Position numbers and translations under genes: made by a program. This document shows positions 1 through 64,000 of a DNA stretch of 64,000 nt, piece by piece. Location of the stretch: contig CALFBI010000008.1 in NCBI GenBank assembly GCA_937951675.1, forward strand, positions 1-64,000. The letters are read 5' to 3'. Source of the stretch: an uncultured Verrucomicrobiales bacterium. Its GTDB lineage: Bacteria > Verrucomicrobiota > Verrucomicrobiia > Verrucomicrobiales > Akkermansiaceae. A model generated the notes under the pieces. The model was not told the DNA's origin. It saw nothing but the letters and a program-made list of their open reading frames with translations, and did no database searches. Numbering within the stretch: the first letter of the stretch is position 1; every line of letters starts with the position of its first letter.

Positions 1-775
1 GACTCTCTGGAGGAGTGAAACCGTAGGTGGCCTTGAAGGTCTGAGTATGAGGGTCCGCTTCGGTCGATGCCGAGACGAACTTTGTGGGCATTTTCAAGCC
101 AGGGGCTGCATCCAGAATCACGAAAGATTCCAGAATTTCGATATTGTTAGAATTTGCCATGAGAGACGCGGGCAACTGAACCGAGGCTTCTGCTGCGCCG
201 ATCGTCTGAATCGTGGCGATCTCCTGTAGCGCCTGCACGTTATCGAGCCGGCTGACATGCTTCCTGGAAATGATGCCATCGAAGGGAGCGCGGAGAACCG
301 TGTCTTCGAGCGCTTTCTTGGCATTGTCCAGACGGGCCTTCGCCACCTTAAACGTAGCCTCCCGTTGATCGTGGACTTTCTGAGCGATAGCATCCTGAGC
401 GAGGAGCGTGACGGCACGGTCAAAATCCTGCTTCGCTGAATCAAAGTCAGTCTGCGCCGATGTCACCTCATTCTCATAACTGCGGGTGTCGAGCTTCCCG
501 ATGAGATCGCCTTCCGCAATATCCTGACTAGAGGAAATGGGGAATTCGATCAGTTGTCCAGAAACCTTGAAGGTGAGATCGACTGAAGAAGTCGCCTGAA
601 TCACCGCGGGGAGCTTGATGTCACGAACATTGTTTACCGTTTCAATGGTGATCATTTTTACGGGGCGGACGACTTCCTTTTGGGTGCTCGCTTTCTTCTC
701 TCCACAAGAGGGAAGAAGGAAGAGTGTTAAAAGGGAAGAAAAAATAAGCGTAATTCGAAAAATTAAACTGTTCAT
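1..775 (-). CDS. RND efflux periplasmic adaptor (HlyD/AcrA family) lipoprotein, 3' part cut by window edge
   Basis: Open reading frame of 258 codons running off the left edge, so the C-terminus is missing. It starts MNSLIF and has a hydrophobic signal ending in the lipobox LPSC with Cys24, so it is probably a lipoprotein. The following region has the order typical of membrane-fusion proteins: a beta-strand stretch (VIQATSSVDLTFKVSGQL), the first lipoyl half, a coiled-coil hairpin rich in Ala/Gln/Asp with KVAKARLDNAKKALEDT, then the second lipoyl half VLRAPFDGIISRKHVSRLD. In this family the adaptor links an inner-membrane RND pump to an outer-membrane channel. The pump gene would be expected beyond the left edge. 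The substrate cannot be told. Confidence 0.9.
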   Translation of the reverse strand, partial: MNSLIFRITLIFSSLLTLFLLPSCGEKKASTQKEVVRPVKMITIETVNNVRDIKLPAVIQATSSVDLTFKVSGQLIEFPISSSQDIAEGDLIGKLDTRSYENEVTSAQTDFDSAKQDFDRAVTLLAQDAIAQKVHDQREATFKVAKARLDNAKKALEDTVLRAPFDGIISRKHVSRLDNVQALQEIATIQTIGAAEASVQLPASLMANSNNIEILESFVILDAAPGLKMPTKFVSASTEADPHTQTFKATYGFTPPES

Positions 776-980
776 GATTTATTTTTAATAAATATAACAG
801 CCTGCCAAACAAACCCAGGCTAAATAAAGTAAAGTGCCTCTCAAAAACTAACAAAAGATTATCATAGGTTTAAAAAAGCAAGTCCTCACATTGAAATATG
901 TTGGCTAAACTTGATGCAACAGAAGGGTGAATTTTGTCGTTATCTCAGCCCTGCTTCGAGTTAATTTGTTAGCACGAGCA

Positions 981-3517
981 TCACTCAATTGATTCTGATT
1001 GGAATAAGATCTCGCTCCCTCTTTTGAGTTCTAAGAGGGATCTTCCCGTTGGTGCTTTTTCAAAGGAGAGGGTGTCGATCTGATTGTTTATTTTAATCGT
1101 GATGCTTTCTCCTTGCCAATTTGTTTCTGGAAGCGTGTCGAGCCGATGGCGATAAGGGTAGATCATTACCTTGTAGCGGGGGGATTTTGAGCGGCTTGGG
1201 ACTACAAGCCGTTTCGACATACCAAAGGTCCGTCCTCCTGGTGTGATCATATCTTTCTTCTCAAAGGTTTCCACTCTAGCTTGAGGGACCATGGTGTAAT
1301 CAGCGGCTTTCTCAGGGAAGGCTAGCTCAAAAAACCTCACGAGGAGCAGGGGTTCCCCTTTTTTTGGAAAGCGGCGATTTCCTTTCCGGCGGATGGAGTC
1401 ACTTCCAAGCACGATATCGGTATAGGGGCGGGTTGCTGCTTTTTTCTCACGGAGTCCCACTCCTGTTGCGTTATCATGCAAGTCAATTTTAATGGGGATG
1501 AGGTCATCCTCTAGCATCATAATCCACTCATAGAGCCGTTCTTCTTGATCTTTTTGAATATCATCAATGATCAAGGCGTAAGGGTGATCTCCTTTCACTA
1601 AGCCAGCAGTGCGATAAGCGTATTCGACAGGGTTGAAGGGACTTCGGATAGACCAAGAGTCTTCATCCCACATGCCGGAATCTCCTAGTTCAAAGCCCTC
1701 AAAAGCGGCTTTGACATTGGGGTGGGGGTCTAATTCAAAAGAATGATTTTGTTGAAACGATTCAGCCTGTTCTTTGAAGTGTTGGAAGCGTTCCGCCTTG
1801 AATTTATCATCATTAAGGTCGGTTCCTAAAATGGCCTTGGGCCAAAACCAGTCATAGGCGTATTTAATATCACAAACCGCAAAATCGGCCTTAGGGTGAT
1901 GAGTCATTTGTAGAACCTTGCCCGGGGGAGTGAAATACCCTTGTCCTCTGCCGTCTACTAGGACGATATTATGGTAGCGGCTTTGAACAGACCGAAATCC
2001 ATCTAAGGTCCAGCCTCGGCCTAAAGCGGCGATATTGAATACCCCTCGATCGGCGTGTTCATGTCCCGCGTAAAAACTATCAGGACGGCATTCGTAGTTG
2101 AAATAAAAAGCGTCTTTATCCCAGCCGGTGCGAGAAATCATCGTTCCTCGCTCCGGATCCATCCAAGTTGTTTCGAGTCCTAATTTTTTTCCGAATTCAT
2201 GATCAAAGAGGGATCCGTCTTCATTTTTTTCAGGGTCACAAGCAATGACGGATTCGAAAATCAATTGGTGGTCTTTGGTTCGATCGAGCTTATCATTTCC
2301 AAAATATTTCTTCACTAGCTGCTGGTAGTCGTAGTCGATGATGTGATCTTCTGGGTAAAGGTATTTCATCAACATGACTTCTAGTTGGGTGGGGGAGCGG
2401 TCCCCTCCATCTCCATGGCTGACGTAATGCCCTCCATAGGGGGTTAGGCACTGGACATGCCATCGAGAAATTTCTCGATAACGTTTTGTGGTGAAAATCG
2501 GATTCCCCCGGCGTGCGAAAGCGAAAGCGGCTTGCCCTCCCCAGAGCCAACCAAAAGAAGTGTAGCCGACCGGCTCGGTGCTGCTTCCTTTTTTACTATA
2601 ATTGTATAGGATGTAATCTTGTAAGCATTCTTCTGCCAACTGTTCTACTCGTGGGTCATGACCTTCTTCCCCCTCGATCGACATCGAGAGTAAGGTGAAA
2701 CAATGTCCGGCATGAACCCAGTTCCACATTCGGAGTTGAGGAGGAAGGTTCATGCCGAAGAAGTAAGCGCCATTTGTAATTTTTGAAATGACACGCCGAG
2801 TCGTGGCGGTTTCTTCTTCAGACATAAAAGGTTGCGCTAAGTCGTAAGCATAGCCGAGCTGATGCCAGCTAAAGAGGCCATAACTACCAAGGGCGTGAAA
2901 GCTTCCCCAGCGTCCTGCATTATCGGGGTATGGGCTTGAGCGCCATTGTTCGACCTTGGGTTCCAAGTGCAAGGCCCAACCCGCGACAGCGGCGGCGACT
3001 TTTTTTCCTAGTTGTTCGTCATTATTGAGCAAGGCATGAAAAGCGCCGAGCTGTAAGTCGTAGAGCACCGGAGTTTGATTATAGGATTCCTTCTCTGCTG
3101 GTTTCGGGTCTTTTTGTAGGAATTCATATTGCTCGAAATCACGAGCTCCGAGTGCTTTCACACATTGATCTGTCCATGAGTGGTCTTTCAAGAGCCCCAT
3201 TTCCAAACGACGTTGAGTGATAGCACTTAGGCGTTGACCAACGATGGTGTTCGCTAATCGATTCTTGATATCCGGGATCTCTTCTTCGCTGAATAAGAGG
3301 CGCGGATGCTTTCCGGTAACCGGGACCTTTCCTAGGAGTTTGGCTTGATAGCCCGTGCTGTCATAACTGACCTCCGGTTTCACCTTGGTAGGATGCCCTA
3401 ATTTACCTTCAAGAACTTGCTCTCCTGATGGTGTTCCGACTCCGTCAAAAATGGGAATCGCAAGTAATTGAGGGCTAAAAAATCCTAAAAAAAAATACAG
3501 CTAAGAAACCATTTCAT
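981..3517 (-). CDS. Secreted heparinase II/III-like polysaccharide lyase family protein, signal peptide out of frame by one base
   Basis: The body, readable from a GTG at 3383, is 800 codons. It opens with HPRLLFSEEEIPDIKNRL, typical of the DUF4962/heparinase N-terminal toroid, and near residue 440 has AGHEHADRGVFNIAALGRGW, a hallmark of heparinase II/III C-terminal domains. Such enzymes cleave uronic-acid polysaccharides by beta-elimination; the substrate here is unknown. Upstream, an ATG at 3517 encodes MKWFLSCIFF and then hits TAG. One extra base in the A9 tract (T9 in the gene sense) would continue LGFFSPQLLAIPIFDG straight into the body, giving a complete signal peptide. In the body frame the region upstream is open back to a stop at the same tract. 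The gene is therefore broken, expressed by slippage, or affected by a sequencing error. Confidence 0.85.
3487..3495. repeat. A9 homopolymer at the signal-peptide frameshift
   Basis: Nine consecutive A on the plus strand (nine T in the gene sense) lie between codons for MKWFLSCIF and LGFFSP of the heparinase-like gene. Ten would restore one open frame. Homopolymers of this length are known sites of polymerase slippage and of indel error. Confidence 0.9.
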
Positions 3518-3638
3518 TACCTGAACTTTATAAAAGTGGTTCTTCCTGTGACGAGAATAAAATCTCGACCTCATTTGAGACCACCCCCTTTTCCTCTCGG
3601 ACCACCGGGATCAATGTCATCCATATTTGGTGATAGTG

Positions 3639-3654
3639 TTTTTTTTGGGGGGGG
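3639..3654. repeat. T8G8 double homopolymer in the intergenic region
   Basis: Eight T followed directly by eight G in the 174-base gap between the heparinase-like gene and the SDR gene. Both runs are long enough to vary in length. The rest of this gap holds a short hairpin (CGAGA and TCTCG arms at 3553-3568) and a TATAAA about ten bases before the ATG at 3517; I see no gene in it. Confidence 0.8.
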
Positions 3655-3691
3655 AGCTCCGCGGTGCGCGACCCTGACTGTCCAATGAGGC

Positions 3692-4534
3692 TTAGGAGCC
3701 CGAGCTGTGGATTGACTGATTCTCAGGAGAGAGGGCGTCAAAAAAGGATGGGAACTCAGGAGCCCAGCCGGTTGAGAGTATTTTTCCATTGCAGACGAGC
3801 TTGTGGGTCCAAGCTCGTTTGCGGCCCATATTGATTTTTCCGGTCGGAGGGAGGGGTTGGTCGAAAAGCTCAGAAAATTTTTGATAATATTGCAACTGAC
3901 TCATGGGGTTAGAGTCCGCGATATTGTAAATTTCACCCTGAGAGGCCGAACCTTGCTGCACGAGGTGGACTAATGCCGAGGCGGCATCATCGCGGTGAAT
4001 TTGGTTAATGATCCGGCGTCCGTCTTCTTCAATCGTGGCTTCTCCTGTCAGGAATTTTTTCAAAAGAATACTGCGCTCCGGGCCATAGATACCGGCGAGC
4101 CTGGCGACGGTTCCTCCTGCGAGGAGGACTTTTTGTTCTGTCGCGACAAGGATCTGGCTCGTCTCTCTTTCTGGCTGGGTGCGGCTTTGCTCAGTCACAG
4201 TGCTGCCGTCGGTCTGGCCGTAGACGGAGCTGCTCGAGACGAATAGGAGATGGGAGGAGGGGAAGACGGCTTTGAGGTGCTGGACTCCATTTAGGAAGAC
4301 TTGTTGGTAGGCTTCGGCGCCTCCTCGGCCAGAGCTTGCGCAATGGATGATGGTATCAGGGGAAGTGCCTAGCTGTTCCTTGAGTTGAGTGAGTGATTCG
4401 AGGGAGCTTAAGTCGCCCGTTTCGATGCCAGGGCCTCCGCTTTTGGAAAAGGAGGTGACGTCCCACCCTTTTTGTTTTGCCAACTGGGCGGCAACGCTTC
4501 CGACATAACCGTATCCTGCAATGAGAAGATTCAC
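3692..4534 (-). CDS. NAD(P)-binding SDR family protein (YeeZ-like)
   Basis: 280 codons. The N-terminus MNLLIAGYGYVGSVAAQLA is a Rossmann beta-alpha-beta unit with a GxGxxG-like loop, followed by VSSSSVYGQ in the position of the catalytic Ser strand and RLAGIYGPER, a typical substrate-domain turn of extended SDRs. The classic YxxxK is not visible; the equivalent stretch reads ILVATEQKVLL, which fits the atypical YeeZ/SDR_a-like subgroup. The end, GWAPEFPSFFDAL, matches the usual C-terminus of this group. The start overlaps the stop of the upstream amidase gene by ATGA, so the two are translationally coupled. The reaction and substrate are unknown. Confidence 0.8.
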   Translation of the reverse strand: MNLLIAGYGYVGSVAAQLAKQKGWDVTSFSKSGGPGIETGDLSSLESLTQLKEQLGTSPDTIIHCASSGRGGAEAYQQVFLNGVQHLKAVFPSSHLLFVSSSSVYGQTDGSTVTEQSRTQPERETSQILVATEQKVLLAGGTVARLAGIYGPERSILLKKFLTGEATIEEDGRRIINQIHRDDAASALVHLVQQGSASQGEIYNIADSNPMSQLQYYQKFSELFDQPLPPTGKINMGRKRAWTHKLVCNGKILSTGWAPEFPSFFDALSPENQSIHSSGS

Positions 4535-5775
4535 GGTTGGAAATATTGCTCAAGAGCTCGCGTCACGCAACCGGCATATTCACGAGTGATTGAAGCGCGC
4601 ATGCGGTGATGGATCATTTTCTGGCCTTCGTAGTCTCCGTATTGAACATGGTCATAAACTTCGTGGCTGTTCATAATGTAAGGTTCTAGGAAGATGACGG
4701 GGCATTGATAAAGTCGGTTGGCTAATAAATTACGAGCCCAGACGCCATCAGAGATTCGGATCGCACGACGAGAATCGGAAGCGTATTCATAGAGAGGAAG
4801 CTGAGTGGTTTCCTGGAAGCTTTTAATCATGGCTTGAGAGATCCCAATTTCATGCTGGGCGTTCCCTCCGAGGATTTTGCGCACGAGCTCGAACCTTTCG
4901 TCATGATGGGCGAGCTCGCTAGTGGTGTAAGCACCATTAATAAGAACGTGGAGGTGGTTGGTGTCGGTGAGTTGAGGTTTTTCTGGATCTCCCCAGGCGA
5001 GGGCATTGTAGTGGAGGCAGAGGACAAGATCGGGTTGGATGTCATGATTTACGAGTGCGGCCCGGTTTCGGATTTCTTCGGTGCGGTAAACCAATTTCTC
5101 AGCTCTTCGACGATGTTGCTCGGCGTTTTCTCCTTCTCGTTTTTGGAGGCGCTTGAGGTAGTGGTTGGCTGAGTTTTGAGCGATCGTTTCGTCGTTGCTA
5201 CGGATCAGGGAGACGGTAGCGCCTTTCTGTTCAAGCATCGTTTTGAGGTGTTGGGCAGTTTGAAGGGTGAGAGTGCCCTCTTCGACCGGGGTTCCATTTC
5301 CAATTTGAAACCAGCGCTCTTCAATCTGGGCCCACTTTCCTCCGAGGTGGCCTGGGTCAATCGCGATATGAAGATCCCGCAGAGAGCGCTTGGGGTTGAG
5401 TTCCCAGAAGGTCGCGGGTGACAAAGGTTGAGAGGGGCTTTTGGGTGCGAAATACAGGCAGTAAGTAGGAGCTTCCGCGTTACCGGTGAGGATGCTGATG
5501 TGGTCTTCATGCACCGTGAAGTGTTTTTCCCAATCGTTGCCAATGGTGTAAATGTTCTGCAGGAGGAAGAGGAATTGGCGCTTAGAGATGCGGTGTTGAT
5601 AAGGGTCGAGAAGGCTCCAGTCGGGGGGCGTTCCGAGCATCGAATAAGAGGGGTGCTTTTTAAGAGGGGGGAGCTTTGCCTGATTTTGCAGTGAGCTGAA
5701 TACGAGAAAGAGGAGGAGCCCGACCAGGATTAGAAGGGGGAGAAAGAGGCGTGATTTTCTAAGGTGAGAGGTCAT
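4531..5775 (-). CDS. N-acetylmuramoyl-L-alanine amidase (Amidase_3)
   Basis: 414 codons with an N-terminal membrane anchor (LFLPLLILVGLLLFLVF) that places the enzyme on the periplasmic side. The catalytic domain begins near residue 135 with HIAIDPGHLGG, giving the first zinc His. PVEEGTLTLQTAQHL supplies the zinc Glu, LVLCLHYNA the second His, and IFLEPYIMNS the catalytic Glu. The family removes the peptide stem from murein and acts in cell separation or wall remodelling. The domain is longer than in AmiC because of an insertion between the Glu and second His region. It is the first gene of a two-gene unit with the downstream SDR. Confidence 0.9.
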   Translation of the reverse strand: MTSHLRKSRLFLPLLILVGLLLFLVFSSLQNQAKLPPLKKHPSYSMLGTPPDWSLLDPYQHRISKRQFLFLLQNIYTIGNDWEKHFTVHEDHISILTGNAEAPTYCLYFAPKSPSQPLSPATFWELNPKRSLRDLHIAIDPGHLGGKWAQIEERWFQIGNGTPVEEGTLTLQTAQHLKTMLEQKGATVSLIRSNDETIAQNSANHYLKRLQKREGENAEQHRRRAEKLVYRTEEIRNRAALVNHDIQPDLVLCLHYNALAWGDPEKPQLTDTNHLHVLINGAYTTSELAHHDERFELVRKILGGNAQHEIGISQAMIKSFQETTQLPLYEYASDSRRAIRISDGVWARNLLANRLYQCPVIFLEPYIMNSHEVYDHVQYGDYEGQKMIHHRMRASITREYAGCVTRALEQYFQP

Positions 5776-5840
5776 TCAAAAAAAGAGGAGGATGTTGAAG
5801 GGGGGTTGATTTCCATTCCGAAGCAGATCATGGTTTTGCG

Positions 5841-6626
5841 ATGAAGTTATTGTTTCTAGGAGATGTGGTCGGAGAACCGGGGCGAACCGCCATTTTCCAG
5901 GAACTCAATCGGCTTCAAGAAGAGCATGAAATTGATTTCACTGTTATTAATGGGGAAAACTCGGCTGGAGGCAAAGGGATTACCGCGAAAATTACGAAGC
6001 AACTGCTCGAGGCCGGAGCTGATGTGATCACGACCGGTGATCATGTCTGGGATCAGCGCGAGATTGTGGAATATTTCCCTACCCAGCCAAGGCTGCTTCG
6101 GCCGATCAATTACGGTCCTGATACGGTAGGGCAGGGGAGCGTGATCCTTGAGACACAAGGAGGAAAAGTAGGAGTGATTAACGCCCAAGGTCGCACTTTT
6201 ATGAATCCTCCTCTCGATAATCCCTTTACGGTGGTGGAGGAAGAGGTTCGCCGAATGAGGGAAGAGGGGGTCTTGATGATTTTCGTAGACTTTCATGCCG
6301 AGACGACCAGCGAGTCGATTGCAATGGGTCATGCCTTAGATGGTTCTGTTTCGGCGGTAATAGGAACTCATACTCACGTGCAGACCGCTGATGAGAAGAT
6401 TCTACCGCAAGGAACCGCTCACTTAACAGATGCTGGAATGTGTGGTCCTGACCTCTCAATACTGGGCCGTGAGGTGGCCTCTGTTGTCTGGAGATTTCGC
6501 ACAGGAATGCCAACGCGCTTTCCGGTCGCAAAAGGCCCGGTGCGTCTTTGTGGGGCGGTCATTGAAATCGACCCTTTAACGGGTCTTGCTTCCTCTATCT
6601 TGAGAGTCAATGAGTTACTTGAATAA
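5841..6626 (+). CDS. ymdB: YmdB family metallophosphoesterase
   Basis: 261 codons, the normal length of the TIGR00282 family. All expected metal-site segments are visible: LFLGDVVGEPGR, NGENSAGGKGIT, TTGDHVWDQ, VDFHAETTSE and GTHTHVQTAD. The characterised Bacillus homologue is a dinuclear metal phosphodiesterase active on 2',3'-cyclic nucleotides and affects RNA stability and biofilm choice; that role is inferred here from family membership. It is divergent from the amidase gene with only 65 bases between the starts and precedes the tRNA-Thr-tuf region without a clear terminator. Confidence 0.93.
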   Translation: MKLLFLGDVVGEPGRTAIFQELNRLQEEHEIDFTVINGENSAGGKGITAKITKQLLEAGADVITTGDHVWDQREIVEYFPTQPRLLRPINYGPDTVGQGSVILETQGGKVGVINAQGRTFMNPPLDNPFTVVEEEVRRMREEGVLMIFVDFHAETTSESIAMGHALDGSVSAVIGTHTHVQTADEKILPQGTAHLTDAGMCGPDLSILGREVASVVWRFRTGMPTRFPVAKGPVRLCGAVIEIDPLTGLASSILRVNELLE

Positions 6627-6705
6627 AGAGCCTCAAGAAGCTGTTTATTTATTTCGCTGATTCTCAGTGTCTTAAGTGAATTTTCAAATAGAATACCTTT
6701 TTCTT

Positions 6706-6733
6706 TTGACACTAAGCTACTCTTTGGTAATTT
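6706..6733 (+). promoter_or_regulatory. Candidate sigma-70 promoter for tRNA-Thr-tuf
   Basis: A perfect TTGACA at 6706-6711 is followed after 16 bases by TAATTT at 6728-6733, about 90 bases before the tRNA. A second TTGACA stands at 6746-6751 in the same local context (TTGACACAAAG against TTGACACTAAG) but has no good -10 partner. This is inferred from sequence only. Confidence 0.45.
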
Positions 6734-6825
6734 CCGCGCCCGCTCTTGACACAAAGTCGAGAGGCTTACGTGCGCATGCGTGCAAAAAAGCTTTTCGCCT
6801 GAGTTGTTAATTGCAGCTTTCATAA

Positions 6826-6900
<75 letters not shown>

Positions 6901-6962
6901 TGCGACAAACAAACCAAGAAACCAGAAACCAACGCTAACGCGTTAATAAATACAGATCTATT

Positions 6963-8147
6963 ATGGCTAAAGAAGCATTCCAACGGAATAAGCCGCACGT
7001 TAACGTGGGGACTATCGGACACGTCGATCACGGAAAAACAACTCTCACAGCAGCAATTGCAACGACTCTCGCGGAAGCGGGTGGTGGTGAAGCAAAAGCA
7101 TACGATGAAATCGATGCTGCTCCTGAAGAGAAAGAGCGTGGGATTACTATTTCCACCGCTCACGTCGAATACGAAACAGCGAATCGTCACTATGCACACG
7201 TTGATTGTCCAGGACACGCCGATTATGTGAAAAACATGATCACAGGTGCTGCTCAAATGGATGGCGGTATCCTCGTTTGTTCTGCTGCTGATGGCCCAAT
7301 GCCTCAGACTCGTGAGCACATCCTTCTTGCTCGTCAGGTAGGTGTCCCAGCTCTCGTAGTGTTCCTCAACAAAGTTGATCAAGTTGATGACGAGGAACTC
7401 CTCGAGCTTGTTGAAATGGAAGTGCGCGAACTTCTCAGCGTTTACGAATACCCTGGTGATGACATTCCAGTGATCAAAGGTTCAGCGTTGAAAGCTCTTG
7501 AAGGTGATGCGACTCACAAAGAAAACATTCTTAAGTTGATGGCTGCAGTTGATGACTACATCCCTGAGCCAGATCGTCCAGTAGACTTAGACTTCCTCAT
7601 GCCTATTGAAGATGTCTTCTCTATTGAAGGTCGCGGAACTGTTGCGACAGGCCGTATTGAGCGTGGAATCATTAAGAAAATGGGAGAAGTTGAAGTTGTT
7701 GGAATTCGTGACACTCAAGTGACGACCATTACTGATATCGAAATGTTCCGTAAGCTTCTTGATGAAGGTCGCGCAGGTGATAACGTAGGGCTTCTTGTTC
7801 GTGGTCTTAAAAAAGCAGATCTCGAGCGTGGTCAGTGCATCGTTAAGCCTGGTTCAGTGACACCACACAAGCACTTCAAAGCTGAAATCTATGTTCTTTC
7901 TAAGGACGAAGGTGGACGCCACACTCCTTTCTTCTCTAACTACCGCCCTCAGTTCTACTTCCGCACAACGGACGTAACTGGAAGCATCGCTCTTCCAGAC
8001 GGAGTTGAGATGGTCATGCCTGGTGATAATGTTGAGTTGGAAGTTCAACTCATCACACCAATTGCAATGGAGAAAACAATGCGCTTCGCGATTCGTGAAG
8101 GTGGCCGCACCGTTGGTGCTGGACGCGTTGGAGATATCCTCGACTAA
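6963..8147 (+). CDS. tuf: Elongation factor Tu
   Basis: 394 codons, full length. The GTPase motifs are all present: GHVDHGKT (G1), RGITI (G2), DCPGHADY (G3), NKVD (G4) and GSALKAL (G5), followed by the two beta-barrel domains. EF-Tu delivers aminoacyl-tRNA to the ribosome in the cytoplasm and is recycled by EF-Ts, encoded at 22365. No Shine-Dalgarno sequence precedes the ATG; the leader is A/T rich. The gene sits between tRNA-Thr and tRNA-Trp at the head of the secE-nusG-ribosomal protein-RNA polymerase cluster. Confidence 0.98.
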
Positions 8148-8166
8148 ACGATTTAAAATAAACACA

Positions 8167-8195
8167 TTTCTTAGTTACTTTAAGTAACTAAGAAA
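8167..8195 (+). terminator. Perfect inverted repeat after tuf, terminator-like
   Basis: Arms of 14 bases centred on T8181 with no mismatch; as RNA it would form about 12 pairs around a short loop. Only A follows on the plus strand, so it lacks a classical U tail; it could act as a partial terminator, processing site or 3' stabiliser between tuf and tRNA-Trp. Its core TTACTTTAAGTAA recurs before rpoB. Confidence 0.6.
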
Positions 8196-8263
8196 ACTGG
8201 TTTCTCAGGGGGTATTTGCATGAGTCTGTCATCAAATGCCCCCTCAGTTTCCTCACTTACAAC

Positions 8264-8339
8264 AGGACAGTAGCTCAATTGGTAGAGTAGTGGTCTCCAA
8301 AACCATTGGTTGAGAGTTCGAGTCTCTCCTGTCCTGCCA
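8264..8339 (+). tRNA. tRNA-Trp(CCA)
   Basis: Cloverleaf with acceptor arms AGGACAG and CTGTCCT, anticodon loop CTCCAAA with anticodon CCA, T arm GAGAG TTCGAGT CTCTC, discriminator G and an encoded CCA end. It lies 24 bases before secE, the standard bacterial order tuf, trnW, secE, nusG. Confidence 0.97.
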
Positions 8340-8362
8340 TTTTTCACATTTCTCACACATTC

Positions 8363-8590
8363 ATGTTCCAAAAAATTTCAACTTTTGTCGGCGAAGTTAA
8401 AGGAGAGTTGCGCAAAGCATCTTGGCCTTGGGAGTCCGATCCAAAATTGAAAGGGTTTAAGAAATACAAGGAGCTCATTGACTCGACGATTGTCGTTTTG
8501 ATTGCAATTGTTCTCTTGGCTGCTTACGTCTCTTTTTGGGACCTGATCAATCGGAACGTTGTGAAGATGCTCACCTCTCTCTGGAGTTAA
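8363..8590 (+). CDS. secE: Preprotein translocase subunit SecE
   Basis: 75 codons, the short single-span form. MFQKISTFVGEVKGELRKAS forms the amphipathic N-terminal helix, WPW follows the family's conserved WP position, and one membrane helix (VVLIAIVLLAAYVSFWDLI) follows. SecE clamps SecY in the inner-membrane Sec channel. An in-frame extension upstream begins inside tRNA-Trp and is rejected; the ATG at 8363 gives the expected start. No Shine-Dalgarno sequence is visible. Confidence 0.95.
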   Translation: MFQKISTFVGEVKGELRKASWPWESDPKLKGFKKYKELIDSTIVVLIAIVLLAAYVSFWDLINRNVVKMLTSLWS

Positions 8591-8656
8591 CCAAGATTTT
8601 TCCAGAGCCCCTCATTTCCTTTTTCTCTTTTTTACCCATTTCTGATTTAGCTGCTT

Positions 8657-9226
8657 ATGCCTATTATTCCTGAACCTCGCAAACAATGGTATGTTGTTCA
8701 CGTTCTCTCTAACCAGGAGCAGAAAGTGCGCAATCGCATTTTGCGCGAAATGGAGCAGCAAGAACTTGGAGATTTCATCTTCGATGTTTTGATGCCTACG
8801 GAGATGGTCTCAGAAGTCAAACAAGGGAAAAAACGCGAATCGAAGCGTAAATTTTACCCTGGTTATATCATCATGAACATGCACCTCTTAACAGAGGAAA
8901 ATGAGCTTGTAGATGAGACTTGGTATTTCATTCAGCAAATGGACGGAGTGATCGGTTTCGCCGGAAATCGGAATCGCCCAATCCCAATGCGTCAGCGCGA
9001 AGTAGACAGTATGCTTGCGCAAATTAAAGAACGCGAAGAGGCGGTTCGCCCTTCTATCAATTTTGAAGTCGGCGATGCAATCAGCGTCTCCGACGGCCCT
9101 TTCGAAAGCCAAAACGGCATCATCGAAGAAATCGACCCGGAGCGCGGAAAGCTCCGTGTTGCAGTCACCATTTTCGGCCGCTCTACACCGGTCGAACTCG
9201 AGTATTGGCAGGTGGAGAAAGCCTGA
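8657..9226 (+). CDS. nusG: Transcription termination/antitermination factor NusG
   Basis: 189 codons. The NGN domain opens with KQWYVVHVLSNQEQKVRNRI and carries KRESKRKFYPGYIIMNM; the KOW domain lies near the end (FEVGDAISVSDGPFESQNGI). NusG binds RNA polymerase and couples it to Rho or the leading ribosome. It is separated from secE by 66 bases and from rplK by 46 bases and lacks an obvious ribosome-binding site. Confidence 0.97.
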   Translation: MPIIPEPRKQWYVVHVLSNQEQKVRNRILREMEQQELGDFIFDVLMPTEMVSEVKQGKKRESKRKFYPGYIIMNMHLLTEENELVDETWYFIQQMDGVIGFAGNRNRPIPMRQREVDSMLAQIKEREEAVRPSINFEVGDAISVSDGPFESQNGIIEEIDPERGKLRVAVTIFGRSTPVELEYWQVEKA

Positions 9227-9272
9227 CCTTACTTGTAAAAACCAAGAACATTAACTTACTCCTAAAGGAACC

Positions 9273-9698
9273 ATGGCAAAAGAAGTCAAACAAGTCCTCA
9301 AGCTCCAAATTAAAGCTGGTCAAGCGAACCCTTCTCCACCTGTTGGACCAGCTCTTGGTCAAGCAGGCGTCAATATTATGGCGTTCTGCAAAGAATTCAA
9401 CGCGTCGACTCAGCAGCAATCCGGAGATCTTCTTCCGACCGTCATTACGGTCTTTAAAGACCAATCTTTCGAATTTATCACCAAGCAGCCGCCTGCGGCG
9501 GTGCTTCTCAAGAAAGCGGCTAATCTGGCTTCAGGTTCAGGTGAGCCAAATACTGTCAAGGTAGGCAAATTGACCAAGGCAAAGCTCATGGAAGTTGTTG
9601 AGCTTAAAATTTCTGATTTGAATACTGATGACCGAGAGGCTGCTGCTCGTATTTTAGAGGGCACCGCTCGTCAAATGGGTCTTGAAATCGTCGACTAA
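9273..9698 (+). CDS. rplK: 50S ribosomal protein L11
   Basis: 141 codons, exactly the family length. The N-terminal domain has [20 protein letters not shown] and [12 protein letters not shown], and the C-terminal RNA-binding domain ends [14 protein letters not shown]11 forms the GTPase-associated region of 23S rRNA with L10/L12, encoded downstream. It is one of the few genes in this cluster with a Shine-Dalgarno-like AAAGGAA close to the ATG. Confidence 0.98.
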
Positions 9699-9709
9699 TC
9701 GTTTTATCG

Positions 9710-9754
9710 AAGCTCTTCCAATGGAATAAGATTCCTTATTTCGAAGAAGAGTTT
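9710..9754 (+). promoter_or_regulatory. Two-stem structured spacer between rplK and rplA
   Basis: Outer arms AAGCTCTTC (9710-9718) and GAAGAGTTT (9746-9754) pair over nine bases with one G-U; an inner stem pairs 9723-9730 with 9735-9742 around the loop ATTC. It lies in a 127-base gap. Position before the L1 gene makes an autoregulatory site possible, but I could not match it to the known L1 target. Confidence 0.45.
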
Positions 9755-9825
9755 CAACACCAACCGCAGGAGGGAAAGTCAATCTAACGACCGATTAAAA
9801 TCCCGCTCGCACTGCAACCAAAATA

Positions 9826-10527
9826 ATGGCTAATAAAAGAAGTAAAAGATACCAACAAGCTGCGACACTCGTCGAAGAGGGTAAGACCTACAGTTTAAGT
9901 GATGCAGTTCAACTGCTGAAAAAATTTCCAGCTCCTAAGTTTGACCCCTCTGTAACGGTGTCTTTCAATATGGGAGTAGATCCTCGTAAAAGCGATCAAA
10001 TGGTGCGTGGCAGTGTTTCCCTTCCTCACGGAACAGGCAAAAACGTTCGCGTGATTGTTTTCGCACAAGGGGATGCCGCAAAAGCAGCTGAAGCAGCAGG
10101 CGCTGACAAAGTCGGCCTTGCTGATCTCATTAAAGAAGTGCAAGGCGGATGGACCGATTTCGATGCTGCCATTGCGACTCCTGATGCGATGGCTGAAGTT
10201 CGCAAGATTGCTCGAGTTCTTGGGCCTCGCGGATTAATGCCTAACCCTAAGACTGGAACAGTGACAGATGATACGGCAAGTGCCATCAACGCTGTGAAAG
10301 CAGGTAAAGTGGATTACAAAGTCGACAAAAATTCAAATATCGCCGCTGCAGTGGGGAAAGCCTCATTCGATGAGCAGAAGCTCAACGATAACATTTCGGC
10401 TTTGATCGAAAGTGTTGTTAAAGCGAAGCCTGCTTCTGCAAAAGGAAATTACATCAAGTCGGTAAGCGTCGCCGCGGCAATGTGCCCGAGCGTGAGACTT
10501 GAAGCCGCTGAATTCTCGATCCTCTAA
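9826..10527 (+). CDS. rplA: 50S ribosomal protein L1
   Basis: 233 codons, normal length. Domain I starts KRSKRYQQAATLVEEGKTYS; the family signature is seen in KIARVLGPRGLMPNPKTGTV and VDYKVDKNSNIAAAVGKASF. L1 forms the stalk next to the E site and in many bacteria represses its own operon by binding its mRNA. The ATG follows AACCAAAATA without a Shine-Dalgarno sequence, while an AGGAGG about 55 bases upstream is too far away to serve this start. Confidence 0.98.
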   Translation: MANKRSKRYQQAATLVEEGKTYSLSDAVQLLKKFPAPKFDPSVTVSFNMGVDPRKSDQMVRGSVSLPHGTGKNVRVIVFAQGDAAKAAEAAGADKVGLADLIKEVQGGWTDFDAAIATPDAMAEVRKIARVLGPRGLMPNPKTGTVTDDTASAINAVKAGKVDYKVDKNSNIAAAVGKASFDEQKLNDNISALIESVVKAKPASAKGNYIKSVSVAAAMCPSVRLEAAEFSIL

Positions 10528-10549
10528 AATTCAACCGAACCATAAAGCA

Positions 10550-11056
10550 ATGAATCCCGATAAAAAATACATCATCGATGAGCTTCTGGAGCGGGTTAAT
10601 GAGTCTCCTTTCCTCCTTGTTATTGATTACAATGGCATGACAGTTCCTCAGTTCGAGGAACTTCGCGGACAACTCCGTGAATGTGGAAGTGAGTGTCATG
10701 TCGCTAAAAATACTTATATGAAAAAAGTTCTCAGTGAAGCTGGTCTTCCTGAGCTCGGAGAAAACCTCTCCGGTCAAACCGCTTTCGTAACTGGTGAGTC
10801 TGATGTCTGCGCTGCGGCGAAGACAGTTACAAAATTCGCTAAGAAAAACGAGAAACCTGTTGTCAAAGCAGGAATTCTCGACGGAGAAGTGCTTGAACAA
10901 TCTCAAGTGCAAGCCCTTGCAGCTCTTCCTTCACGTGAAGCGCTTCTTGGACAACTTCTTTCTGTCATCAATGCTCCTGCAAGCAAATTGGTTCGCACCA
11001 TCAACGAGCCTGCGGGTTCTTTGGCGCGTGTTATCCAAGCAAAGCAAGACTCATAA
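10550..11056 (+). CDS. rplJ: 50S ribosomal protein L10
   Basis: 168 codons starting MNPDKKYIIDELLERVNESP. A longer in-frame reading begins inside rplA at 10499 and is rejected because the family starts near this ATG. LLVIDYNGMTVPQFEELR and ECHVAKNTYMKKVL are typical of the rRNA-binding domain; the C-terminal helix that carries L12 dimers ends the protein. Only 22 bases separate it from rplA, so the long L10 leader known in enterobacteria is absent here. Confidence 0.96.
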   Translation: MNPDKKYIIDELLERVNESPFLLVIDYNGMTVPQFEELRGQLRECGSECHVAKNTYMKKVLSEAGLPELGENLSGQTAFVTGESDVCAAAKTVTKFAKKNEKPVVKAGILDGEVLEQSQVQALAALPSREALLGQLLSVINAPASKLVRTINEPAGSLARVIQAKQDS

Positions 11057-11189
11057 ACAATCTGAACAGATGGCTGCTTGAGCAATTAAATGCAAAAGCG
11101 GCCTGAACAAATAATGGCTCCTCGTCGGGTCCTTCTGACCTTAAACTGCAAGTTTCTTGCAACGACGATACCGAACAATAAAAAATAAA

Positions 11190-11570
11190 ATGGCTGATCT
11201 AGAAAAAATCGCTGAAGAATTAGGAAAGCTCACTGTGCTTGAAGCCGCTGAGCTTGTTAAGAAACTTGAAGAAGAGTGGGGCGTTTCTGCCGCTGCTCCT
11301 GTTGCTGTCGCTGCTGCTGCTGCTGATGGTGGAGGTGCTGCTGCCGCTGAAGAGAAAACGTCTTTCGATGTGATCATCGCTGAAGCAGGTGGCAATAAAA
11401 TCGCTGTGATTAAAGCAGTTCGCGAAGTTGCGAGCGGCCTTGGTCTTGCTGATGCTAAGAAACTTGTTGAAAGCGCTCCAGCGCCTGTTGCAGAAGGTCT
11501 CTCTAAAGATGACGCTGAAGCAGCAAAAGCAAAGCTTGAAGCTGCTGGTGCAAAAATCGAACTCAAGTAA
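11190..11570 (+). CDS. rplL: 50S ribosomal protein L7/L12
   Basis: 126 codons starting [20 protein letters not shown]. The N-terminal dimerisation helices are joined by an Ala/Gly-rich hinge (residues 31-55) to the factor-binding domain with [20 protein letters not shown] and [14 protein letters not shown]12 recruits translation GTPases. The start at 11190 is chosen over an upstream one that adds eleven unrelated residues. The 133-base gap after rplJ contains a small hairpin (TGCAAG, TTT, CTTGCA at 11147-11161). The leader is A-rich with no ribosome-binding site. Confidence 0.97.
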
Positions 11571-11588
11571 TTCGACTTTTTTACTTTC

Positions 11589-11619
11589 AGTGATTGGGGG
11601 GATTTTCTCCCCAATCACT
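11589..11619 (+). terminator. Attenuator-like hairpin between rplL and rpoB
   Basis: A 13-base-pair stem with one G-U wobble: arms at 11589-11601 and 11607-11619 around the loop ATTTT. It is followed by TCTTTCGCTT rather than a pure T run, so termination would be partial. In enterobacteria a partial terminator at this same place lowers rpoBC expression relative to rplJL. Confidence 0.7.
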
Positions 11620-11656
11620 TCTTTCGCTTCAAGACGGTTTTTTTCTATTCTTCATT

Positions 11657-11701
11657 CGATCTCGGTTTTCATTACTTTAAGTAAAGAGATAATCGAGATC
11701 G
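11657..11701 (+). promoter_or_regulatory. Second hairpin in the rpoB leader with TTACTTTAAGTAA core
   Basis: Outer arms CGATCTCG (11657-11664) and CGAGATCG (11694-11701) are perfectly complementary. Inside lies TTACTTTAAGTAA (11672-11684), itself an inverted repeat and identical to the core of the hairpin after tuf. Function unknown; a processing or autoregulatory site is possible. Confidence 0.5.
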
Positions 11702-11757
11702 GTTAAAGGATCCGCCGCCTTTATCCGAAACAGGATCTCAACAAATAAAAATCAGGC

Positions 11758-11787
11758 AAGGGCATCAGCAAACGCTGACATGCCCTT
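11758..11787 (+). promoter_or_regulatory. Third hairpin in the rpoB leader, close to the start codon
   Basis: AAGGGCAT plus CAGC pair with GCTG plus ATGCCCTT, leaving a two-base bulge and the loop AAAC. It ends 27 bases before the rpoB ATG and could influence ribosome access, which may matter because no Shine-Dalgarno sequence is present. Confidence 0.5.
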
Positions 11788-11814
11788 CAATTGCCCAAAT
11801 ATATATCCAATCCC

Positions 11815-14800
11815 ATGGCAGAACGTCGTTATTTCGGAACTATCGAGGAAGTGATCGAACCACCCAATCTTATTGAGGTTCAATCCAAGTCCTATCAAGA
11901 TTTTCTTCAGGAAGATATTACTCAACCTCAACGCACAGATACAGGTCTTCAAGCGGTTCTCGGAGAAATTTTTCCGATTAAGAGCTACGATGATACCGTC
12001 GAGCTTGATTTCGAATCTTATGATATCGAAAAACCAGCTGCTACTGCGTTAGAGTCCCTTCAATCCAGCGAGACTTTTAGCTCATCTCTTTACGTTACCT
12101 TCAAACTGAAGGACGAAACAGGGACGAAGAAAGAACGTGTTTATATGGGAGAGCTTCCGATGATGACTCGTCGGGGAACTTTTGTAATCAATGGAGCAGA
12201 GCGTGTTATTGTTGCCCAGCTTCACCGGTCCCCAGGGATTTGTTTTGAAACGGCAACTCATTTGAATGGGAAGCTTCTTCATTCTTTCCGCATCATTCCA
12301 GACCGTGGTTCATGGCTCGAAGTTCAATTCGATACGAATGACCTTCTCTACGTTTATCTCGATCGCCGCCGCCGCCGCCGTAAATTCTTAGCGACCACTT
12401 TCCTTCGCGCCCTTGGTTTTCCAAATGAGCGTGATCTTGTGAGCCAGTTCTATGAAATCCAGAAGCTCAAGTTGAGTGAGAACATGGATGAAGATGAACT
12501 TGGTTCCTTTGTTCTTTTTGAAGATATCGCTGATGGAGATCTTGTTGTGGCTCGCGCTTACGAACCTCTCACGATGGGAGTTGTTCGTCAGTTGATTGCT
12601 TTAGGAGAGAAAGAAGTTGAAGTGATCGATGCCCGTGAAGACGACATCTTGATCAAAACTCTTAAAAAGGATCCCGCGCACGATGAAGAAAGCGCCCTTA
12701 AAGATATCTACCGTAAGCTTCGCCCTGGAGATCCTCCAACCGCCGCCAATGCTCGTGCATTACTCAAGCGTCTTTTCTTCGATCCGAAGAAATATGATCT
12801 CACCCGTGTTGGTCGTTATAAGATCAACCAAAAGTTAGGACTTGAGGTCGACTCAGAAGAACGAGTCATGGTGCCAGAGGATTTCCTCGCGGCGATGAAA
12901 TATCTTCTTCGTCTCAAAAAAGGAGAAGGGATTCTTGATGATATTGATCACCTTGGTTCTCGTCGTGTGCGTGCCGTTGGTGAGCTTCTTGCGAACCAGT
13001 GCCGAATCGGTCTTGCCCGCACCGAGCGTTTGGTGAAAGAACGGATGACTCTCTTTGATTCGAATATCGAAGGGATGACCCCTCAGAAGTTGATCAATCC
13101 AAAAGCACTGAGTGCTGTGATTCGTGACTTCTTCGGACGTTCTCAACTTTCCCAGTTCATGGATCAAACCAACCCTCTCGCGGAGTTGACGCACAAGCGT
13201 CGTCTTTCAGCACTGGGGCCCGGTGGTCTAAATCGTGACCGTGCTGGTTTCGAAGTTCGTGACGTTCATCCTTCTCATTACGGCCGAATTTGCCCAATTG
13301 AGACCCCAGAGGGTCCTAACATTGGTCTGATTAACTCGATGTGCACCTATGCTCGAATTAACGAGTTTGGATTCATCGAGACTCCTTACCGTAAAGTGAT
13401 CGACGGAAAAGTTTCGAACGAAATTCAATATTTAACTGCCGATCAAGAGGAAGGCTTCCTCATTGCGCAGGCTAATAACCCGATCGACAAAAAAGGAACA
13501 TTCCTAAATGACCGAGTGACCGCTCGTGAACATGGTGAATTCCTCGAAGTTGGTCCAGCGACAGTTCAATACATGGATGTCTCGCCGAAGCAGCTTGTTT
13601 CTGTGGCGGCAGGTCTCATTCCATTCCTCGAGCATGATGATGCTAACCGAGCCCTTATGGGATCGAACATGCAACGCCAGGGCGTGCCACTTCTGATTTC
13701 AGATGCACCCCTTGTCGGAACAGGTCTTGAAGGAAAAGCGGCTCGTGACTCTCGCGCGGTCGTAATTGCGGAAGCGGATGGAATCATCGCTGCCGCAACT
13801 GCAGAGCATATCGTGACTTCGAAAGACGGAGCTCTTCCTGTTGCTGATGAGGTGTTCTTGAGTGATCCTAATTCACTTCAGAGCAACCCTGAAGAAGGTC
13901 TCTTTGTTTATCCTCTCCGTAAGTTCATGCGCTCGAACGCAGGAACTTGCATCAACCAGAAGCCGATTGTTCTCAAGGGAGCAAAAGTGAAAATGGGAGA
14001 TGTTCTCGCAGACGGACCAAATACGGAAGATGGTGAATTAGCACTTGGTCGTAACGTTCTTGTGGCCTTCATGCCATGGAATGGTTATAACTTTGAGGAT
14101 GCGATTGTGATCTCTGAGAAAGTTGTTAAGCACGATATCTACACTTCGATCCACATTAGTGAGTTCGAGGTTGCCGCGCGTGATACGAAACTAGGACCTG
14201 AGGAAATCACTCGTGACATTCCTAATGTCGGTGAAGAAGCTCTTAGGAATCTTGACCATGATGGTATTATCCGGATCGGTGCTGAAGTTCATCCTGGTGA
14301 CATTCTTGTTGGGAAAATCACTCCAAAAAGTGAAACCGAACTCGCTCCGGAAGAACGCCTTCTTCGCGCCATTTTTGGTGAGAAAGCAGCTGATGTAAAA
14401 GATACTTCTTTACGCATTCCATCTGGAGTCGTGGGAATCGTTCAAGATGTGCGTATTTCGACTCATGGAGTCGCAAGAGCTCGTGCGGAAGAGATTGATC
14501 CAGCGAAACTCAAGTCACAGCTTAAGAAAATCAACGACGAGCATAAGAAGAAGAAAGACCAGCTCACTGACCAGCTCACGGAGAAACTTTCTGACATTCT
14601 TCTTGGGGAGAAAATCCCGCTTGATGTCGTCAATGCCCAGACCGGTGAGATTATCATCCCTGCGAACCGTAAGATCACGAAGACTCTTCTTCGTAAGCTT
14701 GCTGCCGTAAATGATCATATCGAAATCGATCCATCACCAATTCGGAATAAGATCCTTGAAATCATTTCAAGCTTCGAAGGCCGTTTTGCTGAACTTGATA

Positions 14801-15678
14801 CCGATCGTGAACGCCGCTTAGACCAAATCGAATCAGGAGATGAAATTGATCCTGGTGTGATTAAGGAAGTCAAAGTCTTCATCGCCAAGAAGCGTAAGCT
14901 TTCTGTTGGTGATAAGATGGCTGGACGTCACGGAAACAAAGGGGTTGTTGCAACAGTTGTTCCCGAAGAAGACATGCCTTTCCTTGAGGATGGCACGCCA
15001 GTTGAAATTTGTCTTAACCCACTCGGGGTTCCTTCTCGAATGAACGTGGGGCAGGTTCTTGAAACTCACCTTGGAGTAGCAGCTAAAGCTCTTGGCTTTA
15101 CTGTTGCGACGCCTATTTTTGATGGGATTAAGGAAGAGAAAATTTGGGAATACATGAGCGAAGCGAAGAAAGTCGATGGGTTCACCTGGATTGGTGATAA
15201 CAAAGACGGGTCAGTTGGTGGTAAGAGCCAGCTCTTTGACGGTCGCACCGGAGATCCTTATCACCAACCAACGGTGGTAGGAATGATCTACATGTTGAAG
15301 CTTGGTCACTTAGTGGCTGATAAGATTCACGCTCGTGCAGTTGGACCATACAGCCTCGTCACCCAGCAACCATTGGGCGGTAAAGCACAGTATGGTGGTC
15401 AGCGTTTTGGAGAAATGGAGGTCTGGGCTCTCGAAGCCTATGGTGCCGCTTATACTCTTCAAGAGCTCCTCACTGTGAAATCAGATGATGTTCAAGGACG
15501 GACTCGGATTTATGAAGCGATCGTTAAAGGTGATAATAGCCTTGAAGCGGGGACTCCAGAATCCTTCAACGTTCTGATCAAGGAAATGCAATCCCTGGGA
15601 CTTGATGTGAAACCAGGCTACAGTAAGAAAGTGGCGAAAATCGACAGCGATTTCTCACTGGATGACCTCACAATCTAA
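11815..15678 (+). CDS. rpoB: DNA-directed RNA polymerase subunit beta
   Basis: 1287 codons from the ATG that begins [13 protein letters not shown]; an upstream TTG adds eight residues and is less likely. The rifampicin region reads [20 protein letters not shown], then [11 protein letters not shown], that is, with Asp, His and Ser at the positions where resistance mutations usually fall. The C-terminal part has [20 protein letters not shown] and [20 protein letters not shown]. The charged insertion around residues 900-960 ([18 protein letters not shown]) resembles the lineage-specific helical insert after the flap. It is the beta half of the catalytic core. Confidence 0.98.
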
Positions 15679-15716
15679 TTTAAACCGGAAATACTAACCA
15701 CGAACTTATTTTAAAT

Positions 15717-18700
15717 ATGTCAGTCGAAACCAATATTCGCGAACTCTACGGAGTTGATGACAAACCAGAAGCCTTTGATCAGGTTTCTATCGTGGTGGCA
15801 TCTCCTGATGTCATCCGTTCATGGAGTAAAGGGGAGGTTCAAAACCCTGAAACCATTAACTACCGGACTTTTAAACCAGAGAAAGGCGGTCTTTTCTGCG
15901 AACGTATTTTTGGACCAACCCGTGATTGGGAATGTGCTTGTGGTAAATACAAGCGTATCAAACACAAAGGGGTTACCTGTGATCGCTGCGGTGTCGAAGT
16001 GACCCTCTCTCGCGTCCGTCGTGAGCGTATGGGGCACATCGAACTTGCCGTTCCTGTGACTCATATTTGGTTCTTTAAATGTATGCCAAGTCGTCTCGGC
16101 CTCATGCTCGATATGAGCGGTCGTCAACTTGAGCGTGTCATTTATTACGAAGATTACATCGTGACCGATCCGGGCACGACGCCTTTGGAACCTGGTCAAC
16201 TTTTGACTGAAAGTGAACTTCGTGATGCCGAAGATGAGTATGGAGAAGATTCATTCCGTGCCGGAATGGGAGCGGAAGCAATCCGTGACCTCTTGGGCCA
16301 AATTAATCTTCAAGAGACGATTGATAGCCTCGAAGAAGCTCTTGAATCAACTCGTTCGAAACAAACTCGGAAGAAAGTAGCTAAGCGTTTGAAGCTTTGC
16401 CGCGGATTTTTGAATTCAAATTCACGTCCAGAGTGGATGATCATGACAGTTCTTCCTGTCATTCCACCAGACCTCCGTCCTCTTGTCCCTCTTGAAGGCG
16501 GGCGTTTCGCGACTTCTGATTTGAATGATCTTTATCGCCGTGTCATTAACCGAAATAATCGTCTTGGGAATCTTCTTCAATTGAAGACTCCGGAAGTGAT
16601 CATTCGAAATGAGAAGCGGATGTTACAAGAGGCGATCGATGCCCTCTTTGATAATGGTCGTCATGGACGTGCCGTGACAGGAGCGGGGAACCGCCCATTG
16701 AAGTCACTCTCCGACATGCTCAAAGGAAAAGGCGGTCGTTTCCGTCAGAACCTTCTCGGGAAACGGGTAGATTACTCAGGACGTTCAGTGATCGTTGTTG
16801 GTCCTGAATTGAAGCTTAATCAGTGCGGTCTTCCAAAACGGATGGCTCTTACTCTTTTCGAACCATTCATCATTCGTCGTCTGAAAGAACTCGGCTACTG
16901 CCATACAGTTCGTTCCGCGAAGAAAATGATCGATCGTAAAACGACCGAAGTTTGGGATATTCTTGAAGAAGTCACAAAAGGGCATCCAGTGATGCTTAAC
17001 CGTGCTCCTACTCTTCACCGTCTTTCGATTCAAGCTTTCGAGCCTGTGTTGATTGAGGGGTCTGCGATTCGCGTGCATCCTTTGGTATGCACCGCTTATA
17101 ACGCGGATTTCGATGGTGATCAGATGGCGGTTCACGTGCCTCTTTCAGTAGAAGCACAGATGGAAACTCGCAAACTCATGTTGGCGACGAATAATATTTT
17201 CTCTCCATCAAGTGGTCGCCCCATTACGACACCTTCACAGGATATTATTTTAGGGAATTACTATCTAACTTACGCTCGGGCAGGGAAACTTCCTGACGTG
17301 CAAGATAGTTCACTCCCTCTCTTCGAGAATACTTCCGAAGTTGAGTATGCGATTGCTTCACGTAAAATTGACTACCATGGTTTCATTCGTCTTCGTAATC
17401 CGGATTATGGAACGAAAACAAGATATGGTAATGACGAACCAAGAGTGATCGTTACTACTGCAGGTCGGGTCCGTTTTAACGAAATTTGGCCGAACTCGTT
17501 AGGTTTCATTAATACTCGAGTTGGTAAGAAACAAATCGGTGATATTATTTGGCGTTGTTACCAGGCTGTAGGCCAGGAGCAAACGGTGAAAGTTCTCGAT
17601 GACATGAAGACTCTCGGTTTCCGTGAGGCAAGCCGTTCAGGTTGCTCGATCGGGATTGTGGATATGGTGATTCCTAAAGAGAAGAAGGAAGAACTTAAGA
17701 AAGCTTACGCTGAGATTGAGGTGGTCACGAAACACTATCGTAATGGGATCATTACAGATGGTGAGCGTTACCAGAAGGTTGTCGATATTTGGACGCGTGC
17801 GTCAGATAATATCGCGAATGCTCTCTATCGTCTTCTTGAGCATAATGAGGGGTCGCCGACGGCGAACCCGCTCTTCATCATGGTTGACTCTGGAGCTCGT
17901 GGTAACAAAAACCAAATTAAGCAGCTCTCCGGAATGCGTGGTTTGATGGCGAAACCATCTGGTGAAATTATTGAACGTCCGATTACTTCGAACTTCCGTG
18001 AAGGTCTTTCTGTTCTCGAATACTTCATCTCCACTCACGGAGCTCGTAAAGGTCTCGCAGATACCGCACTGAAAACAGCCGATTCAGGTTACATGACCCG
18101 GAAGCTCGTTGATGTTTCTCAGGATGTCATCGTAACTCAGCCTGATTGTGGAACCGTGAATGGGATTACTGTTCATAGTGTCTACAGTGGCGATGAAGAA
18201 TCAGCGGCTCTCTCTTCCCGTATTCAAGGACGTGTTTCTTGTGAGGAAGTGAAAGATCCTGTCACGGGGAATTACCTTGTGAAACCTGGTGAGCTGATTG
18301 ACGAAGAAACGGGTGAAGCAATCGAGGCAATCGGATGTGAAAAACTCAAAATTCGTTCTCCTTTGACTTGCGAATCAGATCGTGGGTGCTGCTCAAGATG
18401 TTACGGACTTAATCTCGCAACAGGCCAATTTTCTAAAATGGGTGAAGCGGTTGGAATTGTGGCGGCTCAATCTATTGGGGAGCCAGGAACACAGCTTACG
18501 ATGCGGACATTCCACTCCGGTGGAGTTGCTTTCGGTGCTACGAAACAACCACTCATCACTTCTAAGAATGATGGGGTCATGGTTTATCAGGACCTTCGCA
18601 CTGTAGAAGATGAAAACGGAAACTTTGTTGTCTTAAATAAAAACGGATACGTTTCTATTAGAGATACAAAAGGTCTCGAACTTGAATCTCATAAAGTGGT

Positions 18701-19907
18701 TATTGGTTCGGTTATCTCCGTTGCGGATGGTGATGCTGTTAAAAAAGCTCAGCAGATTGTAACTTGGGATCCTCACTCCGTTCCGATTATTTCGGAAAAA
18801 GGAGGTAAAATCGAATTCCGAGATATGATTCCAGGGATTACGGTCCAAACCGAAACGGATAAAGAAACCGGTAAAAAAGGAATGACCGTAACCGAGCACA
18901 AAGAGGATCTCCACCCTCAGGTTGTGATCGTTGATAAGAAGACTTCGGAAATCTTAATTAGTTATTCTATTCCTGTTGGTGCTCACCTTTCTGTAAAAGA
19001 AGGAAGGAGCATTAAAGGAGGAGTTCAAATTGCTCGAACCCCACGGAAAGTAGCAAAAACACGTGATATTACCGGTGGTCTTCCTCGGGTAGCAGAGCTT
19101 TTCGAGGCTCGTCGCCCGAAAGATGCCTGCGTGATTGCTAAAATTGACGGTGAAGTATCTTTCGGAGGAACAGTCCGAGGGAAGAAGAAAGTCATCGTCA
19201 CCGATATGGGAACTGGAGAATCTGTAGATCACCTTGTTCCTATGGGGAAACAGATCATGATTTCGGAAGGAGACTCTATCTTACGTGGTGAGCAAATCAC
19301 GGAAGGTCCAGTCGCTCCAGAAGATCTTCTCGAAGCGTGTGGAATCCAAGAACTCCAAGAGCATTTAGTAAACGAAGTGCAAGCTGTTTACCGTGCGCAA
19401 GGGGTGGAAATTAACGATAAGCACATCGAAATTATTATTCGTCAAATGTTACGTAAGATCCGCATCACCGAACCAGGTGATAGTGAATTCCTCTGGGATG
19501 ACCAGGTGGAGCGTGCCACATTCCGTCGTATTAATAACGAGCTCATCGAGCAAGGTGGAGTTCCGGCTCAAGGGGAGTCGATCCTTCTTGGGATCACTAA
19601 AGCCTCTCTTGAAACAGAATCCTTCATCTCGGCAGCATCGTTCCAGGATACGACTCGTGTCTTAACGGATGCGGCAACGCTTGGTAAAGTTGATGTTCTT
19701 CAAGGCTTCAAAGAAAACGTGATTATGGGTCACTTGATTCCAGGTGGAACAGGTTATCCATTAGTGCGTGATACGACCTTTGAATTCACTGTTGATGAGC
19801 CAGCCCCTGAAGTGGCTGAAACATCTGGAGAAGCGGAAGACGGAGAAGACCCTTCACCAGCTCCTCTCGCAGAAGTTTCAAACTCAAGCGAAGCAGAAAC
19901 AGCGTGA
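15717..19907 (+). CDS. rpoC: DNA-directed RNA polymerase subunit beta'
   Basis: 1396 codons. The N-terminal zinc ribbon is [20 protein letters not shown], the catalytic Mg motif is [12 protein letters not shown], and the second zinc site includes [13 protein letters not shown]. The trigger-loop region follows at [17 protein letters not shown]. The C-terminus ends in an acidic, Pro/Ala-rich tail ([12 protein letters not shown]), which is lineage-variable. It lies 38 bases after rpoB and is the last gene of the cluster. Confidence 0.98.
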
Positions 19908-19937
19908 CGTTCGCTCGTTACTGTTGATCTCAAATTT

Positions 19938-19968
19938 CAAAGCCGCTGGTTCACGCCAGCGGCTTTTT
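19938..19968 (+). terminator. Rho-independent terminator after rpoC
   Basis: AAGCCGCTGG (19940-19949) and CCAGCGGCTT (19956-19965) form a perfect ten-base-pair stem with a six-base loop, followed by a T run. The 131 bases from here to ruvX contain no convincing gene. Confidence 0.95.
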
Positions 19969-20099
19969 TTGTTTACTTGGAAAAGGGGATGAGAAATGGA
20001 GAACTCTTTAAAAAAACAGCTCTCCTCCGTCAGGATAGGAACCGTAGGGTTTAGGTGCAGCTTGGGTTGGAGTAACACTAATTCTTTTTGAGTCCGCGC

Positions 20100-20570
20100 T
20101 TAATCAAGAGGCGGAAGAGTCCAGCCGAGAGGGTCTTCTTTTTCAAGCCAATCTTGTAAGATTTCCATCGCAGCGGCTTGATCAATGATTGATTTTTGCT
20201 GCTTAGCATTGTTCCCAGCTTGATGGAGTTTTTTTGAAGCACTCATCGTTGTGAATCGTTCATCATAGTAGTCCATCGGAATCGATTGAGGGAGATGTTC
20301 ATCTAAGTGTATCGAGAGCTCTTTGCCGAACTTTCTGACTTTTTCACAAGCACTGCCTTCAGTGCCATCTATTCGGAGCGGGAGACCTAGAATGATACGT
20401 CTGATCTGCTTGGCTTGGATGAGTGCTTCGATTTCAGAAAGAGTGCCTGGTTGGCGAGATGACACGGTTCCGACTCCATGCACCGCAATGCCAACAGGGT
20501 CTGTCGCAGCGACTCCAATTCTAGCATCACCATAGTCGAGGGCCATGACGGGGTGTTCGATAAGGTTCAT
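20100..20570 (-). CDS. ruvX: Putative pre-16S rRNA nuclease / Holliday junction resolvase-like YqgF
   Basis: 156 codons. The RNase H-like core is clear: ALDYGDARIGVAATDP with the catalytic Asp, RIILGLPLRIDGTEG, and YDERFTTMSA with the second acidic pair, then a C-terminal helix with IIDQAAAMEILQDWL. The E. coli homologue matures the 5' end of 16S rRNA; resolvase activity has been reported in other bacteria. Its ATG lies two bases after the stop of the ManC remnant, so translation of the remnant could couple to this gene. Confidence 0.93.
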   Translation of the reverse strand: MNLIEHPVMALDYGDARIGVAATDPVGIAVHGVGTVSSRQPGTLSEIEALIQAKQIRRIILGLPLRIDGTEGSACEKVRKFGKELSIHLDEHLPQSIPMDYYDERFTTMSASKKLHQAGNNAKQQKSIIDQAAAMEILQDWLEKEDPLGWTLPPLD

Positions 20571-20572
20571 AC

Positions 20573-20671
20573 TTATTTAAGTTCTGGAGGAACGAGCCCG
20601 TCATGCCGGCTTAAGGGCCAGAAGCGGGTTCCGCTCCCTCCAGCTAAGATAAGAGCGTCAGTTTTATTCAT
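20573..20671 (-). pseudogene. 5' remnant of a mannose-1-phosphate guanylyltransferase gene
   Basis: A 32-codon reading frame begins MNKTDALILAGGSGTRFWPL and continues SRHD before ending GLVPPELK and a stop. The Gly-rich loop followed by RFWPLSR is the N-terminal signature of GDP-mannose pyrophosphorylases (family length about 350-480 residues). Everything after the nucleotide-binding loop is missing, and ruvX starts two bases later. It is best read as the scar of a deletion that joined the first codons of a manC-type gene to the region before ruvX. An in-frame ATG twelve bases further upstream is also possible. Confidence 0.75.
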
Positions 20672-20757
20672 AAGAGAGAGCATAAGGAGGCGGTGGGTGG
20701 ATGTAAAATTCTTACTTTTTTTGGAGAAAAGTTTTTGTTTTCAATCACACTTTCAGT

Positions 20758-21093
20758 ATGGTGGGAGGTATGGAACAAGCTCATTTAAATCGTCTAAAAG
20801 AAACTTCGGGGTCAGTGGCTCCCTATCTTGTCGGAGCAGCAGCCGGAATGCTTCTTTCGGATTTGATGCATGAGAGAGCCCGACGGTCGTTAGCTCTCAT
20901 CCTTGGATGTGCAGGGGTAGCGGCACTTGTTCCCGGTGTGAGTCAGGCCGTTGTAGGTCAGCTTAATAACCCTGCAACAAAGCGTGGGAGCCGACGCACT
21001 CTACGTTCGATTCGGGATGGGGCAGGAGCTCCCCCCATACAAGGAATCGACTTTGTGGAAGAAGAACTTGGTGAACAACCGTTCTTAGGATGA
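20758..21093 (+). CDS. Small hydrophobic protein of unknown function
   Basis: 111 codons from the ATG at 20758, or 107 from the second ATG at 20770, which has GGGAGG almost touching it. The second start gives MEQAHLNRLKETSGS before the hydrophobic part. Two likely membrane segments are VAPYLVGAAAGMLLSDL and SLALILGCAGVAALVPGV, separated by a basic stretch HERARR, with a polar C-terminal tail rich in Arg then Glu. I do not recognise a family. It is divergent from ruvX and the ManC remnant. Confidence 0.6.
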   Translation: MVGGMEQAHLNRLKETSGSVAPYLVGAAAGMLLSDLMHERARRSLALILGCAGVAALVPGVSQAVVGQLNNPATKRGSRRTLRSIRDGAGAPPIQGIDFVEEELGEQPFLG

Positions 21094-21267
21094 AAGGGTA
21101 TCAGGCCTTTGATTAACAACGCACAGACATATAAGAAACTTTCGATTATTACTTTCTGCTGTTGTGGCAGGTTCGATGACGCTGCCGGGAATGGCGGCTG
21201 TCAATTTTACTTTTAAGTTTTGCCGTGCTTGGTGGCTTAAGAATCTGCCGTCGATACCCCCTTTTTC

Positions 21268-22260
21268 TCAGTCGAGAGGGCTTTCCTCAAATTGTTGATA
21301 TTTGGGGGAGCATCCTTCGGTTCGTCGAGGGGGGAGAGTTGTTTTTTGAGAAGCTACCTGGATGTGGGGTGAGGAACCTAGTCCTGCGATAAGGCCGGGA
21401 AGTTCTTCGGAAAGGTCTCGGGTGCTTTCCCATCCGAAGTATAATTCGGCTTGTTCGGTGCTCAGCCGGTATTGGTTCGGAATGTGATGAAAGGTTTGGG
21501 TCGAGCTTTGAGAAAAGGAAGGCTCAGGTAGATCCATAATAGAGGTGACCTGTCGCCAAATCCCGAGCAATGTTTTGTCGTCTTTACTGGCAAAGAAGTA
21601 ACGCCTTTTGCGACTTCCTTTTTGATGAACAGAGAGGAGGCCTTGAGCGTAATCATCAGCATGAAGCCAGTTTCTGAGCTGGCGCCCTTCGTTTGGAAGG
21701 GGGATGGAGCTTGATTCTTTCATTTGGGATAAAAGATGCGAATCAGGAAGGCCTTGCCCGTAGAGTGAGCTTGAAAAGGCGAGGAAAATCTCCTGTTGAA
21801 AAGTATCTCTTATCGCCTCCAAATAAAGACAGATGCCGGATTCGAGAGCGGCTTCGGGGGTGAGTGGCTGAAAAGGAGATGATTCAGAATGAGCTTCCAA
21901 GCCGAGAGGCTCTCCAAAGACCTCTTCTTCACAGCTATAGAGAAATGGGATAGTATTTTCGCGAGCGTAGGTGACCCAGGGAATGATTTCAGGGAGTTTC
22001 GGAGGGAGGGAGCTAGGGGCGGGGATGAGTTGGAGCTCTGCCCCTAGATAGAAAAGAGCATCAAGGTTGGCTTCTCTTGGGAATAAATGCGCTTGAGGTG
22101 AAATAGGGCTTATTTTCTCTAAAGGAGCATCTAAGATCTCGTAAAGAGGCTCTGACAAGTAGAGGTGGTCGATAGAAGAGAGTGTCTTTAATGAATTCAC
22201 CAAGGCAGAAGCGGTTAGTGAATGGGATCCAAGAATAGCGACGGAACGCAAGTGTCTCAT
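21268..22260 (-). CDS. Divergent extended SDR resembling dTDP-glucose dehydratase, catalytic motif missing
   Basis: 330 codons. The layout follows RmlB-type SDRs: a first strand VAILGSHSLTASALVNSL, FLYSCEEEVFGEPLG in place of the VSTDEVYG segment, FQPLTPEAALESG where family members have the YSASK region, RQLRNWLHADDYAQGLL matching RDWLYVEDH, and QYRLSTEQAELYFGW near the end. However the dinucleotide loop GxxGxxG is replaced by GSHSLTA and the Tyr-x-x-x-Lys pair is absent. It is therefore probably not an active oxidoreductase; it may bind a sugar nucleotide or be decaying. Substrate unknown. Confidence 0.65.
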   Translation of the reverse strand: MRHLRSVAILGSHSLTASALVNSLKTLSSIDHLYLSEPLYEILDAPLEKISPISPQAHLFPREANLDALFYLGAELQLIPAPSSLPPKLPEIIPWVTYARENTIPFLYSCEEEVFGEPLGLEAHSESSPFQPLTPEAALESGICLYLEAIRDTFQQEIFLAFSSSLYGQGLPDSHLLSQMKESSSIPLPNEGRQLRNWLHADDYAQGLLSVHQKGSRKRRYFFASKDDKTLLGIWRQVTSIMDLPEPSFSQSSTQTFHHIPNQYRLSTEQAELYFGWESTRDLSEELPGLIAGLGSSPHIQVASQKTTLPPRRTEGCSPKYQQFEESPLD

Positions 22261-22300
22261 AGTGGGTAAAGGGATGAAAAGATAGGCCGGAGCACCCTAG

Positions 22301-22336
22301 AAAAAACGCTCCTTGTCACAAGAACAAGGAGCGTTT
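22301..22336 (-). terminator. Rho-independent terminator of rpsB-tsf
   Basis: Perfect 13-base-pair stem (22324-22336 with 22304-22316) and an eight-base loop-side spacing of seven bases; on the minus strand the stem runs into a stretch of six T. It lies 28 bases after the tsf stop. Confidence 0.93.
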
Positions 22337-22364
22337 GAGAAAAATGAGAAAGATCAATAGAAGC

Positions 22365-23234
22365 TTAAGCTCCGATCGCAAAACGTGTGAAACGTTTTAC
22401 AGAGATATCATCTCCAATTTCTTTTGAAACGGAAGCAATGAGCTCGTTAATGGACTGATCAGGGTTTTTAATAAAACTTTGCTCGAGGAAGCACTGTTCA
22501 GAGTAAAATTTCCCGAGTTTTCCTTCTACGATTTTATCAATGATATTAGCAGGCTTTCCGCTGTTTTCCATTTGCTTGCGGAAGACTTCTTTCTCTGCTT
22601 CGACAAGCTCTGTTGGAATGTCGTCACGTGAGAGGCCAGCAGGAGCTGATGCTGCAACATGAAGGGAAAGATCTTTCAAAAGGGCTTGGCAGGCTTCTTT
22701 GGAAGCCGACTCTGCATTATTGAAGGCTACTTCGACGAGAACGCCTACTTTACCTCCCATGTGGATATAAGAAGCAATAGCGCCTGTTCCTTCGACATCA
22801 TAGCGAGCGACGTTAGCAAGTTTGAGGTTTTCGCCTACTTCGATGACTTTCGATTTCACGAACTCATCAACATTGCTGCTTCCTTTTTCGACGGCAAGAG
22901 CGCTTTCAAGATCGGACACTCCCGCGTCAGCGATTGTCGCGCCGACGTCTTTAACGAAAGCTTGGAAGCTGTCGTTTTTTGCAACGAAATCAGTTTCGCA
23001 GTTGATTTCAGCAAGCATGCCGAATTGGCCTGCAGGATCGGTGACTTCGATGATTAAACCTTCGTTGGCATCGCGGTCAGCTTTTTTTGCTGCTTTTGAG
23101 ATGCCTTTTTCACGGAGCCATTTAGCGGCAGCGTCAAGATCTCCGGCGCATTCGCCAAGAGCTTTTTTACAATCCATCATGCCCGCGCTCGTTTTGTCGC
23201 GAAGCTCTTTTACTAGGGATGCGGTGATTGCCAT
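22365..23234 (-). CDS. tsf: Elongation factor Ts
   Basis: 289 codons. The N-terminal UBA-like module is MAITASLVKELRDKTSAGMM with DCKKALGECAGDLDAAAKWL, and the EF-Tu contact motif is ETDFVAKNDSF. EF-Ts exchanges GDP for GTP on EF-Tu, encoded at 6963. It follows rpsB by 30 bases, the usual rpsB-tsf operon. The sequence before the ATG (TATCATATT) holds no Shine-Dalgarno motif. Confidence 0.97.
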   Translation of the reverse strand: MAITASLVKELRDKTSAGMMDCKKALGECAGDLDAAAKWLREKGISKAAKKADRDANEGLIIEVTDPAGQFGMLAEINCETDFVAKNDSFQAFVKDVGATIADAGVSDLESALAVEKGSSNVDEFVKSKVIEVGENLKLANVARYDVEGTGAIASYIHMGGKVGVLVEVAFNNAESASKEACQALLKDLSLHVAASAPAGLSRDDIPTELVEAEKEVFRKQMENSGKPANIIDKIVEGKLGKFYSEQCFLEQSFIKNPDQSINELIASVSKEIGDDISVKRFTRFAIGA

Positions 23235-23264
23235 AATATGATAGGTTAGTAGATAAAGTTCCGA

Positions 23265-23948
23265 TTAGTCCTTTTTCGCAGGAGTTACCGAGTCAACGAT
23301 GTTTTGAAGAATGATCCGGATCGAACGCATTCCGTCATCATTCGCAGGAATCGGGTATTCGATGTTTGTTGGGTCAGCATTGGTATCAACAAGGGCGATA
23401 ACTGGAATCTTGAGGCGCTTCGCTTCGGCGACAGCAATGGACTCTTTAGCGGAGTCAACGATGACGAGCGCGTCTGGAGCTTTTTCCATTTTGCGAATAC
23501 CATTCAAGTTACGGAAAAGTTTTGTTCTTTCACGGTTAAGTGAAGCGAGCTCCTTTTTCGACATGGATTTGTATTCAGGCTGCTTTTCGATGTTTTCGAG
23601 GTAGCTTAAACGCTCAACTGACTTACGAATGGTCGCTAAGTTAGTCATCGTTCCACCGAGCCAGCGGTGATTAACGTAAAATTGTCCAGTCGCTTCAGCA
23701 GCTTCTTTAACCGCTTCTTGAGCTTGGTGTTTACAGCCAACAAAGAGGATTTTCTTCCCTTTGCCAACTTGATCTGAGAAGAAATCGGTTGCAGAATCAA
23801 GAAGGCGAACCGTCTCTTCAAGGTTGATGATGTAGATCCCTGCCTTATCCTTCATGAGGTAAGGCTTCATCTTTGGATGCCACTTTTTAGTTTGGTGTCC
23901 GTAGTGAACACCCGCTTCGACGAGTTCTTTAATAAGGTTGTTGACCAT
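23265..23948 (-). CDS. rpsB: 30S ribosomal protein S2
   Basis: 227 codons. Typical S2 segments are LVEAGVHYGHQTKKWHPKM, KILFVGCKHQAQEAV, RWLGGTMTNLATIRKS and PVIALVDTNADPTNIEYPIP. S2 joins late to the small subunit near S1. It is the first gene of the rpsB-tsf unit; the 249 bases upstream to the divergent gene at 24198 contain both promoters presumably, but I could not assign clear -35/-10 pairs. Confidence 0.98.
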   Translation of the reverse strand: MVNNLIKELVEAGVHYGHQTKKWHPKMKPYLMKDKAGIYIINLEETVRLLDSATDFFSDQVGKGKKILFVGCKHQAQEAVKEAAEATGQFYVNHRWLGGTMTNLATIRKSVERLSYLENIEKQPEYKSMSKKELASLNRERTKLFRNLNGIRKMEKAPDALVIVDSAKESIAVAEAKRLKIPVIALVDTNADPTNIEYPIPANDDGMRSIRIILQNIVDSVTPAKKD

Positions 23949-24197
23949 AATGATTTGAGGCTAGTCTTAAACCAGAGCTAGCAATGGTTGAATCACATCC
24001 CGCTTTAAATCCCTTCCTGGATGATTCTTTGTTGATAAAGCGGGTCAAAGAAGGGGAGGAGGAGTTAAAGTTTTTCTGGGGCCTTGGCAAGTAAAAGAAG
24101 CCTTTTCAGAGGGAGAAAAGTGTCTTTAAGGGTCGATTTAAAAAAATAAAGAAACAGAGTTGGCAAGATTCGCGCAATATGAGCGTATTGTTTCATC

Positions 24198-25139
24198 GTG
24201 AATCCTTTCATCATCGTTCCCTATTTTTTGATTCTCTTGTGTTTTCTGAGCTCAGTCATGGGAGCTAGCGAGACGCCTAAAAAGCTTTCTGAGACCGATA
24301 AGCAGCTGATCATTCAGACCTTAGCGAAGAAAAAAGAGACGGCCCATGAGCGGGTGAAAGACCGTTACGGGGACGCTATTGCAGCATACCGGTCAGGGAT
24401 GAAGAGTGATGCCGCGGCTTATGAACTTTTTTTGAAATGTTCGGAATTAGTAAATTTTAAAGGTGAGAAAAAGAAAGCGAGCTCTTTCCGGGATTGGAAG
24501 CGAAATGAACCTCATCGGAAGAATCCAGAATTCCACCGAGCTCTTCGTCATCAATTACATTGGTTGATGCTCACTTTGAAGGTCGCTGAAGGGTCGACCT
24601 CTAAGGAATCATTGATTCCGGATGCTTCTGAACGGATGGCTCAGCTCATTAAAGACGGGGAGCTTGTGTCTTCTCAGGTGAAGCTTCTACAGGCGAACGT
24701 ATTGCATTCTGTTTTCGCGCGAGCTTATGGGCTTCATAGCACGAAGGTGAAGGCTTGGCACCCTGCTCCGTTACCAATTAATAAGGTTTATGACGTTTCG
24801 ATTCTGCCCGTCGTGCGGAAGGTGGATACTTTGGATTTACTCAGGAAACAATGGTCAGACCGTATTCTCTATGAGGGGAAATATTTCGAGTTCTTTGGCA
24901 AGAAAGCAGAAGACACAAGCCTTAAAGGAATTGCCGCTCGTTCTGCGGCGGTCGATAAGTATCTCAGCGAATCAAAGCCGAAGTATCTTTGGGCGAAAGA
25001 GGTTGATTGTTATAAACTTGGCGATGAGCAGCGGGCCGCTAAAAATATGATGGAACACCTCAAAAGTTATCAAAATCACCCAGTTGAGGAACGCTGGATT
25101 GCTCAGTTTATCAGCTTATTGATGAAAAAAGCCGAATAA
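24198..25139 (+). CDS. Secreted protein of unknown function
   Basis: 313 codons from a GTG that gives a good signal peptide (PFIIVPYFLILLCFLSSVMGA). The mature part is basic and mostly helical, with ETDKQLIIQTLAKKKETAHERV, a KKASSFRDWKRNEPHRKNPEF stretch shortened here to its theme of Lys/Arg/Glu clusters, and a C-terminal repeat-like helical region (AKNMMEHLKSYQNHPVEERW). No catalytic motif or known family is apparent. An ATG nineteen bases upstream is in another frame. The gene is convergent with the permease pair. Confidence 0.7.
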   Translation: MNPFIIVPYFLILLCFLSSVMGASETPKKLSETDKQLIIQTLAKKKETAHERVKDRYGDAIAAYRSGMKSDAAAYELFLKCSELVNFKGEKKKASSFRDWKRNEPHRKNPEFHRALRHQLHWLMLTLKVAEGSTSKESLIPDASERMAQLIKDGELVSSQVKLLQANVLHSVFARAYGLHSTKVKAWHPAPLPINKVYDVSILPVVRKVDTLDLLRKQWSDRILYEGKYFEFFGKKAEDTSLKGIAARSAAVDKYLSESKPKYLWAKEVDCYKLGDEQRAAKNMMEHLKSYQNHPVEERWIAQFISLLMKKAE

Positions 25140-25149
25140 AAAAAAGGCC

Positions 25150-25920
25150 TCACATTCCGTTGAGATATTCAGAGAAGCCGCCGCGTTCTGGGTCTGGAAG
25201 AACGGTAATTTCTAAGGCATCTACGACAGGGCGAAATCCTTCACCTTCTCGTCGGTAGTGAAGGGTTCCTTTGATATCGACCCATTGTTTAGCGGAGACA
25301 GAGGGCAACTCTGTGGGGAGTTTACGGAGAGGGACTCGTAAGGTCTGTGCGTCAGCGGCACAGCAGGTCATAAAGATCTCAAAGAGTTCGTAATTTCCCT
25401 CACGGTCAGCAATGAGACGCCCGCTTGTTACGATTTCTAATCCATCAAAGACTTCTCGCACCTCTTGATCTCCAGAAGCCATCGCCATTTGAATCAAGGG
25501 AATGTTGTAATGCCCGTCATCTGTTTGAGAGGTGGATTCTCGTAAAGTTTCGAGAGTAAATGGGGGAAGGTCCTGGAAGTAATCCGCCGGAGAATCCATT
25601 TCCTTCCGGCGGAGGGTTTCTAAGCTGTAATGATCTTTGGTCCAAAGCGTCGCTAAAAGAATAGGAGCGACCATGAGCGCGATAGATTGAAGGGAAACTT
25701 GGCTGCCATGATCGTGACAGCAATCTTTTTCGACGTCTCCAGAGTAGATGATGTTGAAAACACCTAAGATGAGCAGCCCAATGCCGCCTGCTAAAGCAAA
25801 GTCTTCAAAATCGGGTGTGAGGTAATACCTCAAGCGATCAGTCTGATAAAACCAGATAGGCACAACACCCCAGAGAATCAGCGCGACAGACATCGCAAGA
25901 TGGTGAAGTCGTAAGATCAT
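25150..25920 (-). CDS. DUF1980/TIGR03943-family membrane subunit of a permease pair (YcgQ-like)
   Basis: 256 codons from the ATG that overlaps the permease stop by ATGA; a start seven codons earlier is less likely. Three hydrophobic segments occur in the first third (MSVALILWGVVPIWF, FALAGGIGLLILGVFNIIY, SIALMVAPILLATLW), and a metal-ligand-like DCCHDHGS lies between the second and third. The C-terminal soluble half (GRLIADREGNYELFEIFMTC and later WVDIKGTLHY) is the DUF1980 part, with paired Cys in TCCAADAQ. This family is always found beside DUF318 permeases; substrate unknown. Confidence 0.85.
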   Translation of the reverse strand: MILRLHHLAMSVALILWGVVPIWFYQTDRLRYYLTPDFEDFALAGGIGLLILGVFNIIYSGDVEKDCCHDHGSQVSLQSIALMVAPILLATLWTKDHYSLETLRRKEMDSPADYFQDLPPFTLETLRESTSQTDDGHYNIPLIQMAMASGDQEVREVFDGLEIVTSGRLIADREGNYELFEIFMTCCAADAQTLRVPLRKLPTELPSVSAKQWVDIKGTLHYRREGEGFRPVVDALEITVLPDPERGGFSEYLNGM

Positions 25921-26810
25921 GATGGAATGAAGGCGGCCCAAAGAATGCTAAGGGCGCCGATGGCGATGAAGAGTGAAATACCAAGAATGATAATGACTCG
26001 AGTCTTAAAGAGGCTTCGGTAGAGAAAGAGGAGCTTGAGGTCAAACATCGGACCAAAGACCATAAAGGCGAGTTTTGCCCCCTTCGTGAAGTGACTTAAA
26101 GAGGCCGCAATAAAGGCATCAGAGGTGCTGCATAAGCTTAAGAAGAAGGCGACCCCCATCATCGCAGCTGGGCCTAAGATTGGGCTCCCAGCTAAAGAGT
26201 TGAGAGCTTCTCTTCCCGGAGCCACTCCTGTATTAAAGAGTGCCGTGATAGCGACTCCTAGTGAGAAATAAACGGCGATATCAACGAAGTCCTTCATCGC
26301 TGATCTTAAGGCCATCGTAAGCCCTCCGTGTTGATGGTCATGACCTTCCTGAGGTCTCATCAGGTCTTGGCGCACGAGTTTACTGCTTGGGATTTTGAAA
26401 ATAATAAAGCCTGCGATCAAGGCGATGATATAACCGAGCCCGACTCGGGAGAGGGTCATGTAAAGCTCTTGTTGCCCGCTGAAGGCTTTATACGTGCTGA
26501 GAATGGTGATCGGGTTTACAATGGGAGCCGCTAGCATGTAAGTGACTCCTGTCGAGAGAGGGAGTCCTTTCTTCACTAGGCGCCTAATAACAGGGACAAC
26601 AGCGCATTCACAAACAGGCATCAAGAGGCCGAGGAGGCCTGCAATGGGGATCGATAAAAGTCGATTTTTTGGGAGGACTTTGTCGAGTGCGCTCTTGGGG
26701 AGGTAGACATCGATGAACCCTGACAAAAGAGTGCCTAGGAGAATAAAAGGCATCCCCTCTAATAAAATAGAGAGGAACGCAAAGGAGACGTCTGAAGCTT
26801 CGGAACTCAA
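25917..26810 (-). CDS. DUF318/ArsP-like permease (YcgR/YraQ family)
   Basis: 297 codons from a TTG start forced by an upstream in-frame TAG. About eight membrane helices: FAFLSILLEGMPFILLGTLL first, then the family signature MPVCECAVVPVIRRL, VTYMLAAPIVNPITI, and later FFLSLCSTSDAFIAASL. A cytoplasmic or periplasmic loop contains EGHDHQHGG, suggesting a metal link. Members are predicted permeases, some acting on organoarsenicals, but the two conserved Cys motifs alone do not identify the substrate. It is coupled to the DUF1980 partner by ATGA. Confidence 0.88.
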   Translation of the reverse strand: MSSEASDVSFAFLSILLEGMPFILLGTLLSGFIDVYLPKSALDKVLPKNRLLSIPIAGLLGLLMPVCECAVVPVIRRLVKKGLPLSTGVTYMLAAPIVNPITILSTYKAFSGQQELYMTLSRVGLGYIIALIAGFIIFKIPSSKLVRQDLMRPQEGHDHQHGGLTMALRSAMKDFVDIAVYFSLGVAITALFNTGVAPGREALNSLAGSPILGPAAMMGVAFFLSLCSTSDAFIAASLSHFTKGAKLAFMVFGPMFDLKLLFLYRSLFKTRVIIILGISLFIAIGALSILWAAFIPS

Positions 26811-26851
26811 AAGCTAAGCAGGCTTTCTAATATAAATTGAGCGGAAAAGCT

Positions 26852-27790
26852 TTAGGGAAAAGCGCTTCTTTTATTGCGCTTGTGATCACTGAGGCCCTTC
26901 ATTTTTTCTTCCGCCGTCTGGATTTTCTCTGCAGAAATGGTGCGAAGATTACGAGTCAATTTGAGCTTACTCATGACGTAAATCATCCATTTCGTAGGGT
27001 CGAACTGCCAAGGCTTTACCCCATTTCGGTAGTCGCTTTGGAATTCATGATGGTAATTGTGATACCCTTCACCAAAAGTGACGAGCGCCATTAAGAAGCT
27101 GTCCCGAGCAGAACACTTTTTCGAATAAGGCTGATTACCAAGGTAGTGACAGAGGGAATTAATACAGAAAGTCGAGTGCTGAACGGTAACAACACGAAGG
27201 CAACCACCTACGATGAGGCCGCCAAGCATACCAGTCCAAAGAGTTTGGCCTTCATTGAGGAAGTGGCCACAGAGTCCGCCAATAATTGTTGGGAGAATAA
27301 GCCCAACCGAGATCGCAATCGCTCTCCAATATTTATCCTGCCAGCGAAACCAGTAATCTTTTTTCAAGTCGGGAACGTTATTGCTAGGGTGTTCGTTTTG
27401 CAGCTTGAACATGATCCAGCCCATGTGTGCCCACCAGAATCCTTTTGAAATATCATAAGGATCATCATCATGATCGGTGTGGCGGTGATGGCGCCGGTGA
27501 TCAGAGACCCACTCGATCGCGGAATCCTCAAAGGCAGCGGCCCCAAAAAGAAGGCATAAAATACGCACTGGAAGACGCGTTTCGAAAGCTTTATGAGCGA
27601 AGCAGCGGTGGTATCCGAAGGTGATGCTCATACCTGTAGCACAATACATGAAGAAGAAGATGATCCAGTCGGATAAATGGAAACCTACCTGCCAAAGGTA
27701 AAGAGGAACCCCTATTAAAGCGATCAATAGAGTTCCAATCAAGAATCCGCTGTTGATCCATGAGACTCGGTTGAATGGGAAATTTTTCAT
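26852..27790 (-). CDS. Acyl-CoA/acyl-lipid delta-9 fatty acid desaturase
   Basis: 312 codons. The three His boxes of membrane desaturases are all present: GYHRCFAHKAF, SDHRRHHRHTD and EGYHNYHHEF, with membrane segments before box one and between boxes two and three. The enzyme inserts a double bond in saturated acyl chains using a di-iron centre, and helps adjust membrane fluidity. It lies downstream of nothing obvious on its strand; a 212-base gap before it has no gene. Confidence 0.93.
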   Translation of the reverse strand: MKNFPFNRVSWINSGFLIGTLLIALIGVPLYLWQVGFHLSDWIIFFFMYCATGMSITFGYHRCFAHKAFETRLPVRILCLLFGAAAFEDSAIEWVSDHRRHHRHTDHDDDPYDISKGFWWAHMGWIMFKLQNEHPSNNVPDLKKDYWFRWQDKYWRAIAISVGLILPTIIGGLCGHFLNEGQTLWTGMLGGLIVGGCLRVVTVQHSTFCINSLCHYLGNQPYSKKCSARDSFLMALVTFGEGYHNYHHEFQSDYRNGVKPWQFDPTKWMIYVMSKLKLTRNLRTISAEKIQTAEEKMKGLSDHKRNKRSAFP

Positions 27791-28002
27791 GATAAATGAG
27801 GCGATATGACAAGATGGAAGAAAGGTCTCCGATCGTTGTCTCGATAAACGAAGTTTAAGTTATGCCTGGAAAGATGCAAGGGGCATCTTTCCAAGACGTC
27901 GAGTTGATACGTTTTTTTGGGGAGAAAGAAAGCTTTCTTTTGAGAGCCTAAAAGGCCGATTTAAGAGGGGGCTTTATTGGTATGGAATCAGCGTAAAAAA
28001 AG

Positions 28003-29529
28003 TCAGGAAGGGTCTTTGACCTCCAAGAAGGCCCGCCGAAGATCATCCGCAGGAGAGCCTGTTGGCCCTTGAGGGAGCTTAGGAGCTTCCTGAGGCTCCT
28101 TTTCATCCGCAAGAGAAGCAAGGAGCTGGTCGGCGATACTTCCGGAGTCAGATTCTGGTGTTTCTTGCTTTTGTGGCGTTCTGGTTTGGAGCTCGATCGC
28201 TTGGGGTTCTTTCTTTTTATTTTCTAGTTCAGAAGCCGCCCCGAGCTCTTCAAAGCGACGCGCCTGAGTTAGCACATTGCCTTCATAGGATCCGACTGTT
28301 TTATTGAAATGATTCACGCTACTTTGGAGAGAACTTCCAAGTGATGCGAGGTGATCCGAGAGAACGGTTAAGCGCCGGTGGAGCTCTTTGCCAACACTGG
28401 CAATTTCCCTTGCGTTTTCGGCAAGGCTTTCTTGCCTCCATCCATAGGAAACAGCGCGGAGAAGAGCGATAAGGGTGGTGGGGGTGGCGAGGATGACCCC
28501 CTGGTCGACTCCTTTTTCGATCAAGGTATTGTCTTGAGAAAGAGCCGCGGAGAAGAAGGACTCACTAGGTAAGAAGAGAACGACGAACTCCGGACTCGTT
28601 TCGAATTGAGCGTGATAGGCCTTGGTGGAGAGGTTTTTAATATGGGCTTCGACCTGTTTTGCGTGCTGAGAGAGGAAGCCGATACGAGCGTCGTCATCTT
28701 CGGTCTCAAGAGAATCGAGATAGGCGCTCATGGGAGTCTTCGCATCGATCACGATGGATTGACCTCCAGGAAGATTGACTAGTAAATCTGGGCGCAGTTT
28801 ATTTCCCTCGGGAGAAGTTGTTGTCGCCTGAGTTACAAAGTCACAGTGTTCTTGCATCCCTGCCATTTCGACACAGCGCTTAAGCTGTAATTCTCCCCAT
28901 TGGCCTCGGCCGATTGGTTGACGGAGCGCTTTCACGAGCTGAGAGGTTTCTTTGTGAAGAAGTTGCTGTCCTCCTGCAAGTTGTTGGACTTGGGCTTTGA
29001 GTCCTTGATAAGCCCCTTCCCGAGCCGTTTCGAGCTCATGAATACGCTTTTGAACTTCAAAAAGAGAGTCAGAGACGGGTTTGACCATTTGCTGAATCGC
29101 AGAGTGCCGCTTTTCAAGGTCTCCGGTGGCTTTGCTTTGTTCTTGTTGAAGAGCTGTTTTTGCAAGCTGGAGGAACTGCTCCTGGTTCGCTCGTAAGGCA
29201 TCAGAGGAGAGTGCTTTGAAGCTTTCTCCTAAGCTTTCGCGTCCCTCTTTGAGCAAGACTTCTTTCTCAAGAGAGCTTTGTTTGAGTGCTTCAAGCCGTG
29301 CTTTCAAGTCACTTTCGGAAGCTACAAGAGTGAGTTTTTCATTTTCAAAACGAGTTTTTGCGGCTTCAAATTCGTCTTCTAAAATTTCTTTCTCTTGCTG
29401 TTGAGCCAGTTGAGTGCGGTGTGCTTTCCCCGCCGTTACAAGCCAAGTCAGGATGAGGCCGACTAAGAGGCCTGCGAGAAAAAGGGCATAAGGGAACCAA
29501 ATGGCTTGCGTGATTTCAGATACTGTCAT
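28003..29529 (-). CDS. rmuC: DNA recombination protein RmuC
   Basis: 508 codons. An N-terminal membrane anchor (ALFLAGLLVGLILTWLV) is followed by a long coiled coil, then the RmuC nuclease-like domain with GRGQWGELQLKRCVEMAGM, RPDLLVNLPGGQSIVIDAKT and VVLFLPSESFFSAAL. The tail is rich in Gln, Pro and Glu. RmuC limits inversions at short inverted repeats in E. coli; the exact activity is unproven. It is divergent from the superoxide dismutase gene. Confidence 0.93.
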   Translation of the reverse strand: MTVSEITQAIWFPYALFLAGLLVGLILTWLVTAGKAHRTQLAQQQEKEILEDEFEAAKTRFENEKLTLVASESDLKARLEALKQSSLEKEVLLKEGRESLGESFKALSSDALRANQEQFLQLAKTALQQEQSKATGDLEKRHSAIQQMVKPVSDSLFEVQKRIHELETAREGAYQGLKAQVQQLAGGQQLLHKETSQLVKALRQPIGRGQWGELQLKRCVEMAGMQEHCDFVTQATTTSPEGNKLRPDLLVNLPGGQSIVIDAKTPMSAYLDSLETEDDDARIGFLSQHAKQVEAHIKNLSTKAYHAQFETSPEFVVLFLPSESFFSAALSQDNTLIEKGVDQGVILATPTTLIALLRAVSYGWRQESLAENAREIASVGKELHRRLTVLSDHLASLGSSLQSSVNHFNKTVGSYEGNVLTQARRFEELGAASELENKKKEPQAIELQTRTPQKQETPESDSGSIADQLLASLADEKEPQEAPKLPQGPTGSPADDLRRAFLEVKDPS

Positions 29530-29648
29530 GGATGATTCGATTGTCGCTTGCGAAGATGCTGGAACGGGTTTTAAATAAGCGTATCCAATAAAATAGAAAG
29601 TTAATATTTATCTCTCAGATTGGAAACCAAAGAAATAAAATCATCATT

Positions 29649-30293
29649 ATGGCTCACGAATTACCAGAACTTGGCTATGCTTACGACGCTTTAGAACCTC
29701 ATTTTGATGCTCGCACAATGGAGATTCACCACTCCAAGCATCATAACGCATATGTGACGAATCTTAATAACGCCATTGCAGGCAAAGCAGATTTAGAAGG
29801 AAAGAAAATCTGTGAACTCATCACCTCACTTAATGACGTTCCTGAAGAGATTCGGGGCGCAGTTCGTAATAATGGGGGAGGTCATATGAACCACTCTTTC
29901 TTCTGGCAAGTGATTGCCCCTGGTGGTGCTACGGCTCCATCTGGTAAACTTGCTGCTGCAATTGATGAGACCTTCGGTTCTTTAGAGGCCCTCAAAGAAG
30001 CCTTTGCAAAAGCTGGCGCGACACGTTTCGGCTCAGGTTGGGCATGGCTTATTTCGGATTGCGAAGGAAAGCTCAAAGTCGTTTCGACCCCCAACCAGGA
30101 TAACCCAGCGATGGGGGAAGCGGCAGGATGCTGCGGTTGTTGGCCTATTCTCGGACTCGACGTCTGGGAGCACGCCTATTACCTTCATTATCAAAACCGT
30201 CGCCCAGACTACATTTCAGCATTCTGGAGTGTGGTGAACTGGGACGCCGTTTCAGAATTCTACGAAAAGGCGCAGTCTTCCTGCTCGAAGTAA
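29649..30293 (+). CDS. Superoxide dismutase (Mn/Fe family)
   Basis: 214 codons. Metal ligands are seen in [23 protein letters not shown] and [17 protein letters not shown]. The GGGHxNHSxFW form suggests the Mn or cambialistic type. It lacks a signal peptide, so it is cytoplasmic. Two features are odd: [12 protein letters not shown] places three Cys just before the C-terminal metal ligands where relatives usually have none, and the last residues are SSCSK. The gene is followed by a strong terminator. Confidence 0.96.
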
Positions 30294-30334
30294 TCAGGCT
30301 CGATAAGAATCACTTGATTCGTTTTCTCTTTCAA

Positions 30335-30366
30335 AAGCTGGCCCGCGAAAGCAGGCCGGCTTTTTT
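30335..30366 (+). terminator. Rho-independent terminator after superoxide dismutase gene
   Basis: AAAGCTGGCC and GGCCGGCTTT form a stem with one T-G pair around GCGAAAGC-type loop sequence and run into six T. Confidence 0.9.
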
Positions 30367-30397
30367 GTTTTTGGCGACCATAGCCAGATCTACCTGA

Positions 30398-30692
30398 TAA
30401 AGGATGGGACGCGCTCCCTATTTTTAAATGAGGTAAATAACTTATTTGTTTCATTCTGTGCTTGCTTTTCTAATTGCAGGCGTTAAGAAGTGCCCGTCCG
30501 CCTTTTCATTCTTTATTTTTAAGCATTTTCTTTTCCTCCTCTAATATATTTTTTATCCGGAATTTTTATTCCGACGATCATGCTTACTTTTTTATTCTCT
30601 CTGCCAAATTTTGGCAAACCCGCTATCAGTTGATTGGAGCTCTGGCCAATTGATAGTTTTTTTTAAAACAGAGCTTTTATACAAGAAATACA
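30398..30692 (+). promoter_or_regulatory. Long A/T-rich leader of the RRM protein gene with serial hairpins
   Basis: No gene is visible in this stretch. It contains pyrimidine-rich sequence, then three hairpins: CGGAA/TTCCG (about 30557-30573), TGCCAAA/TTTGGCA around one T (30602-30616), and the terminator-like stem at 30623-30656. Such long leaders are common in cold-shock RNA-binding protein genes; a role in temperature or self-regulation is inference. Confidence 0.6.
30623..30664 (+). terminator. Terminator-like hairpin inside the 5' leader of the RRM gene
   Basis: CTATCAGTTG (30623-30632) pairs with CAATTGATAG (30647-30656) over ten bases with one G-U, followed at once by eight T. It ends 28 bases before the ATG of the RRM gene, so transcription from any promoter upstream must read through it: an attenuator, or the end of a small leader RNA. 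Confidence 0.75.
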
Positions 30693-30938
30693 ATGAACAT
30701 CTACGTAGGAAACCTTCCTTATTCCGCTTCTAATTCTGATCTCGAGCAAGCTTTTGGCCAATACGGTCAAGTGCTTAAAGCAAACATCATTATGGACAGA
30801 GAAACAGGAAACTCAAAAGGATTTGGTTTCGTTGAAATGGCTTCTTCAGAAGAAGGCAACAACGCGATCCAAGGACTTCACGACAGCGACCTTCAAGGCC
30901 GTAACATGAAAGTGAACGAAGCACGTCCACGCGACTAA
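30693..30938 (+). CDS. Small RRM-domain RNA-binding protein
   Basis: 81 codons forming a single RNA recognition motif. RNP2 is IYVGNLPY and RNP1 is KGFGFVEM, with the helix DLEQAFGQYGQVLKANII between them and the last strand NMKVNEARPR. Proteins of this type are abundant RNA chaperones, often cold-inducible, in cyanobacteria and Verrucomicrobiota. It is a single-gene unit with its own leader and double terminator. The start has A-rich sequence but no Shine-Dalgarno motif. Confidence 0.96.
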   Translation: MNIYVGNLPYSASNSDLEQAFGQYGQVLKANIIMDRETGNSKGFGFVEMASSEEGNNAIQGLHDSDLQGRNMKVNEARPRD

Positions 30939-30961
30939 GAATTCGTAAGAATTCTGAATGA

Positions 30962-31018
30962 TTTCAGGAGGTTGCCTCCTGAAAAGCCCGTTGCTCTTTG
31001 AGTTTACGGGCTCTTTTT
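30962..31018 (+). terminator. Double hairpin terminator after the RRM gene
   Basis: First stem TTTCAGGAGG/CCTCCTGAAA with loop TTG; second stem AAGCCCGT (30984-30991) with ACGGGCT (31006-31012) followed by seven or more T. The second is a classical intrinsic terminator. Confidence 0.9.
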
Positions 31019-31065
31019 TTGCCTTGAAACCAAGGTTTTAGTGAAGGTTTGTTAGTTAGGAGGCG

Positions 31066-31091
31066 GCGTGTGATTACCGCGTGTGATTACC
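31066..31091. repeat. 13-base tandem duplication at the purN stop
   Basis: GCGTGTGATTACC occurs twice head to tail. The second copy ends on the first base of the purN stop codon (TAG on the minus strand), so the duplication lies just downstream of the coding region. Confidence 0.9.
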
Positions 31092-31690
31092 TATTCCTGA
31101 CTTGAGGTTGTTTCATAGGTAGCGACGATTTTATTGATTGCGTCAGGGTAGAGCTGGTGCTCTTCCTTTTGGATGCGAGCATGTAGAGTCTCGGCTGTGT
31201 CTTCGGGGCGGACGGGGACTTTGGCCTGTGCGATAATAGGTCCGGTGTCCATTCCTGCATCGACAAAATGAACAGTGCAGCCAGCTTCGGAAACGCCGGC
31301 ATTCACCGCTTGTTCCCAGGCACGAAGACCGGGGAAAGCAGGGAGAAGGGAGGGGTGAATGTTGAGCACTCGGTCGGGAAAGGTGTCGAGTAAGGGTTGC
31401 TTAATGAGGCGCATAAAGCCGGCAAGGCAGATGAGTTCTGCTCCGGCTTCTTTGAGTTGCTGTGCGATATGAAGCTGTGCTTTTTCAGGGAATTTTGTCC
31501 GGAAGCCGTGGCAGTCAATCACTTCAGCTGGGATGTTGGCCTTGCGAGCGCGCTCGAGGATGTAGGCGTCTGGATTATCTGAGAGGACCAGCACGATTTC
31601 AGCATCGAGTTGGGTCGCCTCAATCGCATCGAGAATGGCCTGCATATTAGAGCCGGAGCCAGAGCCAAGAATTCCGAGTTTTATCGCCAT
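31091..31690 (-). CDS. purN: Phosphoribosylglycinamide formyltransferase (GART)
   Basis: 199 codons, typical length. [18 protein letters not shown] is the phosphate-binding start; [12 protein letters not shown] has the catalytic Asn and His; [15 protein letters not shown] has the catalytic Asp. The enzyme uses 10-formyl-tetrahydrofolate in the third step of purine synthesis. No other purine gene is adjacent. It is divergent from the M29 aminopeptidase gene with 84 bases between starts. Confidence 0.96.
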
Positions 31691-31774
31691 AGCGGGAATA
31701 AAGCAGATCGTTTCAGCGTCGTAAAGAAGGACTCTCTTCTTGCGATTTTTTTGGAACCTGATTCTTTATTCACT

Positions 31775-32878
31775 ATGCATGACCCACGCTTTGATGATTT
31801 AGCGAAACAATTAGTGCGCTACTCGATTTCTTTAAAAAAGGGAGAATCGGTTCTCATTGATCTTTATGATATCCCCGATGGAATGGGTTTAGCTTTAGTG
31901 CGTGAAGTCAGGTCTCGTGGAGGCATTCCTCTCTTGAAGCTGAATCATAGCCAACTTTCGCGTGAGATGCTCAAAGGAGCGACTGATGAGCAGTATGCGC
32001 TGCTGGCAAAGCATCAACTCGCGGAGATGAAAAATGTAGATGCGTATATCGCGATCCGGGGGAGCCATAATATTGCGGAGACGAGCGATGTCCCTGCCGC
32101 CAAGATGCAACTCGCGATGAAGCATTTGCGTCCTGTTTTAGACCACCGTGTGAAGAAAACGAAGTGGGTCGTGCTTCGCTGGCCTACTCCTGCGATGGCT
32201 CAGCAGGCTTCGATGTCGACTGAAGCTTTTGAGGACTTTTATTTCAAGGTTTGTCTCTTAGATTATAAGAGCCTTCTTCCATCGATGCGGGCGCTGAAGC
32301 GTTTGATGGACAAGACTTCGGAGGTTCATATTAAAGGTCCAGGGACCGATCTTCGTTTTTCTATTAAAGACATTCCTGCGATTGTTTGTGGTGGGGAGTA
32401 TAACATTCCGGATGGGGAGGTCTTTACGGCACCCGTAAAGAATTCGGTGGAAGGGTTGATTTCTTATAATGCCCCTAGTATTTATCAAGGAATTGCCTTT
32501 GACGGAGTTCGTCTCGAATTCGAGAAAGGTAAAATTGTGAAAGCGGAAGCGGCCGGAGGAAAGACCAAGGCTCTTAATAAGGTTTTGGATTCTGATCCAG
32601 GAGCTCGTTACATTGGGGAGTTTGCGATTGGTTTCAATCGCGAGATTAGAGAGCCAATGAGAGATATTCTGTTTGATGAAAAAATAGCAGGATCATTCCA
32701 TTTCACTCCGGGACAGGCCTACGAGAACGCCGATAACGGGAATCGTTCACAAGTGCACTGGGATTTAGTTAATATTCAGCGGAAAGACTACGGAGGTGGC
32801 GAAATCTGGTTTGACGGGAAGTTGGTTCGTAAAAACGGGGTGTTTGCCGCGAAATCCCTTTCTAAGCTTAACCCTTAA
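31775..32878 (+). CDS. Aminopeptidase, family M29 (AmpS/AmpT-like)
   Basis: 367 codons from [19 protein letters not shown]; the frame is open further upstream, but that part overlaps purN and does not match the family. Conserved sections include [41 protein letters not shown] and the C-terminal metal region [11 protein letters not shown] with [10 protein letters not shown]. The family removes N-terminal residues using a dinuclear metal site. It is cytoplasmic. The stop is eight bases before the secreted GHL10 gene, so the two are likely one operon. Confidence 0.93.
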
Positions 32879-32886
32879 GTCTTCGA

Positions 32887-34371
32887 ATGAAATTTGCTTT
32901 TTTTCTCGTTCTTTTAAGTGCTCTTACTCAGCTCTCGGCGCAAAATTACCAACCAAGCCGGGAACGGGTGCCGATGGTATCGCGTGAATTCCGAGCGGCG
33001 TGGGTCGCTTCGGTTTATAATATTGATTGGCCTAGCCGGAAGGGGCTCAGCGCGGCTTCTCAGAAAGCGGAGCTTCGTCGTCTGCTCGATCAAGCTCAGC
33101 AAATGAAGCTCAATGCGATTATCTTCCAAGTGCGGCCTCATGCGGATGCTCTATACCGTTCGAAATATGAACCGTGGAGTCATTGGTTGACCGGGACGAT
33201 GGGCAAGAATCCGGGGTATGATCCGCTGAAATATTGTATCCAAGAGGCCCATGCACGGGGAGTGGAGGTGCACGCTTGGTTTAATCCCTTCCGGGCGCTG
33301 CCAAATGCCTCCATGGCGACTTCTTCCGACCATATTACAAAAAGGAAGCCAGGTGTGATTCGTCCTTTTCGGAATATGAAGTGGATGGATATCTCGGATC
33401 CTTTTGCGAGCCGTCGGGCCACTGCGGTGATTATGGATGTGGTGAGCCGTTATGATGTGGATGGCATTCATCTAGACGATTATTTTTACCCTTATCCTCA
33501 AGTGGATCAGGCGGGGAGAGCGAAGCAGAACTTTCCGGATCAAAAAAATTATAATCGCTATCGTCGTCAAGGAGGGAGAGCGGATCTTCACGCTTGGCGC
33601 CGCGGGCATGTTGATCGATTCGTATCGAACCTTTATACTTCGATTAAGTCTAAGAAGCCACATGTGCGTTTTGGGATTTCTCCTTTTGGAATCTGGCAGC
33701 CAGGATACCCACGGGGGATTGAAGCGAGCATTAATGCCTATCATCATCTTGCTGCAGATTCTCGCAAATGGCTATCTAAAGGGTGGGTTGATTACCTTTC
33801 CCCTCAACTTTATTGGAGAAATCAGCCTCGCAAACAAAGTTACTCGGCCCTGTTAAGTTGGTGGAGAAAGCAGGGACGTCGCCCGGTGTGGCCAGGGATC
33901 GCTACAGACCGGATCAATAGTAAAGTCGACCCGGGAAGACCGGCGAGTGAGATCTGGAAACAGGTAGACCTTTCGCGGACGATCGACCGGAATTGGGTGG
34001 GCCATATCCATTGGAGTATGAAATCACTCATGCAGAATCGCGGAGGGGTCAAAACGGGGCTGATGAAAAACGCCTATGCAGAGCCGGCTCTCGTCCCTCC
34101 GATGCCGTGGTTAAGTCAGTCAAAGCCTCCGACCGTGCGCCAAGTCAATGCCGCGAGGTCCTCTCAAGGCACACAGATTTCTTGGTCACCTCCTCGGAGA
34201 GACCTTCGTTTCGCGGTGCAAACCTTACAGCGGGGCGCGTGGCGAACTGTTTCGGTTTTACCTGCCCGGACTAGTCGAGTGATGGTTTCGGGTTCACCAG
34301 AAGCGATTGCGGTTTCGTCCGTCGACCGCTTTGGCTCGGTGAGTTCGCCTTTCGTGATCCGAAAAAAGTGA
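32887..34371 (+). CDS. Secreted GHL10 family glycoside hydrolase (DUF187)
   Basis: 494 codons with the signal peptide MKFAFFLVLLSALTQLSAQ. The TIM-barrel begins EFRAAWVASVYNIDWPSRKG and includes LNAIIFQVRPHADALY, GVEVHAWFNPFRALPN, YDVDGIHLDDYFYPYP and VDYLSPQLYWRNQ, all characteristic of PF02638. A C-terminal fibronectin-III-like region follows (QISWSPPRRDLRFAVQ to VSSVDRFGSVS). Members are thought to act on peptidoglycan or related glycans; activity here is inferred. Confidence 0.93.
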   Translation: MKFAFFLVLLSALTQLSAQNYQPSRERVPMVSREFRAAWVASVYNIDWPSRKGLSAASQKAELRRLLDQAQQMKLNAIIFQVRPHADALYRSKYEPWSHWLTGTMGKNPGYDPLKYCIQEAHARGVEVHAWFNPFRALPNASMATSSDHITKRKPGVIRPFRNMKWMDISDPFASRRATAVIMDVVSRYDVDGIHLDDYFYPYPQVDQAGRAKQNFPDQKNYNRYRRQGGRADLHAWRRGHVDRFVSNLYTSIKSKKPHVRFGISPFGIWQPGYPRGIEASINAYHHLAADSRKWLSKGWVDYLSPQLYWRNQPRKQSYSALLSWWRKQGRRPVWPGIATDRINSKVDPGRPASEIWKQVDLSRTIDRNWVGHIHWSMKSLMQNRGGVKTGLMKNAYAEPALVPPMPWLSQSKPPTVRQVNAARSSQGTQISWSPPRRDLRFAVQTLQRGAWRTVSVLPARTSRVMVSGSPEAIAVSSVDRFGSVSSPFVIRKK

Positions 34372-34468
34372 CTTTTTTGTTTTAAAGAGGGTCTATGAGG
34401 TTGGAGAGTGGAGAAAAAGAGCCTTTTTTCTCATCAACTTCTCACTTCATCTTAACACTGCTTTATCC

Positions 34469-34597
34469 ATGAAAATTAAATTTTTAATCGTCGGGTTCAT
34501 GTCTGTCCTTATGATCTGGCTTTTCGCGAGTTTTGCCAGAGAGGTGCCGATGGCTTCCTATAAACAGCCTCATTCTTCGGACATGGCGGCCCAATAA
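34469..34597 (+). CDS. 42-codon single-span membrane peptide
   Basis: Starts MKIKFLIVGFMSVLMIWLFA, a basic N-terminus plus one strong hydrophobic helix, then a short polar tail (REVPMASYKQP to DMAAQ). The stop codon lies inside the left arm of a perfect hairpin, which would act as its terminator. No ribosome-binding site is clear. I do not know a family. It stands alone between the GHL10 and TIGR02597 genes. Confidence 0.55.
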   Translation: MKIKFLIVGFMSVLMIWLFASFAREVPMASYKQPHSSDMAAQ

Positions 34598-34630
34598 AGG
34601 TCAGATGCAGATGATGAATCTGACCTTTAT
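34594..34630 (+). terminator. Perfect 13-base-pair hairpin after the small peptide
   Basis: ATAAAGGTCAGAT (34594-34606) and ATCTGACCTTTAT (34618-34630) are fully complementary. No long T run follows on the plus strand, so it may be bidirectional or a 3' stabiliser. Confidence 0.7.
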
Positions 34631-34670
34631 CATTGCATATTAACTGGGGTTTTATTATTTATTATTAATG

Positions 34671-34775
34671 TGATGAACTAAGATGCGCTTAGTGAAGACC
34701 TTGATAACAATGATGAAAATCAGAGTTTTTCACTGATGAAAACAGTTTTGTGATGAGCAATACGCCTTTGATGAA
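34671..34775 (+). promoter_or_regulatory. Five TGATGA(A) repeats in the leader of the TIGR02597 gene
   Basis: TGATGAA at 34671, 34711, 34734 and 34769 and TGATGAG at 34751, all in the same orientation, in the 160 bases before the gene. The spacing is 40, 23, 17 and 18 bases. They could be operator half-sites or accidental in an A/T-rich leader. Confidence 0.4.
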
Positions 34776-34834
34776 AAGAGTATGATTGCTAAAACTCTTT
34801 AAAAAACTTACAGTTGAACACTTCGGAATAAATT

Positions 34835-35818
34835 ATGAATGCAAAATATCTTATCCTTGCAGGAGTCCTAGGCGGACTATGCTCTTCTGCCTTTGGGCAA
34901 GCCAAATCACAACCTGTAGGATTTGTGACACTCACAGTGCCTGCTCAATCGGATGCTCGGTGGGGGCTCCCTCTCGAAAGAGCCTGTGAGTTCTCGAGCA
35001 CGGTCTCAGCCGTGAATACCGGAACGAATGTCGTTACTCTGAATGGGGCTACTTTTACGAATGACCAATGGCACAATACCGTTTCTTATTACGCTAAATT
35101 CGTCACGGGCACGAAAGAAGGTCTCGTTGCTCTTATTTCGGATAACAATGCGACCAGCTTAACCCTTTCTCCTCAACCTGGCCAAGACCTCACCGGTGTT
35201 GTAGCGGGTGATCAGGTCAAAATCATTCCATTTTGGACTCCTAGCACTCTTTTCCCTGCTGGTGCTCCAGATGGAACTCAGCTTCTTTTTTTTCAGTCGG
35301 CAGGAGCAACAGAAATAGGGCAAAATCTTGCAGCAGATACGACTCTTTCTTCTAATGTAGGTAATTGGTTCAATGGCTTACTTTCTGCAAATGATTACGA
35401 AATTTATCCTTATGATGGTTTTGTAATAAGAAATAGCAGCGCGAGCGTCATCTCTTTAGTGCATGAAGGTGCTGTTCCTGTTGCTGATAGTTATGTAGCG
35501 ATTCAAAAATATGTAGCATCAGGAACTCAAGATACTGTTTTTTCACTCATGAATCCTGCAGACGAGAATATTTCGACAATCTTGTTTAATTCTGCGGTTG
35601 ATGGAGATCAGATTTTTGAATTTGATAATGATGCTTCTGGTATTAATAAAGCGCCTTCAGCTACATATAGTTATAGTGGAGGAACTTGGTTGAGTGGTCT
35701 GCTTCCTGCTAATTTTGAGTTTGAGGGAGGGAAGAGCTATGTTTATCGTCGAGCTTCAGCTGCTCCAGCAGGTGCTCAAAATACACAAGATCAACAAGAT
35801 TACGTTCCAAGCCTTTAA
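34835..35818 (+). CDS. TIGR02597-type secreted protein
   Basis: 327 codons. Signal peptide MNAKYLILAGVLGGLCSSAFGQ, then the block SQPVGFVTLTVPAQSDARWG followed by LPLERACEF that marks the TIGR02597 paralogous family first noted in Verrucomicrobium-type genomes. The rest is a beta-rich, Ser/Thr/Asn-rich extracellular protein with few charges and no Cys pair, ending in a polar Gln/Asp tail rather than a sorting signal. Function is unknown. A PEP-CTERM gene follows after 49 bases and may share its transcript. Confidence 0.8.
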   Translation: MNAKYLILAGVLGGLCSSAFGQAKSQPVGFVTLTVPAQSDARWGLPLERACEFSSTVSAVNTGTNVVTLNGATFTNDQWHNTVSYYAKFVTGTKEGLVALISDNNATSLTLSPQPGQDLTGVVAGDQVKIIPFWTPSTLFPAGAPDGTQLLFFQSAGATEIGQNLAADTTLSSNVGNWFNGLLSANDYEIYPYDGFVIRNSSASVISLVHEGAVPVADSYVAIQKYVASGTQDTVFSLMNPADENISTILFNSAVDGDQIFEFDNDASGINKAPSATYSYSGGTWLSGLLPANFEFEGGKSYVYRRASAAPAGAQNTQDQQDYVPSL

Positions 35819-35867
35819 TTTTAGGGTTTTCTTTTTTAGATTTTTCAAATATAAAAAAAGCACTCAT

Positions 35868-36539
35868 ATGGTTAGATCAATATTATCGCTGTTAGTTGGA
35901 TCTTCAGTATTCGCAACAGCGGCTACAGTATCGATAAATTTTACAGTTCCAGGATCAGGAGTTTTCTCAACAGGTTTCGTTGACGGAGGAGGAACTGCAG
36001 GAGGTCTTCTTTGGGGAATTGTAGCAGATACCGCAGGTGACGGTTTTGATGGGGCTGGTGCAAATAGCTACCAGGCCGGAATTACTTTTCAGGCAGGCTC
36101 TGCTTCTGGTTGGCAAGTGACAGGGACAGATGATCTGATTTGGTTTGCTGATCAATCATTAGTTCAGGGTAGCCCAGATGGCCCTACTGTAGATACAACG
36201 GCTATAAGTGGGGGTGGTTCAAGTGGAGGTCCTGGAGGAATTGTTTCACTGAGTTCTTTAATAGTCGATGAAGCAGGAACTCCTGATGCGGAGGTTGATT
36301 ATGCGATTATTTGGTTCGATAATGGTGTTAATAATACTGCAACAGCAACTGTAGGAATGAATTACTTTTTACAAGATGCCGGGGCATTAGATCTTCCTGC
36401 CGCTGGAGGGGTGGAAACTCATGACCTTGACGCAACTTCAGTGATTTCGAGGCAGTTTGTGGCCATTCCAGAGCCTTCTTCGATCGCTCTGCTGGGTCTT
36501 GCGGGCTTGACTGCGATAGGTCGTCGCAAGCGTTCGTAA
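35868..36539 (+). CDS. PEP-CTERM sorting domain protein
   Basis: 223 codons from an ATG giving the signal peptide MVRSILSLLVGSSVFATAA; the frame is open further upstream, but that part overlaps the previous gene. The mature region is Gly/Ser/Thr-rich and beta-type, without recognised domain. The C-terminus has the three-part signal AIPEPSSIALLGLAGLTAIG plus RRKRS: PEP motif, membrane helix and basic tail. Such proteins are processed by an exosortase and delivered to the cell surface or matrix; no exosortase gene is in this window. Confidence 0.9.
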   Translation: MVRSILSLLVGSSVFATAATVSINFTVPGSGVFSTGFVDGGGTAGGLLWGIVADTAGDGFDGAGANSYQAGITFQAGSASGWQVTGTDDLIWFADQSLVQGSPDGPTVDTTAISGGGSSGGPGGIVSLSSLIVDEAGTPDAEVDYAIIWFDNGVNNTATATVGMNYFLQDAGALDLPAAGGVETHDLDATSVISRQFVAIPEPSSIALLGLAGLTAIGRRKRS

Positions 36540-36566
36540 CATCTTCTGTCGATTCGTTTTCTAAAG

Positions 36567-36602
36567 AACAGGGAGAGGCGATTCACCTCCCCTGTTTTTT
36601 TT
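36567..36602 (+). terminator. Rho-independent terminator after the PEP-CTERM gene
   Basis: AACAGGG(A)GAGG pairs with CCTCCCCTGTT, leaving one bulged base, then eight T. Confidence 0.9.
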
Positions 36603-36644
36603 GTGACCTAAAAGCAAATTTGGTCTTTAAAGGGCTAAGTTTTT

Positions 36645-37277
36645 TTATTCGCTAGAGGCACTCGCTTTTTCTTTAGCGGCATGCAGGTTGAGTTTGAGAA
36701 TGACTTCGTCGCGAATGAGGTCATCTTTTCTTCCAGGGTAGCTAATCCCAAAGTCCTGCCGGTTGAGATCAAAGGTAGAGCTGATCGTGAAAGTCTCATT
36801 TTGTGAAGTGACCATGGCGGGAAACGTGATATTTTTAGTGACGCCATGGAGAGTAAGGTTTCCCGAAACTTGATAAGAGTCACCTTCGCCCTTTTGAAAG
36901 GAAGTGGCCTCAAAGCGGCTAGTAGGGTATTGCGGCACGTCAAAAAAATCAGCGTTTTTGAGATGCTCGGCGAGTTTATCGGAATCCGCCCAGGTCGATT
37001 CCATCTGGATTTTAAAGGAGCCTCCGGTTGGAGCTCCTTGGTCGATTTGGAAATGGCCTTCAAATTTACGAAAGCCGCCCGAGTGGGAGCCGGTCACTTT
37101 AGAGCCCGTAAAGAGGATCGTAGACTCCGGGAGGAAGTGGTATGTTTCTCCAGAAGCGGTAGCAGTGACCTTTTCAGCGGCTTTTACTTCGGCGTCCGCC
37201 GTTTTATCAGCGGGATTTTGACAAGAGCTCAGAGTGAAAAGAGCGACACAAGGAATGGTGTAAGCGATAAGTTTCAT
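36645..37277 (-). CDS. YceI family lipoprotein
   Basis: 210 codons. The signal ends in the lipobox LSSC (Cys19). The YceI lipocalin-like barrel follows from about residue 45: YHFLPESTILFTGSKVTGSH, GGFRKFEGHF, HLKNADFFDVPQYPTSRFE and GNLTLHGVTKNITFP are all family-typical. Members bind isoprenoid or other apolar molecules in the periplasm. It is convergent with the PEP-CTERM gene and divergent from the Mla-type genes. Confidence 0.93.
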   Translation of the reverse strand: MKLIAYTIPCVALFTLSSCQNPADKTADAEVKAAEKVTATASGETYHFLPESTILFTGSKVTGSHSGGFRKFEGHFQIDQGAPTGGSFKIQMESTWADSDKLAEHLKNADFFDVPQYPTSRFEATSFQKGEGDSYQVSGNLTLHGVTKNITFPAMVTSQNETFTISSTFDLNRQDFGISYPGRKDDLIRDEVILKLNLHAAKEKASASSE

Positions 37278-37454
37278 GTTGGTGATAGATTGATAATGAT
37301 CAGCTTAAACCATGATCCCTCTTATCATTTTGTCAAATGGAGACTGTTAGGAGGCTGAGTCATTCTAGTGGGGAAAATGAAGGGAAAAGGTTAGGAGTTT
37401 CATTGTGCTGAAAGCTGTATTGCACTCAGAAGCGGTAATTGGTAATACTGGGTT

Positions 37455-38204
37455 ATGGCTACTCCACTCATTGAGATCGATAATGTGCATCAGCGTTTCG
37501 GGGAGTTAGAGGTCCTGAAAGGGGTTTCATTAAAAATGAATAGAGGGGAGACGGTCGTGATCTTGGGCGGCTCGGGTGGAGGGAAAAGTGTTCTCATGAA
37601 ACATATTATTGGGCTTTTACAGCCAGTGAAGGGCTCGGTAAAGATAGAGGGGCAAGAGATTTCAAACCTTAAAGAACGCGAACTCGCAGAAGTGCGAAGA
37701 AAAATGGGGATGATGTTTCAAAACGGGGCCCTTTTCGATTCGCTGACAGTGGGGCAAAATATTGCTTTTCCGCTGCGAGAAGGAGGTCTCCGAGATGAAG
37801 AAGAAATCGCAAAGCGAGTGGAAGAGGCTTTGGCCATTGTGAAGCTTCCAGATTTAGAGGCTAAAATGCCGTCTGAATTATCGGGAGGGATGCGAAAGCG
37901 AGTGGCTTTGGCCCGGGCGGTGGTAGACCGTCCTTGTTTGATCTTATATGATGAACCTCATGCTGGTCTTGACCCTGTGACGGCTGATAATATTGATCAT
38001 CTCATTAAAGATCTACAAACAAACCATGGCATAACGAACGTCATCATTACTCATGAAATGCGGAGTGTTTTTAGAATTGCGGACCGGGTTGTCTTCATGA
38101 AAGAAGGGAAAATCTATTGGGAAGGAACTCCGGAGGAGCTTAGCGCTTCCCAAGATCAAATTCTGCAAGATTTTATACATGGCCGTTCGGCTGGAAGCTG
38201 GTAA
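37455..38204 (+). CDS. MlaF-type ABC transporter ATP-binding protein
   Basis: 249 codons. Walker A is GGSGGGKSV, the signature motif is ELSGGMRKRVALARAV, Walker B is LILYDEPHAGLDP and the H-loop is NVIITHEMRSVF. The Gly-rich Walker A and LSGGMRKRV are those of the phospholipid/MCE transporter group (MlaF/Mkl). It lies 48 bases before an MlaD-type gene. The integral permease MlaE that normally precedes or joins these genes is not present here; the neighbour upstream is the divergent YceI gene. Confidence 0.93.
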   Translation: MATPLIEIDNVHQRFGELEVLKGVSLKMNRGETVVILGGSGGGKSVLMKHIIGLLQPVKGSVKIEGQEISNLKERELAEVRRKMGMMFQNGALFDSLTVGQNIAFPLREGGLRDEEEIAKRVEEALAIVKLPDLEAKMPSELSGGMRKRVALARAVVDRPCLILYDEPHAGLDPVTADNIDHLIKDLQTNHGITNVIITHEMRSVFRIADRVVFMKEGKIYWEGTPEELSASQDQILQDFIHGRSAGSW

Positions 38205-38252
38205 GATTCCCTCGAGATTGACAGATGTCAAAGAACTCACACACTAGAGCCC

Positions 38253-39260
38253 ATGGCCACTCAAGAAAAACGTAACGATAAAATCGTAGGCCTCTTTTTA
38301 CTCATAGGTCTTAGCGTGATTGGGGCACTCATCATAGGCTTTGGTGATTTGAGTGATAAGATTAAGGGAACTTATACCGTGGAGGTGATGTTTTCTGATG
38401 CTTCTGGTTTGATCAAAGGGAGTGAAATTCGGTTAGGAGGAGCTAAGGTTGGGGCGGTAAAGGGAAAGCCTTATTTGTCAGAAGGAAAGACGGCGGTAGA
38501 AATTAAAATCGATCACGGGGTGAGGATCCCAGATAATGCCCTTTTCCAGATCTCTACGATTAATTTACTGGGGGATAAAGCTGTCGTAGTGACTCTTCCA
38601 GAAGTCGAGAGTGAAGACGTGCTTAAAGAAGGCTCGGTCGTGCTAGGTGGTGGAGCAGGAGGGTTGGAGTCGATTCAGTCAGATGCGGTTGCGATTGCGC
38701 GTGATGCGAGAGATCTTATCACGGATGCGAAGACGACTTTATTAAAAGTCGACACCGCTCTCGATGATATTAGGTCTGTGGCCGGTCGCCTTTCGGTGAC
38801 GGTCGAGACGATTAATTCTGGAATTCTTGATGCAAAAAATGTCGAGAATGTTGCTTCTTTTCTGGGCAATATGGAAGAAACGTCTCGCTCCCTGAAAGAG
38901 TCGACTCGGAGTTTGAAACCTCTTTTACATGAGGCCTCTTTAGCGGTTCGAGAGATTCGAGAGACCACTCAAGAGACCCAAGGGTTTATTGTTTCTGCTA
39001 GTCAGCAACTTACTCCCGCATTGAAAGAGATTCCTTCTGCGATTAGTTCGATTCGAGAAACCAGCGAGAAGGCGGGACGCGTTGTGCAAAGATTTGAAGA
39101 GGGAGAGGGCCTTATTGGTTCACTTGCTTCCGATCGAGAAATGGATGGCGATGCGAAGACCTTTGTTAAAAACCTTCGCCGGCATGGAATTTTGGGCTAT
39201 CGCGATGCCGAAATCAAAGAAGATGATCCTCGCGAACGCTTTCGAGGTCGTCGTCGATAG
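38253..39260 (+). CDS. MlaD/MCE family phospholipid-binding protein
   Basis: 335 codons. One N-terminal membrane helix (VGLFLLIGLSVIGALIIGF) is followed by the MCE domain with YTVEVMFSDASGLIKGSEIR and GGAKVGAVKG, then a long helical region (residues 140-290) of the kind that forms the tunnel in larger MCE proteins. It anchors in the inner membrane and faces the periplasm. It follows the ATPase gene in the same direction. Confidence 0.92.
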   Translation: MATQEKRNDKIVGLFLLIGLSVIGALIIGFGDLSDKIKGTYTVEVMFSDASGLIKGSEIRLGGAKVGAVKGKPYLSEGKTAVEIKIDHGVRIPDNALFQISTINLLGDKAVVVTLPEVESEDVLKEGSVVLGGGAGGLESIQSDAVAIARDARDLITDAKTTLLKVDTALDDIRSVAGRLSVTVETINSGILDAKNVENVASFLGNMEETSRSLKESTRSLKPLLHEASLAVREIRETTQETQGFIVSASQQLTPALKEIPSAISSIRETSEKAGRVVQRFEEGEGLIGSLASDREMDGDAKTFVKNLRRHGILGYRDAEIKEDDPRERFRGRRR

Positions 39261-39296
39261 AAATGAAGGAAAGAAGCTTATCAGATTCTTTGCGGA

Positions 39297-39764
39297 GTGC
39301 TTGTTATCGTCGCAAGTTACGCTCTTTTACATGATCAATATGTAGTGAGGATTGAGCCCCGCCATTTCACAGAATTTCACAAGCCACTTTTTGGGATACA
39401 AAACCCAGTGTTATTAGCTTCGGTCTACGCTTTGTTAGCCTCAACGAGCCCGGGGTTGACTCTAGGACTTGTAGGGCTCCTTTCGGGACGAGGCGGAAAG
39501 CGACCACCTCTTCCTGTGAGAAAAGTGTTAGTAACTAGCCTTTGGGCTGTTTTAGCAACAGAGGTCTTATCGTTATTTTCAATGGCCTGGGTATATGCGA
39601 CCCGGAAACCTTTTTACCCTGCTCACTTTTATCCTGAAATGGAGCTTCCGATGATGCTGACCCAAACCGCTCAATTGAGTGTTTATTTGGGAGGGGCCTT
39701 ATTTGGGAGCTGCTGGGCTTTGTGGTTATGGAATGTTCGGAAAAAGGACTTTTCCTTGGAATGA
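39297..39764 (+). CDS. Membrane protein of unknown function, start uncertain
   Basis: 155 codons from a GTG. About four membrane helices are visible: VLVIVASYALL at the very start, VLLASVYALLASTSPGLTLG, VLVTSLWAVLATEVLSLFSM and AQLSVYLGGALFGSCWALWL. The frame is open for another eleven codons upstream but has no standard start there. An ATG at 39263, three bases after the mlaD stop, lies in a different frame, so a single-base indel near the start is possible. I know no family. It is placed between mlaD and an OmpA-like gene. Confidence 0.6.
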   Translation: MLVIVASYALLHDQYVVRIEPRHFTEFHKPLFGIQNPVLLASVYALLASTSPGLTLGLVGLLSGRGGKRPPLPVRKVLVTSLWAVLATEVLSLFSMAWVYATRKPFYPAHFYPEMELPMMLTQTAQLSVYLGGALFGSCWALWLWNVRKKDFSLE

Positions 39765-39837
39765 AAAACTCTTTTTTAGGATTAAGATTTTTTGTGACTT
39801 ATTCTATTCAGGAAGACTCTACACAGTTGTATCAATT

Positions 39838-40992
39838 ATGAACGCAAATCTATTAAAAACTGAAGACAAGGTGGTCACAGCCGGAGTCCTTCTTCTAGGC
39901 CTTCTCCTTTTCCTTTTCCTTCTTCCGGAATGCCGGTCTAAGTTAGCTTTTTTCTCCACAGAAAAATCGGAGGCTGAAGAGCGAAACCTCTCTGCTGAGA
40001 TACAAACTCTTTTAAATGAAAAAGAACAAGCGCAAGAACGCTTCGCAGCTTTAGAGGAAGAGAACATTGGTCTGCGTTTTAGCTTAGAAGGTCAGGAGGC
40101 AGAATTTCAGACTCTTCAGGAGTCTCTTAAAGCGCAGGAGTCAAAAAAGGCTCATGCCCCGACCGTGAGAAGTTTATCCACAGAAGGAAAAGTGGAAGCT
40201 CCACTAGCCGCAGCACCTTCCGTTGGAAATACAGAGGAAATGGAAGCTCAACTGAAGCGACTCTCTGAAGAGAACGCTGTTTTGAATGAGAAATGGGGAG
40301 CTCAGGTGGCTGATGTAGAACGCCTCAAGGCAAGTCTTGAAGAAATGGGAGGCAAGCATACTGAAAGTTATGCCGTGGCGGAAAAAAACTGGAAGGCTCA
40401 AATAGAGTCTACCAGAGAGCAGCTCGACACTCGTTTTGAGTCCGCCCTTGAAGCGCAAAAGAAAACATTTCAAAGCAAGGTTAACCTTCTTAAAGATGAA
40501 AATGCGAGGTTACGAGCGGCGCTTCAAAAGCAAACCCGTCAACAGGGGCCGGCGCTGGTGAAGTCGAGTGATGATCTTGGATCTCAAGCTAAAGCGCTCT
40601 ATGCTCGTCTGAAAGAAGTAAAGGGCTCTCAAAATGAGGAGCTTGTTCAAATTTATGAAAAAATTAATTCTGATTTAGGGGCGACCAGTCAATTGCGGAT
40701 TAAGTTCTCGACGGGGCAATCCGAAGTGAATGCGGATGACCAAGCGAGAATCAAAGTGCTCATTTCACAAGCTCAAGAAGATTCATTATTCCTCGCGGTA
40801 GGATATGCAGATCAGTCAGGAAATGCTTCCGCAAACCGGGCTCTTTCTGAAACACGTGCCGCTAAAGTTGCGAAAGCGCTGCAAGGATCACTTGAAAATG
40901 GGGATGTCCAAGCGGTTTACCTTGGTGAAACAGATCGTTTCGGGGCCCCCGCTGAAAATCGAGTTGTCGAGATTTGGGAGATCAAGAAGTGA
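39838..40992 (+). CDS. Inner-membrane-anchored coiled-coil protein with OmpA-like C-terminal domain
   Basis: 384 codons from MNANLLKTEDKVVTAGVL; the frame is open upstream into the previous gene, but that part is not plausible. One membrane helix (VLLLGLLLFLFLL) is followed by about 200 residues of coiled coil (repeated LEEEN, LKRLSEENAVL and similar) and a C-terminal OmpA-type peptidoglycan-binding domain: RIKFSTGQSEV, AVGYADQSGNASANRALSET, then RAAKVAKAL. Such layout suggests a link between the inner membrane and the wall, as in MotB or TolR-like scaffolds. Confidence 0.85.
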   Translation: MNANLLKTEDKVVTAGVLLLGLLLFLFLLPECRSKLAFFSTEKSEAEERNLSAEIQTLLNEKEQAQERFAALEEENIGLRFSLEGQEAEFQTLQESLKAQESKKAHAPTVRSLSTEGKVEAPLAAAPSVGNTEEMEAQLKRLSEENAVLNEKWGAQVADVERLKASLEEMGGKHTESYAVAEKNWKAQIESTREQLDTRFESALEAQKKTFQSKVNLLKDENARLRAALQKQTRQQGPALVKSSDDLGSQAKALYARLKEVKGSQNEELVQIYEKINSDLGATSQLRIKFSTGQSEVNADDQARIKVLISQAQEDSLFLAVGYADQSGNASANRALSETRAAKVAKALQGSLENGDVQAVYLGETDRFGAPAENRVVEIWEIKK

Positions 40993-41018
40993 TTTTTCAT
41001 ACAGAGCCTTTTTAAAAG

Positions 41019-41060
41019 AAACCCCTCTTTGAGCCTAGAGCCTTAAGGAGGGGTTTTTTT
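41019..41060 (+). terminator. Rho-independent terminator after the OmpA-like gene
   Basis: AAACCCCTC (41019-41027) pairs with GAGGGGTTT (41048-41056), followed by T; the loop is about 20 bases and itself partly pairs. Confidence 0.85.
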
Positions 41061-41125
41061 CTTAGCTTTTTGGTGGAGGAGTCTTCTTGAATCGAGGTCA
41101 TTGCAGGAATAAGATCAATAGCATC

Positions 41126-41425
41126 ATGGAAGAGCAGACCATTCATCTCCCTCCCTCTCAGCCGGCAAATGCGGTGCCTGATATTCTTGGTGCTCTCAAG
41201 AAACAAGGGCTTACCCCAAGGTATGACAAACAGGATTGGGTCGACTGGATTCATTTGGAGAAGTGTGAAACCGTGATTAGTCTCGCGGTGGAGCATGGGG
41301 CTTCGCGCTCCGCGACCATCGAAGAGTCTTCCAACGACCCGCCTTCAGTGGGGATTAAAATGAGGAACGCTTTCCGCCAACTTGGTTGGTATGGATCTGA
41401 TACAGAGGGTGAGTATCGGTTATAA
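41126..41425 (+). CDS. Small cytoplasmic protein of unknown function
   Basis: 99 codons from MEEQTIHLPPSQPANAVPDI; a start 13 codons earlier is less likely. It is acidic to neutral, without membrane helix or signal. The order GALKKQGLTPRYDKQDWVDW, KCETVISLAVEHG and MRNAFRQLGWYGSD suggests a compact alpha/beta fold. I recognise no family. It lies between the OmpA-like terminator and amtB. Confidence 0.6.
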   Translation: MEEQTIHLPPSQPANAVPDILGALKKQGLTPRYDKQDWVDWIHLEKCETVISLAVEHGASRSATIEESSNDPPSVGIKMRNAFRQLGWYGSDTEGEYRL

Positions 41426-41574
41426 GAAGAGAAGGGGCGGAGTCTTTTTTTAATTTGCCTATTCCAGGCTATGGGAATCTTAACAGTAGAGCTCTTGATT
41501 TTTAGGCTTTAAATTCTCACAAAATTTCCGCATGGATAATAGCGGAGCTCATGCAGAGCTCTATTCATTCTATT

Positions 41575-42897
41575 ATGTTTAAGAAACTATTAACAATCTT
41601 TGCTGCGATGGGAGCAATGAGCTCGATTGCTTCAGCACAAGAAGTAGCAATGGCAGTGGAAGAAGTGGTAACCCTTGATTCCGGCGATACGGCTTGGATG
41701 ATCGTGGCAACAGTGCTCGTCTTGCTGATGACTCTTCCTGGTTTGGCGCTCTTTTATGGGGGGTTAGTTCGAGCGAAGAATGTTTTGAGTATCCTGGTGC
41801 AGTGTTTCGCGATTGCGGGAGTGATGTCTCTCCTTTGGGTGATTTACGGATATAGCTTTGCGACGACCAATGGTTCAGGCGCGACGAGCGGTTTTATTGG
41901 AGATGGTTCAAAGATGTTTCTGAAGGGGTTAACCGCAGAGAGTCTCTCTGGCACGATCCCTGAGTCTGTTTTTGTTGTTTTCCAAATGACATTCGCGATT
42001 ATTACTCCCGCTCTGATTGTGGGAGCTTTTGCGGAGCGGATGAAATTCCTCGCAATTCTCCTTTTTTCCATCGTTTGGTTTACTTTCTCCTATCTTCCAA
42101 TCTGGCATATGGCCTGGAATGAAAACGGCTGGTTCTGGCACTGGGGGGTAATTGATTTCGCGGGTGGAACCGTGGTTCACATCAATGCTGCTATTGCTGG
42201 TCTTGTGGCTTGTATCATGGTGGGGCCTCGCCAAGGTTTCCGGAAAGAAGCCCATATGCCGCACAATGTTCCTTTCGTTGTCATTGGCGCCGCTCTTCTC
42301 TGGGTAGGCTGGTTTGGGTTTAATGCCGGAAGCGCTGCTGCTGCTGATGGAGTGGCTGGGATGGCCATGTTGGTGACACAGATTGCGACGGCGACGGCAG
42401 TGGTCGTTTGGATGTTGATCGAATGGATCGTGAATAAAAAGCCAACCGCAGTCGGAGTGGCGACAGGTGCGGTTGCAGGCCTTGTTGCCATTACCCCAGC
42501 TTCTGGGACATGCGGACCAATGGGAGCGATCGTCATTGGGGCGACTTCCAGTATTTTAGGTTACTTCTGTGCGACGAAACTGAAGCAGAAGTTAGGTTAT
42601 GATGATAGCCTTGATGTCTTTGGCGTTCATGGCGTCGGGGGGATTGTGGGCGCGATTTTGGCCGGGGTTTTCTGCTTCAAGGAGTTCGGCGGAATGGGTG
42701 GACATGAGCACGCTGAAATGGGCGCTCAAGTGTGGGCTCAAACCAAGAGTGTTCTTGTCACTATCGGGTGGAGTGGCATCGTTTCGGTGGTGACTCTTTT
42801 CATTCTGAAAGTGACGGTGGGTCTCCGCGTCGAAGAGCGTATTGAACGAGTTGGTCTCGATCAAGAAGAGCACGGAGAGAACGCTTATAATCATTAA
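41575..42897 (+). CDS. amtB: Ammonium transporter
   Basis: 440 codons. A cleavable signal (MFKKLLTIFAAMGAMSSIAS, then AQ) precedes eleven membrane helices. Family marks are FYGGLVRAKNVLS, FAERMKF, DFAGGTVVHINAAIAGLV with the conserved Asp and first pore His, and FGVHGVGGIVGAI with the second pore His. The protein conducts ammonia/ammonium across the inner membrane and is usually gated by the PII protein GlnK. No glnK gene is adjacent. An in-frame ATG eight codons upstream is less consistent with the signal peptide. Confidence 0.96.
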   Translation: MFKKLLTIFAAMGAMSSIASAQEVAMAVEEVVTLDSGDTAWMIVATVLVLLMTLPGLALFYGGLVRAKNVLSILVQCFAIAGVMSLLWVIYGYSFATTNGSGATSGFIGDGSKMFLKGLTAESLSGTIPESVFVVFQMTFAIITPALIVGAFAERMKFLAILLFSIVWFTFSYLPIWHMAWNENGWFWHWGVIDFAGGTVVHINAAIAGLVACIMVGPRQGFRKEAHMPHNVPFVVIGAALLWVGWFGFNAGSAAAADGVAGMAMLVTQIATATAVVVWMLIEWIVNKKPTAVGVATGAVAGLVAITPASGTCGPMGAIVIGATSSILGYFCATKLKQKLGYDDSLDVFGVHGVGGIVGAILAGVFCFKEFGGMGGHEHAEMGAQVWAQTKSVLVTIGWSGIVSVVTLFILKVTVGLRVEERIERVGLDQEEHGENAYNH

Positions 42898-42922
42898 GCT
42901 TCAGCCATAAACTTTACGAATC

Positions 42923-42960
42923 ACTCCTGTTGGGCTCTTGTCCAGCGGGAGTTTTTTTTG
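42923..42960 (+). terminator. Rho-independent terminator after amtB
   Basis: ACTCCTGTTGG and CCAGCGGGAGT form an 11-base-pair stem with two G-U pairs, followed by eight T. Confidence 0.9.
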
Positions 42961-42990
42961 GGGCGTTACTTCGACGAAAATGAAGGAAAC

Positions 42991-43359
42991 TTAGCCCTTC
43001 GCTAAGATCATCCGTAGTCCCGAGACGAGCAGGATGATGCCGAAGGTTTTGGTCAAAGTCTGATTACTTAAACTACGCATCCATTCCGCCCCGAACCAAG
43101 AGGCCGTAGCGGCGCCAACGGCGGCGAAGGCGACAATGCGCCAGTCGATGAGGCCGGCTTTCGAATGAAGGTTAGAAAGAGTCCCAGAGAGTGCCGTGAT
43201 AACGATGATCGCGAGCGACGTGGCGACCGCGGTCTTCTGGTCGAGTTTCAAGGCGCCGACAAAGAGGGGGACCATGACAATTCCTCCACCTACTCCGCAA
43301 AGAGCCCCGACGAGTCCGGCAAGAGTTCCGGAGGCAAGGGCAATGAGCGCAATTTTCAT
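42991..43359 (-). CDS. Half-size TSUP (TauE/SafE) family transporter
   Basis: 122 codons, about half the usual 250. The repeat signature GLVGALCGVGGGIVMVPLF is clear, followed by QKTAVATSLAIIVITALSGT and two more helices, four in all. Full-size members carry two such halves and export sulfite, sulfonates or related anions. This one probably pairs as a homodimer or with a half encoded elsewhere. It starts 18 bases after the holA stop on the same strand. Confidence 0.88.
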   Translation of the reverse strand: MKIALIALASGTLAGLVGALCGVGGGIVMVPLFVGALKLDQKTAVATSLAIIVITALSGTLSNLHSKAGLIDWRIVAFAAVGAATASWFGAEWMRSLSNQTLTKTFGIILLVSGLRMILAKG

Positions 43360-43377
43360 AAAGGAATAGCGAAGAGC

Positions 43378-44484
43378 TTAGTGTGTCGCGACAATTCCAG
43401 CAACGAGGCGGTGGAGTAGAAAGCGGTGGTCGAGGCTTGTCGTGACAAGAGAGAGGTCCGCCTTCAGGCAAGACTCGAGCCCTCTTTTAAGCTGAGTTGA
43501 GCTAAAGGGGCTCACTTTCTGCACCGCCGAGAAGAGGCCCCAGGCGTTAATGTTGCCGTCTTTTTTACGAGGCAGCGCGCTGTGAATAGTGGGAGGGAGC
43601 CGATCAATGGCGCCTTGAAATTTTTTATAATCATAGCGTCCTGTCGGAATGTTGGGGGCGGCGTCGAGCAGGAGCCGAGCGTGGAAAAGATTGCGCACGG
43701 TCGGGATGATAGCGGCGCGAATGAGTCCGATGGCGGATTCCCCTTTTTCGAGTTGTTGGTCGATCAGGCTGATCGCACGGGCCCCTTGTTTGGTTTCGAT
43801 GGCCCGACCGATTTCCCAAATAATTCCTTTCCGGCTCAGAGGGACGAGGAGCTCAATGTCTTGCACTTGAGCTTCGCGTTGTTCAGGTCCGAGGTAGATA
43901 CTAATTTTTTCGAGCTCACTATTGATCTGGCGCGTGTCTTCTCCGGCGAGTTGGACAAAGACTTCGAGCGCTTCATGAGAGAACGTCAGGTCGAGTTCCT
44001 TCGCTTTTTTAAGGGTGAGGTTCGCGACTTCTTCTTCCCAGCCGTCTTTAGAGATATCGATGCGGTCGAAAATGAGGGATTGAGCCTCTTTATTAATGAA
44101 TTTGTAAAACCCGCGTCGCTTGTCGATGACAGAGGCGCTGAGGAGAAATGTGACGTCATCTCCGAGACCAGATTTAAGGATTTCGAGGAGCTTTTCGACG
44201 CCTTCTTTGGCTCGCTCGGAACCACCAGTGCGGTCATCTCCAAGGAAGTTAGCGTCCTTGAGCCAGACCACTTTATTTCCTCCGAAAAAGGGGAGAGTTA
44301 ATAAACCTTCAATGGTTCGCATGCAGATCTGGTAAGCGCCTTCAGAGTTATCAGCAGCACCTTCGATGAGATCATGAGCAAAGTCATCACTGCCCGCCGG
44401 TTTAAGTTCTTCATACCGTTTAGAAGCAGCTTCGGAGACTTGTCCTTCATCAGTTCCAAAGATTGCGAAGAGTTGACCTGCCAT
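43378..44484 (-). CDS. holA: DNA polymerase III subunit delta
   Basis: 368 codons. The N-terminal module MAGQLFAIFGTDEGQVSEAA is followed by the family's helices, including NKVVWLKDANFLGD, TFLLSASVIDKRRGFYKFI, FVQLAGEDTRQINSELEKIS and ALPRKKDGNINAWGLFSAVQ. Delta opens the sliding clamp within the clamp loader. The Walker motif is naturally absent in this subunit. Confidence 0.88.
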   Translation of the reverse strand: MAGQLFAIFGTDEGQVSEAASKRYEELKPAGSDDFAHDLIEGAADNSEGAYQICMRTIEGLLTLPFFGGNKVVWLKDANFLGDDRTGGSERAKEGVEKLLEILKSGLGDDVTFLLSASVIDKRRGFYKFINKEAQSLIFDRIDISKDGWEEEVANLTLKKAKELDLTFSHEALEVFVQLAGEDTRQINSELEKISIYLGPEQREAQVQDIELLVPLSRKGIIWEIGRAIETKQGARAISLIDQQLEKGESAIGLIRAAIIPTVRNLFHARLLLDAAPNIPTGRYDYKKFQGAIDRLPPTIHSALPRKKDGNINAWGLFSAVQKVSPFSSTQLKRGLESCLKADLSLVTTSLDHRFLLHRLVAGIVATH

Positions 44485-44533
44485 GAGAAAGAGAGCCTAG
44501 CTTCCGAGGGCGTGAGTCGCAATCGAGAAAACA

Positions 44534-44567
44534 TCAAAAGTATTTCAAAAGAATGAAATACTTTTGA
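44534..44567 (-). terminator. Inverted repeat after tadA
   Basis: Arms TCAAAAGTATTTC (44534-44546) and GAAATACTTTTGA (44555-44567) are perfectly complementary over 13 bases with an eight-base loop. It begins ten bases after the tadA stop on the minus strand and likely ends that transcript before holA. Confidence 0.7.
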
Positions 44568-44576
44568 AAGTTTGGT

Positions 44577-45113
44577 TTAAGATGTCGGAGGCTGGTCTTG
44601 GAGTTCCTTGAGGGCTTTTTTCTCAAGTTTTTTCTTTTCTCGAGCTTCCCGGAAAAAGCTTTGGATCAGGCCAACGCATTCATCTTGCCGCACTCCTGAA
44701 CGAAGTTCGCACTGATGGTTGAGAGGAGGGTTAGAGTCGAGAAGGTTGATCCATCCTCCCGCCGCACCTCCTTTATCATCAGGGCATCCAAAGACGACTC
44801 GATCTGGGCGACAGTGCACGATCGCTCCTGCACACATCGGGCAGGGCTCTTTTGTGACGTAGAGGGTGCAGCCTTCTAACCTCCAGTCTCCGAGGGCGTT
44901 TTGGGCAGAGGTCAACGCCAGCATTTCAGCATGTGCGGTGGCATCTTTGAGGGTCTCAACTTGGTTCCAGGCTCGCGCGATAATTTGTTGCTCATGGACG
45001 ACAACGGCCCCAATCGGGACTTCGGTCGCAGCGTAGGCTTTCCGTGCTTCACGGAGAGCTTGATCCATGTAGACGTTATCTTCGTCTACAGTTGCGTCTA
45101 AAAAAGATTCCAT
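44577..45113 (-). CDS. tadA: tRNA-specific adenosine deaminase
   Basis: 178 codons from MESFLDATVDEDNVYMDQAL; an ATG four codons earlier is equally possible, while a much longer frame that would overlap rpe is rejected. The zinc-deaminase core has HAEMLALTSAQ with the catalytic Glu and EPCPMCAGAIVHC with the zinc Cys pair. TadA converts A34 to inosine in tRNA-Arg(ACG) and is essential in most bacteria. The C-terminal extension is Lys-rich (EKKKLEKKALKELQDQ). Confidence 0.94.
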   Translation of the reverse strand: MESFLDATVDEDNVYMDQALREARKAYAATEVPIGAVVVHEQQIIARAWNQVETLKDATAHAEMLALTSAQNALGDWRLEGCTLYVTKEPCPMCAGAIVHCRPDRVVFGCPDDKGGAAGGWINLLDSNPPLNHQCELRSGVRQDECVGLIQSFFREAREKKKLEKKALKELQDQPPTS

Positions 45114-45229
45114 GAAAATGATCATGAAGAGAAGGGGGCTTGGTTGACGAGGGAAAAAAGGAGGCTGTTTTTCGAGGGAAAATGATTTTTTGACGTGATC
45201 TTTTCTGATGCGCGGCTTTTCTTGAGGGT

Positions 45230-45898
45230 ATGAAACGCTGGACACCTCAAGACCGAATTATTGCTCCTTCTCTTCTTGCTGCCAATTTTGCCAAAATCGG
45301 GGATGAAACGTCCCGCGCCATTCATGCTGGGGCGGACTGGATGCATCTCGATGTGATGGATGGGCACTTTGTAGATAATATCTCTTTCGGTCCGGCGGTG
45401 ATCCAAGCGATCCATGAGTCGAATGATATTTTCCTTGATGTGCATTTAATGATTTCTCGTCCAGATCATTATCTTGATCGTTTTATTAAAGCAGGTGCGG
45501 ATTTGATCTCCGTTCATGTGGAGGCAGATCATGATGTCGCTGAGACTTTGAAGCGCACGCGTGACGCGGGAATCCTTAATGGGATCGTGTTGAACCCCGC
45601 GACTCCATTCAGCGAGGTAGAACCGTATTTAGATCAGATCGACCTTCTGCTTTGTATGACGGTAGTGCCAGGCTTCGGGGGGCAATCCTTCATGGCAGAA
45701 GTGTTGCCGAAAATTGAGGCGGCGGTGAAATTGCGAGAAGAGCGAGGCCTGTCTTTCCATATCGAAGTGGATGGAGGAATTAAGCTTGAGACGGCTCCGC
45801 TGGCGGTCGCAGCTGGTGCTAATGTGCTGGTGGCTGGTTCTTCGACCTTTTCAGCTCCTGATATGGGAGAGGCAATTAAGGGGCTGCGTAATGCTTAA
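45230..45898 (+). CDS. rpe: Ribulose-phosphate 3-epimerase
   Basis: 222 codons. The TIM barrel has APSLLAANFAKIGDE, HLDVMDGHFVDNISFGP, DVHLMISRPDHYLDRFIKAG, MTVVPGFGGQSF and EVDGGIKLETAP, covering the metal His and Asp residues. It interconverts ribulose-5-P and xylulose-5-P in the pentose phosphate pathway. It is divergent from tadA and is followed by three tightly packed genes. Confidence 0.96.
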   Translation: MKRWTPQDRIIAPSLLAANFAKIGDETSRAIHAGADWMHLDVMDGHFVDNISFGPAVIQAIHESNDIFLDVHLMISRPDHYLDRFIKAGADLISVHVEADHDVAETLKRTRDAGILNGIVLNPATPFSEVEPYLDQIDLLLCMTVVPGFGGQSFMAEVLPKIEAAVKLREERGLSFHIEVDGGIKLETAPLAVAAGANVLVAGSSTFSAPDMGEAIKGLRNA

Positions 45899-45904
45899 CA
45901 AAAG

Positions 45905-46879
45905 ATGATAAAAACACTTCTACCTTCCGTTTTAGTAGCTCTCTTTGCAGGGTTCCTTTTGGGTCGATACGGGGTGCCATCTGATCAAAAAGAAGAGGCG
46001 CAAGAGGGGCGTGAGTTTGCGGCACTAGCTGCGTCAGGAAAGCTTAATAGAGGGAGCGATCCTGTTGATTCGCTTCCTCATTCAGATTTTAAGAAACCGC
46101 CTGGAATCGGGGCGGGAAAGAGCGAGGTGCGAGTTGATGACGTGCTTGCGAAAGAGAAAAAAGAGATTGAGCAACGGCGAGAAAAGTTCCGCAATAAGCT
46201 AGGAGAACGAGTTGAAAAGTATGTTGGGCGTTATCAGGAGAAAATTGTAGATCAATTAGCTCTCGATGAAGCGGAGCAGCTTTCGCTTCAGGAATTATTC
46301 GAGGAGTTAGATTTTGATACGGGAGTTGCTTGGTCTTTTTCGTCCGAGGGCAATGATCAGGGTTTGACGCAAAAAGCGTTTGAGGGAAAATTATTAGGGC
46401 TGCTCGATGATGAGCAAAAAGTGATTTTTCAAGAATGGTCGCAGTCACAGCGAGACGCGAAGTTAGAATCATTATCTTTAGCTCAGACCGGACGAGTAGG
46501 GGAGATGGTGTCTGTTTCAGAGACTCAACAACAGCAAGTTTATGATATTTTGGCTGAGGAGTTGCAGGAGGATTTGGGAGATCAATATGAAAAAAATTCT
46601 TATGCGAAAGTTCTCTCTGCGGAAGCTTTCGGGGGGAGGGAGTATGATGATTTTAAAGTGTCAAAGTTATTAGGGTCCAAAGAGTGGTCACAAGCGGAGA
46701 ATCGAAGTGAGTTGATGAAGGAGGTGGTGCAAGCAGAAGTAGAGAGAAGAGTTGAACGATTTACGCCAATCTTTGAGTCTGATCAGTTAAAGTTCTATCA
46801 AGAAGAGTTAGAGCAGCAAGCTGAAGCGGTGCTCGATATGATGAGCCATGTTATCGAAGTGAACAAAAAAGAAAAATGA
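45905..46879 (+). CDS. Anchored helical protein of unknown function
   Basis: 324 codons. One N-terminal hydrophobic segment (LLPSVLVALFAGFLLG) anchors or exports the protein. The rest is charged and helical, with two related parts: QLALDEAEQLSLQELFEEL with LGLLDDEQKVIFQEW, and VSVSETQQQQVYDILAEEL with FESDQLKFYQEELEQQAE. The helix-rich, Glu/Gln-rich pattern recalls CpxP/LTXXQ-type periplasmic proteins, but I cannot confirm this. It begins six bases after rpe and overlaps the next gene by ATGA. Confidence 0.7.
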   Translation: MIKTLLPSVLVALFAGFLLGRYGVPSDQKEEAQEGREFAALAASGKLNRGSDPVDSLPHSDFKKPPGIGAGKSEVRVDDVLAKEKKEIEQRREKFRNKLGERVEKYVGRYQEKIVDQLALDEAEQLSLQELFEELDFDTGVAWSFSSEGNDQGLTQKAFEGKLLGLLDDEQKVIFQEWSQSQRDAKLESLSLAQTGRVGEMVSVSETQQQQVYDILAEELQEDLGDQYEKNSYAKVLSAEAFGGREYDDFKVSKLLGSKEWSQAENRSELMKEVVQAEVERRVERFTPIFESDQLKFYQEELEQQAEAVLDMMSHVIEVNKKEK

Positions 46880-47739
46880 GTCGTCTCGTTGTAAACCAAG
46901 AAGTCATTGAGTCCGTCCTTATCGACGAAGCCTTCCAGAGAATTAAGGCCCAAGCGGAGCAAAACCTCCGGGTGTCATGCTGTGAAATGGATGACCAATT
47001 TTATCAGCAAGCGGAAGAAGAAGTCGTTGATGGGATTTTGATTGCTCAAGAAGCGGATCGCCGGTTTTCGACGTTTCCTGAAGAAGTGTTAAAGGAGCGC
47101 CTTCAAGAGACAATGCAAAGTTACCGAGATCATGGAGCTACTTGGGAGTTTCTAGAATCCCAGATGGAGATGCTTCGCGAAGAATGTATTGCAAACCTCA
47201 GGATGGAGTCACTTACCGAGGAAGTAAGTCGGGAAGCAAAGGTATGGACGGAGGAAGACATTCGCTCTTACTATGAAAGCCATCTCGATGACTATCGGCA
47301 AACGAGTGAAACTCATGCCTTGCATTTGATGAAAGAGATTAGAAACCACGAGAGCCCAGAAGGGCTTTACCGAGAAATGGTTTTGTTACGGAAAAGGTTT
47401 TTGCAGGGGGAGAGCTTTGAAGAAACGGCTCCAAATGAGACGGAGCACCCAGATGGAGAGTTTGATCTGGGTTGGCTTCCTTTGACTGAGGCTAATAGTG
47501 TCGTTGAATCGATTTTATTTTCCTTGGAAGAGGGGGAAGTAGGCCCTGTTTTTTTCCATGATGCTGCATTCCACCTTTTTAAAGTGATCGGGAAAGAAGC
47601 CGGAGAACTTGCTGATTTTGATGAGATCAAAGACGAAATTAAAGATCGCATGGAGACGGAGCGCCAACTGAACGCCTTGAAATTTCTAGCTAAAGAACTC
47701 CGTCAAAAAGCAACGATTGAAAGGAAAGGAAAATCATGA
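46876..47739 (+). CDS. Parvulin-type peptidyl-prolyl isomerase without signal peptide
   Basis: 287 codons. An N-terminal helical SurA/NifM-like region (residues 1-120) is followed by a PPIC domain: ETHALHLMKEI, FLQGESFEETAPN, GEFDLGWLPLTEAN, ESILFSLEEGEVGPV and AFHLFKVIGKEAG. The start MSRLVVNQEVIESVLI has no export signal, so it should be cytoplasmic, like NifM. It overlaps both neighbours by ATGA, so the anchored protein, the isomerase and arginine decarboxylase are translated together. Its client is unknown. Confidence 0.85.
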   Translation: MSRLVVNQEVIESVLIDEAFQRIKAQAEQNLRVSCCEMDDQFYQQAEEEVVDGILIAQEADRRFSTFPEEVLKERLQETMQSYRDHGATWEFLESQMEMLREECIANLRMESLTEEVSREAKVWTEEDIRSYYESHLDDYRQTSETHALHLMKEIRNHESPEGLYREMVLLRKRFLQGESFEETAPNETEHPDGEFDLGWLPLTEANSVVESILFSLEEGEVGPVFFHDAAFHLFKVIGKEAGELADFDEIKDEIKDRMETERQLNALKFLAKELRQKATIERKGKS

Positions 47740-49631
47740 GTTGGGGAGTGAAAGATGCCAATGAGCTTTATGGTGTTTCTCGGTGGGGGAAAAACTTCTT
47801 TGAAGTGAATGCCGAGGGGGAAGTTGCGGTGAAGCTAGTCGACGGGGAAAAGACACAGTCTATTTCCTTAAAGAAAATAGTTGATGAACTCAGAGAGCGG
47901 GGGCGAGGTTTTCCTTTATTACTTCGCTTCAGAGATCTGCTCGACAGTCGAATTGAAGAGCTGAACGAGAGCTTCAACCAGGCCATGAAAAACTCAGGTT
48001 ATAGGGGTGAGTATCGTGGAGTTTACCCGGTTAAGGTGAATCAACAGCAGCAAGTGATTGAGGAGATTGTTGATTTTGGGAAACGTTACCATTATGGGTT
48101 AGAGGTAGGCTCCAAGCCGGAATTGATTGCGGCGTTAGCTTACCTGGAAGATCCCGAAGCACTCTTGATTTGTAATGGGTATAAGGATGATGAATTTATT
48201 GACCTGGCTCTTTCTGCGACCCGCATCGGGAAGCGGGTGATTATTGTGATTGAGATGCCGGGAGAGTTGGCTGCGATTCTTAAACGGGCCAAAGCATTGG
48301 GAGTTCGTCCGGAGTTGGGAGTGCGGTTCAGGCTCTCGACTCTTTCAGAAGGGCATTGGGCTGAGTCTGGAGGGGATCGTTCCACTTTTGGTTTGAATGC
48401 GGCTCAGTTGATTGATGCGGTCGATTTTTTGAAATCGGAGGATCACCTGGATTGTTTGAAGCTTTTTCATTATCATCAAGGTTCGCAACTCCCTAATATT
48501 GCTGCGATTCGTAAGGCTGCTAATGAGGCTGTTAGGGTCTATGTGAGTTTGGTGAAAGAAGGGGCTCCGATGGGTTATCTTGATATGGGGGGAGGATTGG
48601 CTGTTGATTATGATGGGAGTCATAGTAGTAGTTCGTCATCTTGTAACTATGAGCTGAAAGAGTATGCGGTTGATATGGTTGAGGCAGTGCAAGGGCGTTG
48701 TGATGACGCAGGAATTGATCACCCTTGTATTGTGACGGAGTCCGGGAGGGCGGTAGTGGCTTATTATTCGGTGCTTGTTTTTGACATTCTTGATGTGGCT
48801 CAATTTGAAGAGCATGTGCGACCAGATTCTCCAGGAGAGGAGTCTCATGAGATGCTTCACAATCTTTGGAAAGTAGGAGGAGATCTTAGGGAGGAGAGCT
48901 TGCAGGAATGTTTTAATGATGCTTGCTACTATCGTGACCAAATGAGAGAGCTTTTTAATTATGGGGTGATCTCTCTTCGTGAGCGAGGGCATGCGGAGAA
49001 AATTTATTGGTATGTGATTACGATGATCGCGCAGAGGGCTCGTAAGCTCGAAACGATTCCAGAAGAGCTTCAAAATTTAGATGGTAATCTGATTGATTTT
49101 TATTATGCCAATTTCTCAGTATTCCAATCGTTACCTGACCACTGGGCGATTCAGCAATTGTTCCCTGTGATGCCGATTCATCGGCTTGACGAAGAGCCTA
49201 CTCGACAAGCCATTCTGGCTGATATTACCTGTGATTGTGACGGGAAAGTTGATCGTTTTATTGATCGCCAGGGAGTAAAGAATCATCTCCCGGTTCATGA
49301 ACGTAAGCCATGCGAAGATTATTTTATCGGAGCTTTTCTAGTGGGGGCTTATCAAGAGACTCTCGGGGATCTTCATAATTTGTTAGGAGACCCTCATGTG
49401 GTCTCTGTGGATCTAGAAGAGGGGGAGTTGTCCTACACTCATGAGCTTGAGGGAGACTCGGTTTCCGATGTTCTTTCTTATGTTGAGTATGACCCCAAAG
49501 ATCTTGAAAGACGTTTCAGAAGCCAGGCGGAAAGAGCGGTGAAGAAAGGGTTGATCGAACCTCAAGAACGGCGGAAGCTCATGGATTCATTTCGTTCGAT
49601 GTTGAATGGTTACACCTACTACGAAGGATAG
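47736..49631 (+). CDS. speA: Biosynthetic arginine decarboxylase
   Basis: 631 codons, normal for the class. YRGVYPVKVNQQQQVIEEI carries the PLP lysine, ARTIGKRVI-like and FRLSTLSEGHWAES the cofactor surroundings, YLDMGGGLAVDYDGS the phosphate-binding glycines, and DITCDCDGKVDRFID the C-terminal active-site Cys/Asp. It makes agmatine from arginine for putrescine or spermidine synthesis. The stop is four bases from the end of the convergent lipoprotein gene. Confidence 0.95.
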   Translation: MSWGVKDANELYGVSRWGKNFFEVNAEGEVAVKLVDGEKTQSISLKKIVDELRERGRGFPLLLRFRDLLDSRIEELNESFNQAMKNSGYRGEYRGVYPVKVNQQQQVIEEIVDFGKRYHYGLEVGSKPELIAALAYLEDPEALLICNGYKDDEFIDLALSATRIGKRVIIVIEMPGELAAILKRAKALGVRPELGVRFRLSTLSEGHWAESGGDRSTFGLNAAQLIDAVDFLKSEDHLDCLKLFHYHQGSQLPNIAAIRKAANEAVRVYVSLVKEGAPMGYLDMGGGLAVDYDGSHSSSSSSCNYELKEYAVDMVEAVQGRCDDAGIDHPCIVTESGRAVVAYYSVLVFDILDVAQFEEHVRPDSPGEESHEMLHNLWKVGGDLREESLQECFNDACYYRDQMRELFNYGVISLRERGHAEKIYWYVITMIAQRARKLETIPEELQNLDGNLIDFYYANFSVFQSLPDHWAIQQLFPVMPIHRLDEEPTRQAILADITCDCDGKVDRFIDRQGVKNHLPVHERKPCEDYFIGAFLVGAYQETLGDLHNLLGDPHVVSVDLEEGELSYTHELEGDSVSDVLSYVEYDPKDLERRFRSQAERAVKKGLIEPQERRKLMDSFRSMLNGYTYYEG

Positions 49632-49635
49632 GTTC

Positions 49636-50370
49636 TTAGCGGGAGGGTGATTTCATTCCTCGATATCGGTAGGCTTGATAGCCAGTCTTCTTGAGGTAGG
49701 AGCGTTCAATACGGTGCTTCATGACTCGCCATCCTTTGGGGGATCCTGTTTCGTAGACCTCAAGGATCTGGCGGTGAGGACCGACAAAGCGAACAAAGAG
49801 CATCACGTGTTCATTGTGCTTGTTGAGAACATCTCCAGGGAGGAGCTGATCGTAGGAAGAAAGCGGGATACAGATCGAGGGGATTTCGCGCGTCGAGTAG
49901 GCGCGCGGAAGGCGCCAACACCTTGAGATGAACCCAGAACAATCGACTCCAGCGCTCATCTCACTGACCGCATTTCCTAGTTGCTGGCGTTTAGAAGGGC
50001 TATAAATATCACCGGCGGCGTAGCCTCTCGCCATTTTGTCATCAAAAGATTTTGGGGTGTCAAAGCCGCCCCATTGGTAAGGAATACCTCTATTTTCTTG
50101 CCCAGGAACCCACCAGCCTCTGCGGCGCGTTATGGGGTCGATAAAGGAAAGCTCAGGAGTGTTAATGAGGACTCCTTTGTCATCTTTTTGATGCCAGATA
50201 TTCCGGTGAGTCGGGGTCCAGGGATGTGTGCGGTAAGATTCCGCAATCGCAAGGCTCTCGGCTGGCGTGACACTGGAGCTGGGCGAATAATTGATTCGTG
50301 GGTTTTGTGGGGCACAAGCAAAGCTGAAGAATCCAAGCCCGGTGAGTAAGATAAAGGCGATACGTTTCAT
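49636..50370 (-). CDS. NlpC/P60-like lipoprotein
   Basis: 244 codons. Signal with lipobox FSFAC (Cys19). A papain-like core is suggested by GIPYQWGGFDTPKSFD, SAGVDCSGFISRCW with the candidate catalytic Cys, and LLPGDVLNKHNEHVMLFVRF with the His. Such enzymes cut murein stem peptides. The region between (residues 30-90) is poorly conserved and the third active-site residue is not obvious. It faces away from speA with a four-base gap. Confidence 0.8.
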   Translation of the reverse strand: MKRIAFILLTGLGFFSFACAPQNPRINYSPSSSVTPAESLAIAESYRTHPWTPTHRNIWHQKDDKGVLINTPELSFIDPITRRRGWWVPGQENRGIPYQWGGFDTPKSFDDKMARGYAAGDIYSPSKRQQLGNAVSEMSAGVDCSGFISRCWRLPRAYSTREIPSICIPLSSYDQLLPGDVLNKHNEHVMLFVRFVGPHRQILEVYETGSPKGWRVMKHRIERSYLKKTGYQAYRYRGMKSPSR

Positions 50371-50431
50371 TTTCAGTAAGGAGGTTTGATATCTGGCTCG
50401 ACTTTATAAAGAGATATCGCAATTTGGAAAG

Positions 50432-51799
50432 ATGTTGATTGAGGATCTGAGGTTACTAGTGGGAGAAGCAAAAGTGTCGAAAGCAAAAGAGGTGCTTGAA
50501 GAGCACTCGATCGACCGTTGGTATGCCAATCATTTACCCGATGTCGTTGTTTTTGCACATTGTAAAGAAGATGTGATGGCAGTGATGACTTACGCTGCTG
50601 AGCACCAGATCCCAGTGACAACGCGGGGAGCAGGGGTCGGCTATGTAGGGGGGTGTGTTCCGATGGAAGGAGGCATTGCGCTATCAGTCGCAAAAATGAC
50701 AAAGGTGATTGATTTAAATCCAAATGATGGGGTGGTTGTCGTGCAACCAGGGGTCATCACAGGAGATTTACAAAATGCGGTTAAAGAGGTGGGTTGGTAT
50801 TATCCACCGGATCCGGCTTCATTAAAGGAGTGTTCGATTGGGGGGAACATTGCTACTAATGCCGGTGGGCCTCGATGCTTGAAGTATGGAGTGACAAAGC
50901 AATACGTATTGGGCTTGGAAGTAGTGCTCGCGGATGGTTCTTTGGTTACACTTGGGGGGCGTTGTCATAAGAATAAAACAGGGTTTGCGCTCCCGAGTTT
51001 GTTTGTCGGATCAGAGGGAATGCTGGGAATTGTGGTGGAAGCGACGCTTCGGATCATTCCTCATCCACAAATGCGGGCGATGTTAACGGCGACCTTTGCG
51101 GATTTTTCAAATGCGGCGCAGGCCGTGCAAGAGATTCTTAATTCGGGACACTTGCCTTCAGCTCTTGAAATTACCGATGCCTTTACTCTACAGGCCGCGC
51201 GTGATTATTTAGGGCAAGATTGTCTTCCTCCGGGAGAAGCTCATTTGATTGTGGAGATTGATGGGAGAAATTCGGCTGTCGAAGCAGAATTACCTGAACT
51301 CGACGGCCTTCTTAAAAGAATAGGAGCGATCGAGGTCGAGCGCCACCCCGATGCGGAGGCTTGCGAAAAAGTGTGGCAGCTCAGACGAGACTTTTCTTAT
51401 TCGCTACGCGCGACGGGTTTAACCAAACTGAATGAAGATATTGTGGTTCCTCGTTCGAAGCTGGTTGATCTCGTCCATTTTGCAAAAGGGCTTCAGGAGA
51501 GGACCTCGATTCCGATTGCTTGTTTTGGTCATGCCGGAGATGGGAATATCCATACCAATTTGATGGTTGCTGATTATGAAGATCCGGAGGTTCGAGCTAA
51601 AGCGAACGGGGCCTTGAATGAGCTTTTTGATTGGGTTTTGAGTCATGGTGGAGCCATTACCGGCGAGCATGGGGTTGGGTTGGCAAAAAAACCATGGATT
51701 AAAGAAGCGCTGGGAGAGCGTTCCTATATGCTGCATCAGCAAGTTAAAAAATCATTGGATCCAGATGGTCTGTTGAACCCAGGTAAGTTTCTATCTTGA
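50432..51799 (+). CDS. FAD-linked oxidase, GlcD/D-lactate dehydrogenase type
   Basis: 455 codons. The PCMH FAD domain has PVTTRGAGVGYVGGCVPMEG, VVVQPGVITGDLQNAV, SIGGNIATNAGGPRCLKYGV and VGSEGMLGIVVEATLRI. The C-terminal cap has RRDFSYSLRATGLTKLNEDI, CFGHAGDGNIHTNLMV and ITGEHGVGLAKKPW, typical of glycolate oxidase subunit GlcD and bacterial D-lactate dehydrogenases. Partner subunits GlcE/GlcF are not adjacent. Reaction choice between glycolate and D-lactate is open. Confidence 0.92.
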   Translation: MLIEDLRLLVGEAKVSKAKEVLEEHSIDRWYANHLPDVVVFAHCKEDVMAVMTYAAEHQIPVTTRGAGVGYVGGCVPMEGGIALSVAKMTKVIDLNPNDGVVVVQPGVITGDLQNAVKEVGWYYPPDPASLKECSIGGNIATNAGGPRCLKYGVTKQYVLGLEVVLADGSLVTLGGRCHKNKTGFALPSLFVGSEGMLGIVVEATLRIIPHPQMRAMLTATFADFSNAAQAVQEILNSGHLPSALEITDAFTLQAARDYLGQDCLPPGEAHLIVEIDGRNSAVEAELPELDGLLKRIGAIEVERHPDAEACEKVWQLRRDFSYSLRATGLTKLNEDIVVPRSKLVDLVHFAKGLQERTSIPIACFGHAGDGNIHTNLMVADYEDPEVRAKANGALNELFDWVLSHGGAITGEHGVGLAKKPWIKEALGERSYMLHQQVKKSLDPDGLLNPGKFLS

Positions 51800-51839
51800 C
51801 CGCTTACACCTCAAGATATACGTTCATTATCTTGGGGTT

Positions 51840-54800
51840 ATGTTTATAAAAAGTTATTGTGATGCAGGGAGTTTGCTGTTGGTGGTGTGTAGCCTTTCCA
51901 TAGGGATTTCTAATGCGGCCCCGATTGACTTAGACGGAGATGGGTTAGCTGACGCCTGGGAGCTGAGGTTTAATGCTCAGTCTGTTCTCGCAAATGGAGA
52001 CGAGGACTTGGATGGGGTTTCGAATTTAAAAGAGTGCCAAGCAGGCACAAATCCATTTGAAAGAGAGTCCTATTTTCAGTTTGCAGAAACGACCGTAGAA
52101 GATGGAGCTCTGACTGCGACTTGGGATTCCGTCATAGGGAAGCAATACGCGATGGACCTGAGTCAGGACTTGGTGACTTGGAATCGGATCCCGGTTTGGA
52201 TGTCTGGATCAGGAGGCCAAAGTCAAGCGGTGGTGGCCCCCTCTTTGAAACAATTTGTAGTGGGTTCGGCTGTCATGGAGCACTATGATTTGACGGATGG
52301 GTCAAGTTGGCAGCTCGAGCGGTTACGCCGGGATGCAAATTATTTGGCAAATACTCCTAACGAGACTTATGTGATGAGTGAGCTCGCTCATCCAGGTTTT
52401 GCGATAGACCGTGACCTTTATGGGACCAGGATTCGTGCTTATTTGATTCCTCCAACCACCGGTGAGTATGAGTTCCATTTAGTGAGTGATGATCAATCCG
52501 AGCTATTTCTTTCTACTGATGCGACTCCTGCTAATAAGGTGAAAATTGCAGAAGTGCCTAGATGGACTGGTCCCAATGATTGGACCAAATACCCAGAACA
52601 ACATTCCATCCCTATTTCACTAGAAGCAGGGAAAATATACTACTTGGAGTTTGAGCATTTTGAAGGAGGGAGCGGTGATTACTTCACGGTCGCTTGGAAT
52701 GGCCCAGGCATTTCATTTTCAACCATTCAGGGTGATGTGTTGGCGCCCTATGATGCAGAGTCCCCTAGTTATTTTGAGGAAGGGCAGACGACTTTTGTTC
52801 GGCTTTTTGTAGAGGATGAAGATAAAGATAAAGATGGGGTGAGTGACTATGATGAGCACCTTTTAGGTTTTAGTCGATCGACCCCATCCACCCGAGGAGG
52901 ATTATCAGATGCCGAGGCTATTACGCTAGCATTGCAATCTGAAAACACGGTAACAGTCTCTGTTGCAGACCCGGTAGCGAGTGAGTCGGGAGGAGATGCT
53001 GGGGGAATCTATGTAAGACGCAGTGGAGGGCTTGATCCGATTACAGTTAATTTAAGAACGGTTGGGAGTGCTTCTGCGAGTGATTATAGTGCTTTGCCGA
53101 GTTCCGTTTCTTTTGATTTAGGCCAGCTTTCGGTTTTAGTTCCCGTTATGGCAGTTCCAGATGTCTTTATCGAGAATGAGGAAACAGTGGGGTTAGAAGT
53201 GCTGGCTGGAACTGGCTATGAAATAGGCTCTGGAGATACGGAAGCAATCGTGATGATCGAAGATGCGCCAGTGGTTCACTATCAAGGTTTCTTGTCGCCT
53301 TCGCAAGAAGGGGGCGCTTCAGTAACGACTTTGGCCGCAGCTGAGATCTTTTACGCAGAGAGAGGGAATCGAACCGGGGCCACTGTTTCAGCAACAGTCC
53401 GCAATTTGAGCTCGGCCTTCGTCCGTTATGAGGTCCTTTATCAGCCTCTTTCGGGGGAGCCGGTGACGGTGTTTTCTTTCACTGACTCAGGGGCCCCAGT
53501 CTTTTTTGATTACGAAACGGCTCCCGGAGTTTCCCAAACTGATATTCAGCAGGCTCTTGATGACGGGCGCTTATCATTACGAGTGTTGACGACAGGAAAT
53601 CTTGCGGGGGAATTAGTTGGAGTTATTAGACCTCAGAGTGGATTGGTAAATGAAAATCCAAACCCGGCCACTCCTCCTGAATTAGATTTCCCTACCATTA
53701 CCGATTCTCAAGCCGTGCGCTTCCTCAGTCAGGTTTCTTTTGGGGCCACGCCGGCGGATGTTTCTTCAGTGCAAGCCTTGGGGTTTGAAGGGTGGATCGA
53801 TCAGCAAATGGATGCGGCTCAAGTGCCTCCTTCGCTTAACTACCCCACCTTGTCTGCGATTGACGATATCGAGCGCCGGCACCGGCAATATGAGTGGTAT
53901 GAGAATGTTTTGGAGGGGCCAGATCAACTCAGGCAGAGAGTTGCTTTTGCTCTTTCCCAGATTTTTGTGGTTTCAGAGCAGAATAGTAATTTGAGGTCTC
54001 GGCAGGCGGAGTTAGGTTACTATTATGACCATTTTGTGAATGGTTCTTTTGGGAACTATCGAGATCTCTTAGAGGAGGTCACCTTAAGTCCAGTGATGGG
54101 GGTTTATCTCAGCCACCTTCGGAATATGAAGGCAGATCCCTATAGGGGAATTGATCCTGACGAGAACTATGCTCGTGAAATCATGCAGCTTTTCTCAATT
54201 GGCCTTAATGAGCTCTATCTTGATGGGACTCTTAAACGCGATGAGGAAGGGAATCCTTATCCTACTTATAATCAAGAGACGATTGTTGAGATGGCAAAGG
54301 TCTTCACAGGTTGGTCTTACTATACCGAAGATGTGACTGATACGAGCTTCCGGTATGGGATCTCGGACCATATTAACCGAATGGTAAACTGGCCTGAGTA
54401 TCATGAAAATTCAGCGAAGACGATTGTAGGAGGAGTCACTCTTCCAGCGGAGCAAGGAGCTCAGGCGGATTTAGAGCAAACCTTAGATGTTCTTTTTAAT
54501 CATCCTAATACCGCACCTTTCATTTGTCGTTTGTTGATTCAGCGTCTCGTAACATCTAACCCAAGTCCAGGATACATCCACCGTGTCGCTTCTGTTTTTG
54601 AAGATAACGGGGCCGGAGAACGAGGTGATTTAGGAGCGGTTGTGAAAGCGATTCTTTTGGATTTTGAAGCCCGTTCCGATTCATTGGTCAATTTGTCAGG
54701 CTATGGGAAAGTGCATGAGCCGATCATTCGTTTTACGAGAGTGTTACGGTCTTTAGGGGCGCAGAGGTCACTGGAAGGTTGGCCTTTTGCTTATGAGGAA

Positions 54801-55250
54801 AATTATATTGCGCAAGGTCCGCTCCAAGCGCCTTCTGTTTTTAATTTCTTCTTACCTGATTATGCTCAGTCTGGTGAGGTTGCGGAAGGCCGGCTTGTTT
54901 CTCCAGAATTACAGATCATTTCCGAATCAACTCTGATCAGTGCAAATAACCGCCTGGCCGATTTGATCGAGATCAATGGTCTTTTCCATTGGAACCCTAA
55001 TCAAAATATCCTTTTAGATTACCCTAATTTTTTAAGTATTTATCAAACTCCTGACACAGGCCCCGATGATTTATTGAATTATCTAGATCTCTATCTTTGC
55101 TCAGGGCAAATGCCAGCGGCGATGAGAACAGAAATTCTCAATGCAATGACGCTTTCTAATCATTGGGATGCCAGTCTCCTAGACTCTTTCAAGGTTGAGG
55201 TCGCGCTTTGGCTCACGGCAACATCAGCTCAATCTGCAATTCAGAAATAA
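51840..55250 (+). CDS. Large secreted DUF1800 protein with PA14, Calx-beta and CHRD-like regions
   Basis: 1136 codons. Signal peptide to about residue 27, then a calcium-type repeat DLDGDGLADAWE and DEDLDGVSNLKE, a PA14-like domain (residues about 140-300), another Asp-rich turn DEDKDKDGVSDYDEH near 326, a Calx-beta domain (368-470), a CHRD-like part (479-600), and DUF1800 from about 617 (AVRFLSQVSFGATPADV, then GFEGWIDQQMD). DUF1800 proteins are nearly always followed by DUF1501 proteins, as here one base after the stop. The role is unknown; surface or outer-membrane assembly is suspected. Confidence 0.9.
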   Translation: MFIKSYCDAGSLLLVVCSLSIGISNAAPIDLDGDGLADAWELRFNAQSVLANGDEDLDGVSNLKECQAGTNPFERESYFQFAETTVEDGALTATWDSVIGKQYAMDLSQDLVTWNRIPVWMSGSGGQSQAVVAPSLKQFVVGSAVMEHYDLTDGSSWQLERLRRDANYLANTPNETYVMSELAHPGFAIDRDLYGTRIRAYLIPPTTGEYEFHLVSDDQSELFLSTDATPANKVKIAEVPRWTGPNDWTKYPEQHSIPISLEAGKIYYLEFEHFEGGSGDYFTVAWNGPGISFSTIQGDVLAPYDAESPSYFEEGQTTFVRLFVEDEDKDKDGVSDYDEHLLGFSRSTPSTRGGLSDAEAITLALQSENTVTVSVADPVASESGGDAGGIYVRRSGGLDPITVNLRTVGSASASDYSALPSSVSFDLGQLSVLVPVMAVPDVFIENEETVGLEVLAGTGYEIGSGDTEAIVMIEDAPVVHYQGFLSPSQEGGASVTTLAAAEIFYAERGNRTGATVSATVRNLSSAFVRYEVLYQPLSGEPVTVFSFTDSGAPVFFDYETAPGVSQTDIQQALDDGRLSLRVLTTGNLAGELVGVIRPQSGLVNENPNPATPPELDFPTITDSQAVRFLSQVSFGATPADVSSVQALGFEGWIDQQMDAAQVPPSLNYPTLSAIDDIERRHRQYEWYENVLEGPDQLRQRVAFALSQIFVVSEQNSNLRSRQAELGYYYDHFVNGSFGNYRDLLEEVTLSPVMGVYLSHLRNMKADPYRGIDPDENYAREIMQLFSIGLNELYLDGTLKRDEEGNPYPTYNQETIVEMAKVFTGWSYYTEDVTDTSFRYGISDHINRMVNWPEYHENSAKTIVGGVTLPAEQGAQADLEQTLDVLFNHPNTAPFICRLLIQRLVTSNPSPGYIHRVASVFEDNGAGERGDLGAVVKAILLDFEARSDSLVNLSGYGKVHEPIIRFTRVLRSLGAQRSLEGWPFAYEENYIAQGPLQAPSVFNFFLPDYAQSGEVAEGRLVSPELQIISESTLISANNRLADLIEINGLFHWNPNQNILLDYPNFLSIYQTPDTGPDDLLNYLDLYLCSGQMPAAMRTEILNAMTLSNHWDASLLDSFKVEVALWLTATSAQSAIQK

Positions 55251-55251
55251 A

Positions 55252-56661
55252 ATGTTTAAAAGAAAATTATCAGATCCTTTTCTAGCCACTCGTCGTGCTT
55301 TTTTAAGAACTTCGGCCTGTGGGGCGATGGGAATGGGGGCGATGGCTAATCAGCTTTTGAGCCTTAGAGTCTTGAATGCCGCAGTTGATCAAGGGACGGA
55401 CCCTCTCGATGATTATAAAGCTTTGGTTTGTATCTATCTCTATGGTGGTAATGATGCTAATAACTTAGTGATCCCACGGGATGTTGATTCGTATGCGAAT
55501 TACGCCAATGCACGTAAAAATCTAGCGGTTCCCTCATCAGATCTTTTAGAGATCAATCCTCTTGGCGGAGATGGGCGTGATTGGGGTTTCCATCCTTCAA
55601 CTCCTGATTTTCAACAGCTCTTTAGTGATGGGAATTTAGCACTTTTAGCGAATGTGGGCACCTTAGTTGAGCCAGTTACCAAGGCAGGGTATTCAGCGGG
55701 ATCTGCCAAGTTGCCACCACAACTATTTTCTCATTCGGATCAGCAAGTGCAGTGGCAGTCTTCTGTTACCGAAACGAATGACGGAACCGGCTGGGGCGGA
55801 CGAGTGGCGGATTTATTGAAAACGGTTAATAATAGCTCGATTTCAATGGGGGTGACGATTGGGGGAAATAATACCTTCCAGAAGGGAAATGATGTGACTC
55901 AATATCAGATGAATCCCGATGGTTCTATTTCGCTTCGTAGTTATCTTCAAACCGATCAGTCAACAGGCTCCCGGCATTATCCACGGTCTCGTTCGATTGA
56001 TCATTTACTTAACCTAGCACATGGAAATCTTTTTGAGAAAAGCTACGCAGACGTTAAAACTCGAGCGATTAGTAATGATCGGGTGCTCAAAGCAGCTTTA
56101 GAGAATTTAGAAGATTTCACAACGCCTCTCAATTCGGAAAATTACCTAGAGCGGCAGTTGGCGATGGTGGCGCGTCTGATTGCTTCACGTGAATCATTAG
56201 GAATGAAACGCCAGACATTTTTCTGTGCGGTGGGAGGTTATGATACCCATGGGGAGCAAATTCAATCCCATGCTAATCTTTTAGGCGAGTTATCGGAAGC
56301 GATGAAAACGTTTTATGATCTGACGGTAGAACTAGGAGTTGAAAACAACGTGACGACCTTTACGGCTTCAGATTTTGGCCGGACTTACCCGACGAATGGA
56401 GAGGGTTCCGACCATGGTTGGGGGAGTCACCAAATGGTGCTTGGAGGAGCGGTGAAGGGGAATCAGATCTATGGGTCAATGCCTGTTTTGGAGGTCGATG
56501 GTCCGGACGATACTGGTCGCGGCCGTTGGATTCCTACGACTTCCGTAGATGAATTTGCCTCGACTTTGGCTTGTTGGTTTGGAGTTCCTGAGTCGGATTT
56601 ACCTTATGTTCTTCCTAATATTGGCCGGTTTGCGAGACCTGATTTAGGCTTTTTATCATAA
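55252..56661 (+). CDS. Tat-exported DUF1501 protein
   Basis: 469 codons from MFKRKLSDPFLATRRAFLRT, a twin-arginine signal followed by the hydrophobic CGAMGMGAMANQLL. The frame is open upstream into the DUF1800 gene, but that start is rejected. Family segments are CIYLYGGNDANNLVIPRD, VGGYDTHGEQIQSHANLL, TASDFGRTYPTNGEGSDHGW and HQMVLGGAVKGNQIYGSM. DUF1501 belongs to the alkaline-phosphatase/sulfatase fold group with metal-binding Asp and His. It works with the DUF1800 partner in an unknown process. Confidence 0.93.
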   Translation: MFKRKLSDPFLATRRAFLRTSACGAMGMGAMANQLLSLRVLNAAVDQGTDPLDDYKALVCIYLYGGNDANNLVIPRDVDSYANYANARKNLAVPSSDLLEINPLGGDGRDWGFHPSTPDFQQLFSDGNLALLANVGTLVEPVTKAGYSAGSAKLPPQLFSHSDQQVQWQSSVTETNDGTGWGGRVADLLKTVNNSSISMGVTIGGNNTFQKGNDVTQYQMNPDGSISLRSYLQTDQSTGSRHYPRSRSIDHLLNLAHGNLFEKSYADVKTRAISNDRVLKAALENLEDFTTPLNSENYLERQLAMVARLIASRESLGMKRQTFFCAVGGYDTHGEQIQSHANLLGELSEAMKTFYDLTVELGVENNVTTFTASDFGRTYPTNGEGSDHGWGSHQMVLGGAVKGNQIYGSMPVLEVDGPDDTGRGRWIPTTSVDEFASTLACWFGVPESDLPYVLPNIGRFARPDLGFLS

Positions 56662-56675
56662 GCTTCATTAGTGAA

Positions 56676-57218
56676 ATGTCAGGAAGATGGATAAGATTAC
56701 TGCTTCTTATAATAGGGGGGCTGATATTAGTTTTTATTTGGACTAGCTTGGAAGAGGAGAAGCTTAAGAAAGAGACTCTCGAGCAAGACCCCATTCCGGA
56801 GAAGCAGGAAGGGCCGCGAATTCTATCTACGGAAGAACAAGGAGTTGAGCCTGAATCTATCGAGAAGGAAAGGGAGAGATCGCCCTTAGCTGATGAGTTA
56901 CATTCTTCTGAGCACGGTGAAATGGAGGACCTTAAAATCGTTCATACTCTGATTGATCATTATATTTCGTTTTTTCATGGCGCGCCAACTGGGACGCATC
57001 AAGAGATTATACAACAATTAACAGGGAAGAATGGAAGAGGGCTTGCGCCCCTTCCTTCCGATCATTCTGCCATTAACAGAGAAGGTTTTCTTATTGATAG
57101 GAATGGATTTCCCTATCAGTTTCATAATCTCTCACGGTATGAAATCGAGATTCGGGCGACTGGGCCGGACCGGAAACATTGGACCAGTGATGACCTGATT
57201 TACTTACCTAACAAATGA
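56676..57218 (+). CDS. Membrane-anchored protein with a pseudopilin (GspG)-like C-terminus
   Basis: 180 codons. A single N-terminal helix (LLLLIIGGLILVFIWTSL) is followed by a charged linker (residues 26-80) and a C-terminal part with NREGFLIDRNGFPYQFHN and EIRATGPDRKHWTSDDLIYL. The pattern D-x-x-G-x-P-Y followed by GPD...TxDD matches the calcium-loop end of major pseudopilins, but the prepilin cleavage site is absent. It starts 14 bases after the DUF1501 gene and overlaps the next gene by ATGA. Confidence 0.7.
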   Translation: MSGRWIRLLLLIIGGLILVFIWTSLEEEKLKKETLEQDPIPEKQEGPRILSTEEQGVEPESIEKERERSPLADELHSSEHGEMEDLKIVHTLIDHYISFFHGAPTGTHQEIIQQLTGKNGRGLAPLPSDHSAINREGFLIDRNGFPYQFHNLSRYEIEIRATGPDRKHWTSDDLIYLPNK

Positions 57219-57790
57219 AAATAACTCTCTTTTTTTTGCATCTAGTCTTAACAGGGTTTATAAATGCTGCTGTTTTTAACTATTCCGAGTTTCTTTCGGG
57301 TGACCTCTCTGATTTGGAGTCTAGCCCGACCGCTTTAACTGCAGACTTAGGGACTAACACGGTGAGTGCTTCGACCTCTTCGTCTAATCCTGACATTTTC
57401 TCAGTGACCATTCTTCCAGGAATGCAGCTCTCTCAAATTAACCTTACTTTTTTCAATAATAGTGTAAGTGGGGAGGCTTTTTTTGGATATCAAGATGGGA
57501 GCACGCTTGAGACAATTAGTGGGATTGAAGCTACAGACATTGCCTTTGATCTGATTGGGGCCGGTGAGGTGGGAAATGATTTGTTTTCTTCTTTCTCTTC
57601 TTCGGCAAACGCGACTGATGGGCCCGATCTTCCGGCAGGGACTTATACTTTTTGGTTTAACGAGACCGGTGCAGACCCTTCTTCAGCTTTGTTTTCATTT
57701 GTTGTTTCTGCCGCGTCCGTGCCGGAGCCAAGTTCAATCCTTTTGTTAGGAATCGCGTTACCTTTCTTTTTGAGAAGGTCTCGAGCCTAA
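57215..57790 (+). CDS. PEP-CTERM sorting domain protein
   Basis: 191 codons. Signal peptide MKITLFFLHLVLTGFINAA, a Ser/Thr-rich beta-type mature region and the C-terminal VPEPSSILLLGIALPFFLRR plus SRA. The presence of PEP, hydrophobic helix and basic end marks exosortase-dependent sorting. Translational overlap with the pseudopilin-like gene places it in the DUF1800/DUF1501 unit. Function unknown. Confidence 0.9.
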   Translation: MKITLFFLHLVLTGFINAAVFNYSEFLSGDLSDLESSPTALTADLGTNTVSASTSSSNPDIFSVTILPGMQLSQINLTFFNNSVSGEAFFGYQDGSTLETISGIEATDIAFDLIGAGEVGNDLFSSFSSSANATDGPDLPAGTYTFWFNETGADPSSALFSFVVSAASVPEPSSILLLGIALPFFLRRSRA

Positions 57791-57798
57791 TATCGATC

Positions 57799-58986
57799 TC
57801 AACCTAATTGGGAGAGACACAGGCTTCCAGTAATCAAGCCTGCTAGGCAGAGAGCGAACCAAATGCGCCAAGATTTTTTCTTTAAGAAAAAGCTGCCGAT
57901 GATGATGATTCCTAGCCCGGTAATGAGATCAAAAGCCAGCCAGGCTCCAAATAGAGAAGTCAGAAAGTAAGTCCAGCGAGGAGAGATTCGGAGAGTGAGA
58001 AGCAAAAACGGGCATAAGAGAAGCCACGGAAGTTTCCCTCGGATCGGAGGTCCTATTCCGCCTAGTTTTTGAGGAGGACTCCATTTTTGAGGAGATAATT
58101 TTTTTTCGCGAAACCAAAGGTCGATATCTTGAATAGAGTTTTGGAAAATAGGATGATTGCTTGGACCAAAAGGGAAAAAATGAGAGGCGGGATAAATTTG
58201 AAGCTGAGAGTTAGGGAGAAGTTGATGATGTTTTTCCGCTGTCCAGGCTGTCACGAGAGGGTCATATTGCCCTTGTAGAATGAGAGCCGGGATTTTGATT
58301 TGAGGGAGCCAGTCTTTGATCGGGCGCTGGTCAGAGTCCCAGAAATCACGAGCAAAACTTTGCGAGCTACGGTTTTGATGAAGGAGACCAAAATGAGGGA
58401 CTAGGTAGTGAGTGGCTTTGATTCCAGCCCAGAGGATCGCATATTTAATATGCTCTATCCAATAGTTCCCACTCCCTTCGCCTTCCTGAATCCCAAGCCC
58501 ACCAATTAGAATCACTTGCTGAACATTGAGTGGGTAATGGTAAGCATGATGTAAAGAGACCGCTCCACCATAAGACCAGCCGAGGAGAGAGTATTGCTTT
58601 TGCTGAAAGTGGTTTGCAATCGAGAGGAGGGCTCTGCTATCAGAGGCAAAGGAATAGTCATCAACTTGATGCGTCGAGTGCCCGTATCCCCAGCGATCAA
58701 CTCCGATGATGAAGTATCCTTTTTGGGCGAGGGCTGGGGCAAAGTTTTTCCAATCTTGAGCCCCTTGTCCAGGGCTTCCACTAATGGCGATAATGCAAGG
58801 ATGCTTGGAGTGACCCCATGTTTGGGCGGCAAGGGTTCCTTGTGAAGTTGGGATAAGAGTTTTCTTGGTATTGGGAAGGCTCTTAGGAGGGGGAAGGAGG
58901 AAAATACTAAGGTGAGATATAAAAAGAACTGCTAGGTAGATACCTAGCAGTTTTAATCGAAAATGGTTGTGGAAAATTTTTCGCAA
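57799..58986 (-). CDS. Alpha/beta hydrolase with N-terminal anchor and C-terminal membrane region
   Basis: 395 codons. After an N-terminal helix (LLGIYLAVLFISHLSIFLL) comes an alpha/beta hydrolase fold: GSPGQGAQDWKNFAPAL oxyanion loop, GVDRWGYGHS, LLGWSYGGAVSLHHAY with the nucleophile Ser, LILQGQYDPLVTAWTAE with the Asp and IYPASHFFPFGP with the His. The last 90 residues hold about three more hydrophobic segments. The active site would face the periplasm. Substrate unknown. A perfect inverted repeat lies within the anchor codons. Confidence 0.85.
   Translation of the reverse strand: MRKIFHNHFRLKLLGIYLAVLFISHLSIFLLPPPKSLPNTKKTLIPTSQGTLAAQTWGHSKHPCIIAISGSPGQGAQDWKNFAPALAQKGYFIIGVDRWGYGHSTHQVDDYSFASDSRALLSIANHFQQKQYSLLGWSYGGAVSLHHAYHYPLNVQQVILIGGLGIQEGEGSGNYWIEHIKYAILWAGIKATHYLVPHFGLLHQNRSSQSFARDFWDSDQRPIKDWLPQIKIPALILQGQYDPLVTAWTAEKHHQLLPNSQLQIYPASHFFPFGPSNHPIFQNSIQDIDLWFREKKLSPQKWSPPQKLGGIGPPIRGKLPWLLLCPFLLLTLRISPRWTYFLTSLFGAWLAFDLITGLGIIIIGSFFLKKKSWRIWFALCLAGLITGSLCLSQLG
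58926..58951. repeat. Perfect inverted repeat inside the start of the hydrolase gene
   Basis: AACTGCTAGGTA (58926-58937) and TACCTAGCAGTT (58940-58951), 12 bases each, separated by GA. It falls in codons 12-20 of the hydrolase, so it could form a strong hairpin near the start of the mRNA or serve as a binding site. Confidence 0.8.
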
Positions 58987-59015
58987 ATTTCACGAGGAAA
59001 CTAGGTTTCCTGAAG

Positions 59016-60083
59016 TTAGCTTGATTTTTCTTGCTCCATCTTTTCGACGACTTTGGCTTCGAGTTCTAAGTAAAGTTCGTTTTTCGCTTTTAAAGCTTCT
59101 TTAGCCCCATCCCGTCCTTGTGCGAGTTGCTCTCCATTATAACTAAACCAACTCCCGCGTTTTTGAACGAGATCATATTCTAAGGCGAGATCTAGAAGGG
59201 AGCCCACAGATGAGATCCCTTCGTTGAACATGATGTCGAACTCGGCTTCACGGAAAGGAGGCGCCACTTTGTTTTTGACGATTTTAACTTTGGTCCGACT
59301 TCCCTGCATACTTCCATCAGAGGCTTTGATTTGTCCAATACGGCGAATGTCGACTCGCACGGAAGAGTAGAATTTGAGAGCGCGGCCTCCGGGAGTTGTT
59401 TCAGGGCTACCGAACATGACTCCAATTTTTTCACGGATCTGGTTAGTAAAGATGCAGACTGTTTTCGCACGTGCAATGAGGGAGGTGAGCTTCCGCATGG
59501 CAGCGCTCATGAGACGGGCTTGAGCGCCTACGGTAGTGTCTCCAATGTCTCCTTCGAGTTCTTGTCTAGTGACGAGGGCGGCGACGGAATCGAGGACGAT
59601 TACGTCGATCGCATTGGAGCGAACGAGGGTTTCGCAGATTTGGAGAGCTTCTTCTCCGGAAGATGGTTGAGAGACGAGAAGGTCGTCGAGATTGACGCCC
59701 AGGCGTTGGGCATATTGGGGATCTAAGGCGTGCTCGACATCAATGAAGGCTGCGAGGCCGCCCTTTTTTTGAGCCTGCGCAATCGCAGTGAGGGTCAGAG
59801 TGGTTTTCCCTGAAGATTCTGGTCCAAAGACCTCAACGATCCGACCTCTTGGAAAGCCGCCAACTCCGAGCGCACGATCGATGAGGAGATTTCCAGTAGG
59901 AATGACATCAACATCGACTCGGTGCTCATCTCCCATCCGCATGATGGCAGTTTCTCCGAAATCTTTTTGAATTTGTGAAATTGCAAGGTCGAGGTTTTTC
60001 TTGCGTGCGGTAGCAAGCTTATCGTTTTTCACGGTATCGTTTTGAGCTGGCATGGTTTTAGTTTTTTCGGTGGTCGCAGGCAT
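59016..60083 (-). CDS. recA: Recombinase A
   Basis: 355 codons from [16 protein letters not shown]; a second ATG ten codons later is also possible. The frame extends upstream to a TTG inside a putative operator, which is rejected. Walker A is [10 protein letters not shown], and [58 protein letters not shown] are all typical. RecA performs strand exchange and triggers LexA cleavage. The Lys/Glu-rich C-terminus is normal. An inverted repeat lies about 40 bases before the start. Confidence 0.98.
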
Positions 60084-60120
60084 GGCAATGAATGATTTGT
60101 TAATGCCATGACGTTGATCT

Positions 60121-60148
60121 CTTATAGTGTTCAAGTCAACACTATAAG
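60121..60148 (-). promoter_or_regulatory. Candidate operator upstream of recA
   Basis: CTTATAGTGTT and AACACTATAAG, a perfect 11-base inverted repeat with six bases between; an extra GTGTTC follows at 60149-60154 on the plus strand. It lies 38 bases before the likely recA start. Position and symmetry suit an SOS-type repressor site, but I cannot match it to a verified LexA motif. Confidence 0.55.
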
Positions 60149-60160
60149 GTGTTCAAAAGA

Positions 60161-61126
60161 TCATTTGTTTTCTGGAGCGGCTGGAGGCGTCTCTTGTTGT
60201 TCGGCCGGGGTCTTTGCTTTGGAGGCGATCGCTTGTTCTAATTGGGCGCGGAATGTCGGAGTTTGTTTAGCGAGTTCGCTTTCTGGGTCGATCGCAATAA
60301 TGGGATCAAGAAGAAGGAGGGCTTCTTTAAAGCGCTCTTGGTTAGCAAGGGCGATCACTTCAAAAGCCATGAGCTCCTGTTTTTTCTCTCCTTGGAGGTT
60401 ATAAGTTTTAATAATTTCCTTGGAGATTTTAATGGCTTCGTCGAATTTCTGGGCTTCTAGAAGAGGTAAGACGGTTTTTTCAAGCTCTTGTTGAGCGAGG
60501 AGTTCTTGATTTTGTTTGGCAAAGCCAAGGCTGTCTGTGGGGTCAAGAACGAGAATTTCATCTACCGTGCTTTGGTAGTGAGGGAGAAATGTGGAAGGGA
60601 GAAGTTTTAGGGCCTTTGCTAGAGCCGCGGCTTTCTTAAGACCCTGGAGGGGCTTAGCTTGCTCGAAAAATTTATTTCGTTGCTCTAAGTTTTTCTGAAA
60701 TTCTTGAAGATGAGAAAGGTAAGCGCTGGGTCCACCTTTTTGATATCCAGTTTGAGCGTAAGGGCGCCCTTCCGCATCGAGGAGTAAGATCGTTGGGTAG
60801 CCTTGCACTTGGTAGCTGCTTGCTAGTTTTGCATTTTGAGCTTGGGTTTCAGCGCTTTGGTTGGACTTATCACGAGGAAGATCAATTTTAACCAAGAGGT
60901 AGTCTTTCTGAGCGGCTTGAATGAATTCTTCCTTATTAAAGACTTCTTCTTTGAGTTTAATACACCAACCGCACCAGTCCGATCCAGTAAAGTTCACGAG
61001 GAGGTTTTTCTTGCTCTCGGCGGCTTGTTTTTTAGCGGCTTCGAAGTCGGTCGTCCAGAATTCCGCTGCGTGACTTGTCACAGCAGTAAAAATAAAGAAA
61101 GGGAGGAGGGTGAGAACGTGTTTCAT
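60161..61126 (-). CDS. Periplasmic thioredoxin-fold protein with TPR-like C-terminal region
   Basis: 321 codons. Signal peptide MKHVLTLLPFFIFTAVTSHA, then a thioredoxin-like domain with FTGSDWCGWCIKLKEEVFN (CxxC) and YQVQGYPTILLLDAEGRP (cis-Pro). Helical repeats (residues about 170-290) follow, ending in a Pro/Glu-rich tail. The frame is open upstream, but those residues do not fit. Its ATG overlaps the avtA stop by ATGA. Probably a thiol-disulfide reductant or chaperone of secreted proteins. Confidence 0.9.
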   Translation of the reverse strand: MKHVLTLLPFFIFTAVTSHAAEFWTTDFEAAKKQAAESKKNLLVNFTGSDWCGWCIKLKEEVFNKEEFIQAAQKDYLLVKIDLPRDKSNQSAETQAQNAKLASSYQVQGYPTILLLDAEGRPYAQTGYQKGGPSAYLSHLQEFQKNLEQRNKFFEQAKPLQGLKKAAALAKALKLLPSTFLPHYQSTVDEILVLDPTDSLGFAKQNQELLAQQELEKTVLPLLEAQKFDEAIKISKEIIKTYNLQGEKKQELMAFEVIALANQERFKEALLLLDPIIAIDPESELAKQTPTFRAQLEQAIASKAKTPAEQQETPPAAPENK

Positions 61127-62406
61127 GGTGTTTCGGTTAATGTTAGTGAGTAAAGTTTTATGATTTCTTCGGCGAGAATTTGAATACCACGTCGCACGGT
61201 CTCTTCGGGCATGCTGTAGGTGAGTCGAATGCATTCGAATTGATGCTTCCATTCTGGATCATCGATCCCGAAGAAGAAGTGGTGACCAGGAATAATAAGA
61301 ACGTGGCGAACTTTCAACCTCTCATATAATTCTTGAGATTTCACGGGGAGGTCTTTGAACCAAATCCAGAGAAAGAGAGCTCCTTCGCTCTCATGAACCG
61401 AAAAGGGAATGTGATCAGGAATGGCCTCGAGAAGCCATTTCTGAGCTTGTTTTGACTTTTTTAAATAATAGGGCTGGATGATTTCCTTACTGAGTCGAAG
61501 AAGGGACCCGTCTTTTAGAAGAGGTGTGGTGAGAGCCTGCCCTAAGTTTCCATTCGAGAGACCGATGATAGAAGTCATGGAAGAGACCGCCTTAGCTATT
61601 TCTGGGGAGGCAATCACGATTCCAGTTCGGGTTCCTGGAAGCCCTAGTTTGGAAAGGCTGAGGGTAAGAATGAGGTCTTCTCCAAAAACGGGGGAAATGT
61701 CACGAAAAAGAATATGAGGAAAAGGGGCCCCATAGGCATTATCAATAATAAGGGGGATGTGGTGTTCATTCGCGAGCGCTCGTAATTGGGCGAGTTCTTG
61801 ATCCGAAACCACATTTCCAGTGGGGTTGGTGGGTCTAGAGAGGCAGATCGCAGCAATCTCTTCAGTAATAGTAAGCTTCTCGAAATCGATTTGGTATTTG
61901 AACCGATGTGGTGCTGTTTCTTTGAGGAGAGGAGGGCAAGCGGTGAAGAGGTTCGAAGAGACTCCTTGGCTGGCGTAGCCGATATATTCAGGGACGAGAG
62001 GGAGAAGTATTTTTTTACTGGCACCATCGGGGCGAGGCCCGGCGAGGGCATTGAGAAGGAAAAAGAAAGCGGTTTGTCCGCCATTCGTGATCGCAATATG
62101 ATCGGCGGTCAATTCCCAACCAAGTTCGCGGTGGAGACAGTCTGCGAGGGCTTCGCGGAAGGCGAGGTTCCCTTGCGGAGGATCATAATTACCGAGAATC
62201 GCTTCGAGTTTACCTTCTTCCGCGATCAGGGCGGTGAGGGTTCGCCGCCAAAGGGCATCCACTTCCGGAATATGAGCGGGTTGTCCCCCTCCGAGCATAC
62301 ACATCTCCGGGTGCCCCGAGGCGAGGGCTTCTCCCAAGTCATCCATTAAGGTGCCAATCCCGCTCCCCTGGGCGAGATGTTGACCGAATTGTGAAAGCTC
62401 ATTCAT
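61123..62406 (-). CDS. avtA: Valine-pyruvate aminotransferase
   Basis: 427 codons. It is a fold-type I PLP enzyme with GNYDPPQGNLAFREALADCL, ITNGGQTAFFFLLNALAGP, SRPTNPTGNVVSDQEL, IDNAYGAPFPHILF and LSLSKLGLPGTRTG, where the Lys binds PLP, and RLTYSMPEE with the C-terminal Arg. The pattern is that of AvtA (transamination between valine and pyruvate, or related branched-chain partners). It is coupled to the thioredoxin-like gene. Confidence 0.92.
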   Translation of the reverse strand: MNELSQFGQHLAQGSGIGTLMDDLGEALASGHPEMCMLGGGQPAHIPEVDALWRRTLTALIAEEGKLEAILGNYDPPQGNLAFREALADCLHRELGWELTADHIAITNGGQTAFFFLLNALAGPRPDGASKKILLPLVPEYIGYASQGVSSNLFTACPPLLKETAPHRFKYQIDFEKLTITEEIAAICLSRPTNPTGNVVSDQELAQLRALANEHHIPLIIDNAYGAPFPHILFRDISPVFGEDLILTLSLSKLGLPGTRTGIVIASPEIAKAVSSMTSIIGLSNGNLGQALTTPLLKDGSLLRLSKEIIQPYYLKKSKQAQKWLLEAIPDHIPFSVHESEGALFLWIWFKDLPVKSQELYERLKVRHVLIIPGHHFFFGIDDPEWKHQFECIRLTYSMPEETVRRGIQILAEEIIKLYSLTLTETP

Positions 62407-62462
62407 TGACCTCCGGTAGGCTCGCCCTATAGTTCCCGAGAATCAACTTCAATTCGATAACA

Positions 62463-62954
62463 ATGGTATTAAAACAAGGCGATCAAGCCCCAGATTTCAC
62501 ACTCGTTACTCTTGGCTCCGAAGGCCCCGAGCTTTTTAAACTTTCTGACCATCTCGGGGAAGAAGCGCTGGTGCTTCTTTTTGTTCCGATGGCGTTCACT
62601 GGTGTTTGCACCGATGAATTTTGTGATATTTCAAAAAAATTAAGTGATTACGAAGCTCTCAATGCGAAAGTAATCGGAATCTCTGGAGATAATCCTTTCG
62701 CGCAACAGGCGTGGGCGGAGAAGGAGGGGATTTCCCTTTCGTTACTTTCAGACTATGATCACAAAGTAGCGGAAACTTATGGAGTGGCTTATGAGCAGTT
62801 CCTTCCGGAAGCAAACCTCATTATGGGAGGAGTGCCGAAACGCTCTGCTTTTGTAATCGATACGCAGGGCACGATCCAATATGCAGAAATTCAAGAGCAC
62901 CCCAAAGACCTTCCTGACTTCGATGCGATTCAGGCCTGCTTGAAATCGCTTTAA
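62463..62954 (+). CDS. Peroxiredoxin (AhpC/TSA family)
   Basis: 163 codons. FVPMAFTGVCTDEFCDI carries the peroxidatic Cys within TxxC, and a second Cys five residues later; a Cys also lies near the C-terminus (IQACLKSL). GISGDNPFAQQAWAEKEGI and PKRSAFVIDTQGTIQYAEI complete the thioredoxin fold. It reduces hydroperoxides in the cytoplasm. It is divergent from avtA by 56 bases. Confidence 0.93.
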   Translation: MVLKQGDQAPDFTLVTLGSEGPELFKLSDHLGEEALVLLFVPMAFTGVCTDEFCDISKKLSDYEALNAKVIGISGDNPFAQQAWAEKEGISLSLLSDYDHKVAETYGVAYEQFLPEANLIMGGVPKRSAFVIDTQGTIQYAEIQEHPKDLPDFDAIQACLKSL

Positions 62955-62981
62955 GGGAAGCGAGGTCATTCATCCTATTTT

Positions 62982-63016
62982 AAAGGGCGTTTTTGTAAGT
63001 AAAAACGCCCTTTTTT
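62982..63016 (+). terminator. Rho-independent terminator after peroxiredoxin gene
   Basis: AAAGGGCGTTTTT pairs with AAAAACGCCCTTT around GTAAGT, with six T at the end. Confidence 0.93.
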
Positions 63017-63150
63017 AATGGTTGAGCGAGGCGGTATTCGTGGCCTCAGTTTAAAATCAGTAAAAGCCCCTTTTTTCTGGGCTTGTCTCCTTGATTTTTA
63101 GGCAAAGGGGGGGCAGGATGTCGCTTAGAAGATCAACAATCTCTTTTATC

Positions 63151-63873
63151 ATGTCCTCATTCGAAGAATACGCTAACGGTTACACGGTTTCTCAAAGTAG
63201 CACTGACATTCGCAGTCAGTTTATCAAAAAGACTTATATCCATCTAGCCTTGGCTCTTTTGGCCTTAGCTGCAATTGATGGATTTATTCTTAATACTCCG
63301 GCATTGCTCAATCCTTTACTGAGTCTGTTCTCAGGAGGTAAAATGGGGATGCTCATCGTCTTTGGTCTCTACGTGGGGGTTTCGTTCTTAGCTCAAAAAT
63401 GGGCGAACTCGTCTACAAGTAAGACCATTCAATATGTCGGTCTAGCGACTTATGTCGCGGTGACGGCAGTGATTTTCGTTCCTCTTCTTTATATGGCACA
63501 GAGGCTCACGGGAGATAGCTCTTTGATCACTCAGGCGGCGTTAGCAACAGCGGGCTTATTTCTTGGTCTGACGGCAGTGGCCTTCACGACGAAGAAAGAC
63601 TTCTCTTTCATGGGCGGTTTTTTGCGGATCGGAGGGTTCGTGGTATTAGGTTTAATCGTCGCCTCGATGATTTTCGGTTTTAGTCTCGGGATTTGGTTTT
63701 CAGGAGCGATGATTCTCTTCATGGGAGGAGCGATTCTTTATGATACTTCCAATGTGATGCATCACTACCGGAGCGACCAATATGTGGCCGCTTCTCTAAG
63801 TCTCTTTGCGAGTGTCGCGATGTTATTTTATTACATGCTTCGCTTCTTGATGTCGCTTGCGAGTAACGACTAA
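63151..63873 (+). CDS. Bax inhibitor-1/YccA family membrane protein
   Basis: 240 codons from MSSFEEYANGY; an open upstream extension is rejected because relatives begin here. Six to seven helices, including FIKKTYIHLALALLALAAI, GMLIVFGLYVGVSFLA, YVGLATYVAVTAVIFVPLLY and the conserved end ILYDTSNVMHHYRSDQYVAA plus SLSLF. Members are inner-membrane proteins linked to FtsH or calcium leakage. Function here is inferred by family. Confidence 0.92.
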   Translation: MSSFEEYANGYTVSQSSTDIRSQFIKKTYIHLALALLALAAIDGFILNTPALLNPLLSLFSGGKMGMLIVFGLYVGVSFLAQKWANSSTSKTIQYVGLATYVAVTAVIFVPLLYMAQRLTGDSSLITQAALATAGLFLGLTAVAFTTKKDFSFMGGFLRIGGFVVLGLIVASMIFGFSLGIWFSGAMILFMGGAILYDTSNVMHHYRSDQYVAASLSLFASVAMLFYYMLRFLMSLASND

Positions 63874-63912
63874 TCAAACTTCTTGGCCTCAGTAGGGCCT
63901 CTCATTTGATCT

Positions 63913-63945
63913 GGCAGAAAGGAGCTTCCTTTCTGCCATTTTTTT
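63913..63945 (+). terminator. Rho-independent terminator after BI-1 family gene
   Basis: GGCAGAAAGGA and TCCTTTCTGCC form a perfect 11-base-pair stem with the loop GCT and are followed by a T run. Confidence 0.95.
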
Positions 63946-63962
63946 GTGGCAAGATCCTTTCG

Positions 63963-64000
63963 ATGACAAAAGCGGATCAACAATTTCTTTTTCAATTACT
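63963..64000 (+). CDS. Start of a gene cut by the right edge
   Basis: ATG followed by codons for TKADQQFLFQL up to the window end, without stop. It stands just after the BI-1 terminator, a sensible place for a new gene, but twelve codons are too few to name it. Confidence 0.4.
   Translation, partial: MTKADQQFLFQL

What the first reader, a model, noticed from the sequence alone, without database searches (positions are those of the whole stretch)
30556..30664. Attenuator-like structure in the leader of an RRM RNA-binding protein gene
Three hairpins, the last a full intrinsic terminator with eight T, precede the start codon by 28 bases. An RNA-binding protein that could bind its own leader and change readthrough would form an autoregulatory or cold-sensing circuit. 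Alternatively a small RNA is made from the leader.
Basis: partly seen in the sequence, partly recalled or inferred. Interest (0 to 1): 0.6.

Follow-up and report, generated by a model that had tools for sequence, protein, structure and literature searches.

The report
Pseudoknot RNA leader of RRM gene
The RNA in front of this small RNA-binding-protein gene folds into a conserved hairpin-plus-pseudoknot that also precedes the same kind of gene in other bacterial phyla, so the apparent terminator is one stem of what is probably a feedback switch by which the protein controls its own production.

Summary
The three hairpins and the U8 tract are really there, 28 bases before the start codon of a single-RRM protein gene. 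The third hairpin is not best read as a stand-alone terminator. Its loop (GAGCUCUG, 30637-30644) pairs with CAGAGCUU (30669-30676) downstream of the U8 tract, giving an H-type pseudoknot 16 nt before the ATG. Compensatory changes support both stems in 11 family leaders. An unbiased Rfam scan gave Chlorobi-RRM (RF01697) as best hit, full length, but at 22.5 bits (cut-off 45). Before looking, I predicted that true Chlorobi-RRM RNAs carry the missing 3' strand just beyond the end of the Rfam model; they do. A covariance model without that stem then found the leader in front of RRM genes in Marinimicrobiota (11 of 13 genome-wide hits) and Gammaproteobacteria, with the second stem again present. 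The window leader is therefore a divergent verrucomicrobial relative of Chlorobi-RRM, which is itself an incompletely described pseudoknot. The U8 tract is nearly unique to this genome and lies in a pseudoknot loop. Autoregulation is the likeliest function, more probably of translation than by termination, but no binding or expression was tested. The U8 tract could still terminate in this species.

The parts
30519..30547 (+). candidate promoter TTAAGC-N17-TAATAT (predicted start about 30554); a second candidate is 30446-30474
   Evidence: weak consensus match only; the gene stands alone after the terminator of the superoxide dismutase gene, so a promoter must lie in 30372-30600
30558..30573 (+). 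first hairpin, CGGAAU-UUUU-AUUCCG
   Evidence: folding; not visibly conserved in relatives, not formally tested
30602..30616 (+). P1 hairpin UGCCAA-AUU-UUGGCA
   Evidence: folding; matches the first hairpin of Chlorobi-RRM, where it covaries
30622..30632 (+). stem A, 5' strand (GCUAUCAGUUG)
   Evidence: covariation in A1, A3 and A4; second hairpin of the RF01697 model
30637..30644 (+). stem B, 5' strand (GAGCUCUG), in the loop of hairpin A
   Evidence: 8 bp with 30669-30676; covariation of B alone 87.9% of cells paired against 22-52% in slid controls
30647..30657 (+). stem A, 3' strand (CAAUUGAUAGU)
   Evidence: as for the 5' strand
30657..30664 (+).
   Evidence: U8 not conserved among relatives
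30669..30676 (+). stem B, 3' strand (CAGAGCUU), 16 nt before the ATG
   Evidence: pairs with 30637-30644; the equivalent in Chlorobi lies just past the end of the Rfam model
30677..30692 (+). A-rich unstructured spacer before the start codon, no clear Shine-Dalgarno
   Evidence: sequence; in Marinimicrobiota homologues AAGGA or GAGGAG lies in this spacer
30693..30938 (+). single-RRM RNA-binding protein, 81 aa; RNP2 IYVGNL and RNP1 KGFGFVEM present
   Evidence: Pfam RRM_1 E 6.4e-22; the only match to this protein in the genome

Best explanation
The 30597-30692 leader is a cis-regulatory RNA made of a hairpin (P1) followed by an H-type pseudoknot (stem A 30622-30632/30647-30657, stem B 30637-30644/30669-30676) that ends 16 nt before the AUG of the RRM gene. 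It is a divergent verrucomicrobial relative of the Chlorobi-RRM RNA, whose own pseudoknot strand lies outside the published model. Inferred mechanism: the RRM protein binds its leader (P1 and the pyrimidine-rich or U8 loop 3 are the likeliest contacts), stabilises the pseudoknot and, perhaps by adding further protein along the A-rich spacer, blocks ribosome loading. Excess protein would thus shut off its own translation. Shown here: the structure, its conservation, its position and its association with RRM genes. Inferred: protein binding, translational level, and sign of control.
For: Both stems covary in window plus ten family leaders: 83% of cells paired against 25-39% in slid controls, 11 pairs changed on both sides, 0 of 500 shuffles reach the covariation score. 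A blind Rfam scan gives RF01697 as best hit, over its full length 1-73 and at the right place and strand. The predicted extra strand was then found in true Chlorobi-RRM loci (Chlorobi alignment 96% of cells paired, stem B 93.5%). Stem B alone in 29 sequences from four phyla: 87.9% against 22-52%, 20 doubly changed cells against 5.2 +/- 1.8. Model R1, in which stem B is not a pair, hits G000 only at this leader (65 bits). Among RRM loci of other phyla its seven best new hits all end at or within 3 nt of the RRM start. In 199 Marinimicrobiota-phylum genomes 11 of 13 hits lie directly before an RRM gene. Alignment-free test: 26 of 163 RRM leaders beat all 60 shuffles, 2.7 expected. By analogy, T4 gp32 represses its own mRNA through a pseudoknot upstream of the ribosome-binding site (PMC535899), and CLIP found an RbpB site on the mRNA of the RRM protein RbpB in Bacteroides (PMC11697453).
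Against: No expression, probing or binding data. The window scores below Rfam's cut-off for RF01697 (22.5 against 45). A pseudoknot at -17 need not block a ribosome. U8 after stem A could terminate transcription before stem B is made. Covariation counts are cells, not independent events, and some relatives are close. The window's core stem B differs wholesale from the GUGC/GCAC of most relatives, so the window rests partly on one-sequence complementarity.
Confidence: 0.6

Rival explanations
1. Transcription attenuation: hairpin A plus U8 terminates most transcripts near 30664, and binding of the RRM protein or formation of stem B changes readthrough.
For: Hairpin A plus U8 is present. Stem B excludes the inner four pairs of the folded terminator hairpin. 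Other leaders in the family (L150, L156) end in a strong hairpin plus U5-U6 before the ATG.
Against: The U tract is not conserved in the ten closest relatives and is interrupted in most Chlorobi members. The stem is A/U-rich and the terminator scan did not list it. The conserved stem B leaves most of stem A intact, so it is a poor antiterminator.
Confidence: 0.13
2. Thermosensor: the pseudoknot or hairpins change with temperature and control cold or heat expression without needing the protein.
For: Rbp1, a cyanobacterial RRM protein, is required for cold adaptability (PMC9333190 abstract).
Against: No Shine-Dalgarno or start codon is sequestered in the window. The strong base pairs and conserved loop letters (UUUGUGC, GCCAA) fit protein recognition better than melting.
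Confidence: 0.1
3. The leader binds another ligand (metabolite or sRNA) and the link to RRM genes is incidental.
For: H-type pseudoknots are a frequent riboswitch fold (general knowledge).
Against: In one search, 11 of 13 genome-wide model hits precede RRM genes, while riboswitches usually precede varied metabolic genes. There is one copy per genome in G000.
Confidence: 0.07
4. Only stem A and P1 are real; stem B in the window is chance complementarity.
For: Folding a single strand without pseudoknots prefers hairpin A. Stem B letters in the window differ from relatives.
Against: The 8-bp register coincides exactly with the conserved register in the alignment; 2 of 3000 shuffles match; both stems are individually stable (-12.2 and -10.9 kcal/mol).
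Confidence: 0.06

Closest known systems
Chlorobi-RRM RNA (Rfam RF01697; Weinberg et al. 2010, PMC2864571)
   Same: position before an RRM gene, P1 hairpin GCCAA..UUGGC, hairpin A with a UUUGUGC-type loop in relatives, full-length model alignment to the window; Chlorobi members carry the same stem B
   Different: score 22.5 against cut-off 45; Verrucomicrobiota, not Chlorobi; stem B strands rewritten to GAGCUCUG/CAGAGCUU; loop 3 is U-rich then A-rich; the Rfam model stops before the 3' strand of stem B and shows no pseudoknot
T4 gene 32 translational operator (PMC535899)
   Same: pseudoknot 5' of the ribosome-binding region of the gene for a single-strand nucleic-acid-binding protein, followed by a less structured A/U-rich stretch
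   Different: no relation of protein or RNA sequence; here the pseudoknot lies 16 nt before the AUG and carries a P1 hairpin; binding not tested
Ribosomal protein S15 autoregulatory leaders (PMC4137082)
   Same: autogenous structured leaders of an RNA-binding protein, differing between phyla
   Different: a different protein and different RNA folds; only the logic is alike
Intrinsic-terminator attenuators
   Same: hairpin followed by U8 in a 5' leader
   Different: terminator tail not conserved; the conserved alternative pairing makes a pseudoknot and is not a proper antiterminator

Membership tests
Chlorobi-RRM (RF01697) | reaches Rfam gathering score of 45 bits | tested here: not met
   22.5 bits, E 0.0084 over 161 bases and 4227 families
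Chlorobi-RRM (RF01697) | two-hairpin layout over the full model length | tested here: met
   model positions 1-73 aligned to 30597-30669
Chlorobi-RRM (RF01697) | located directly upstream of an RRM protein gene, same strand | tested here: met
   RRM_1 at 30693-30938
Chlorobi-RRM (RF01697) | found in Chlorobi | tested here: not met
   window genome shares its family with G080, whose leader is identical to that of Akkermansiaceae bacterium UBA985 (L002)
Pseudoknotted RRM leader as defined here | stem A, stem B and A-B-A'-B' order with covariation | tested here: met
Intrinsic-terminator attenuator | hairpin followed by a U tract | tested here: met
Intrinsic-terminator attenuator | terminator conserved upstream of orthologues | tested here: not met
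   longest T run 1-4 in the ten close relatives
Intrinsic-terminator attenuator | regulated termination in vivo | not testable with these tools
   no RNA data
Autogenous translational operator (T4 gp32 type) | pseudoknot upstream of the ribosome-binding region of the protein's own gene | tested here: met
   stem B ends at 30676, ATG at 30693
Autogenous translational operator (T4 gp32 type) | the encoded protein binds the leader and represses translation | not testable with these tools
   no binding or expression data

The most novel reading that the evidence does not exclude
A pseudoknotted leader RNA is a widespread autoregulatory element of bacterial single-RRM proteins, present at least in Chlorobi, Marinimicrobiota, Gammaproteobacteria and Verrucomicrobiota, with its sequence largely rewritten between lineages. 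The Rfam family Chlorobi-RRM is a truncated view of it, and RRM proteins commonly regulate themselves through such leaders, as ribosomal proteins do.
Probability: 0.6. Interest if true: 0.7.

Novelty: new variant of a known kind. Interest (0 to 1): 0.58.

Why it matters
Small RRM proteins are common in many bacteria, and what they bind and how they are controlled is mostly unknown. A conserved pseudoknot directly in front of their own genes gives a concrete natural RNA target for the protein, extends and corrects a known RNA family, and offers a simple system for testing autoregulation by a bacterial RRM protein.

Tried and rejected
Rfam at gathering thresholds on the window and 20 related loci gave nothing at the leader; only the relaxed scan showed RF01697. 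RF01697 run over 97 family genomes gave only weak hits, apart from the window mostly where chance would put them. The relaxed Rfam scan of close relatives gave no RF01697 hit, so they are linked through the alignment and model R1, not through Rfam. R1 on the other Akkermansiaceae leader types found nothing: those are other leaders, although the g14 type shows the same A-B-A'-B' order with covariation. R1 in 398 Pseudomonadota genomes found nothing, but it also missed its own positive control, so this search is uninformative. My first alignment-free pseudoknot score, without a fixed distance to the start codon, was not discriminating and was replaced. A downstream promoter within the leader was considered: the best match (30630, TTGATT-N16-GATAGT) overlaps stem A and is weak. 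Literature search found no description of a pseudoknot in Chlorobi-RRM; only one open paper names the motif, and supplements could not be read.

Full report
What is there. The window carries a single-RRM gene (30693-30938, 81 aa) that stands alone between a superoxide dismutase gene with its own terminator and a phosphoribosylglycinamide formyltransferase-like gene on the other strand. The stretch folds better than shuffles (z -2.9). The RRM gene is the only match to this protein in the genome.

The loop of the third hairpin, GAGCUCUG (30637-30644), is complementary to CAGAGCUU (30669-30676), which lies beyond the U8 tract and 16 nt before the ATG. Hairpin A (30622-30632/30647-30657) and this stem B together make an H-type pseudoknot: loop 1 of 4 nt, two bases between stem B's 5' strand and stem A's 3' strand, loop 3 of 11 nt. 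A and B are each stable (-12.2 and -10.9 kcal/mol as duplexes). Only 2 of 3000 dinucleotide shuffles of the window leader give an equally good arrangement.

Conservation in the family. The window's genus has no other genome here, but a neighbouring genus (g13) has orthologues 54-67% identical, with leaders that MAFFT aligns without help. On that alignment stems A and B are 83% paired against 25-39% when the partner is slid, with 11 pairs changed on both sides and no shuffle reaching the covariation score. The window's stem B is rewritten on both sides relative to GUGCGUAG/CUAUGCAU of L111 and still pairs over all eight positions. The U8 tract is not shared: the longest T run in the ten relatives is 1 to 4.

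Link to Chlorobi-RRM. A scan against all Rfam families without a score cut-off gave RF01697, Chlorobi-RRM, as the best hit, over its full length, exactly on P1 and hairpin A. The score is 22.5 bits against a cut-off of 45, so it is not a member by Rfam's rule. The same model run on the whole genome has this leader as its only hit (E 0.025). The model consensus has the loop UUUGUGC, the same letters as stem B in the g13 relatives, and it ends before any partner. I therefore predicted a GCAC-containing strand immediately downstream in true Chlorobi-RRM RNAs. Loci fetched from Chlorobi genomes show it...CUAUCAAUGCACAUG... and ...GAUCAAAGCAC.... In 25 Chlorobi leaders P1, A and B are 96% paired against 31-40% slid; stem B is 93.5% paired, although in Chlorobi alone it varies little.

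Further phyla. Alignment A3 (window, g13, Chlorobi) was turned into model R1 with P1 and A as pairs and B left out. R1 scored over RRM loci from other phyla gave seven new leaders before RRM genes, ending at or within 3 nt of the start codon: L062 and L007 (Marinimicrobiota), L011, L064, L030, L033 and L058 (Gammaproteobacteria; 48 down to 17.6 bits, the last four marginal). An eighth weak hit (L078, E 0.5) did not lie at the start codon. Each of the seven has a stem B of its own letters, for example UGGGCAUUGA/UCAAUGCCCA in L030. Genome-wide in 199 Marinimicrobiota-phylum genomes R1 gave 13 hits at E 0.01, of which 11 are directly before RRM genes; the other two have E near 0.01 and are about what chance allows. 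With sequences from four phyla aligned together (A4), stem B alone is 87.9% paired against 22-52% slid, with 20 doubly changed cells against 5.2 +/- 1.8 in shuffles. An alignment-free search for the same architecture in 163 RRM leaders found 26 that beat all 60 of their shuffles (2.7 expected), 10 of them among 71 leaders from other phyla. A sister genus type in the family (g14) shows the same strand order with covariation.

How it most likely works. Shown: a conserved P1 hairpin plus pseudoknot, directly before the translation start of RRM genes, one copy in this genome. In Marinimicrobiota a Shine-Dalgarno sequence lies in the spacer just after stem B, so the pseudoknot abuts the ribosome-binding region. 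Inferred: the protein binds its own leader and lowers translation. The closest worked example is T4 gp32, which nucleates on a pseudoknot and spreads over the ribosome-binding site (PMC535899). For bacterial RRM proteins, RbpB of Bacteroides was cross-linked to its own mRNA and autoregulation was suggested (PMC11697453). The likely contact sites are P1 and the pyrimidine-rich loop 3, which in the window became U8. Whether U8 also terminates transcription in this species is open and testable.

Novelty. The leader is a divergent relative of a known RNA family. The pseudoknot and the spread to Verrucomicrobiota, Marinimicrobiota and Gammaproteobacteria are not in the Rfam model, and I found no description of them in the papers I could search. 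That is a new variant of a known kind, not a new kind.

Limits. All evidence is from sequence. Cells in the pair counts are not independent events. The g13 relatives do not individually reach RF01697 in Rfam; the link runs through the alignment. The Pseudomonadota search was insensitive. Transcription start sites are guesses.

Noticed in passing
L092, L095, L096, L098, L109, L165, L176, L181, L183, L188, L189 (about 130 nt before RRM genes): A different, strongly conserved leader (GGAGNGUUGNCAG..UCGGUGGUNAUCUGAAACCCGAUU.CGGGAACAGUC) before RRM paralogues in several Akkermansiaceae genera; no Rfam match in the three tested (L092, L098, L189).
   Followed up: partly
L150 and L156 (241-303), also L152, L157, L160: RRM paralogue leaders in genus g9 end in a hairpin plus U5-U6 about 18-20 nt before the ATG (-24 to -25 kcal/mol, z about -5 to -6 in the two folded): better attenuator candidates than the window.
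   Followed up: partly
L018, L043, L053 and about ten other Comamonadaceae RRM leaders, last 60 nt before the ATG: Conserved GGGACUCCAUCGCU...AGGAGUCCC: a hairpin that sequesters the Shine-Dalgarno sequence, apparently a different regulatory leader for RRM genes in Burkholderiales; folding support is modest.
   Followed up: partly
L008, L012, L072, about 60 nt before the ATG: Shared CCCGGGAAUUAGCCCGGGUUUU-type hairpin upstream of the Shine-Dalgarno of RRM genes.
   Followed up: no
L106-L108, L132-L143 (g14), L110, L144-L149 (g11): The same A-B-A'-B' pseudoknot order with unrelated letters (ACGCCAU/AUGGCGU; CGCUGUU/AACAGCG); in g14 the single-stranded parts carry a repeated GGUCUC. Covariation was tested for the g14 set only.
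   Followed up: partly
window 30984-31020: The RRM gene appears to end in its own terminator (AGCCCGU..ACGGGCU followed by T7), preceded by a second hairpin UUUCAGGAGG/CCUCCUGAAA.
   Followed up: no
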